Shown: piece after piece, positions 1 through 37,850 of the stretch
Layout of the letters: each line of letters starts with the position of its first letter
Numbering within the stretch: the first letter of the stretch is position 1
From: a virus
Strand: one strand, 5' to 3'
IMG/VR virus record: IMGVR_UViG_3300007555_000016
Coordinates: 1-37,850 of that record
Length of the DNA stretch: 37,850 nucleotides
Notes under the pieces: generated by a model
What the model was told of the DNA's origin: nothing
What the model saw: the letters and a program-made list of their open reading frames with translations, nothing else
Database searches by the model: none
Translations under genes and position numbers: made by a program

Positions 1-1
1 A

Positions 2-244
2 GAACTACAAGAAGAAAAACCTGGCCTTTGGGCTAACATTAGAGCTAAAAAAGCTAGAGGTGAAAAACCTGCTCATAAAAACTCTAATGCACATAAAGAT
101 GCAGTTAAGGCCGGAAAGAAGATTAATAAAGAAGGTCTTTGGGCTAATATTAATGCTAAGAAAAAAGCAGGAAAGAAATCATCTCATGGTAACTCTAATG
201 CTCATAAAGCTGCAGAAAAAGCCGGTAATAAATTGAAACCATAA
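2..244 (+). CDS. Small basic repeat protein, 5' end cut by window
   Basis: This open frame enters from the left edge and stops with TAA at 242-244; 80 residues are visible. It is very basic and contains two copies of a 37-residue unit of the form GLWANI(R/N)AKK followed by NSNAHK and KAG (visible residues 8-38 and 45-75). Proteins with a GLWANI-type motif recur in marine phages and I know of no established function. The next gene starts three bases after the stop, so they are likely co-transcribed. The true start is outside the window. Being real is likely, because the repeat is conserved at protein level and the frame is open throughout; any nucleic-acid binding role would be a guess from the charge. 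Confidence 0.75.
   Translation, partial: ELQEEKPGLWANIRAKKARGEKPAHKNSNAHKDAVKAGKKINKEGLWANINAKKKAGKKSSHGNSNAHKAAEKAGNKLKP
23..226 (+). repeat. Two-copy 37-residue repeat in the first gene
   Basis: Copies lie at 23-115 and 134-226, offset by 111 bases. Shared residues are GLWANI, AKK, NSNAHK and KAG. The duplication is in frame and protein-level, with many synonymous differences, so it is not recent. Confidence 0.7.
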
Positions 245-246
245 TA

Positions 247-438
247 ATGCCTGCGAAATTAAAACCCTCAGTTAAAGAATACGTTAAAGATGCTAAAGGC
301 AGAATGACAAGCAGATTTGCTTGGAAACACTATACACCATCAGCAACTCCAACTAATGAGTTAGAGAAGATGCTTGAAAGTCCAAGTTATAGAAAAAAGA
401 AGAATATAATCTTAAGAGAATTAGCTAAAAGAAAATGA
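247..438 (+). CDS. Conserved small phage protein (63 aa), unknown function
   Basis: A 63-residue basic protein starting MPAKLKPSVKEYVKD and containing WKHYTPSATPTNELEKM, then a Lys/Arg-rich tail. I recognise this pattern (LKPS.KEYV, WKHYT, SYRKKKN) as a small protein recurring in marine and freshwater phage genomes, but no role is known to me. There is no membrane segment. The ATG follows the previous stop by two bases and its own stop overlaps the next start (ATGA, 435-438), which supports both the start choice and membership of a translationally coupled group. Confidence 0.75.
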   Translation: MPAKLKPSVKEYVKDAKGRMTSRFAWKHYTPSATPTNELEKMLESPSYRKKKNIILRELAKRK

Positions 439-656
439 CGAGATTAACATTAGCACAGATGATCGGAGAGATACTTGCTACCGAAAACTTCAAAGATGGG
501 AAGAAGAAAGGTAAGTCAAGACCTGGACGTGTAAAAAAGTCTGGTGCTAGTTGTAATGGTTCTGTAACCGACCTTCGTAGAAAGGCTAAAAATGCATCAG
601 GTGAAAAAGCAAAGATGTATCATTGGTGTGCGAATATGAAAGGTGGTAAAAAATGA
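435..656 (+). CDS. Conserved small phage protein (73 aa), unknown function
   Basis: A 73-residue very basic protein. The C-terminal two thirds carry the pattern SRPGRVKKSGASCNGSV, then DLRRKAKNASGEKAKM and YHWCANMK, which I recognise as a recurrent marine-phage small protein without assigned function. Two cysteines (GASC, HWC) and a histidine could bind metal, but this is speculative. The N terminus MTRLTLAQMIGE resembles the short capsid-targeting-like leaders of other genes here (I-x-E at residues 10-12). It overlaps both neighbours by four bases. Confidence 0.75.
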   Translation: MTRLTLAQMIGEILATENFKDGKKKGKSRPGRVKKSGASCNGSVTDLRRKAKNASGEKAKMYHWCANMKGGKK

Positions 657-1282
657 TATTAACAAATTCAAAACTACATAGTGAACCTAACTTCCTTGAT
701 GCCATTGAGGACATGGAAGTACTACAAGACATTCACAGTGTAGATTTATTTGATCAAAATGGTTATCATTTAACTAAAGCCGAACAGGCTTTCTTAGTCC
801 GTAACGGATATGCCCCTATCGAAAGAAGACATGAAGATTGTTTAAGATATGATTGGATAACATGGGATAAAAAAGACGGAGCACATATTAATCACTCAGA
901 CTTATTTGAAAGAAAAGGATTCTCAGACCAAGCATTAGAGCAATTACAGATACATGCAGAAGAGTACAATCCAATGTTGTATAAGTTAATTAAAATGAAA
1001 CCTAAATGGGGAATTGACATATCAATTGATTATGTATCTCCAGATGCTGTATTTGAAGTTTTCCATTATGAATGGGATGCTTTTAACTATGAGGCAGTAA
1101 TAGAAAAAAAATTAGAAATCGAGCAGTTCGTCCTTAATCAAGACTGGGATGAGATTGCTATAAAACTATGGAAGATAAAAGACCAATGGATTAACTTAGA
1201 TTTTTTTAATCAAACTGAATGGCGCACTAACTACTTTGGATTATCTCCTGAGAAGTTCAAGAACGTTATTTGGGAGAGTTAG
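653..1282 (+). CDS. Conserved phage hypothetical protein (209 aa)
   Basis: Soluble, aromatic-rich protein of 209 residues with no signal peptide or membrane span. Distinctive segments are LTKAEQAFLVRNGYAPIER, HINHSDLFERKGF, KLIKMKPKWGIDISIDYV and TEWRTNYFGLSPEKFKNVIW. The composition and blocks resemble a conserved protein of aquatic phages with no assigned activity. It begins in the last codons of the preceding gene (ATGA overlap at 653-656) and ends the first gene cluster, because a 41-base gap with a promoter-like motif follows. I cannot assign a function. Confidence 0.75.
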   Translation: MILTNSKLHSEPNFLDAIEDMEVLQDIHSVDLFDQNGYHLTKAEQAFLVRNGYAPIERRHEDCLRYDWITWDKKDGAHINHSDLFERKGFSDQALEQLQIHAEEYNPMLYKLIKMKPKWGIDISIDYVSPDAVFEVFHYEWDAFNYEAVIEKKLEIEQFVLNQDWDEIAIKLWKIKDQWINLDFFNQTEWRTNYFGLSPEKFKNVIWES

Positions 1283-1283
1283 T

Positions 1284-1293
1284 CTATTTATAC
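1284..1293 (+). promoter_or_regulatory. Promoter-like motif CTATTTATAC
   Basis: This lies in the 41-base gap before the 1336-residue gene, about 31 bases from its ATG. It is one of ten intergenic copies of a TATTTATA-centred element. The core is the reverse complement of the T4 late-promoter core TATAAATA. A promoter role is inferred from placement only. Confidence 0.45.
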
Positions 1294-1323
1294 TTATATA
1301 CCTATATATAATAACCGCTCATT

Positions 1324-4300
1324 ATGACTTACAATGAAATTAAACGTCGTCTAATAAAGTGTGAAAAGACACTTGCCCTTTTTCAACAAAAGGATCTAAG
1401 TAACTCAACACCAGAAGAAAGACAACAGGCTCAAAAAAATATTATCTCAGTTAATGAATCTATATCTAAATATAAGAAGATTCTTAAAGAAGGTAGTAAA
1501 ACTTACATTCTCACACCTAAATCAGGACAAACCTCTGCAGCATCATTATCTGATGATGAAGTAGATGCTTTAAAAGATGCAGATGATATCAAAGGTATTA
1601 AATCTGCTGATGGAGAGGAAATAAAAGAGAGGTTAAAGAAGAACGCCGGAGTAGAATTTTCAGTAGAAGAAACAAAGTCAATTGCAAAGCAAGTAGGTAA
1701 AGCAGTAGCTATGTCTCTTAAAGCAATAGGAGATGCTGTAAGAACTATGAGAGCTACACATATCGAAGAAAATTCTTTTGATGTTGAAGTAGATTATAAG
1801 AACGGTAAAGATGATGCTTTTTCATTTCATATTGTTGACGATACCTTACACTTAGCAGACTTTAGCTTTGATAAAGAATTAGTTGATGTAGGAGTTAAAC
1901 CTTCAGGAGAAGCTATTATAAATGTAGACGTATTATCTAATGAACTTCAAAAACATTTTAAATCATTTAGTGAAAACTTTCAATATAAAGATAGAAAATT
2001 AAGTCACGAAGAAGAAGATAGATTAGATTTAATTGCACATAAAGAATTTGGTAATGACTTCAGTAAATTATCTGACGAAGATAAAGATAAGGTATTTGCT
2101 AAAAGAAGTAAAGTAGGAGTTAAAGAAGACGATAACCAAGGGTATACTAAACATAAACTATTAGCTTATCTAGGTCAAGCAGACGATGCTATGATTAGAA
2201 CTCATGATGATAAGTACTTAATTATATATAATCCAAAGAACGGTAATGACGATAATGCTGCAATGTGGCATGACGAGACTGTATTTGGTGTAGATAATGA
2301 TGGAGAAGAACATGAAGTAAGATACGATCAAATAGATCGCTTACAGTTAGAAAAACATGATCCAGACCAGGAACAGAAAGATGATGAAGAAGATCACGGA
2401 GTAGGATATGATGACGAAGGTCGTCCACTAGGTGAAGGTGAAGGAGATGATCACCACTACTTAAAAGTTCCTAGCGCCGATTATAAAAAAGCACAAGCTA
2501 TACTAGATCAAAACATTGACCCTACTTACGTTAAAATGGAGGTAGTAGATAACGATGGAGCTGGTAATGTAATATTCTACTTTATATTCAGACATGAAGA
2601 TGGCTTTGACGATATGTACGGAGATGCAGAAGCAGATTCAGAATTTTATCAAGAGCCAGAAGAAGATGGAGGAGCATTTGTATATGATGCAGCAATGGAT
2701 TTACGAGCTAATGATATTACTGTAGTAGATTCTTCAGCAGATATGGATGAAGCAACAGACCTTAACGACCCTGTCTTAATGAGAATGAGAGTCGCTAAAA
2801 AGAGAAATGCTGATCTTAAGAAAGTAGATCAAATGCACGCTAGAGATAGGAAAGATCAAAGAATAAACGGTAAGAAGAGACTCTTAATCAAACAGCTTAA
2901 AGATAAAAGAGCTGAGATAGAAAGAGAGATGGAGAACGATCCAGAAATCGAAACAACAGGAGGACCAGTAGCTGATAGATATGGTGATATGTTAAATAAG
3001 ATTGACAACGCTATTGAAAAAGCATCAGGTAGAATTAAGCCTATGGACTACGATACAGCAGTAGGTAAGGTAAGTGAAGATGAAGAAGAGGATGCTAGAA
3101 ATGATGCTGACTACGAAGCTGGTTGGGCAGATGATCCTAGAAAAGATGAAGTATTAGACAACGGTACATTAGTTACCTTTGGATACGATTTAGATATGAT
3201 ACAACAAGTAGTTGATCACTTAAAAAATAATTATAAAGAAGATCAAGATTATGTACTTCATGTTGGAAGAGGAGATGATTTACCTAATGCTGTTACTTTT
3301 CCTAGAGGAGAATTCACAGACGATCACGACTTAAACGATATGTTAAACGCAGCACAAGACGACCAAGATAAGTATGATGCTTATACCGATGAATCACATC
3401 AACACCCTTCAAAAGGACATAGAGGAGGAGCTAAAAAAATACAAAAAGCATACGATTTAGTAATTACTATGATGAAAGATCTTGCCAAGAAATATAAAGC
3501 AGGAGATAAATCAGTTGTTGATCAACTTAAAACTCTTACTATTACTAAAAAGAAATTAGAAAAGCAATTAGATAATGCTGTCTCAGGTACTAATATGGGA
3601 CAAGATCTAGATGAAAAGAACATAAACGAATATGCTTCTAGAGATTTAGATGAAATATTTGGAGCATTAGGATATAGACAAGGGTTTGACGAATTTATAG
3701 AAGATAATCCTGGATGTGTAGAGGTAATAATGGAATGGATTGGAAGCGTTTCTGAATTTAGACAAAAGCTATCTAGTGAGTACTCGAAAGAAGAACAAGA
3801 AAACTTAGGATTCTATTACGGCGATGATGATGACGATGAGTATAACGAATCTACTAATGAAAGTCTTAACCCAGAAGTATCTAAAAAAGTAGCTCAATTC
3901 ATCAAAGCAATGGCTAAGAGATACGACTATGAAGAGCAAGATGCTGTTTATGCTATTATGGCAGCTTTGAAACAAAGAGATTTTGACGGAGTAAATGAAG
4001 AGGAATACAAAGGAAAACATCAAGGTACTAACTATAAATGGCCAATGTCAAAGGCTACTAAAGATAGAAAAGAAGCTGATAAAAAAGAAACATTAAAAGA
4101 ATTTACAGACAATTCATTTAAAGGCTCAGAAGTAATCGACGATGCCAACAAAAGATCGCCTGATATGTTCGGTAAACAATTATTTGCAGATCTATTACCT
4201 AAAGGGGTAGCTAGTGAAAACGATGCATTTGAAGCTTTAAAGAAACATGATAAGAGTGGTATCAAAGCTAGAATGGGTCGATATGCACCAATGTTTGTTC

Positions 4301-5334
4301 ACATGCAATATCATGTATTAGAGCATGAAGGTGATAAATATAGAATGCATCAAAAACAATACTACAATAGTAACTTTAAAGATAAAGATCCAGACTTTAA
4401 TCCTGGCGTATCTGCAATTACCTTAATGAAAGTAGATGAAAATGATGAGGGTAAAAATTTAGGTACTATTCTAGTTAAAACAGATCAGTATGTACAAGAT
4501 CTAAGAAACTTACCTGGACTAGGAAAGAGACATATGGAAGAAGCTACTAGAAAAGACCTAGGAATGGTCACATCAGTATCTAAACGTAGAGCAGGAGCTG
4601 AATTAAAACAGAAATTAGCAGGTAAACGTTCTGATGGAATGGGTAAGTATGATGGTAATATTTACGGATTAGATAATGACGGCAAAAGAGTTGAATTGAA
4701 AAGTTTAAACGATTTAAATAAATTTAAGAAGTTTGAATTAGATGCCGATATAAACGAAGTAAATGAAGCTTCTAAAGAGAGAATGATTAAGCAAATTAAA
4801 AGAGCTCTCAAAGACGGTCTTTCTATATATAAACTTCCAATGGATGCTCAGAAATATTATACTCACCATAAAGATGAGTTTAAAAAAGAAGCTAAAAATG
4901 AAGCTAAAGGAGGTCAAATTATGCCTGGAGATTATGTTAAAAATCAACACGGTAATATTTACCAAAGAGTAGATGGAAAAGTTGGAAAACATGATGCTTA
5001 TGTTAGAGTTACTAACGGTAAAGTAGGTAAAAAGAAAACTGGCTTACATGACTCTTTTAAATTAACTTTAGTTAATAAAAGTGAATTAGAGGAAGCAGGA
5101 CCTGGATTTGCTCATGACTGTGCAGCACACGTTGTACATGAAGTATATGGAGCAGGTATATGTTTAGACGAACAACATACTTTAGTTAAAGAAGGTAATA
5201 AGCATGTAGTAACTCACTATGATGTATTCTTTAAAAAAGGAAATAGGTTAGTAGAAGATGTTCCTGCTGAGCACTTAAAAGTGATCACTATGAATGAACA
5301 TTGGCATAAAGGCTACAAAAAGAAAAAGAAGTAA
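1324..5334 (+). CDS. Very long acidic phage protein (1336 aa), probably virion-associated
   Basis: A 1336-residue hydrophilic protein dominated by Asp, Glu and Lys, with no membrane segment. It looks like a mosaic of small domains joined by charged linkers: an N-terminal helical part; a long D/E-rich middle; a helical block near residues 841-893 (PEVSKKVAQFIKAMAKRYDY); a block starting EASKERMIKQIKRALKDG; a small beta-type block starting MPGDYVKNQHGNIYQRVDG; and a C-terminal block (about 1257-1336) with FAHDCAAHVVHEVYG and ending EHWHKGYKKKKK. The last two look like small SH3/KOW-style barrels that recur in marine phage proteins (recollection, not proof). It precedes the terminase by two genes and the next ATG follows its stop by three bases. 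The function is unknown; a packaged or prohead-core protein is possible. Confidence 0.7.
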   Translation: MTYNEIKRRLIKCEKTLALFQQKDLSNSTPEERQQAQKNIISVNESISKYKKILKEGSKTYILTPKSGQTSAASLSDDEVDALKDADDIKGIKSADGEEIKERLKKNAGVEFSVEETKSIAKQVGKAVAMSLKAIGDAVRTMRATHIEENSFDVEVDYKNGKDDAFSFHIVDDTLHLADFSFDKELVDVGVKPSGEAIINVDVLSNELQKHFKSFSENFQYKDRKLSHEEEDRLDLIAHKEFGNDFSKLSDEDKDKVFAKRSKVGVKEDDNQGYTKHKLLAYLGQADDAMIRTHDDKYLIIYNPKNGNDDNAAMWHDETVFGVDNDGEEHEVRYDQIDRLQLEKHDPDQEQKDDEEDHGVGYDDEGRPLGEGEGDDHHYLKVPSADYKKAQAILDQNIDPTYVKMEVVDNDGAGNVIFYFIFRHEDGFDDMYGDAEADSEFYQEPEEDGGAFVYDAAMDLRANDITVVDSSADMDEATDLNDPVLMRMRVAKKRNADLKKVDQMHARDRKDQRINGKKRLLIKQLKDKRAEIEREMENDPEIETTGGPVADRYGDMLNKIDNAIEKASGRIKPMDYDTAVGKVSEDEEEDARNDADYEAGWADDPRKDEVLDNGTLVTFGYDLDMIQQVVDHLKNNYKEDQDYVLHVGRGDDLPNAVTFPRGEFTDDHDLNDMLNAAQDDQDKYDAYTDESHQHPSKGHRGGAKKIQKAYDLVITMMKDLAKKYKAGDKSVVDQLKTLTITKKKLEKQLDNAVSGTNMGQDLDEKNINEYASRDLDEIFGALGYRQGFDEFIEDNPGCVEVIMEWIGSVSEFRQKLSSEYSKEEQENLGFYYGDDDDDEYNESTNESLNPEVSKKVAQFIKAMAKRYDYEEQDAVYAIMAALKQRDFDGVNEEEYKGKHQGTNYKWPMSKATKDRKEADKKETLKEFTDNSFKGSEVIDDANKRSPDMFGKQLFADLLPKGVASENDAFEALKKHDKSGIKARMGRYAPMFVHMQYHVLEHEGDKYRMHQKQYYNSNFKDKDPDFNPGVSAITLMKVDENDEGKNLGTILVKTDQYVQDLRNLPGLGKRHMEEATRKDLGMVTSVSKRRAGAELKQKLAGKRSDGMGKYDGNIYGLDNDGKRVELKSLNDLNKFKKFELDADINEVNEASKERMIKQIKRALKDGLSIYKLPMDAQKYYTHHKDEFKKEAKNEAKGGQIMPGDYVKNQHGNIYQRVDGKVGKHDAYVRVTNGKVGKKKTGLHDSFKLTLVNKSELEEAGPGFAHDCAAHVVHEVYGAGICLDEQHTLVKEGNKHVVTHYDVFFKKGNRLVEDVPAEHLKVITMNEHWHKGYKKKKK

Positions 5335-5337
5335 GAT

Positions 5338-6441
5338 ATGCATAAATTAGAAAAACTCATACTCGAGGCTTACTCTGACGTCATTAATGAAATGTCCCAA
5401 CAGGCTATCCAATCTAAAGGTGGTACTGTACAGTGGGAAGATATTTCTGATTCACAGAGAAAAAGTATTGTTAAAAGATACGGTGAACCTAATTACGGTG
5501 GTGAGCATGATTTTTTCAACCAAGCTATGGATACATACTTTAAAGCTACAGAAAAGAACACTACAACAGGAAGCATAGGGCATAAAATACTTACTTTACC
5601 CTCTTTCTCTGCACTTTATAAGAATTACGCAGGTATCATACAAGACATTAAAAAACTAATGGGCTCTGACGATGTTAGACAAGATCAAGCAGCAAGAGAG
5701 TTATTTGAACTTATTAAAACTAACTTCAGAAAAATACAAAGATACCTTAGAACAGAAAGACCAGAACAATATAGTTTACTTAAACTTCAGAGAATGAGTG
5801 AACTAATGACTACTAAGTTAGAAGAATATAAAACATCTCGGACTTTAAATGAATCTCTTATCGATTCTCTAAACGAAGAAGAACCAACACCAGAAGAAGA
5901 ACCAGATACAGAAGCTCCAGAAGAGACTGTATTAGAAGACGCTACTGATGAAATCCTGGGAAAGTTCCCAACATTGAAAAAAGCTATTATTAAGTTACAA
6001 ACCGGACAGTTTAAGGAGTTCGTAGAAAGCATCGACTGGATCTCTCCACGTCCATCGTCTTTCAGGGTGAACATTAAAAACGGACAATCCTATATCCTTA
6101 AATGGACAGGAACTGGGTTTGAAGCACAAATATTAGGTAAACGCTATTATATTGAAAAGATAGATGAATACCAACAAGCTTTAGATAAGTTGGCTAGACT
6201 TTACAAAGAAGGTCCTATGAGCGGGGCTGGAGAAGGAGAGCCCGCTGATACTGATTCCGGAGGCGGAGGAGGTGGAGGCGGTGACTTCCCGGGTGGAGAA
6301 GGTGGAGCTGAAGGCGGTGAAGAAGGCGGCGCAGACGTTGATTCACTAGCAGGAGATGATGCCGGAGGAGAAGAAGGCGGCGGAGCTGACTTAGGAGGTG
6401 AAACAATAGACTTCGAAGACGGAGAAGAACCAGAAGCATAA
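5338..6441 (+). CDS. Acidic and glycine-rich protein (367 aa) with capsid-targeting-like leader
   Basis: The N terminus MHKLEKLILEAYSD matches the leader found on several other proteins here, with I-L-E at residues 8-10 followed by Ala, a plausible prohead-protease site. Residues about 30-180 are mixed helical. An acidic Pro/Glu linker (EEEPTPEEEPDTEAPEE) separates this from a second folded block, about 200-290. The last 75 or so residues are almost only Gly, Glu, Asp and Ala and are likely disordered. There are no membrane spans and no recognised family. It sits between the giant acidic gene and a nuclease-like gene, two genes before the terminase. I infer a virion or prohead-core role, not an enzyme. 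Confidence 0.65.
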   Translation: MHKLEKLILEAYSDVINEMSQQAIQSKGGTVQWEDISDSQRKSIVKRYGEPNYGGEHDFFNQAMDTYFKATEKNTTTGSIGHKILTLPSFSALYKNYAGIIQDIKKLMGSDDVRQDQAARELFELIKTNFRKIQRYLRTERPEQYSLLKLQRMSELMTTKLEEYKTSRTLNESLIDSLNEEEPTPEEEPDTEAPEETVLEDATDEILGKFPTLKKAIIKLQTGQFKEFVESIDWISPRPSSFRVNIKNGQSYILKWTGTGFEAQILGKRYYIEKIDEYQQALDKLARLYKEGPMSGAGEGEPADTDSGGGGGGGGDFPGGEGGAEGGEEGGADVDSLAGDDAGGEEGGGADLGGETIDFEDGEEPEA

Positions 6442-6442
6442 T

Positions 6443-7855
6443 ATGAATCTTATAGATAGAGTTATACTAGAATGGTCCTATAAGACCAAAAAAGGATATC
6501 CTGACATTAATAATGAAAAGGATATGGCTCTATTTGAATCTATGTTTGGTTTTAATCTAAATGAAACACCCCTTACTCCTAAAGAGTTAAGTAAGCAAAA
6601 CTCTAAAACAAAAGAAGAAAGGATAGATATACTAATCTACAAAATTAAAAATAAAGAACCTTTAGAATTAGATAAAGGCGGAACCTTTTTAGTTAACGAT
6701 CCAGCAGGATCTAAAGTAGCAGAATTAGAAGCTTGGGATATAGGCAAAGGGCCAGTTACCTTAGAAGATAAAGAAGGAAATAAAATAACTACTTCTAAAC
6801 TTAAAAAATCTGATGATTTTGGAGGAGGTAAAGGTTCTGGAGGAGGTGCTGCACAGACAGCTATTCAAGAAACAGCTCAATGCTTAGTTAATGCTTTAGC
6901 ACAGAAGATAGGTAGTGAAATCTCAGTAGCAGATTTAACAGAAGAAAAACTTAATTCTGTAGTAAGTGATATTGACTCTAATACTCCAGTTGCTGATATA
7001 ATTCAATTTATTATTAATTCACCAGGATGGGCTTTAACGTTTATCAATACTGCTAAGAAACTTAACTCTTTTGCAGGAACTGGTTTTGAATACCATAGAG
7101 GCTCATCATTTGTAGAGTCTATATACACAGCTTGGAAAAAAGTAAGAAAAGATAACGGATGGAGAATATCAGACGATAAATGGAATCCTGCAGATATATG
7201 GATTGTATCTCCTTCAATTAAAAACGTTACTTTACGAAATGGAGACATAGCTGAATTAAATAACCACCTATTGGAGCTATTTAGCGAAAAGAAACTTATA
7301 GGTGTGTCGTTAAAGAAGTTAGGACCAGATAGTAAAATGAGTGTACTAAATAAAGAAGCATCTGCTGAGAAAGATGGATACGCTTCTTCTATAGTTTCTC
7401 CTACATCTAAGGATGCTTACATAAGTTTTGACTCTGGCGTAAAAATGCAGCTAAGAACATTTACTACAGACGGTACAAGCTTCCAAGGAGAGATAAAAGG
7501 TAAGACTGCTAACCAAGGAAAGATCGGAGGAGGAGTAATAAGCTTATTAATTCAGAAAGCAGGACTAGATCCACTACCTACTCAGAAAAATGCATTAGCA
7601 GATTCGATTAATTTATCAGATGAGTTTGTAAACAACTTTATTGATATTGCAAAAAAATACGGAGGGTTTAATATATCCTCTGAAGAACTAAAAGAAAAGA
7701 GTACAGACTGGATATCATCAAAATATCAAGCTCTTTCGTTTATAAAGATTATTGAAACAGGAGATAAAGCATCAGTGTCCAATGCATTAACAGACATAGT
7801 TAATTATGCAGGATCAAAAAGTTCTATTTCATCTGTTTACATTAAAGTAAGTTAG
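6443..7855 (+). CDS. Possible PD-(D/E)XK-fold protein (470 aa), virion-associated candidate
   Basis: The protein starts MNLIDRVILEWSYKTKKG, again the I-L-E leader (residues 8-10). A Gly-rich linker near residue 130 leads to a C-terminal domain containing GTGFEYHRGSSFVESIY, DKWNPADIWIV (Asp251) and LIGVSLKKLG (Ser289, Lys291). An acidic helix, then P-x-D before a hydrophobic strand, then a strand ending S-x-K is the layout of divergent PD-(D/E)XK nucleases in which the middle acid is replaced. That fold assignment is inferred from pattern alone; catalysis is unproven. It starts one base after the previous stop and ends two bases before the terminase ATG. Alternatives are an inactive structural relative or an unrelated fold. 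Confidence 0.6.
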   Translation: MNLIDRVILEWSYKTKKGYPDINNEKDMALFESMFGFNLNETPLTPKELSKQNSKTKEERIDILIYKIKNKEPLELDKGGTFLVNDPAGSKVAELEAWDIGKGPVTLEDKEGNKITTSKLKKSDDFGGGKGSGGGAAQTAIQETAQCLVNALAQKIGSEISVADLTEEKLNSVVSDIDSNTPVADIIQFIINSPGWALTFINTAKKLNSFAGTGFEYHRGSSFVESIYTAWKKVRKDNGWRISDDKWNPADIWIVSPSIKNVTLRNGDIAELNNHLLELFSEKKLIGVSLKKLGPDSKMSVLNKEASAEKDGYASSIVSPTSKDAYISFDSGVKMQLRTFTTDGTSFQGEIKGKTANQGKIGGGVISLLIQKAGLDPLPTQKNALADSINLSDEFVNNFIDIAKKYGGFNISSEELKEKSTDWISSKYQALSFIKIIETGDKASVSNALTDIVNYAGSKSSISSVYIKVS

Positions 7856-7857
7856 TT

Positions 7858-9432
7858 ATGGCACAAGATATTAAAAAGATAATAGCACAAGAGTATATTA
7901 AGTGTGCTAAAGATCCGGCCTATTTCATGAAGAAGTATTGCTATATACAGCATCCTACTCGTGGCCGTATCTTATTTAACTTATATCCATTTCAAGGTAA
8001 AGTACTACACTTATTTAAAGATCATCAATACCTTATTACTCTTAAGTCTAGACAGCTTGGTATTTCTACTTTAGCTGCTGCTTATAGTTTATGGCTGATG
8101 TTATTTCATAAAGATAAGAACGTACTAGCATTAGCAACTACACAAGCAACTGCCCGTAACTTAGTTACAAAGACAATGTTTATGTATGATCAGCTACCTA
8201 AATGGTTAAAGCTACCTGCATTAGAGAAAAACAAATTATCACTAAGACTTAAGAATGGATCTAAAATTACAGCGAAATCATCTAATGCTGATGCAGCAAG
8301 ATCCGAAGCGGTATCGCTCTTACTTATTGATGAGGCCGCCTTTATTGATAACATTGACGAAACGTTTGCAGCTGCTCAACAAACACTAGCTACTGGTGGA
8401 CAGTGTATGGCTTTATCAACTCCTAACGGTATTGGTAACTGGTTCCATCAAACGTGGGAAAAAGCAGAAAGCGGTGAAAATAGTTTTTTACCTATAAGAT
8501 TACCATGGACAGTACATCCTGAAAGAAATGAAGCATGGAGAGAGCAACAGAATGCTGACCTTGGACCTAAGATGGCAGGACAGGAATGTGATTGTGACTT
8601 CTTAGCTTCTGGGGATACAGTATTTGAACCGGATGATATGTCATTTTATGAACAAACCTATCAAAAGGATCCTCTAGAAAGAAGAGGAGTAGACGGTAAC
8701 TTCTGGGTATGGGAAGGAGTAGACTACACTAAATCATATATGGTTGTAGCAGATGTTGCTCGAGGAGATGGAAGAGATTATTCTGCATTTCACATATTTG
8801 ACATAGAAACAGCCACTCAAGTAGGAGAGTACAAAGGTAAGATAGCTCCAAGAGATTTTGGTAATATGCTAGTAGGTATTGCCTCAGAATACAATGAAGC
8901 ACTTCTAGTAGTAGAAAACGCTAATATTGGTTGGTCTACCATAGAACAGATTATAGCACGTGAATATCGTAACTTGTTCTATAGTGCTACTAATAATATG
9001 GAGACAGTAGAGACTTATATGCATAAGTTTGAAAGAGATAAATTAGTACCAGGCTTTACAATGTCGGCTAGAACTAGACCATTAGTGATAGCTAAGATGA
9101 TAGAGTATATTAGGGATCATTCAGCAACTATACAATCTAAGAGACTTATGTCTGAAATGAGAGTATTTGTATGGAAGAACGGAAAAGCACAAGCACAGGA
9201 TAGATATAATGATGACCTTATTATTTCATGCGCTACGGCACTATATGTAAGGGATACTGCACTTAGATTAAGACAACAAGGAATAGACTTAGCAAGAGCT
9301 CAACTCTCTTCTTTTACTAATCTTAATGCTAAAAACAAAGCAGTCATTAAATCAGTTGGATCCCAACAAAATAATCCTTATATTGTAGATAATGGTCGTA
9401 CAACAGAAGATATCAGTTGGATATTAAAATAG
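7858..9432 (+). CDS. terL: Terminase large subunit (gp17-like ATPase/nuclease)
   Basis: This is the motor that translocates DNA into the prohead at the portal and cuts the concatemer. The 524-residue protein has both domains. ATPase: an adenine-side motif YPFQ (43-46), a deviant Walker A KSRQLGIST (63-71), Walker B LLLIDEAAF with Asp158-Glu159, and a coupling motif STP at 187-189. RNase H-like nuclease: Asp299 in VVADVARGDGRD, Glu353 in VVENANIGWSTIE, and Asp452-Asp453 in NDDLIIS. The Walker A lysine at the usual GK(S/T) site is isoleucine, with a lysine at the first position instead, as in some other terminases such as lambda gpA. It is followed by the portal gene after a promoter-like gap. 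No small terminase gene is visible in the window. Confidence 0.95.
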   Translation: MAQDIKKIIAQEYIKCAKDPAYFMKKYCYIQHPTRGRILFNLYPFQGKVLHLFKDHQYLITLKSRQLGISTLAAAYSLWLMLFHKDKNVLALATTQATARNLVTKTMFMYDQLPKWLKLPALEKNKLSLRLKNGSKITAKSSNADAARSEAVSLLLIDEAAFIDNIDETFAAAQQTLATGGQCMALSTPNGIGNWFHQTWEKAESGENSFLPIRLPWTVHPERNEAWREQQNADLGPKMAGQECDCDFLASGDTVFEPDDMSFYEQTYQKDPLERRGVDGNFWVWEGVDYTKSYMVVADVARGDGRDYSAFHIFDIETATQVGEYKGKIAPRDFGNMLVGIASEYNEALLVVENANIGWSTIEQIIAREYRNLFYSATNNMETVETYMHKFERDKLVPGFTMSARTRPLVIAKMIEYIRDHSATIQSKRLMSEMRVFVWKNGKAQAQDRYNDDLIISCATALYVRDTALRLRQQGIDLARAQLSSFTNLNAKNKAVIKSVGSQQNNPYIVDNGRTTEDISWILK

Positions 9433-9433
9433 A

Positions 9434-9443
9434 CTATTTATAT
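9434..9443 (+). promoter_or_regulatory. Promoter-like motif CTATTTATAT before portal
   Basis: The motif fills much of the 26-base gap between terminase and portal, starting 25 bases before the portal ATG. It shares the CTATTTATA core with the other intergenic copies. Function inferred from position. Confidence 0.45.
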
Positions 9444-9458
9444 AAAAATATATTTTAG

Positions 9459-11351
9459 ATGGCAGATACATCATTGTTCGGAAGACTCCAGAGACTATTC
9501 TCTAACGACGTAGTTATAAGAAACGTCGGTGGAACACAGTTAAAGGTAGCGGACACACAATCAATACAAACTACAGGTAAAGTTAAGACTAATTCATTAA
9601 TGGATAGGTTTACTCGTCTGTATACGTATAACAAAGCTAACATCTTTAATCCTAACTTAAACTACCAAACACTTAGGATTCAGTTATACTCTGACTATGA
9701 AGCAATGGACACTGATCCTATCATAGCATCAGCACTTGACGTTATAGCAGATGAAGCATCAGTAAAGAATGATCAAAACGAAGTTTTAGCAATTAAATCT
9801 TCAGATGAAAATATTCAAAGAGTTCTATATAACTTATTCTATGACGTATTAAATATAGAATTTAACTTATGGTCCTGGACTAGACAGATGTGTAAGTACG
9901 GAGACTTTTTCTTGAAGTTAGAGATAGCAGAGAAGTTTGGAGTATATAACGTACTACCTTACACTGTTTATCATATTGCTCGTTTAGAAGGTCATGATGA
10001 AGAGAATCCTAATAAAGTAGAATTCGAATTAGATCCTGACGGAATTGCAGCATCTACAGATACTAACTACTTACCTAATAGTAAGCAGTCAAGTAGAATA
10101 AAAATAGATAATTACGAAATGGCTCACTTCAGATTAATTTCTGATGTACACTACTTACCTTACGGTAGATCTTATTTAGAGCCAGCAAGAAAGATATTTA
10201 AACAAACTACCTTAATGGAAGATGCGATGTTAATTCATCGTATAATGAGAGCACCTGAGAAGAGAATGTTCTATATTAATGTAGGTTCAATACCTCCTAA
10301 TGAAGTAGAGCAGTTTATGCAAACTACTATTAACAGTATGAAGAAGACTCCTTATGTTGATCCTAATACAGGACAATATAACTTGAAGTTTAACATGCAG
10401 AATATGATGGAAGATTTTTATCTACCAGTCAGAGGAGGAGATACTTCAACAAGAATAGAGACAACTAAAGGCTTAGAGTATGATGGAACAGGAGACGTTC
10501 AATACTTACAGGCTAAGTTATTTGCTGCATTAAAGATACCTAAAGCTTACTTTGGTTACGAAGGTGACTTAAGTGGTAAAGCTACTTTAGCAGCAGAAGA
10601 TATACGATTTGCAAGAACAGTAGAAAGAATCCAAAAGATAATGGAGTCTGAATTAACTAAAATTGCATTAGTACATTTATACACACAAGGTTTTCAAGGA
10701 GAGAGTTTAACTAATTTTGAAATTAAACTAACTACACCGTCAATTATCTTTGAACAAGAAAAAGTAGCACTACTTAAAGAGAAAGTAGATTTAGCTGCTC
10801 AAATGCAAGATTCTAAACTATTCTCATCAGATTACATCTATGAAAACATATTCGATCTATCAGAAGATTCTTATATGGAAATGAGAGACTTAATGATTGA
10901 AGATGAGAAACGTAAATTTAGAAGAGCACAAATCGAAGGTGAAGGTAACGATCCAGCTAGCTCTGGTATGACTTACGGTACACCACATGACTTAGCATCT
11001 ATGTACGGTAGAAGATCTACTTCTACTCCTAAAGGTGGAAGTCCTGGAGATGTACCAAAAGGCTACGATGAAACTCCTGAATGGGGAGAGCCTGGACCAG
11101 AAGGTGGTAGACCAACAGAAAAAGCATCAGTATATGGAACAAACGATGCCTTAGGAGGAAGAGATCCTCTAGGACAGCATGGTATGAAGGGTGGATTCCC
11201 CAGCGATGCAGATAACGTAAATGAAACGAAAGCCAAATCAATATTAAATCGTCAACTTAGTGACTTAAAACAGATTGTCTTTAAGAAAGACAGTAATAAA
11301 GACACTTCTAGTCTACTAAGTGAAGAGAACATTAAAGATTTAGGTAAGTAG
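9459..11351 (+). CDS. 20: Portal vertex protein (gp20-like)
   Basis: The portal forms the dodecameric ring at the unique capsid vertex that nucleates prohead assembly, docks the terminase and later joins the neck. At 630 residues it is somewhat longer than T4 gp20. T4-type portal signatures are visible: RAPEKRMFYINVG (264-276) followed by PPNEVEQFM, then EDFYLPVRGGDTSTRIET (from residue 318) and a long helical stretch with KIPKAYFGYEG and ATLAAEDIRFARTVERIQK. The C-terminal 130 residues are Gly/Pro-rich (TPKGGSPGDVPKGYDETP) and probably flexible, ending in a short helical block. The ATG at 9459 comes after the promoter-like motif with no Shine-Dalgarno sequence. Confidence 0.92.
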   Translation: MADTSLFGRLQRLFSNDVVIRNVGGTQLKVADTQSIQTTGKVKTNSLMDRFTRLYTYNKANIFNPNLNYQTLRIQLYSDYEAMDTDPIIASALDVIADEASVKNDQNEVLAIKSSDENIQRVLYNLFYDVLNIEFNLWSWTRQMCKYGDFFLKLEIAEKFGVYNVLPYTVYHIARLEGHDEENPNKVEFELDPDGIAASTDTNYLPNSKQSSRIKIDNYEMAHFRLISDVHYLPYGRSYLEPARKIFKQTTLMEDAMLIHRIMRAPEKRMFYINVGSIPPNEVEQFMQTTINSMKKTPYVDPNTGQYNLKFNMQNMMEDFYLPVRGGDTSTRIETTKGLEYDGTGDVQYLQAKLFAALKIPKAYFGYEGDLSGKATLAAEDIRFARTVERIQKIMESELTKIALVHLYTQGFQGESLTNFEIKLTTPSIIFEQEKVALLKEKVDLAAQMQDSKLFSSDYIYENIFDLSEDSYMEMRDLMIEDEKRKFRRAQIEGEGNDPASSGMTYGTPHDLASMYGRRSTSTPKGGSPGDVPKGYDETPEWGEPGPEGGRPTEKASVYGTNDALGGRDPLGQHGMKGGFPSDADNVNETKAKSILNRQLSDLKQIVFKKDSNKDTSSLLSEENIKDLGK

Positions 11352-11355
11352 TGCA

Positions 11356-11363
11356 TATTTATA
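11356..11363 (+). promoter_or_regulatory. Promoter-like motif TATTTATA
   Basis: Located in the 28-base gap after the portal gene, 24 bases before the next ATG. It is a less complete copy, CATATTTATAAT, of the intergenic motif. Confidence 0.4.
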
Positions 11364-11379
11364 ATAGTAAACGTGTATA

Positions 11380-12234
11380 ATGAAAATAAAGCATTCCAAG
11401 TATAAAAATACTGGGCTAATATTCGAATTATTAGTCAAGCAGATTGCCGCTGATACTCTTAGTAATAGGAATTCACCGGCTGTAAGCATTATACGAGAGT
11501 ATTTCGCGAATAAATCTACATTAGCTAAAGAGTATAAGATGTATAGTCTTGTAATCAAAGCAAATGGCGTAGCACAAAGAAAGGCAGAAGCTATTCTTTC
11601 TACAGTAACTGAAGTATCTAGAAAACTAGATCAAAAGCTACTTAAATCACAAAAATATAAACTTATCTCTGAGATTAAGAAACATTATAATCTAGAGGAG
11701 TTTTTTAGCATATCGGTAAGAGACTATAAAGCTCTTGCTGCACTATATTGTCTACTTGAAGCACAGAATAATGCTGAAATGGTAGATCCACAATATTTAG
11801 TAGATAATAAGTTAACAATCCTAGAGCACTTAACTGCAACAAAGCAAAACGAGGACAGCGTAAAGGATACCTTAATAGAAGAGTATTCGAAGTACGATAA
11901 GGACTTGAGGTTGTTGACTTTTAAAATATTATTAGAGAAGTTTAACGATAACTACAAGGACTTACTTCCAGAACAAAAATTTATACTCAAAGAATTTATT
12001 ACCTCAGTTAACTCAAAAGCACGTTTACGCAACATTGTTAATGAAGAACTTGGTAAGATATCAATTCAAGTAGGAAAATTTGCTAGTAAGGTAAAAGATA
12101 AGGTAGTTAAGATTAAATTAGAAGAAGTTTCTAAAGCAATTGTTCCGTTAAAGAAGACTGATGCGATAAGTGATAGTCACTTAGTTAACTTAATGCAGTA
12201 TTACGACCTAGTAAATGAACTTAAGACTCTATAA
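11380..12234 (+). CDS. Conserved head-region protein (284 aa), unknown function
   Basis: A basic, predominantly helical 284-residue protein beginning MKIKHSKYKNTGLIFELLVK, rich in Lys, Leu and Glu, with no membrane segment and no catalytic motif I recognise. The N-terminal block KYKNTGLIFELLVKQIAADTL appears to be conserved in related environmental phages. It lies between portal and prohead protease, the location of prohead core genes 67 and 68 in T4, but there is no visible similarity to those small proteins. Its stop shares one base with the next ATG (TAATG at 12232-12236). Role unknown; head assembly is suggested only by context. Confidence 0.72.
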   Translation: MKIKHSKYKNTGLIFELLVKQIAADTLSNRNSPAVSIIREYFANKSTLAKEYKMYSLVIKANGVAQRKAEAILSTVTEVSRKLDQKLLKSQKYKLISEIKKHYNLEEFFSISVRDYKALAALYCLLEAQNNAEMVDPQYLVDNKLTILEHLTATKQNEDSVKDTLIEEYSKYDKDLRLLTFKILLEKFNDNYKDLLPEQKFILKEFITSVNSKARLRNIVNEELGKISIQVGKFASKVKDKVVKIKLEEVSKAIVPLKKTDAISDSHLVNLMQYYDLVNELKTL

Positions 12235-12419
12235 TGAAGAGATCAGAAGTAGTATCACTAGTTAGAGAAGTAATGCAAGAGTTAGACGAAGCAAACGTTA
12301 CTGGCGGTTCAGCTACATTTACTCCTGGACAAGGAATGAATTATGCTACTCCTTTCGCTTTTGGGAATGCAAAAAGAGCAAAAAAGACATTAAAGAAACA
12401 AGGATACAAAGAAGTATAA
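12234..12419 (+). CDS. Small conserved phage protein (61 aa) with prohead-leader-like N terminus
   Basis: The 61-residue protein has two parts. The N-terminal helix MKRSEVVSLVREVMQELDEA contains L-D-E at 17-19 followed by Ala, a possible prohead protease site. The remainder, ATFTPGQGMNYATPFAFG then AKKTLKKQGYKEV, is a motif I recognise as recurrent in small proteins of aquatic phages (PG.G..YATPFAF, with K.LGYK). It sits between portal and protease, where T4 encodes small core proteins, so a prohead core role is a fair guess but unproven. It overlaps the upstream stop by one base; the next gene begins two bases after it. Confidence 0.72.
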   Translation: MKRSEVVSLVREVMQELDEANVTGGSATFTPGQGMNYATPFAFGNAKRAKKTLKKQGYKEV

Positions 12420-12421
12420 AC

Positions 12422-14338
12422 ATGACAGCAACTGAAAAATATAACTCCGTACTAGAAGGCTCAATGGCTAAAGGGGAGTTCCTTCGTCAAATGAAGCAAG
12501 CGTTCCCTAACTATTTAACAGTATCTAATGGATTTGAAGATTCAGTACAGATTCTAAAGAATAGAGGAATGATATCAGAAAATAAATTAAAAGATATCAG
12601 ACATATCAAATCACCTGAAGATAATTTCTCATTAACTAGTATTGATAGAGGAGTTAACTATGAATTGAATAAAGCTGGTATTGATTCTTCTGGAGTTGTC
12701 ACAAAAGAACAATACATCAAAGCTAGACAGCAAACTATCCTTAACTTACAAAAAGATCAAGCATTCTACTACAACCTTATGGCTGGAGAATCAGCAGGAG
12801 TAGATAAGCATGATAAAATGAAAGAAACTAAAAGAGGAGCTAAAGACGCAGATACTTTTAATGCTATGAAGAAAGCTACTCTTAAAGAGAATGCTGAACC
12901 TTCTGCATTAAGAGAGCAGACAGTTGACTTAATTGCTTTATTGAAAAAAGAAAGACAAGCAGACAACGAAGTAATAAAAGACTTTATTAAGACTCACTTT
13001 AACGACATTAGAGGAGCAAGCCCAGAAGAGATAGTAGACGAATTTGATGAGTTTGTATCAGTTAACTATGAAAGTCCATCTGATTACATAGAAGAAGATG
13101 AAGAAGAGTACTTAGACAAGAAAGATGCTGCAATTAAAGCGGCAATGGGCAAAGAACATGATGTAGAAGAAATGGATGCAGCTCAAATGGATGCTATAAA
13201 GAATTATACTCCAGGAAGCATGGACGAACGTCCTCATGAATATAAGCCTGGTGATATGTTCTCTACTGACTTCGATTATGAAGGTATGCTTAAAGCAGGA
13301 CTTAAAGTAAGAGTTAATACTCCAGTTGAAACTATGCAAGCTATCTACGATTCATTCGAAGATGTAAACTATCATAGAGAAAACACTCACTTAGGTGATG
13401 TAATAGATGCTATAAAAGCAGGAGATAGAGCAGAAGCAACAGATGCATTAAAAAAATATAGAAAAGAGATAAAAGAAACTCTAGCAGGTATATTCGAAGG
13501 AGCTTTTCCAATGAGAGAAAGAGATGAGAATTATGTACCTAGAGGCGGCGAAGTAGTAAGTGAAAGAGTAGGTGGTTTACAAGAATTTGTTGCTCTTATA
13601 GAAGATAGAGCTGAAAATAACGACACTACAGGAAGAGAAGAAGCCGAAGAGGTAATGTACGCTATAGGAGATCATTACAACATTGGTGTTGATATTATGA
13701 GAGGTCCTTGGGATGACGAAGATGAGTTAGACAGACATGATGTAGGTGTACCAAAGATTGACGAAAAGAAAGGAAAAGATCATGACGGAGATGGAGACGT
13801 AGACGGAGATGATTATAAAGCTGCTAAAGACAAGGCTATTAAAAAAGCCATGAAAGAAAATGTTAGAGCTATCATTAGTAAGGTCTTAAAAGAAGATAAA
13901 GCTATTAATGAAGCAGCTACTAACCAACTAGCTAAGTTTGCAGAAGATTATGCAGGCTTTGAAGGTATGAAAGGAGCAATACTAGACTTACAAAATATAG
14001 TAACAGACATTGAAGCTTATTACGATAAGACTAGAGAGAAAATACAAAAAGTATACGATACTTTAGGTGAGATAAGAAACGAAGAAGGTTTAAAAGTAGG
14101 AGGCTTCTTAGCACCAGCTATTGAAACAGCATTTAGTAAAGACCTTAGACCTGTAACTAAGACAGGTTTCTTAAAAGGACTAGATACTCCTAAAGTTAGA
14201 ACTATTTCTAGTGCAGAAATTGATGCAGCTAAAAGGGCGCAAGGTTTAGATGAATTCGAAACAGCACCTGCACCAAAAAGTAATGTTTTCGCTCCATTAA
14301 GAGAGTCTTCTTACGGGAAGAACAAAAAGAAAAAATAA
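12422..14338 (+). CDS. Acidic head-region protein (638 aa) with EF-hand/dockerin-like loop
   Basis: A hydrophilic, mainly helical, acidic protein with no membrane segments. It begins MTATEKYNSVLEGSMAKGEF, with V-L-E at 10-12, and is followed by a block KGEFLRQMKQAFPNYL. Near residues 451-466 it has KDHDGDGDVDGDDYKAAKDK, an Asp-spaced loop matching the calcium-binding loop of EF-hand/dockerin type, which I recall from cyanophage proteins. A C-terminal helical region (FAEDYAGFEGMKGAILDLQN) follows. It lies immediately before the prohead protease gene, one base apart from its ATG. No known function; a prohead core or packaged protein is plausible. Calcium binding is inferred from the loop only. 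Confidence 0.7.
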   Translation: MTATEKYNSVLEGSMAKGEFLRQMKQAFPNYLTVSNGFEDSVQILKNRGMISENKLKDIRHIKSPEDNFSLTSIDRGVNYELNKAGIDSSGVVTKEQYIKARQQTILNLQKDQAFYYNLMAGESAGVDKHDKMKETKRGAKDADTFNAMKKATLKENAEPSALREQTVDLIALLKKERQADNEVIKDFIKTHFNDIRGASPEEIVDEFDEFVSVNYESPSDYIEEDEEEYLDKKDAAIKAAMGKEHDVEEMDAAQMDAIKNYTPGSMDERPHEYKPGDMFSTDFDYEGMLKAGLKVRVNTPVETMQAIYDSFEDVNYHRENTHLGDVIDAIKAGDRAEATDALKKYRKEIKETLAGIFEGAFPMRERDENYVPRGGEVVSERVGGLQEFVALIEDRAENNDTTGREEAEEVMYAIGDHYNIGVDIMRGPWDDEDELDRHDVGVPKIDEKKGKDHDGDGDVDGDDYKAAKDKAIKKAMKENVRAIISKVLKEDKAINEAATNQLAKFAEDYAGFEGMKGAILDLQNIVTDIEAYYDKTREKIQKVYDTLGEIRNEEGLKVGGFLAPAIETAFSKDLRPVTKTGFLKGLDTPKVRTISSAEIDAAKRAQGLDEFETAPAPKSNVFAPLRESSYGKNKKKK

Positions 14339-14339
14339 T

Positions 14340-14918
14340 ATGGCACAACTATTAGTAGACGTAACACCATTCAGACCGGTACTTAAGGAATCAAAAACTA
14401 AGCCGGGAGTATATGAGGTAGAAGGAGTAATGCAAAGAGCAGTTGCAAAGAATCAAAATGGACGTACATATAGTAAAGACATTTTACTAAGAGAATCAGA
14501 AAGATATATCAAAGAGTTTGTTAAGCAAGGAAATGCTTACGGAGAACTTGATCACCCTGAGTCTCCTGTTGTCTCTCTTAAGAACGCCTCTCATATAGTA
14601 AAAGAGTTATGGTGGAAAGGAGACGACCTTATGGGACGTGTAGAACTACTTAATACACCTTCTGGTAATATCGTAAAAGAAATTGCTAGAGCAGGTCATA
14701 CAATCGGTATTTCATCTAGAGGTACAGGTTCAGTACAACAAACAAACGAAGGTACTTTAGAAGTACAAGACGATTTTGAATTAGTATGTTGGGATTTTGT
14801 ATCTAATCCATCTACACATGGAGCATTTATGAATCCAGTATCTTTATCTGAAGGTAAAATAAAGGTATCTAAATATGCTAATTTAGACCTTATTATAAAC
14901 GACATATTAAGAGCATAA
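14340..14918 (+). CDS. 21: Prohead core protease (gp21-like, serine protease)
   Basis: This protease is built into the prohead core and cleaves scaffold, capsid and internal proteins after Glu during maturation. The 192-residue protein carries the fold's motifs: His72 in GELDHPE, a serine in IGISSRGTGS (Ser125 or Ser126), and an acidic third site, probably Asp152 in LVCWDFVSNPS. The pattern (H then S, herpesvirus-assemblin-like) is that of the T4 gp21 / S78-like prohead proteases. The position before scaffold and major capsid genes is the classical 21-22-23 order, with one extra gene inserted. Its last base is the first base of the next ATG. Confidence 0.9.
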   Translation: MAQLLVDVTPFRPVLKESKTKPGVYEVEGVMQRAVAKNQNGRTYSKDILLRESERYIKEFVKQGNAYGELDHPESPVVSLKNASHIVKELWWKGDDLMGRVELLNTPSGNIVKEIARAGHTIGISSRGTGSVQQTNEGTLEVQDDFELVCWDFVSNPSTHGAFMNPVSLSEGKIKVSKYANLDLIINDILRA

Positions 14919-15451
14919 TGAAGATAGCAGATCTTATACTAGAAAGTGCAGAATCCCAAATGGCAGCCGATCTTGCAAAAGCAATGGAAGCTGAATTCGG
15001 TAAAGAAGGAGAACAGGATGTTAACGAAGTAATTACAACAGTAGGTGTATTATCTTGGGCATTAGCAACTAACACAGTATTAGACGTTTTAGGTAAGTAT
15101 GCTGCGACGGCTCTTAGAAAGATGAATTTAGATAAAGCAGCTGATAAAGCTGATGCAGTTCATAAATGGGCCCACAACAACGAAGTTAACATAGTAAATG
15201 CTCTTTCAGGGTTTATTAAGCCTTTCATTAGAGATGAGAAGAAAAGACAATTAGTTGCTAAAGGTTTATTTATAGCCATATTAGCCGGTCTAGGAGTTAA
15301 AGCTGGTATCGGTGCTATGAATGCTCTTAAAGGTGGAGGACTTGCTTCCGCTTCTGTATCTGCTGTAAAAGCAGCACTTAAAGGTAGAGATATAGCAGTA
15401 ATTGGAGGTGAGATTGCAGGAGCAGTCGGATCCGCTGCATCATCAATATAA
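14918..15451 (+). CDS. Small hydrophobic protein (177 aa) between protease and scaffold
   Basis: Begins MKIADLILESAESQMAADLA, with I-L-E at residues 7-9, one of four nearly identical leaders in this window. After an acidic amphipathic segment there are three hydrophobic stretches: about 38-60 (VITTVGVLSWALA), about 115-137 (GLFIAILAGLGVKAGIGA) and the Gly/Ala-rich C terminus (DIAVIGGEIAGAVGSAAS). They are long enough to be membrane-inserting. No family recognised. Lying between protease and scaffold and carrying a potential targeting leader, it could be a capsid-internal protein that acts on the host membrane at DNA entry; this is inference. It overlaps the protease stop by one base. Confidence 0.7.
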   Translation: MKIADLILESAESQMAADLAKAMEAEFGKEGEQDVNEVITTVGVLSWALATNTVLDVLGKYAATALRKMNLDKAADKADAVHKWAHNNEVNIVNALSGFIKPFIRDEKKRQLVAKGLFIAILAGLGVKAGIGAMNALKGGGLASASVSAVKAALKGRDIAVIGGEIAGAVGSAASSI

Positions 15452-15592
15452 AAGTTTCCCTATTTACTAAGTTTTCCGGAATAAGTATATATTTATATAC
15501 GAATATGCCATCTCTTATATGGCATCAACACAAACTTATATTTTCTATTACGATTTATAATAATCGTAGAAACCACACATTATTTTTAAAAA
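15452..15592 (+). promoter_or_regulatory. 141-base leader with promoter-like motif and two hairpins before scaffold
   Basis: This is the longest non-coding gap in the window. It holds a TATTTATA core at 15490-15497, then a 7-bp inverted repeat ATGCCAT / ATGGCAT (15505-15511 and 15519-15525) and a second one, ACGATT / AATCGT (15550-15555 and 15562-15567), whose stem extends to TTCT/AGAA past a bulge. The scaffold ATG follows an A/T-rich tract at 15580-15592. The hairpins would lie in the 5' UTR of the scaffold-capsid transcript if transcription starts just downstream of the motif. Neither has a T-run, so a terminator is unlikely. Confidence 0.45.
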
Positions 15593-16699
15593 ATGGCAAA
15601 CAAAGATTTATTCAAGCAAGCTATTGCTGAAGCTAAGTCTGTAAGAGAAGCCGCTATTGCAAACGCCAAGGAAGCTTTAGAAGAGTCATTGACTCCTCAT
15701 TTAAAAGATATGTTAGCTGCAAAACTTCAAGAGATGGAAGACAAAGACGTCGACGAAGTAGCAGTAACAGAATCAGACGATGAAGATGTTAATGAAGCTC
15801 CTGCTAAAGACGACAAAGACGAAGCAGTGGAGGAAGAATTTACAGCTGTAGAAGAAGCAGAAGACGAAGAAGACGAATTAGAAGCAGACGGTGAAGGAGA
15901 AGAAGCTCCTGAGGAAGCTGAAGACGAATTAGAAGAGCCAGCAGAAGACGAAGATCTAAAAGATCTATCAGTAGAAGATTTCAAAGACCTTATTAGAGAC
16001 ATCATTAGCCAAGAAATGGGCGCTGGTGAAGCTGAGATGGAACCTGAAATGGGAGCTGACGATATGGACGCTGGAGCAATTGAAGAACCAGGCGAGGGAG
16101 ATCCTTTAGCTGGAGAAGAAGGCGAAGAAGAGATTGACTTAGATGAGTTAATTAGAGAACTAGAAGCTGTATCAGAAGGCGAAAGCGAAGACGATATGGA
16201 AGAAGGTAAGAAAGATGACAAAGAAATGGATGAAGCAAAAGATGACAAAGAAGTAGACGAAGTTAAAGACGGACCTACTAAAAATGAAATCGATGCAGAA
16301 TCTGATTCTAAAGAATCTAACGTTAACGATACCATCAAAGAAGACTTAACTGAAGCTTTATCAACTATTGAAACTTTAAGAAGTGAATTAAACGAAGTTA
16401 ATTTACTAAACTCTAAGTTACTTTATGTTAACAAAATCTTCAAAGCAAACAACTTATCAGAATCACAGAAAGTAAACATTATTGCTGCTTTCGATAAAGC
16501 TGAAACAGTTAAAGAAGTAAAATTAGTTTTTGAAACAGTTAGCGAAAATGTTGTTACTAAAAAAGAAACAACTAGCATTAAAGAGCATAAAGGATCTGCA
16601 TCTAAAGCTACTGGAATTACAGCAAGTAAACCAGGAGTAATTGGAAACGTATCTGAATCTGTTCTTAGAATGCAGAAGTTAGCTGGTATTATAAAATAA
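15593..16699 (+). CDS. 22: Prohead scaffold core protein (gp22-like)
   Basis: Forms the internal core around which the capsid shell assembles and is later digested by the prohead protease. The 368-residue protein is extremely acidic, with long Glu/Asp/Ala runs from about 50 to 230. A more ordered C-terminal part contains LSTIETLRSELNEVNLLNSK and LLYVNKIFKANNLSESQKV, a coiled-coil plus helical block that I recognise from T4-type scaffold proteins. The N terminus MANKDLFKQAIAEAKSVRE has I-A-E at 11-13 followed by Ala, which fits the (L/I)-x-E cleavage consensus. The position between protease and major capsid gene supports the call. Confidence 0.88.
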   Translation: MANKDLFKQAIAEAKSVREAAIANAKEALEESLTPHLKDMLAAKLQEMEDKDVDEVAVTESDDEDVNEAPAKDDKDEAVEEEFTAVEEAEDEEDELEADGEGEEAPEEAEDELEEPAEDEDLKDLSVEDFKDLIRDIISQEMGAGEAEMEPEMGADDMDAGAIEEPGEGDPLAGEEGEEEIDLDELIRELEAVSEGESEDDMEEGKKDDKEMDEAKDDKEVDEVKDGPTKNEIDAESDSKESNVNDTIKEDLTEALSTIETLRSELNEVNLLNSKLLYVNKIFKANNLSESQKVNIIAAFDKAETVKEVKLVFETVSENVVTKKETTSIKEHKGSASKATGITASKPGVIGNVSESVLRMQKLAGIIK

Positions 16700-16727
16700 A
16701 TAAAATTAAAATCCTAAAAAATTAATC

Positions 16728-18317
16728 ATGGAATTAAATCAATTATTAGAAAGCTCTAACACTTTCAAAAGCGTACAAGCAGATGCTGCTCGTTTAGCTG
16801 AGAAATGGAGCGCTTCTGGATTGTTAGAAGGTATCTCTGATGAAAAGCACGCTGGTAACATGGCTGTTATTCTTGAGAACCAAGCTAAACAAATCGTAGC
16901 AGAAGCAAACGCAACTCAAGCAGGAGGCTCAGGCTTTACTGCAGGCCAAGGAGAAAACTGGGCTGGTGTTGCTTTACCACTTGTGAGAAAAGTATTCGCT
17001 CAAATCGTAGCGCAAGACTTCGTAAGTGTACAACCAATGAACTTGCCTTCTGGGCTAGTATTCTACTTAGACTTTAAGTACGGTACTGGAGTAAACGGAA
17101 GAGCAGATGGCGAAAACATGTACGGTAACGTAACTGATGGAGCTAACAAAATGGGAGAAGATGTAGACGTTTCTGGAGGTCTTTATGGCGCTGGACAATT
17201 CGGATACACTATCAACCAAGTAACTGGAACTGAAGCTGCTGCAACAGTACAAGCTGCCTTATTGAAAGATGTAGGCTTTGACGCTGGATTAACATTAGCA
17301 GATTACGAAGCGGTATTAATACCTCTTTCTTCTATCCCAGCTTACGACGCAGAAGGAATTAGAGCATTTGAATTAAGTGCAGAATCTGGTTCAGCTGTAA
17401 TCCACAAGCAATTTACTAAAATTTCTGGGTCTAACCTAGTATTAGTACAATCTGCTGCAGGAGGTGTAAACAACTCTGACAACGTACAAGTAATCTACCA
17501 CAAACAACCAACTGATAACACAAGAGGTGACTTTGAGGCTGATTCAACTGTAGCTGTTGATACTTCAATTAGTATTCCAGAGATCGATGTTAAATTGCAA
17601 TCTGAGGCAATTGTTGCTAAGACAAGAAAGCTAAAGGCGCAATGGACACCAGAATTTGCACAAGACCTTAACGCATATCACTCAATCGATGCAGAAGCAG
17701 AATTGACTTCACTATTAAGTGAATACATTTCTATGGAAATCGATTTAGAGATTTTAGATATGTTGATTAAAGGTGCTGTAACTACTGAAAGATGGTCTGT
17801 TGAAAACAACAAGAACTTCCAAGGTGGTGCATGGACTGCTGCTACTTCTGATTTCTACAATACTCAAGGACAATGGTTCCAAACTTTAGGAACTAAAATC
17901 CAAAAAGTATCTAACAAGATTCACCAGAAAACATTAAGAGGTGGTGCTAACTTCCTAGTATGTTCTCCTTCAGTTGCTACAATCCTAGAATCAATTCCTG
18001 GATATGCTGCACAAACTGACGGAAACCAAGATAAGTTTGCAATGGGAGTACAAAGAATCGGAAGCTTAGCTTCAAGATTCCAAGTATACAAAAACCCTTA
18101 CATGACTGAAAACACAATCCTTATGGGATATAGAGGTTCTCAGTTCTTGGAAGCAGGTGCTGTATATGCTCCTTATGTACCATTAATGATGACTCCTCTA
18201 GTATACGATCCAGAAACCTTCACTCCAAGAAAAGGTTTAATGACTCGTTACGCTAAGAAGATGATCAGACCAGAATTCTACGGAAAAATCTTTATCTCTG
18301 ACTTAGATCAGATCTAG
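16728..18317 (+). CDS. 23: Major capsid protein (gp23-like)
   Basis: The shell protein of the head, 529 residues, close to T4 gp23 in length. It has the T4-type regions: an N-terminal pro-piece, ENWAGVALPLVRKVFAQIVAQ and VQPMNLPSGLVFYLDF, the central AKTRKLKAQWTPEFAQDL plus HSIDAEAELTSLLSEYIS (near residues 298-335), and a C-terminal part with GAVYAPYVPLMMTP and TRYAKKMIRP. A likely maturation cut is after Glu59 (QIVAE|ANATQ), close to the Glu65 site of T4. A second E-containing leader (LLE at 6-8) resembles other leaders here. Codon use leans to C-ending codons (AAC, TTC, TAC) more than the neighbours, fitting high expression. An intrinsic terminator follows 25 bases after the stop. Confidence 0.96.
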   Translation: MELNQLLESSNTFKSVQADAARLAEKWSASGLLEGISDEKHAGNMAVILENQAKQIVAEANATQAGGSGFTAGQGENWAGVALPLVRKVFAQIVAQDFVSVQPMNLPSGLVFYLDFKYGTGVNGRADGENMYGNVTDGANKMGEDVDVSGGLYGAGQFGYTINQVTGTEAAATVQAALLKDVGFDAGLTLADYEAVLIPLSSIPAYDAEGIRAFELSAESGSAVIHKQFTKISGSNLVLVQSAAGGVNNSDNVQVIYHKQPTDNTRGDFEADSTVAVDTSISIPEIDVKLQSEAIVAKTRKLKAQWTPEFAQDLNAYHSIDAEAELTSLLSEYISMEIDLEILDMLIKGAVTTERWSVENNKNFQGGAWTAATSDFYNTQGQWFQTLGTKIQKVSNKIHQKTLRGGANFLVCSPSVATILESIPGYAAQTDGNQDKFAMGVQRIGSLASRFQVYKNPYMTENTILMGYRGSQFLEAGAVYAPYVPLMMTPLVYDPETFTPRKGLMTRYAKKMIRPEFYGKIFISDLDQI

Positions 18318-18342
18318 GATAACCCCTTAGAGTAATATTAAG

Positions 18343-18366
18343 AGAGGCCTTCGGGCCTCTTTTTTT
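18343..18366 (+). terminator. Strong intrinsic terminator after capsid gene
   Basis: A perfect 7-bp stem AGAGGCC / GGCCTCT with a TTCG tetraloop (18350-18353) is followed at once by a run of T (18361-18366). It lies 25 bases after the major capsid stop, so it should end the scaffold-capsid transcript before the PhoH gene. It is the only textbook terminator I see in the window. Confidence 0.93.
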
Positions 18367-18371
18367 ATGTC

Positions 18372-18385
18372 CTATTTATAAGTAA
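18372..18385 (+). promoter_or_regulatory. Promoter-like motif CTATTTATAAGTAA
   Basis: Sits directly after the terminator and 45 bases before the PhoH ATG. The 14-base string is repeated exactly at 19107-19120, also in front of a gene. Placement right after a terminator makes a promoter role more credible here than at the other copies. Confidence 0.55.
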
Positions 18386-18416
18386 TAAAGATTCTATCTT
18401 AATTTATAAAAGACAT

Positions 18417-19103
18417 ATGGCAAGTAAACCTCACACCGACGAAGTTTTCGTCGAAAAAAGAAGACCAAAACGCCCGATTAAATTTAACGTTCAACTAAAT
18501 GATGAACAAAAAGAAGCAAAAAAGTTAATACTAGACAATCCAGTAACAGTACTAAAAGGAATGGCAGGTAGCGGTAAAACGCTAGTAGCAACACAAGTAG
18601 CTTTAGATCTACTATTTACCAAACGTATAGATAAGATTATTATAACAAGACCAACTGTAGCTAAAGAAGATATAGGTTTCTTACCAGGAGATCTTCAGGC
18701 TAAAATGGACCCTTGGTTAGCCCCTATCTATCATAACTTATTCATGTTATATAATGAAGAGAAGGTAAAGAAGGAAATGGAAGCAGGTAATATAGAAATA
18801 GTACCTTTTGCATTTATGAGAGGTAGAACATTTTTAAACTCTTTTGTAATAGTTGATGAAGCACAAAACGTAACTCATCCTCAAATGGAAACAGTTATAG
18901 GCAGATTAGGTAAAAATTCTAAGATGTGTATATGTGGAGATATGGCTCAAATTGACTTAAGAGATAAAAGAGAGACTGGATTTTCTTTCCTTTCTAGACT
19001 TGAAGAACAAGTAAAAGGTTTCGTTACTCACTCATTAGCACAGAATCATAGGCATGATATTGTCGCACCTCTATTAGAAGTATATAAGACCTTCAGAGAC
19101 TAA
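18417..19103 (+). CDS. phoH: PhoH-like P-loop ATPase
   Basis: A 228-residue protein of the PhoH family, common in marine phages. The ATPase core shows Walker A GMAGSGKT (48-55), the family motif RPTVAKEDIGFLPGD (from residue 78), Walker B FVIVDEAQN with Asp147-Glu148, and a sensor-like region ICGDMAQIDL. PhoH proteins bind and hydrolyse ATP and have been linked to RNA metabolism and phosphate stress; the role in phage infection is unsettled. It sits alone between the capsid terminator and the neck genes, with a promoter-like motif on each side, so it may be expressed separately. There is no fused RNase domain. Confidence 0.93.
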   Translation: MASKPHTDEVFVEKRRPKRPIKFNVQLNDEQKEAKKLILDNPVTVLKGMAGSGKTLVATQVALDLLFTKRIDKIIITRPTVAKEDIGFLPGDLQAKMDPWLAPIYHNLFMLYNEEKVKKEMEAGNIEIVPFAFMRGRTFLNSFVIVDEAQNVTHPQMETVIGRLGKNSKMCICGDMAQIDLRDKRETGFSFLSRLEEQVKGFVTHSLAQNHRHDIVAPLLEVYKTFRD

Positions 19104-19106
19104 CCA

Positions 19107-19120
19107 CTATTTATAAGTAA
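19107..19120 (+). promoter_or_regulatory. Promoter-like motif CTATTTATAAGTAA before neck genes
   Basis: Identical 14 bases to the copy before PhoH, here 23 bases before the ATG at 19130. An exact 14-mer in two intergenic gaps strongly suggests function; the start-site distance differs, so the initiation point is not fixed by this alone. Confidence 0.55.
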
Positions 19121-19129
19121 AACTAAGCA

Positions 19130-20272
19130 ATGGCAAATGTAACTATATGGAATGGCTCAGCTACATTCAACTCAGGAGATACTCCTTTTGGGTTTTATGA
19201 TACTGATACCTCCTTTCAAACCGATGCTGTAAAAGTAGCTAAATTTGTAGGTACCCGACTTGGGTATCCACTTATGGATGTTGAATTGCAACAAGAACAA
19301 ATGTTTGCTTGCTTTGAAGAAGCAGTAACTACTTACGGAAATGAAGTCTTTCAATATAAGATAAGAGAAAATTACTTAAGTCTTGAAGGAGGCTCAACAG
19401 GTAGTTTAGTAAATAATCAATTAGTAGATCCTTCTATTAGTAGAATAGTAGAAATATCTAAACACTACGGTACTGAAGCAGGTGTTGGAGGTAACGTAAC
19501 TAAATACAGTGGCTCAATCACAGTAAATAAGAATCAACAGACATATAACTTAAATGAATGGGCTGATGATCAAGGAATAACCGGAGGTATAGAAGTAAGA
19601 AAAGTATTCTATCAAGCACCTCCTGCAATACTAAGGTATTTTGACCCTTATGCTGGAACCGGAACAGGAGTACAGTCCTTAATGACTGCTTTTGATTTTG
19701 GTAGCTTTAGTCCTGGTGTTAACTTTTTAATGATGCCTACTTCATATGATATATTAAAAACTCAAGCAATTGAATTTAATGATCAGATAAGAAAATCTAC
19801 TTATACTTTTGAATTAGTAAATAACCAATTAAAATTATTTCCTATTCCAGCTGGAGAAGGGAAGATGTGGTTTGAGTATTATAAAGTAGACGACAAACAA
19901 AAACTCAACTATAAAAATAATCCAGGACTGATAACAAGCATATCAGAAGTACCTTACGAAAATCCTCAATACAGACAGATTAATAGTGTAGGACGTCAAT
20001 GGATCTTTAATTATAGTTTAGCTCTCGCTAAAGAAGTATTAGGGTATGTAAGAGGAAAGTATCAGACGGTACCAGTACCTGGTTCAGAAGCTACTTTAAA
20101 TCAAGCAGATCTATTAACTGATGCAAGAGCAGAAAAAATAGCTCTACTAACACAGCTTAGAGAGACTTTAACCTCAACAGGTAGATCAGCTCAATTAGAA
20201 GCACAAGCTAAAGAGTCAGAAGATGTAGAAAATATCTTAAAATCTGTACCAATGACTATATACGTAGGATAA
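19130..20272 (+). CDS. Neck / head-completion protein (gp13-like)
   Basis: A 380-residue protein without membrane segments. The C-terminal helical part with WIFNYSLALAKEVLGYVRGK, YQTVPVPGSEATLNQADLL and LLTQLRETLTSTGRS (from about residue 290) is a pattern I recognise from proteins annotated as T4 gp13-type neck proteins in marine phages. The N-terminal half is more divergent (DVELQQEQMFACFEEAVTTY is an early helical motif). In T4, gp13 and gp14 form the collar that seals the packaged head and accepts the tail. Its place after the head genes and before a gp14- and a gp15-like gene agrees with that. The last base is shared with the next ATG. Confidence 0.72.
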   Translation: MANVTIWNGSATFNSGDTPFGFYDTDTSFQTDAVKVAKFVGTRLGYPLMDVELQQEQMFACFEEAVTTYGNEVFQYKIRENYLSLEGGSTGSLVNNQLVDPSISRIVEISKHYGTEAGVGGNVTKYSGSITVNKNQQTYNLNEWADDQGITGGIEVRKVFYQAPPAILRYFDPYAGTGTGVQSLMTAFDFGSFSPGVNFLMMPTSYDILKTQAIEFNDQIRKSTYTFELVNNQLKLFPIPAGEGKMWFEYYKVDDKQKLNYKNNPGLITSISEVPYENPQYRQINSVGRQWIFNYSLALAKEVLGYVRGKYQTVPVPGSEATLNQADLLTDARAEKIALLTQLRETLTSTGRSAQLEAQAKESEDVENILKSVPMTIYVG

Positions 20273-20571
20273 TGAAACTTACAGACATCATATTAGAAAT
20301 AGAATACAGAACTTACGAAGCTATGGTTCAAATAACCTTTAGTGACGATGGGCCTACTGGATATGATGATGCTATAAGAGCTTTACCTGGAGTAACAACT
20401 TGTACTATTGCATCAGAAAACTCAGATGCTAATAAGGCAACATATAAAATTAAAATAATAAGCCAGAAAGAACCCGCAGAGGCTTTTGCAGCGCTAAAAG
20501 CAAATGCTACTTCCAAGTATAGTGGTATAGTTGCAATAGAGGTAGGTGAAAATACAATAGAAGAGAAGTAA
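20272..20571 (+). CDS. Small protein (99 aa) with ILE leader between neck genes
   Basis: The 99-residue protein starts MKLTDIILEIEYRTYEAMVQ; I-L-E at 7-9 makes it one of the four near-identical leaders. After residue 15 the pattern of strands and helices (MVQITFSDD, YDDAIRALPGV, TCTIASE, ATYKIKIISQ, AFAALKANA, GIVAIEVGE) suggests a beta-alpha-beta-beta-alpha-beta ferredoxin-like fold, as inferred from hydrophobic periodicity. No enzymatic motif. It is embedded between two neck genes with one-base overlaps on both sides (TAATG), so its production is probably coupled to theirs. It may be a minor virion component; function not known. Confidence 0.65.
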   Translation: MKLTDIILEIEYRTYEAMVQITFSDDGPTGYDDAIRALPGVTTCTIASENSDANKATYKIKIISQKEPAEAFAALKANATSKYSGIVAIEVGENTIEEK

Positions 20572-21050
20572 TGCTATTTGGATCTAACAGAGACTTTGAC
20601 TTATTAGTCAATATTAACCGTGAACTACTACAAGATATAGTAGAACAACAGGTATTGTACCATAAGCTCAGTTTAGAAGATACAGATGTTAACTTATATG
20701 GTGAAGCATTACAGAAGTCGTACTGGAACGCTTTAAAGCTTGCTTGTCTAATAACTAGAGGTGATCAAGTAGTAGATATTCAAGAATTTGGTCCTGATTT
20801 AGGAAGAGAAGCATCATTTGCATTTATAAGACAAGATTTAGTTGACTCTAATATGGTTCCAGAAGTTGGAGATATAGTAGAATGGAATAACGACTATTAT
20901 GAAGTAGATACAGTTAGAGAGAATACTCTTTTCTTAGGTAGAGATAAGTCTTACAATTTAGCCGGTAGCGGATTTGGTTCTTCTCTGTCTATTATAGTAG
21001 ATTGTCACTTAACAAGAGCAGATAAGGTAGGATTAACAGAAGTTAGATAA
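20571..21050 (+). CDS. Neck protein candidate (gp14-like)
   Basis: A 159-residue protein, shorter than T4 gp14. The early block FDLLVNINRELLQDIVEQQV then YHKLSLEDTDVNLYGEALQK, a beta-rich middle with VGDIVEWNNDYYEVDTVREN, and an ending IIVDCHLTRADKVGLTEVR resemble proteins annotated as gp14-type neck proteins in T4-like marine phages. The assignment rests on that resemblance and on its position after the gp13-like gene. A role in joining head and tail is expected. Alternative: a head-tail connector of another kind. It starts on the last base of the preceding stop and is followed one base later by the next gene. Confidence 0.6.
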   Translation: MLFGSNRDFDLLVNINRELLQDIVEQQVLYHKLSLEDTDVNLYGEALQKSYWNALKLACLITRGDQVVDIQEFGPDLGREASFAFIRQDLVDSNMVPEVGDIVEWNNDYYEVDTVRENTLFLGRDKSYNLAGSGFGSSLSIIVDCHLTRADKVGLTEVR

Positions 21051-21051
21051 G

Positions 21052-21903
21052 ATGGCAGATAAAAAACCTATACCTAAGTCACAAGAAGAACTTAGAAGAC
21101 AGCAATTTAAAGCTTACTCACCAGAATCAGGGGAGGTAAGACAAAAAAGCGGTCCTACTGATCAACAAGACAGAGCTAAACAGGTAAGCCGTAAAGGTGA
21201 TGATGTAAAAAACTTTTCTGTAGGTATAAAAGACATAGATGAAGCTATATACTACTACTTTAACGAAGTTCTTCAACCAACCGTAACACAGAACGCTAAA
21301 AACATAAAGGTACCACTTGTATATGGTTCTCCTGAACGTTGGGCATCCATGCAGAAAGACGGTTATTACCGCGATAAGAATGGTAAGATGCAAGCACCGT
21401 TAATAGTATTTAGAAGAGACAGTTTAGAGAAGAATAGACAGTTAGGGAATAAAATGGATGGTAATAATCCAATGAACTATGGAATATACGAAAAAAAGTT
21501 CTCTAAGAAGAATGTATATGATAGATTTGGTATTCTAAACAATAGAACTCCCGTTAAAGAGTTTTACGCAGTAGCTATACCTGATTATGTTAACATTACT
21601 TACTCATGTATTATATATACCGACTATGTAGAGCAGAATAATAAGATTGTAGAGGGTATTAACTTCGCATCTGACTCATATTGGGGAGATCCAAGTAAGT
21701 TTTCATTCAGAGCACAAATAGACACCTATACTACCTCAGCAGAGATAGTTCAAGGTAACGATAGAATAATAAAAACAGAATTTAGTATTAAATTACTAGG
21801 GCATATCATAACTGACGCCATTAATGCACATGCACATAATAGTAAAAAGTTCTATTCTAAAGGAGAATTAAAATTCGGTGCTGAAACAGAGAGTAATCTT
21901 TAA
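21052..21903 (+). CDS. Tail-completion / sheath-stabiliser candidate (gp15-like)
   Basis: A 283-residue protein with a charged, probably disordered first 50 residues, then VGIKDIDEAIYYYFNEVLQP, VPLVYGSPERWASMQKDGYY and APLIVFRRDSLEKNR, and a C-terminal beta region with VNITYSCIIYTDYVEQNNK and FSFRAQIDTYTTSAEIV. This layout, a peptide with YG.PERW then an IVF(R/K)RDS strand then a late sheet with II-Y-(T/N) and IVE, parallels gp15 proteins of T4-like phages that stabilise the tail sheath and dock the neck. The resemblance is pattern-level only. Position after gp13/gp14-like genes agrees. A promoter-like gap follows, ending the neck cluster. Confidence 0.55.
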   Translation: MADKKPIPKSQEELRRQQFKAYSPESGEVRQKSGPTDQQDRAKQVSRKGDDVKNFSVGIKDIDEAIYYYFNEVLQPTVTQNAKNIKVPLVYGSPERWASMQKDGYYRDKNGKMQAPLIVFRRDSLEKNRQLGNKMDGNNPMNYGIYEKKFSKKNVYDRFGILNNRTPVKEFYAVAIPDYVNITYSCIIYTDYVEQNNKIVEGINFASDSYWGDPSKFSFRAQIDTYTTSAEIVQGNDRIIKTEFSIKLLGHIITDAINAHAHNSKKFYSKGELKFGAETESNL

Positions 21904-21912
21904 CATCACTAC

Positions 21913-21922
21913 CTATTTATAT
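21913..21922 (+). promoter_or_regulatory. Promoter-like motif CTATTTATAT before first tail-fibre gene
   Basis: In the 73-base gap at 21904-21976, 64 bases before the ATG at 21977. It is the same motif as at 9434. The remaining gap sequence is A/T-rich with no strong stem. Confidence 0.45.
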
Positions 21923-21976
21923 AAAATGGCGTATAAATGCCGGGTTTCAACTAGATTTAATAAACTAATTTAACAA

Positions 21977-24900
21977 ATGGCGAAGTTTACCGGCGCATTA
22001 TCAGGATCATTAGCTTTCATGAAGGGAGGAGTCGCTCAGACTCAATTAGTTCCTGGTGCTCAAAGTCTTAATCTTACTGGTTCATTTAATATTACTGGTT
22101 CTCAACTTACTTTCAACGGTAGGGATGTAATGGCTACGATAGATTCGCTTCAAGCAGGGGCTAATCCTAATATTGGTTCATTAAGACTACATTCTGCATC
22201 TATTAACCTTTATACTCAATCTAATGATCAAAGAGTAGAAAGATTAGAGGCAGTTACAGGTAGTATACCTAACTTAAATGCTGCTACCTCATCATATTTT
22301 CTTAAAGCTGATAGTTCTAACATCATATCCTCTTCTTTACAGATAGATGCACTTGGATATAATAGAGATGTTATCTCATCTTCAGCACAAATATATAATT
22401 TAGGGTATAGAAAGGATGTATTAAGTGGATCTAAGCAAATACTTGACTTAGGATTCGTTACTTCCTCAGATATCGCTAGATACTCAGATTTAACCAACGT
22501 TCCAGGTGGTATTATTAGCTCTTCTGCTCAAGTAGGTACATTAGGCTATATAACTGGTTCAACTTATTTAGATTTAGTAAATATTCCTAGTAATATAATG
22601 TCTGGCTCTAGTCAGATATCAACTAACTTACTAGATACTACAGTAAACTTCGGTACTGGATTAGTTTCAGCATCAGCTTTTAAAGGAGACGGTTCAGGAT
22701 TAACTGGTATTGCAGTAGATACTATAAGTTCTATAAGATCAGACTTCGATCAGACAGGATCTGTTAGTATTACTCATAGTTTTAACACTCAGAACGTAAA
22801 TGTAACAGTTTATGATGAGAATGGATTCCAGTATATACCTGCTTCTACCCAATTAGTAGATAATAACAACGTAAAGGTAACTTTCGCTGAATATTCAACA
22901 GGACACGTAGTTGTAACTGTTGGAGGACATATATTTTCTGGTTCTGTAGAGTATAGCTCTGTATTAAACACACCAACTAACCTTATATCATCATCACAAC
23001 AGATATCTGACTTAGGATTTGGAGGAGCTTCTGTAGTAAGTGCTGGAACAGTATCATCTTCTGCACAGATAATAGACTTAGGGTTCATAACCGGTAGTGT
23101 ATACTCAGATATTATTAATACCCCTAGTGGAATTATTAGTAGTTCACAACAAATTACTGATTTATCATTCTTAACATCAGCATCAGCTGCATTAGCTGGA
23201 TTTGGTGAAGGAGGAGCAAGTGTTTCACCAGGTACCGTATCATCATCATTACAAATAGCTGGATTAGGCTTCATAACCGGTTCAGTACAAGCAGATGTAG
23301 TAGGATTAAACGTCTTTTCTGGCTCTATACAGAGTCAAGTAGATGGTTTATTAGCAGCTACATCATCATATGCTGTAGGATCACATTCAGACATAAATTC
23401 TCTTAATAGCTTTACAGGATCTATACAATCTCAAGTAAATCATATTAATAGTGTTACTGGATCTTTCTTAACATCAGCAGTAGACGGCACTATATCAGGT
23501 TCTACACAGATATCTGACTTAGGGTATATTACTTCTGCATCAGCAGCATCATTAGGCTTTGGATCTGGTGGTTCTGAGACTTCAGCAGGTACTATTTCAT
23601 CGTCTTTACAAATAATTAACTTAGGATTTATAACTGGATCAGAGCAATCTGATGTTACTGGTTTAAATACCTTTACTAGTTCAATACAAAGTACAGTAGA
23701 CGGCTTATTAGCTGCTACTTCTTCATATGCAGTAGGTTCTCACTCAGATATCAGTGGGTTAAATTCAAAAACAGGTTCTTACGCTACTTCTGGTTCGAAT
23801 ACCTTTATAGGGAACCAGATAGTAAGCGGAAGTATCATTCCAGAGTCAAGTATTAACGATTTAGGTAGTGCATTAGCACCATTTAGACATTTATATGTTA
23901 CTTCTGGGTCTGTTAAGTTTATGAATCCAGATGGTACCGAACAATCAGCATTTAATAACCAATTTGACGGTAATAGAGTAGTATCTAACACAGATCACCC
24001 TTTATTTAACTCTTTTAATCCAGGTAGCTCAGGAACAATAGAAGATTTCTTAACAGCAGTCTTTTATCCTAATACAGCACCAACTATTACTACAGGAAAT
24101 CAAGTAATTGAAGAGTATACTGCAAATGCTTCATCAATAGTTACCATAACCGGTACAGATGCTGAATCTCAGAGTATTACCTTCAGTATTGATGATTCTT
24201 ATACAGATGGATTTGTAATAGTTGATAATGGAGTATTAAAATTAAATACTGTACCAACAGCAACTGCATTTAACACGGATAATAGAGGTGATGGAACTTT
24301 AGCTCACCCAGTAGTAGTAAAAGCAACAGATACAATAGGAGCTTCTTCTACTAAAACAATATATATTAGAGTTACACCAAATGCTGCTCCTATATTTAGA
24401 GAAAGTAGCATTTCTGGTAACCAAATAACATCATTTAGTACTTCAAGAAACGAAAATGCAAGCTCAGGAGAAGTTACTAAGGTATATTTTACAGATACAG
24501 AGAGTGATAGTATAACTATCAATTCAGGTTCAGATCTTAACGGACATTTTAGTATTATTAAATACCCTACTTATGTAGCTATAAATCAAGTCACTGCTTC
24601 TCTAGATTATGAAAGCATTACTTCTTATAATATGTCTATTACAGCATCAGATGCTCATTATGAAGCAGGTCAAGATGCAGATTCGGTTACTTCTTTACCC
24701 ATTACTATTAACGTAACAGATAATACTCAACCAACAGTCAATAATCAGACTCTGAGTACTATAAATGAAAATAGCTCAGCAGGAACTACAGTAGGAACAA
24801 TAACAGCTACAGATCCAGAAGGAGATACTATAACTTTTAAGAATGCTACATTATATAGTTTAGAAGTTGACGGTGGAGAAGTAAATACAGGTTCATATTC

Positions 24901-26899
24901 TGGTACTGCACAACTAACAGACCCAACAGAAGATGCTTTTACTGTATCTTCAGCAGGAGTAGTCACTAGAAAGAACGGAGTACATCTTAATTCTGATTTA
25001 ATTGATGAATACAAGTACCAAGTAGTTGTTACTGATGCGTATAATAACGGTTCTGACACAGGAATTATTACTATACCTATAAGTGATGATACAGCTCCTT
25101 CAATAAGTGGAGATACTACCTTATATGTAATTGAATCAGCAGTTAGCAGTAATAATATATACGATAACTCAAATGGATATTCAGGAACTACATCAAGATT
25201 TACTTCTAATCAAACAGTAACTTGGGCAGTTAGTTCTTCAAACGACTTTAATATAAACTCAAATGGATATTTAACTCTGGCTAGAGATATATCCGGTTCA
25301 GCTGATGTTGGAGGTGATCAATTAAGCGGAATAGTAACAGCAACTAATACTTTTGGTACTGAAGCTACTCAAGCATTCACTGTCAACATAACAGACAATA
25401 CAGCACCAACAATTACGTTTAGTAATGTAAGTGCAAATCAGAATACTAATAAAGCTGTACCAGGTAACAACCTAGTATCAGTTTCATTTAGTGATGCAGA
25501 GGGCAATGGAATAGATCATAATTCATTTGTCTTCGATGATCAAGGAAATAACGTATCAGCAACTAAATCTGGTGATACGTACTTAATAAGGGCAACCTCA
25601 GCATTAGCAGCAGGTAACTACACCGTAGGAATTACCATAGCTGATGCAGAAGGGTTTGCTTCTCGCACATCTACTCATACATTTAGTATTTCACAAGCAG
25701 TAGTTGGTACTTTAACTACCAATGGAACGTTTAGAATTATTGAATCAGCTCTAGATGGTGACGAGATTAAAATAACTTCAAATGGTAGAACGGGAACTCA
25801 AGCAGATGTCGGAGTTACGTACTCACCTTCCTACGGTAGCCAAGCTGTTTCGTCATTTACTTCAAGTAATGCAAGCATAACGGTAAATTCATCTGGTAAC
25901 CTTACCGTAGGTACAAACCTAAGCGGTTCATCTACATCAGCAGGCGATAATATAACATCTAATATTACTTTCCAAGATCAATATAACAATATTGGTTCAG
26001 GAAGTGTTACGGTATTAGTTGTAGCAAATAGTAGCCCTTCTGTAACAGTAAGTGAACAAGGAAGTTTAGAATCAGATAACATAGCAAATGGAGTACTATG
26101 CGCTTCAGTATCAATTTCAGATACAGAATCAGATTATCCAATAACATTAGCTTTATCAGGTACTAATGCTTCCGATTTTACAGTAACATCTAACAATTCC
26201 AATGGAACATCATGGGATATAGATGCAAATAGTGCCTTAGCAGCTGGTACATATACATTTACAGTAACTGCTACAGATGCCTTTGGTAAAACAGGGACAG
26301 ATACAGCTTCAATAGTAATTGCACAATCAGCAGATTATGGATTAGTATACGTTTATACTTCTACATACGGTTCAGATGCAGGTTTTGGAGCTAATTATTT
26401 AGGAGTAATGGGCGGTAGTACAGTCAATAGTGATGTACCACCAGAAGTTACTGCTTATACAGCAAATACATCATCACCATTCTATAAATTTAAGAGTGGA
26501 GATGTAGGAAGTACTTCTATTAGTTTAGCAGGCGGTCAAACAGCCACTTTACAGACTAGTGGATCAGGTTCAGACTTAGATAGTGTATTATCAGCATTAG
26601 GAACGATAAGCGCTAACACTACTGGACAAGTAATTATAGTTTACCCTTCTGGTTCCGATATGACAGTACCAACAACGATTCAAGAATCGTTTAATAGTAC
26701 AGCAGGAGGAGCAGTACCATGTATGGATGTAGATGGTAATGGATTCGGAATAGAATCAGGAGTATTACATTCTGTTACTTTAGACTCAGCACATCTGGGA
26801 TATAGTGAATGGTTTGTATTTGGGAGAAAATCACAGAACGCAATAGCTTCTGGCTTTAAAATGAGGCTAGTAGCAGCAAACGGTAGTTTACCGACATAA
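21977..26899 (+). CDS. Giant tail-fibre/adhesin (1640 aa) with cadherin/Ig-like repeats
   Basis: A virion-surface adhesin is likely. Residues 1-640 are built from ISSSAQI-DLG(F/Y)-type repeats, with a beta module (GDGSGLTG, VSITHSFNTQNVNVTVYD, GHVVVTVGGH) shared with the fibres at 29232 and 30689. A linker TIEDFLTAVFYPNTAPTI (near 683-700) leads to about seven Ig/cadherin-like domains of about 100 residues, starting near 695, 799, 917, 1038, 1140, 1240 and 1351, with acidic turns such as TATDPEGDTITF. Residues 1452-1640 form a different C-terminal domain (YGLVYVYTSTYGSDAG, YSEWFVFGRKSQNAI), perhaps receptor binding. Because fibre genes end in S74 or unique tips, I expect this tip to set specificity. 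No signal peptide, as for virion proteins. Confidence 0.82.
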   Translation: MAKFTGALSGSLAFMKGGVAQTQLVPGAQSLNLTGSFNITGSQLTFNGRDVMATIDSLQAGANPNIGSLRLHSASINLYTQSNDQRVERLEAVTGSIPNLNAATSSYFLKADSSNIISSSLQIDALGYNRDVISSSAQIYNLGYRKDVLSGSKQILDLGFVTSSDIARYSDLTNVPGGIISSSAQVGTLGYITGSTYLDLVNIPSNIMSGSSQISTNLLDTTVNFGTGLVSASAFKGDGSGLTGIAVDTISSIRSDFDQTGSVSITHSFNTQNVNVTVYDENGFQYIPASTQLVDNNNVKVTFAEYSTGHVVVTVGGHIFSGSVEYSSVLNTPTNLISSSQQISDLGFGGASVVSAGTVSSSAQIIDLGFITGSVYSDIINTPSGIISSSQQITDLSFLTSASAALAGFGEGGASVSPGTVSSSLQIAGLGFITGSVQADVVGLNVFSGSIQSQVDGLLAATSSYAVGSHSDINSLNSFTGSIQSQVNHINSVTGSFLTSAVDGTISGSTQISDLGYITSASAASLGFGSGGSETSAGTISSSLQIINLGFITGSEQSDVTGLNTFTSSIQSTVDGLLAATSSYAVGSHSDISGLNSKTGSYATSGSNTFIGNQIVSGSIIPESSINDLGSALAPFRHLYVTSGSVKFMNPDGTEQSAFNNQFDGNRVVSNTDHPLFNSFNPGSSGTIEDFLTAVFYPNTAPTITTGNQVIEEYTANASSIVTITGTDAESQSITFSIDDSYTDGFVIVDNGVLKLNTVPTATAFNTDNRGDGTLAHPVVVKATDTIGASSTKTIYIRVTPNAAPIFRESSISGNQITSFSTSRNENASSGEVTKVYFTDTESDSITINSGSDLNGHFSIIKYPTYVAINQVTASLDYESITSYNMSITASDAHYEAGQDADSVTSLPITINVTDNTQPTVNNQTLSTINENSSAGTTVGTITATDPEGDTITFKNATLYSLEVDGGEVNTGSYSGTAQLTDPTEDAFTVSSAGVVTRKNGVHLNSDLIDEYKYQVVVTDAYNNGSDTGIITIPISDDTAPSISGDTTLYVIESAVSSNNIYDNSNGYSGTTSRFTSNQTVTWAVSSSNDFNINSNGYLTLARDISGSADVGGDQLSGIVTATNTFGTEATQAFTVNITDNTAPTITFSNVSANQNTNKAVPGNNLVSVSFSDAEGNGIDHNSFVFDDQGNNVSATKSGDTYLIRATSALAAGNYTVGITIADAEGFASRTSTHTFSISQAVVGTLTTNGTFRIIESALDGDEIKITSNGRTGTQADVGVTYSPSYGSQAVSSFTSSNASITVNSSGNLTVGTNLSGSSTSAGDNITSNITFQDQYNNIGSGSVTVLVVANSSPSVTVSEQGSLESDNIANGVLCASVSISDTESDYPITLALSGTNASDFTVTSNNSNGTSWDIDANSALAAGTYTFTVTATDAFGKTGTDTASIVIAQSADYGLVYVYTSTYGSDAGFGANYLGVMGGSTVNSDVPPEVTAYTANTSSPFYKFKSGDVGSTSISLAGGQTATLQTSGSGSDLDSVLSALGTISANTTGQVIIVYPSGSDMTVPTTIQESFNSTAGGAVPCMDVDGNGFGIESGVLHSVTLDSAHLGYSEWFVFGRKSQNAIASGFKMRLVAANGSLPT
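23132..23764 (+). repeat. Tandem 357-base in-frame duplication in adhesin gene
   Basis: Unit 1 is 23132-23488; unit 2 begins at 23489 and stays similar to about 23764. The period is exactly 357 bases (119 codons). Both contain the order (I/S)SS..QI-DL, LTSASAA or ITSASAA, GT(V/I)SSSLQI, GLGFITGS or NLGFITGS, then DGLLAATSSYAVGSHSDI. The last stretch is identical at protein level, while DNA differs at many third positions. Confidence 0.85.
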
Positions 26900-26913
26900 A
26901 AGAAGATAGATAG

Positions 26914-27720
26914 ATGCCATTATTTAGTTCGAAATTAGAGTTAACATCAGCAGCCTCAGGATCAGGGGTAGCCTTAGCAGACGTACAATTTATTCGTGGT
27001 GCTTTTAGGACTGTTGCTGATACTGGCGAACTAAACAATATACCTGTATCACAAATTGCTGATAAACAAATAGTTTGGGTTGAAGCTGAATCATCAACTT
27101 ATCAAGCAACTGTTACTTTAGCAGATTATGTTAATACATTTACTGATTCTGTAGCATGGAGTTCTTTCACTGGATTTGGATCTGGTGGAGGTGGAGCATC
27201 TAACATAGGAGAGTTAACAGACGTATCAACCGGTTCATTAAGTAATGGACAAATATTACAGTATAACTCCTCAAATCAAAAATGGGAAGCAAGTAGTGTT
27301 TCCGGAACAGGAGACATCTCTGCAGTATTTGCAGGAGATGGATTAACAGGTGGAGGTTCTGCCGGTTCGGTATCTTTAGATGTAGATCCTGGGCTAGGTA
27401 TGCAACTAACGACTGACGGTATCTCTTTAGATACAGGGTCAGGTCATTTTATTAACGCAATAAATGCATTAGCAGATACAGGAATTTTCCAACAAACAGG
27501 ATCTGTATTCTCAGCTAATGAAGATTTTGAAATAACAGGCTCTTTAACTATTGATTGGAGCTCAACTGGAAAACCTTTAAGTATAACATCAGGTTCACTT
27601 GAAGTATTTTCGGTAAGTAATAACGGAGTATTGAATTTAATATCCCAATCTAATACACCAACCGCACAGGAAGGCAGTATTTATTTTGGAAACGATAAAA
27701 ACCTCTACCTTGGAGTATAA
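26914..27720 (+). CDS. Tail-fibre-associated protein (268 aa)
   Basis: A 268-residue Ser/Gly/Thr-rich protein starting MPLFSSKLELTSAASGSGVA. A compact N-terminal part (about 1-85, with IADKQIVWVEAESSTYQAT) precedes Gly-rich and beta-repeat sequence, with SNIGELTDVSTGSLSNGQIL, then VFAGDGLTGGGSAGSVSLDV and an end TAQEGSIYFGNDKNLYLGV. The latter repeats are typical of phage fibre shafts (GTGLTGGG-type). It sits between the adhesin and the next fibre gene. Its own N-terminal part could be a virion attachment or accessory tip domain, but no specific family is recognised. It ends before a 69-base gap with a promoter-like motif. Confidence 0.7.
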   Translation: MPLFSSKLELTSAASGSGVALADVQFIRGAFRTVADTGELNNIPVSQIADKQIVWVEAESSTYQATVTLADYVNTFTDSVAWSSFTGFGSGGGGASNIGELTDVSTGSLSNGQILQYNSSNQKWEASSVSGTGDISAVFAGDGLTGGGSAGSVSLDVDPGLGMQLTTDGISLDTGSGHFINAINALADTGIFQQTGSVFSANEDFEITGSLTIDWSSTGKPLSITSGSLEVFSVSNNGVLNLISQSNTPTAQEGSIYFGNDKNLYLGV

Positions 27721-27727
27721 CATAGGA

Positions 27728-27737
27728 CTATTTATTA
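27728..27737 (+). promoter_or_regulatory. Promoter-like motif CTATTTATTA
   Basis: A one-base variant of the intergenic motif, in the 69-base gap before the fibre gene at 27790. A 6-bp inverted repeat AACTCA / TGAGTT with a three-base loop lies downstream at 27745-27759; its role is unclear. Confidence 0.4.
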
Positions 27738-27789
27738 ATATAACAACTCAAAATGAGTTAAAACTAAAAACACAATTTAAATAATTATT

Positions 27790-29133
27790 ATGGCAACATG
27801 GAAAAAGGTCATTGTCTCGGGAAGTGGTGTGTCCCAACTATCGAATGACGCTAATTTTTTAGCAACAAACGGAGACGGTTCAAGTTTGACCAACTTAACA
27901 TTCGCAAACATTACAGGTAGAAACGAAGGTATTGAAGATATCGTCGGAGCTATGGTAGATGGCGGAACAGAAACAAACATCACAGTCACCTATGATGACA
28001 CAACAGGAAAATTAAACTTCGTAGCTAACGCTGGAGACGTAACTGGCGTAACAGCTGGTACAGGTCTTACAGGCGGTGGAGCTTCAGGAGACTTAACAGT
28101 TAATGTAGTCGGTGGAGACGGTATTACAGCCAACGCCGATGAATTAGAAGTCACAGTAGATGGTTCGTCTATTGAATTATCTGCAACAGACGGTACTGGA
28201 GCAGTTAGAGTTAAAGCAGGAGGTATTGCTAACTCTCATTTAGCAGATTCAGCAGTAGGTACTGATGAAATAGCAGCTGATGCAGTAAACGGAGACAAGA
28301 TCGCTGACAACTCAATTAATAGTGAGCATTTTGTAGATGGTGCTATCGATACAGCACACATTGGAGATGATCAAGTAACAGCAGCTAAATTAGCTAATAC
28401 AGCAGTAACAGCTGGATCTTACGGTAGTACTACAGCAGTACCAACTTTTACAGTTGATGATCAAGGACGTATTACAGCAGCAAGTACAGCAGCAATTGCA
28501 ACTTCATTTACAGTTGGAGCAGATGTAGGTAATGACGATGTTGTAGCAGGTGGTCAGAAATTAACTTTCGAAGGAGGATTAGGTGTTACTACTACAGTAT
28601 CTGATAATAAAGTAGCAATTGATATCGCAAACGGAATCGTTTCAGCTTCAGCATTTACTTCACCTTCTCAAGGTACAGTAAGAGCTACTATAAATGGAGT
28701 TAATGGTGGTGATATCGATACAGGATTACAATCAGCAGATAGTCCTACATTTGCAGGATTAACTATCAACGGAAATCAAGTTGTAACTGGAGACTTAACA
28801 GTACAAGGTACTACAACAACTCTAAGTACGACTAACACAGCAATTAAAGATAAATTTATACTTCTTAACTCAGGATCAGCTAATCCAGATCAAGGTGGTA
28901 TTATTATCGATGAAGGTTCAGGAACAGGTCACGGACTTATATATGACGAAGGCGACGGAAGATTTGGTATTAACCAAAGTGTATCTTCAACAGCAACTTC
29001 AGCTAACTCAGAAGCTTATGTAGCTTTAGTAGTAGATCAAGATAATGTAGCACATGACATTACTGACGCAGAATATCACAAGAGAGGTAACATGAAAGTT
29101 GACTCTTCAGATGATATCTTTATATATGTGTAA
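27790..29133 (+). CDS. Tail fibre protein (447 aa) with shared C-terminal domain
   Basis: The N terminus MATWKKVIVSGSGVSQLSND is a variant of the W-K-K-(V/L)-I-x-SGS start shared with the genes at 29232 and 30689. The shaft has phage-fibre repeats: GTETNITVTYDDTTGKLNF, GVTAGTGLTGGGASGDLTV, and a run of short units IADNSINSEHFVDGAIDTAH. The last about 116 residues (from 28783) start VTGDLTVQGTTTTLSTTNT, followed by DKFILLNSGSANPD and EGSGTGHGLIYDEGDG; a paralogous copy ends the fibre gene at 29232. There is no membrane or enzymatic signal. I infer a structural fibre subunit; whether the shared domain is a tip or a trimerisation unit is open. Confidence 0.8.
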   Translation: MATWKKVIVSGSGVSQLSNDANFLATNGDGSSLTNLTFANITGRNEGIEDIVGAMVDGGTETNITVTYDDTTGKLNFVANAGDVTGVTAGTGLTGGGASGDLTVNVVGGDGITANADELEVTVDGSSIELSATDGTGAVRVKAGGIANSHLADSAVGTDEIAADAVNGDKIADNSINSEHFVDGAIDTAHIGDDQVTAAKLANTAVTAGSYGSTTAVPTFTVDDQGRITAASTAAIATSFTVGADVGNDDVVAGGQKLTFEGGLGVTTTVSDNKVAIDIANGIVSASAFTSPSQGTVRATINGVNGGDIDTGLQSADSPTFAGLTINGNQVVTGDLTVQGTTTTLSTTNTAIKDKFILLNSGSANPDQGGIIIDEGSGTGHGLIYDEGDGRFGINQSVSSTATSANSEAYVALVVDQDNVAHDITDAEYHKRGNMKVDSSDDIFIYV

Positions 29134-29161
29134 ATAAAACAAATAATAATTATTGGCTAAT

Positions 29162-29181
29162 GGGGAGTCTCACCGCTCCCC
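29162..29181 (+). terminator. Hairpin in fibre intergenic gap, possible weak terminator
   Basis: A 6-bp stem GGGGAG / CTCCCC encloses an 8-base loop TCTCACCG in the 98-base gap 29134-29231. It is the only GC-rich sequence there. No T-run follows directly (next bases are TACATGCCC), so it may be a weak or factor-aided terminator, or an RNA processing or stability element. Confidence 0.4.
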
Positions 29182-29231
29182 TACATGCCCTTTAATTTAG
29201 TTACAGTTATTACAAAATAAAACAATATAAA

Positions 29232-30368
29232 ATGACCTGGAAAAAAGTAATTGTCAGCGGATCATCGCCCGAATTAAATTCTATAGTAGTAGATAATAAT
29301 GTAGCAGCCTCTTCATTTAGTGGAGCTGGAGCTAACATAACTGGCGTTATTCATAACTCTGGAGAAATCGCTTCTGATATTTCCGGTTCTTTTACTTCCC
29401 TATCTGGTTCTATTGCATCTAGATTTGACGGATTAACCTCAGATTATACTGAATTATCAAATGTTCCTAACGGAATAATATCTTCGTCAACTCAAGTTGA
29501 AGCTACACTAAATAATAATAGTGTTGATTTTGGATCAGGAACAGTAACAGCAACAGCTTTTGTAGGAGACGGTTCTAATATTTCTAACATTACAGTTGAT
29601 CAATCAGCTACCGTTATTAATACTTTTACAAATCAGACAACAGTAGCAGTTACTCACAACTTCGAGTCCAAAAATATTGTAGCAACGGTATACGATGGCA
29701 ATGATGCCATGATGATACCTGCTAGCGTAGTCACTACAAGTGATAACGTATTAACAGTTACCTTTAGCGACCCTACAAGTGGTAGAGTGATAGTAGGTAA
29801 AGGTGGTCATATTGTATCTGGATCTATTCCTTATGCAAACATAATTAACAGACCTACTTTCTTATCATCATCAGCACAGATTAGCTATACAGAAGTACAG
29901 AACATACCTTCCGGTATTATCTCATCTTCAGCTCAAATAGATGCAAATTTATTTAACATCGATGGATTAGTATCTTCGTCTGCTCAATTAGGCTTAGGTA
30001 CAACTAACAATGTAGAATTTGCAGACTTAACTTTAACTGGAGATCTTGTAGTACAAGGCACAACAACATCAGTACAAACAGCAAACCTATTAGTAGAAGA
30101 TAAATTTATCCTACTTAACTCTGGTTCAGCAAATCCAGACGTAGGAGGTTTAGTAATTGATGAAGGAAGCGGAGAAGGTCATGCTTACGTATTTGATGGT
30201 TCAAGATTTGGATACGTAGAATCATTAGCACAAAATGCAACAACAGCTACTCCATCAGCATTCGCTTCAGCAGTAGTAGATATAGATGCAGGACATGCAG
30301 ACATTTCAGAATATCAAAAAAATGGTAATATCAAAATAGACAGTGGAACAATTTTCATCTATTCTTAA
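29232..30368 (+). CDS. Tail fibre protein (378 aa), mosaic of modules
   Basis: It starts MTWKKVIVSGSSPELNSIVV, nearly identical over ten residues to the preceding fibre. Residues about 110-200 hold the beta module found in the 1640-residue adhesin (VGDGSNISNITVDQ, VAVTHNFESKNIVATVYD, GRVIVGKGGHIVSGSIPY), followed by ISSSAQI-type repeats. The last 112 residues (from 30033) are a paralogue of the C terminus of the 27790 fibre, with VQGTTTSVQTANLL, DKFILLNSGSANPD and EGSGEGHAYVFDG. Thus it combines the start and end of one neighbour with the middle of another. A structural fibre subunit is most likely. The gap in front has no copy of the promoter-like motif. Confidence 0.8.
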   Translation: MTWKKVIVSGSSPELNSIVVDNNVAASSFSGAGANITGVIHNSGEIASDISGSFTSLSGSIASRFDGLTSDYTELSNVPNGIISSSTQVEATLNNNSVDFGSGTVTATAFVGDGSNISNITVDQSATVINTFTNQTTVAVTHNFESKNIVATVYDGNDAMMIPASVVTTSDNVLTVTFSDPTSGRVIVGKGGHIVSGSIPYANIINRPTFLSSSAQISYTEVQNIPSGIISSSAQIDANLFNIDGLVSSSAQLGLGTTNNVEFADLTLTGDLVVQGTTTSVQTANLLVEDKFILLNSGSANPDVGGLVIDEGSGEGHAYVFDGSRFGYVESLAQNATTATPSAFASAVVDIDAGHADISEYQKNGNIKIDSGTIFIYS

Positions 30369-30384
30369 GAAGTTATTTAAAAAA

Positions 30385-30588
30385 ATGGCGTTTATAAATA
30401 AAGGTAAAATATTGACAGGAAAAGCAGCTAAAGATAAGATGCAAAAAGACGAGGCTGTTAATACTGATCTCACACAACAGGAAATACAATTCATACTCAC
30501 TAAACTTAGACAAGCTAATTTTAAAGGAGCAGAGTTTGAACTATTCTATGTAGTATTTTCTAAACTTTCCAATTTACTTAAAAAGTAG
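30385..30588 (+). CDS. Small conserved phage protein (67 aa), unknown role
   Basis: I choose the ATG at 30385 (MAFINKGKILTGKAAKDKMQ), 16 bases after the fibre stop, rather than the in-frame ATG at 30343, which would lie within the preceding fibre gene. The C-terminal half (TDLTQQEIQFILTKLRQANF then KGAEFELFYVVFSKLSNLL) resembles a small helical protein that recurs near tail-fibre genes in aquatic phages (L..EE..FIL.KL, KG.EFE.FY). Function unknown; a fibre assembly helper is possible from context only. Confidence 0.7.
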   Translation: MAFINKGKILTGKAAKDKMQKDEAVNTDLTQQEIQFILTKLRQANFKGAEFELFYVVFSKLSNLLKK

Positions 30589-30613
30589 TTGCTTATTTAA
30601 CTTTTTTTACCGA

Positions 30614-30621
30614 TATTTATA
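30614..30621 (+). promoter_or_regulatory. Promoter-like motif TATTTATA
   Basis: In the 100-base gap 30589-30688, 75 bases before the next ATG. The motif context is GATATTTATATTT, so the leading C is missing. A short GAAA-loop hairpin (CTCGAAAGAG near 30655) lies downstream; it is too weak to interpret. A T-run at 30602-30608 has no stem before it. Confidence 0.38.
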
Positions 30622-30688
30622 TTTAAAGCTATTATAGGCCTTAATAGGAAGTGGGCTCGAAAGAGTTACCAACCGTAATATAAGTAAC

Positions 30689-31018
30689 ATGCCAAATTGG
30701 AAAAAACTAATAACTAGCGGTTCTGACGCTAACCTAAATTCTCTTACTGTAATAGGTACAGTCGCTGCTAACGCTTTTAGTGGAGACGGTTCTTCTTTAA
30801 GCAATTTAAGCATACCATCAACCTTCACTAAATCTGTAGTTGGAGGTTCCCTTTCATATAATATAGATCATAATTTATCCGAGCCATATCCTATAGTACA
30901 GGTATATGATGCTAACGGATATCAGGTTATCCCAAAAGATATAATATCAATCAGTTCTTCTAGAACCAGAGTACTATTTTCTGATGAATTTAGTGGAACG
31001 GTTGTTGTAAAAAAGTAG
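30689..31018 (+). CDS. Small tail-fibre module protein (109 aa)
   Basis: Consists almost only of two shared modules. Residues 1-12, MPNWKKLITSGS, match the W-K-K leader of the fibres at 27790 and 29232. The rest is one copy of the beta module of the larger fibres: FSGDGSSLSNLSIP, LSYNIDHNLSEPYP, IVQVYDANGYQVIPKDI, RVLFSDEFSGTVVVKK. It is therefore a minimal fibre gene: an attachment-like start plus one sandwich domain. It could be a stand-alone spike subunit or a donor for fibre recombination. The frame is intact with its own upstream promoter-like motif. Confidence 0.75.
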   Translation: MPNWKKLITSGSDANLNSLTVIGTVAANAFSGDGSSLSNLSIPSTFTKSVVGGSLSYNIDHNLSEPYPIVQVYDANGYQVIPKDIISISSSRTRVLFSDEFSGTVVVKK

Positions 31019-31019
31019 A

Positions 31020-31027
31020 TATTTATA
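31020..31027 (+). promoter_or_regulatory. Promoter-like motif TATTTATA before S74 fibre gene
   Basis: In the 37-base gap before the ATG at 31056 and starting 36 bases upstream of it. The extension TATTTATAAATAAG resembles the CTATTTATAAGTAA copies. Confidence 0.42.
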
Positions 31028-31055
31028 AATAAGATAACTCAAATAAAATAAAGTA

Positions 31056-34000
31056 ATGAGAATAGATAGTCCTAAAGTATCAAATTTAACCTTCCAATCC
31101 GGATCAGGAGTCTCTGACTCGGCATTTACAGGTTCATTTTCTGGTTCATTCACAGGAGTCGGTAATTTTACCGGCTTAACAGCAGACAGTGTAGAGTATG
31201 CAAACATACTAAATAGACCAAACGGATTAGTTTCCGGTTCATCTGCACAAGCAAGAGCACAAATCGGATCAGTAATCGGTACAGACGTACAGGCTTATCA
31301 CGAAAACTTAAATGACATATCAAATTTAAATCCTACTGACAGTACATTCATTGTTGGAGCAGGATCTTCATTTGTTTTAGAGAGCGGAAATACAGTTAGA
31401 ACTTCCCTTGGACTAGGAAGCTTAGCAGTATTGAATACTGACGCTACGTTATCTAGCGTAAACCTTTCAAGTAACTCAACATATAGTTTCCCTAACCTTA
31501 CTAATCTACCTACTATATTCTCAGGGTCAGATCAAGTTACCGGTTTAGCAAACGATCAACTAACAAACTCTTCTATATCAATAGATGGTTCAGCCATCTC
31601 ATTAGGAGGTTCAGTAACGACTTTACAATTAGGATCAACCAATACTACTGCACTCGCAGGAAATACTAGAACTATTAGTTCTACAGAAATTGGTAATATC
31701 TCAGACAACAACGATAAGGTAACTAACGTTACAACAAATTTAAGTATTACAGGCACAACTGGAGCTAGAACAATAGTTTCTTCAGATGGTACTGATGCTG
31801 TTATTCCAATCGCTACAACAAGCGTATCGGGTGTAATGTCTAAAGCAATATTTGACGAACACGTTCTTAACAACGCTAAAGAAACGGATGTTAATCACAA
31901 CGTAACTACAAATTTATCTATAACTGGTACAACAGGTGCTAGAACAATTGTTTCATCTGACGGTACTAATGCTGTTATTCCAATCGCTACAACAAGTGCA
32001 TCTGGTCTTTTATCACCAGGTTTATTCGATGAAATTGATGCAAACACCGCAAAAGTATCTAACGTAACTACTAACTTATCTAAAACAGTAAGTGGAACTG
32101 GATTCTCAATTAATTCCTCAGACGGTACTAATGTAGCATTAACTTTAGCTACTACAGATAACTGGGGTATTATGTCAGACGAAATGTTTGATAAATTAGA
32201 CGGTATTGAAACAGGTGCAACAGCAGATCAAGATTTAACTTCATATCAATTAAAACCTTCAGAAGGAGCTTTTGCTAACGGTGATAAAACTAAGTTAGAC
32301 GGTATTGAAACAGGTGCAACAGCAGATCAAGATTTAAGTTCATACCAAGTTCAGCCAAGTGAAGGTGCTTTTGTTAATGGTGATAAAACTAAATTAGATA
32401 ATATAGAAGCAGGAGCAACTGCAGATCAGGATTTAAGTTCTTACCAGGTACAACCTTCAGAAGGAGCTTTTGCTAATGGAGACAAAACTAAATTAGATGG
32501 TATAGAAGCTAATGCAACAGCAGATCAATCTAATGCAGAAATCGTTGCAGCAGTAGTAGCATCAACAAGTATATCTAATAGTAATAAAGGAACTATAAGA
32601 AGTAATATAGGAGTAGATGCAGCTGGTACTGATAACTCAACAGATGTATCCTTAGGAGGTTCATTAGACTATGTAACATTATCAGGACAGGTTCTTACTA
32701 GAAATGCAATTAACTTATCAACTGATGTAACAGGTACCTTACCGGTATCTAATATGGCAGCTACAGCATTAACAACTGTACAGACAGCAGCCAATCAAAC
32801 AGCTCATTTAGCATTAACAGCACAAGAAGGTGACGTTGTTGTTAGATCTGATGAGAATAAAACATATATGCATAACGGTGGTACTGCTGGAACTATGGCA
32901 GACTATACGTTATTAGCAACTCCAACCGATGCTGTAACAAGCGTTAACGGTGGTACAGGTGTTGTTACTGTAACAGAGAACGTTACAACAAATTTAGGTA
33001 TAACTGGTACAACAGGTGCTAGAACAATTACATCTTCAGACGGTACTAACGCAGTAATACCAGTAGCTACAGATAGTGTTTCTGGTGTAATGTCAGCAAC
33101 CGATCATACTAAACTAACAGGTATTGAAGCTAATGCAACAGCAGATCAAGATCTTAGTGCATACCAATTACAACCAAGTGAAGGTGCTTTCGTTAACGGT
33201 GATAAGACTAAGTTAGATAATATAGAAGCAGGAGCAACCGGAGATCAAGATTTAAGTTCTTATCAAGTTCAACCAAGTGAAGGAGCTTTTGGTAACGGTG
33301 ATAAGACTAAGTTAGATGGAATTGAAGAGAATGCAACTGCAGATCAAACAGCAGCAGATATTAGAACCTTAGTAGGTACAGGTAACAGTAACTTTGTACC
33401 AGCAGCTGGTTCAGCAGGAACCTTCTTAGCTCATGACGGTGTATACAGAACTCCATCTTATACTACAAACACAGATACAAATACAAACCAACTTACTACT
33501 TGGAGTTTAAGAGATGATGATAATGATGATGTAACAATCGGTCAAGGCAAGTTTATTAAGTTTGTAGCAGCAACAGGTACATTAGGAACAAACACAACAG
33601 GAACTGGAACATCTGCAAGTCCTTACATAGTAACTATCACATCACCAGATACTACAACCAATACACAATTAAGTGACGCAGAAGTTAGAGCAGCAGTTGA
33701 GGCAGCAGATGATTCAAATGTATTTACAGATGCAGACCATGGTAAATTAGATGGTATTGAAGAGAATGCAACTGCAGATCAAGATTTAAGTGGATACTTA
33801 ACAACTTCCGGTAAAGCAGCAGATTCTGAAAAGCTTGATGGTGTTGACAGTACATCGTTCCTAAGAAGTGATCAAGCAGATACGTTTTCTGGTATGTTAA
33901 CAGGAACTGCTATCGTAAGGACTGGAGCAGGAGTATCGCCAAATGAATCAAATGCTTCACTAAATCCTAACGGTATAATAACAGCTCAGTCAACAAACAT

Positions 34001-34613
34001 GGCTCTGATAGAAATCGATTCATCAAATGATCGACTTCGTGTATTTACTGGTGGTACTGGAGCAGGAACTTTAAACTTCCCAACTACTGGGAATACTAGC
34101 TATGCTTGGACACTTCCTCTAGCAGAGGGTACTATAGCATTAACCAGTGACATAACCGGAACAAACTCAGGAACAAACACAGGAGATCAATCAAGAGGAA
34201 GTTTATCTATTGATACAGACGACAATGTACAGTTTAACGCTTTAGGTATAGGAACAGGAGCGTCTTCTACAGCAGGAGAGATTAGAGCAGCAGGAGATAT
34301 TACAGCATACTATTCTTCTGATGAAAGACTAAAAGAAAACTTTGCACCACTAACAGGGGCTTTAGATAAAGTAAATGCAATCGGAGGATACGAATTTGAT
34401 TGGAAAGACGGAATCGAAGACGTTGTTAGTAAGACAGGACATGATATTGGAGTAAAAGCACAAGAGCTGCAAGTACAGTATCCAGAACTAGTTCATGAAA
34501 GAGATAATGGATACTTAGCAGTTGATTATATTAAATTAAATGCAGTACTAATAGAAGCAGTAAAAGAATTATCTGCTAAAGTAGATAAGTTAGAAAATAA
34601 ATGCAACTGTTAA
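31056..34613 (+). CDS. Tail fibre (1185 aa) with C-terminal peptidase S74 chaperone domain
   Basis: A long repeat shaft ends in an intramolecular chaperone. The N terminus has GSFSGSFTG and ISNLNPTDSTFIVG-type sequence. Three GTTGAR(T)I-type blocks (near 31729, 31903 and 32983) and two arrays of 33-residue KLDGIE-type repeats (32181-32526 and 33099-33350) follow. The C terminus from Tyr1086 reads YSSDERLKENFAPL, with further S74 elements GVKAQELQVQYPELV and YIKLNAVLIEAVKELSAKV, and ends ENKCNC. S74 domains help fold and trimerise the fibre and then cleave themselves off, usually at the serine of the SDER motif; Ser1088-Asp1089 fit. The mature fibre would end near residue 1087. Confidence 0.88.
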   Translation: MRIDSPKVSNLTFQSGSGVSDSAFTGSFSGSFTGVGNFTGLTADSVEYANILNRPNGLVSGSSAQARAQIGSVIGTDVQAYHENLNDISNLNPTDSTFIVGAGSSFVLESGNTVRTSLGLGSLAVLNTDATLSSVNLSSNSTYSFPNLTNLPTIFSGSDQVTGLANDQLTNSSISIDGSAISLGGSVTTLQLGSTNTTALAGNTRTISSTEIGNISDNNDKVTNVTTNLSITGTTGARTIVSSDGTDAVIPIATTSVSGVMSKAIFDEHVLNNAKETDVNHNVTTNLSITGTTGARTIVSSDGTNAVIPIATTSASGLLSPGLFDEIDANTAKVSNVTTNLSKTVSGTGFSINSSDGTNVALTLATTDNWGIMSDEMFDKLDGIETGATADQDLTSYQLKPSEGAFANGDKTKLDGIETGATADQDLSSYQVQPSEGAFVNGDKTKLDNIEAGATADQDLSSYQVQPSEGAFANGDKTKLDGIEANATADQSNAEIVAAVVASTSISNSNKGTIRSNIGVDAAGTDNSTDVSLGGSLDYVTLSGQVLTRNAINLSTDVTGTLPVSNMAATALTTVQTAANQTAHLALTAQEGDVVVRSDENKTYMHNGGTAGTMADYTLLATPTDAVTSVNGGTGVVTVTENVTTNLGITGTTGARTITSSDGTNAVIPVATDSVSGVMSATDHTKLTGIEANATADQDLSAYQLQPSEGAFVNGDKTKLDNIEAGATGDQDLSSYQVQPSEGAFGNGDKTKLDGIEENATADQTAADIRTLVGTGNSNFVPAAGSAGTFLAHDGVYRTPSYTTNTDTNTNQLTTWSLRDDDNDDVTIGQGKFIKFVAATGTLGTNTTGTGTSASPYIVTITSPDTTTNTQLSDAEVRAAVEAADDSNVFTDADHGKLDGIEENATADQDLSGYLTTSGKAADSEKLDGVDSTSFLRSDQADTFSGMLTGTAIVRTGAGVSPNESNASLNPNGIITAQSTNMALIEIDSSNDRLRVFTGGTGAGTLNFPTTGNTSYAWTLPLAEGTIALTSDITGTNSGTNTGDQSRGSLSIDTDDNVQFNALGIGTGASSTAGEIRAAGDITAYYSSDERLKENFAPLTGALDKVNAIGGYEFDWKDGIEDVVSKTGHDIGVKAQELQVQYPELVHERDNGYLAVDYIKLNAVLIEAVKELSAKVDKLENKCNC
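32181..33350 (+). repeat. 33-residue (99-base) fibre shaft repeats
   Basis: Unit type GDKTKLDGIETGATADQDLS, then SYQVQPSEGAFVN. Full units start at 32280, 32379 and 32478, exactly 99 bases apart, with a partial unit before. A second array starts near 33099. Units differ at synonymous and some coding sites. Similar KLDGIE-type repeats are known in many phage fibres. Confidence 0.85.
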
Positions 34614-34626
34614 AATAAATAAAAGA

Positions 34627-35175
34627 ATGGGTTTTAGATTAAATATAGATCTCGAAACGGGATCCGGTCCAACACAAGAAGCATATGTTAGAATTGATAA
34701 CTACCGCTTCAATAAAGTAACTAGTGAGTTAGTATTAACTACTACGACTTGGTTAAATATAGATAAAGCTCATGCGTTCAATAGAAAGTATTTAGATGAG
34801 CCCTTAAAAAATGCTGAAGGATTAGTTCCTGCAGATGTTTTATACTACGATTCACCTGAGAGTGAAGGTGTTGAAGTTAGTATACCAATTCTATTTAAAG
34901 CTTCATTAGCTGAGATAGAAGAGATAGAATTTCCTACTTATGAACAGAAGGAAGTTATAGAGCAAATTCCTTATGTAAGTTTCGACTCTAACGGAGACGA
35001 AGTAACAAAGTACAGGGATGAGCTAGTAGTAAAAGAAGTAAAAACAGGTTCTTATAAAGAGAAAAAAGAAGTAATAAATACTCAGGTCCTAAATAATTTA
35101 TATGAATATGCATATGGAATTATTAAAAATAAGTTGTCAGAATTGTTTCCTATAGATAAAATAGAAAAAATATAA
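34627..35175 (+). CDS. Conserved fibre-adjacent protein (182 aa), unknown function
   Basis: A soluble acidic protein. The N-terminal block GFRLNIDLETGSGPTQEAYV then RIDNYRFNKVTSELVLTTTT is a strand-rich pattern I associate with a family next to tail-fibre genes in aquatic phages. The C-terminal part is helical and charged (NTQVLNNLYEYAYGIIKNKL). No enzymatic motif or membrane span. It starts 13 bases after the S74 fibre stop, and the next gene starts four bases after its own stop. A fibre assembly or tail-tip role is an inference from location. Confidence 0.68.
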   Translation: MGFRLNIDLETGSGPTQEAYVRIDNYRFNKVTSELVLTTTTWLNIDKAHAFNRKYLDEPLKNAEGLVPADVLYYDSPESEGVEVSIPILFKASLAEIEEIEFPTYEQKEVIEQIPYVSFDSNGDEVTKYRDELVVKEVKTGSYKEKKEVINTQVLNNLYEYAYGIIKNKLSELFPIDKIEKI

Positions 35176-35179
35176 TAAG

Positions 35180-35659
35180 ATGGCAGTATACAACTATGCA
35201 AGTAATTTACCCGTATCATTTAATTCATTTGATGCCTGGTCTAATGCATATAGCAGCAACAGCAATATAAGCTTAACGACTGTTATGACAGGATTAGAAC
35301 CAGCAGATACTGCTCCACACTCAGTATCTGAACTTCGAGGAAATAAATTTCTATACGGAAACGTAGTATCTGAAACAGGAGGAACAGTTGCTGTAACTGC
35401 AGGATATTCTCAAGCAGCTTTTACTACACATACGTTACTAAACGTTAACTATAATACTATATCATCTGTTACTTTAACTGCAACAGCTACATACCCTTAT
35501 ACATTCCATTCTTTTAGAGATGCTTCAGAAGGAGGAGGAACTGCATTAAGTACTACCGGAGCAGGTACTACAACAGGTACTATATCCCTAACATCTTCTG
35601 CACATGATAGCGTTACTACTTTCTACGCTTACTTTACAACTACACACGTATCACCATAA
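35180..35659 (+). CDS. Small beta-rich virion protein candidate (159 aa)
   Basis: Thr/Ser-rich protein of 159 residues starting MAVYNYASNLPVSFNSFDAW. A helical SVSELRG motif at about residues 47-53 resembles a S(L/M)S(D/E)F(Y/R)G-type segment found in phage tail and baseplate-adjacent proteins. The C-terminal 75 residues form a beta pattern (ATATYPYTFHSFRDASEGGG, TTTGTISLTSSAH, TTFYAYFTT), like a bacterial repeat or Ig-like fold. There is no membrane helix. It closes the tail module before the sugar-modification genes. Decoration or accessory tip protein is the most likely role, with low certainty. Confidence 0.65.
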   Translation: MAVYNYASNLPVSFNSFDAWSNAYSSNSNISLTTVMTGLEPADTAPHSVSELRGNKFLYGNVVSETGGTVAVTAGYSQAAFTTHTLLNVNYNTISSVTLTATATYPYTFHSFRDASEGGGTALSTTGAGTTTGTISLTSSAHDSVTTFYAYFTTTHVSP

Positions 35660-35681
35660 AAATAACTAAAAAGGTTTTAAT

Positions 35682-36542
35682 TTGAAAATAATATGGGTTT
35701 ATGAAAACATAAATAAACAGAGAGAAGATTACAGTAAGTTTAACACCTTACTAATGCTGGCCTCAGTAAGTTTATGGAAACGAAATCATCCTGAAGATGA
35801 TACATGGTTATATTGTGATGAATTAACTCATTCACTCATAACAGAACTTGGAGTTCAATCTCTATACGATAATATAGAAATCATTGACTTCAACGACAGA
35901 CCTATTGATAAGACTAATTTCTGGGCTAGTTCTAAACTTCAAGTATTAGCTTTACAGACTGAACCAGTTATTATAATGGACTGCGACACGTTAGTATTCA
36001 AGCCTTTCAAACACAACATAGTAAAAGATCAAGTTTTATTTTCTAATAGAGAATTCGGTAGAGGTTATTACCCTACTTCACTTGATCCTTTAATTAGAGG
36101 ACTATCTTATAAGCCAAGATGGAAAACTGAGTCTGTTAACGTCTCTTTCTTATATCTTCCAGATCCAGTATTTACTCAAGAATACGCAAACTTAAGTCTT
36201 AAGTTAATGGAAGAATTTACTGTTTTAAAAGCACCTAATTCTAGGTACTTAATATTTGCAGAACAGCTACTCTTAAAACACTTACTAGTAAAAAATAAAG
36301 TAGAACATAGAGCTGTAATCTCTACAGAATGGGACTGCAATAATTGGAAATGGAGCAATGTTAACTCAGACGGTATATGGACTATTGAAGATTCATGGCA
36401 ATGGTTTAGACATTATGGTCCATTAAAAAAATGGTATAAAACTAATTCTCCTGACCATCCCTACGATGTAGAAATAGAAATGTTGCGTAATTGCATTAAT
36501 TTTCATAAATTTATAGATCTAAGCAGTTTAACAAAGAAATGA
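35682..36542 (+). CDS. GT-A-type glycosyltransferase, TTG start
   Basis: A 286-residue protein likely to transfer a sugar from a nucleotide sugar. It starts at TTG 35682, because the first strand of the fold, MKIIWVYENIN, is encoded there; the first in-frame ATG would lose it. The catalytic core is LQTEPVIIMDCDTLVFKPF with the metal-binding D-x-D at Asp100-Asp102, preceded by WASSKLQVLAL. Downstream is a Trp-rich C-terminal half (WDCNNWKWSNV, SWQWFRHYGPLKKWY) that could bind acceptor. The layout resembles GT8/GT32-like enzymes; exact family and sugar are unknown. Its stop overlaps the methyltransferase ATG (ATGA, 36539-36542), so they are coupled. Confidence 0.78.
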   Translation: MKIIWVYENINKQREDYSKFNTLLMLASVSLWKRNHPEDDTWLYCDELTHSLITELGVQSLYDNIEIIDFNDRPIDKTNFWASSKLQVLALQTEPVIIMDCDTLVFKPFKHNIVKDQVLFSNREFGRGYYPTSLDPLIRGLSYKPRWKTESVNVSFLYLPDPVFTQEYANLSLKLMEEFTVLKAPNSRYLIFAEQLLLKHLLVKNKVEHRAVISTEWDCNNWKWSNVNSDGIWTIEDSWQWFRHYGPLKKWYKTNSPDHPYDVEIEMLRNCINFHKFIDLSSLTKK

Positions 36543-37309
36543 GTATAGTAGATAAAAATTTTGTATTTGATAAAATTACCAACAATCAAGTTTATAAACA
36601 AGATCAGAACGGTAAAATTATTATAGAACATGATGCTGTAAAGTATAGATGGACCCACGGTGCTACAGACTATCACTTAGGAGATGGGTTACTTATTTAT
36701 GCTATGATTCAAAATATGAGAGCTAAGAACTGCGTATGTTTAGGTTCTGGTGCTGGATTTATTCCCCGTATAATGACTCAAGCAAGAATAGATTTACATG
36801 AGCAAGGCATTTTCGAAGGTAAACCAGACTTTAGTTGGGGAGATATTGGAGCTACATTTATTGTAGATGCTGCCAACGGCATTGGAGGAGAAGTAGATTG
36901 GTTAAAAGAAGACTCTTTCTTAAGAAAAATATTTCACCCTAGAATAGTTAACGATACAACAGAAAAAGCTTATTATGATTTTTTTGTCAAAGAGGATATT
37001 AAGATAGATTACCTTCATATCGACGCAGGACATTCATATGAGAATGTTAAACAAGACTTTACCTTATACAGTAAACTTTTAAACCCTAATGGTATTATAT
37101 CAATTCACGATACAGATATAAGATACGCTAATAAACACATCGTTACTAAGGATGTATCTGATCTAAACAATCATGAAGAGTTTGCAAACGGACCTTCTAA
37201 GTTTATAAGTGAAATATCTGATGAATGGCAAAGATTCGACTTTCATAACCATGGGATATTAAATACAAAACCAAGTTCAACCGGATTAACAATTTTTAGA
37301 CGTGCTTAA
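36539..37309 (+). CDS. Class I SAM-dependent methyltransferase
   Basis: A 256-residue protein with a Rossmann-type SAM motif CVCLGSGAGFIPRIM (about residues 66-80) and, later, IDYLHIDAGHSYENVKQDF (from about 157), followed by LLNPNGIISIHDTD. The H-I-D-x-x-H-x-Y pattern with an HDTD strand is characteristic of Methyltransf_24-type enzymes, many of which act on sugars or small molecules. The gene lies between two glycosyltransferases and is translationally coupled to the first, so a sugar O-methyltransferase is a reasonable inference. No DNA methyltransferase motif (DPPY or PCQ) is present. Confidence 0.8.
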   Translation: MSIVDKNFVFDKITNNQVYKQDQNGKIIIEHDAVKYRWTHGATDYHLGDGLLIYAMIQNMRAKNCVCLGSGAGFIPRIMTQARIDLHEQGIFEGKPDFSWGDIGATFIVDAANGIGGEVDWLKEDSFLRKIFHPRIVNDTTEKAYYDFFVKEDIKIDYLHIDAGHSYENVKQDFTLYSKLLNPNGIISIHDTDIRYANKHIVTKDVSDLNNHEEFANGPSKFISEISDEWQRFDFHNHGILNTKPSSTGLTIFRRA

Positions 37310-37850
37310 TTTAGTTACAGTAGTAGGAAAAAATACTCATATGCTTCCGCATATGTTAAAGCATTACGAAAATGTCATAGACAAAGCATATGTAGTTGTC
37401 TACAGACATTCAGATGATGACGGGATTCTAGAAGAAATCCAAGCACTAGGAATCGAACCATATTTAGTTGTAACAGAAGCTAAATACAATTGGGAAAGAG
37501 TTACTGAATTATATAACTACGTTAAAAGTCAACGACCAAATGACTGGTGGATTGTATCAGATGATGATGAATTACAGGTATACCCTGAACCTATAGAAGA
37601 CATCATCGAGCAATGTGAGAGAAAAGGATATGACTTTGTTACAGGAGGGTTCATAGATAGAATAGGTATAGATGGTACTTTTCCTAAAGTAACAGCAGAC
37701 ACTAATATTCACGAAGCATTTCCTTTAGCAGGATTCTTTAGATACCCTATGTCAAAAGCCTGCCCTAATAAATGTACATTAATGAAAGGTTATCAAGAAG
37801 TTACTCCCGGGCAACATTACGCTTCATTTAATGACGGTACTAATAGCTGG
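37302..37850 (+). CDS. GT2-like glycosyltransferase, 3' end cut by window
   Basis: An open frame of 183 codons runs to the window end. I start it at GTG 37302, overlapping the methyltransferase by 8 bases, because it restores the first strand LNLVTVVGKNTHMLPHML; the first ATG (37341) would remove it. LPHMLKHYENVIDKAYVVVY, then EEIQALGIEPYLVV, and WWIVSDDDELQVYP with Asp87-Asp89 as the D-x-D site are typical of GT2-like families with an initial 'stay and watch the neighbour' strand (glycosyltransferase 2 / 92 type). The C-terminal part is missing, so family and length cannot be fixed. Confidence 0.75.
   Translation, partial: MLNLVTVVGKNTHMLPHMLKHYENVIDKAYVVVYRHSDDDGILEEIQALGIEPYLVVTEAKYNWERVTELYNYVKSQRPNDWWIVSDDDELQVYPEPIEDIIEQCERKGYDFVTGGFIDRIGIDGTFPKVTADTNIHEAFPLAGFFRYPMSKACPNKCTLMKGYQEVTPGQHYASFNDGTNSW

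Follow-up and report, generated by a model that had tools for sequence, protein, structure and literature searches.

Our analysis revealed that three fibre genes of a T4-like phage carry homologous copies of one domain of about 65 residues. In the libraries searched, no named family appears to describe this domain. The window, i.e., the whole stretch of DNA analyzed, comprises 37,850 bases of the virus record IMGVR_UViG_3300007555_000016. We consider it moderately probable that the module functions in virion fibres as a structural bead and as their end-cap, and that its copies, anciently duplicated, have since been inherited mostly in place.

The fibre genes and module copies described below lie on the plus strand. 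Gene A (P0001, 21977-26899) encodes an adhesin of 1640 residues, in which the core of module copy A occupies residues 251-318 (22727-22930) and is preceded by a GDGS linker (22628-22726). Copy B is located at residues 124-193 (29601-29810) of the 378-residue fibre encoded by gene B (P0002, 29232-30368), and copy C, of the terminal form, at residues 46-108 (30824-31012) of the 109-residue product of gene C (P0003, 30689-31018). A shared block had been noticed in these three genes in a preceding sequence-only reading, and shuffling, blastp and profile searches confirmed it in all three places. The local alignment scores were 213 for A-B (z 24.9), 123 for A-C (z 15.6) and 141 for B-C (z 18.7) against 3000 shuffles, none of which reached the observed values; for the core alone, with the GDGS linker removed, the z values were 18.8, 11.4 and 13.1, respectively. 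Among the window's fibre proteins, blastp aligned A with B at 38% over 220 residues (E 3e-34), B with C at 35% over 93 residues (E 3e-12) and A with C at 37% over 91 residues (E 4e-9), and copies A and B align without gaps over 101 residues. The high content of S, T, G, and N in the genes, together with the frequent occurrence of short repeated motifs in fibres, would be in favour of convergence of low-complexity, beta-rich fibre sequence without common descent. Such convergence is hardly conceivable, however, considering that the composition-matched shuffles never attain the observed scores, that a profile built from the three window copies alone matched 60 proteins of the fetched loci with E below 1e-3, and that three residues are invariant in 49 members: H61 in the (T)HN(F/L) motif, P82 in the xIP motif, and G103 before the end of the last strand (F97 is nearly invariant).

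The module is predicted to be an autonomous four-stranded beta domain, the fold resting on AlphaFold2 models for which an alignment of 49 module sequences was used as the input. The model of C contains a confident four-stranded beta unit at residues 46-108 (pLDDT about 98), with strands at 46-60, 69-74, 84-89 and 92-108, and does not fix the N-terminus. In the model of the whole gene B product the module is the sole part with any confidence, a moderate one, the confidence elsewhere being low; its predicted strands (residues 127-141, 149-155, 165-169 and 173-190) follow the same order. The long-short-short-long pattern of strands is thus confidently predicted for C and moderately so for B, and the comparison of structural models, proposed as a check in the sequence-only reading, gives the same predicted strand order for these two proteins. 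The predicted phage proteins retrieved with the B model and with the C model partly coincide and include S74, collagen-repeat and pectate-lyase proteins as well as a PBS1 tail fibre; in the best cases, some 65 residues superpose to within about 1-2 Angstrom. The Foldseek search against the PDB gave no significant solved structure (best E 0.22, none below 0.001), and the PDB sequence search with C, B and the module profile retrieved only unrelated chains. Hits to RGL-family PDB entries were judged to be due to chance.

The module occurs in two forms. The internal form ends with ...VVVAKGGHIV, the chain continuing after GGHI(V/F)SGS, while the terminal form carries EDYPIVQVYD and ends with ...GTVVVKK immediately before the stop codon. 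Scans of viral contigs and a few cultured phage regions (241 sequences; the collection search was made with two narrow profiles) yielded 261 module copies in 155 non-redundant proteins of the fetched phage loci, from one to six per protein. Seventy-five of these proteins end with a module, 73 contain only internal modules, and the remaining 7 run off the contig. The domain is unnamed in Pfam and NCBIfam. Bacterial Ig-like Pfam families gave no above-cut-off match for the window's modules and only scattered weak hits among the members, and the BACON Pfam family was absent both from the hits of the window proteins and from those families (25 of 36) that were listed for the members. PHROG 16122 was matched by all 49 members and PHROG 21918 by 48 of the 49 (E below 1e-3), each profile being only partly covered; the former is named only "virion structural protein" and the latter has no function assigned, and both are protein clusters rather than domain descriptions. 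Distant copies, four to five per genome, were found in structural proteins of the jumbo phages PaBG of Pseudomonas and the Erwinia Alexandravirus group; they differ from the window's copies in sequence (about 30-40% identity), in gene contexts and in belonging to jumbo genomes. No relative of the internal form was confirmed by tblastn in 84,980 bacterial and archaeal species.

The late genes of the window are arranged in a T4-like order (large terminase, portal, prohead protease, major capsid protein, PhoH, and neck genes), and the fibre cluster (21977-34613) is located downstream of the neck genes. The phage is T4-like, and its closest cultured relatives infect Flavobacterium. The closest of them is Flavobacterium phage immuto (Immutovirus), which has the same capsid-PhoH-neck order. 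Since its terminase is 74% identical to that of the window, and the gene names outside the fibre cluster are based largely on similarity to this annotated phage, the host of the window's phage is probably a member of the Bacteroidota, likely of the flavobacteria. Immuto shares the C-terminal block of gene B and P0004; unlike the window's phage, it has no module in its genome at E 0.001. Nor was the module found in Mel-JY01 at the same threshold. The adhesin A has no relative by tblastn among 50,697 cultured phage records, and the region 29232-31018 has no DNA match among cultured phages. After the fibre cluster, a DUF6734 protein and a Methyltransf_24 methyltransferase are encoded (35682-37309), both of which are kept in relatives.

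The module is one of several blocks that the fibre genes share in a mosaic fashion. In gene A, N-terminal shaft repeats are followed by the module, further shaft repeats and then Ig/cadherin-like domains, including a cadherin domain (PF00028, E 4e-8) at residues 825-911 (24449-24709). Downstream of A there are a structural gene for 268 residues (P0005, 26914-27720) and a module-free fibre of 447 residues (P0004, 27790-29133). Gene B consists of a WKK N-terminus, a shaft motif, the module, another shaft motif and a C-terminal block (29901-30362) shared with P0004 (28621-29127), and gene C of the WKK N-terminus, a GDGS linker and a single protein-ending module. The last gene of the cluster is the tail fibre P0006 (31056-34613, 1185 residues) with a C-terminal S74 endosialidase-type chaperone and without the module. 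Three of these relationships had not been recorded in the sequence-only reading: the N-terminal block WKK(V/L)I(V/T)SGS common to B, C, and P0004, the C-terminal block of 169 residues common to B and P0004, and the extension of the A-B homology beyond the module (residues 195-410 of P0001, 22559-23206, against 70-256 of P0002, 29439-29999). In both A and B, shaft motifs of the type YxxLxNxPxxIISSSxQI flank the module on both sides with the same spacing of 129 residues; in A the module with its flanking motifs, YLDLVNIPSNIMSGSSQI and YSSVLNTPTNLISSSQQI, extends from 22565 to 23005. A small open frame (30343-30588; 81 codons from GTG, shorter from an inner ATG) overlaps the end of B and precedes C.

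As to the history of the copies, in the tree of 64 modules (alignment of 68 columns) a branch (95/75; present in 92% of bootstrap trees) separates the terminal copies from the others. The window's A module groups with the A modules of the relatives L004 and L010 (100/99), its B module with B of L004, then with L026/L029, L005 and L031, and its C module with protein-ending modules of other phages. The order of A, P0005, P0004, B, C, and the S74 fibre is largely conserved among relatives, and the three window copies therefore behave largely as orthologues inherited by gene position, the outcome that had been named in the sequence-only reading as contrary to its proposal. That proposal, the spread of the domain by recombination with later diversification, holds in so far as there was old copying and loss, to which the one to six copies per protein and the absence of the module from an orthologue of A testify; it is not supported for a recent spread among A, B, and C, given the tree groups and the DNA of modules A and B, which is only 28-70% alike in 40-base steps. 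Gene C contains one module in the window, L004, L008, L026, L036 and L115, two in L010, L024, L030, L031 and L032, and three in L005 and the L013-L021 group, and in the syntenic relative L024 the orthologue of A lacks the module and, with it, one shaft motif of the pair. From this variation it follows that individual genes acquire and lose modules, and tandem duplication accounts for some neighbouring copies: adjacent copies cluster in L182 (98/89) and in L015/L017 (98/94). For B-position modules as a single clade, the AU test was applied to three versions of the set, which were picked after viewing the tree, and gave p values of 3e-5, 0.056 and 0.002, respectively; such a clade is thus rejected for two versions and borderline for the third. 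Since the agreement of the internal copies with gene position is no longer clean at greater distances, older exchange or replacement among them is possible.

Comparison with L004, the nearest distinct relative of the window, points to another place of recent recombination. At position 22937 (support 22913-22964), two to three codons past module A, third-position identity to L004 rises from 0.72 to 0.90, and this change point is stronger than in 300 of 300 permutations. The dS values against L004 are 0.57 before module A and 0.61 within it, and then 0.18 and 0.15. The tract recently shared with the L004 lineage extends from 22937 to 27450, its downstream end being gradual and approximate; it includes most of P0005 and begins at the 3' edge of module A, which itself lies outside. 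Distal A and the neighbouring genes were probably subject to recent homologous exchange between the two phage lineages. A second step, less sharply placed, is found near the end of module B at 29772 (support 29670-29805), with a further change at 30045. The C-terminal part of B (30045-30330) has 47-58% amino-acid identity to L004, yet this block is conserved in more distant phages. Further patches of high third-position identity occur in P0004; one small mosaic patch (28414-28681), flanked by less similar stretches, reaches 95-98% against L004.

These data do not favour the idea, put forward in the sequence-only reading, that the module region is a swap unit for host range: the dS of the modules themselves against L004 is near the backbone level (0.41-0.61), and the exchanged tract starts beside the module and covers the distal A. 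The S74-chaperone gene, in which length and sequence differ from L004 more than in any other fibre, is a likelier candidate for a role in host range. This fibre contains internal repeats (DKTKLDGIEANATADQ-like units), and the repeat stretches align to L004 in several registers.

It could be proposed that the module is a mobile cassette whose edges are preferred crossover points, with fibres being reshuffled at the module boundaries. The synonymous steps after module A and near the end of module B agree with this, as does a survey of 295 protein pairs among relatives (36 distinct change points kept, 16 families), in which module interiors contained 5 change points against 11.7 expected under uniform placement (p 0.007); this depletion is exploratory, being one outcome of several tests at several thresholds, and sequence conservation of the module may account for a part of it. 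The edges themselves, however, showed no significant excess (9 change points within 8 residues against 5.3-6.3 expected, p 0.07-0.17), and the present-day DNA similarity of the shaft motifs that bracket modules A and B is no more than 56% and 41%, with the longest exact runs of 6 and 4 bases. Such a cassette is therefore rather unlikely. The flanking shaft repeats were also considered as a present-day recombination substrate and rejected, their DNA similarity being too low for efficient homologous recombination. Unlikely, too, in our estimation, is a related proposal, in which an undescribed and widespread fibre domain with a chain-ending variant acts as a conserved connector and its edges as exchange junctions for distal adhesin segments.

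We return to the bead and end-cap. The internal module would sit between short shaft repeats, the chain going on past its final motif, while in the terminal module the last strand would end the protein and thereby close the fibre. Copies A, B, and C would have arisen from ancient duplication, each window copy being thereafter mostly inherited within its own gene; the number of modules per gene would shift through tandem duplication, gain and loss, and exchange between lineages would act next to the modules, in this case on the distal adhesin A from the 3' edge of its module onwards. Trimeric fibre assembly, capping, the role of a bead or spacer and the location in the virion are what we infer from the above. 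A purely passive bead would not require the dN/dS of all three modules against L004, about 0.25, which is somewhat above the values of most neighbouring segments (0.02-0.17). This ratio, the tandem copies, the position at the protein end and the example of BACON domains, tandem arrays of which have been associated with phage tail proteins (PMC6949934), could rather suggest a putative receptor-binding (carbohydrate-binding) domain, multiple copies of which widen or tune host range, as was also supposed in the sequence-only reading. Such a function seems doubtful: the ratio is well under 1, the window proteins have no above-cut-off carbohydrate-binding match and the members only scattered sub-threshold hits, and the module is kept across orthologues, whereas the neighbouring S74-type fibre varies far more in length and sequence. 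What speaks against a fibre bead is that PHROG places the module partly in families labelled "head and packaging" or "head decoration". The complete matching of the members to PHROG 16122 (head and packaging), the matching of 19 of them to PHROG 2647 (head decoration) and the location of the genes after the neck genes would fit head or neck decoration proteins instead of tail fibres. We regard this as quite unlikely, because the module fold is also present in predicted phage tail-fibre proteins and the cluster ends with the S74 tail fibre.

The profile, the predicted fold and the two forms make the domain ready for naming in many unannotated fibre proteins of aquatic phages and of some jumbo phages. 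In addition, the part of a fibre that is shared can differ from the part that is exchanged, and a repeated domain should therefore not be equated with a host-range swap unit unless synonymous divergence has been tested. Domain sharing among phage fibres is already known (PMC10684548; PMC6949934). Smug et al. (2023; PMC10684548) described homologous domains shared by unrelated phage structural proteins, with recent mosaicism pronounced in tail fibres and spikes; in the window, by comparison, the common domain is ancient and has for the most part been passed on at a fixed position, and the recent exchange affects the adjoining segment. In crAss-like phages, whose predicted hosts are Bacteroidetes, the small BACON domain is repeated in tandem in tail-associated proteins, and its arrays grow via duplication and horizontal transfer (PMC6949934). 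The module has no match to the Pfam BACON family and differs from BACON in possessing a distinct protein-ending form.
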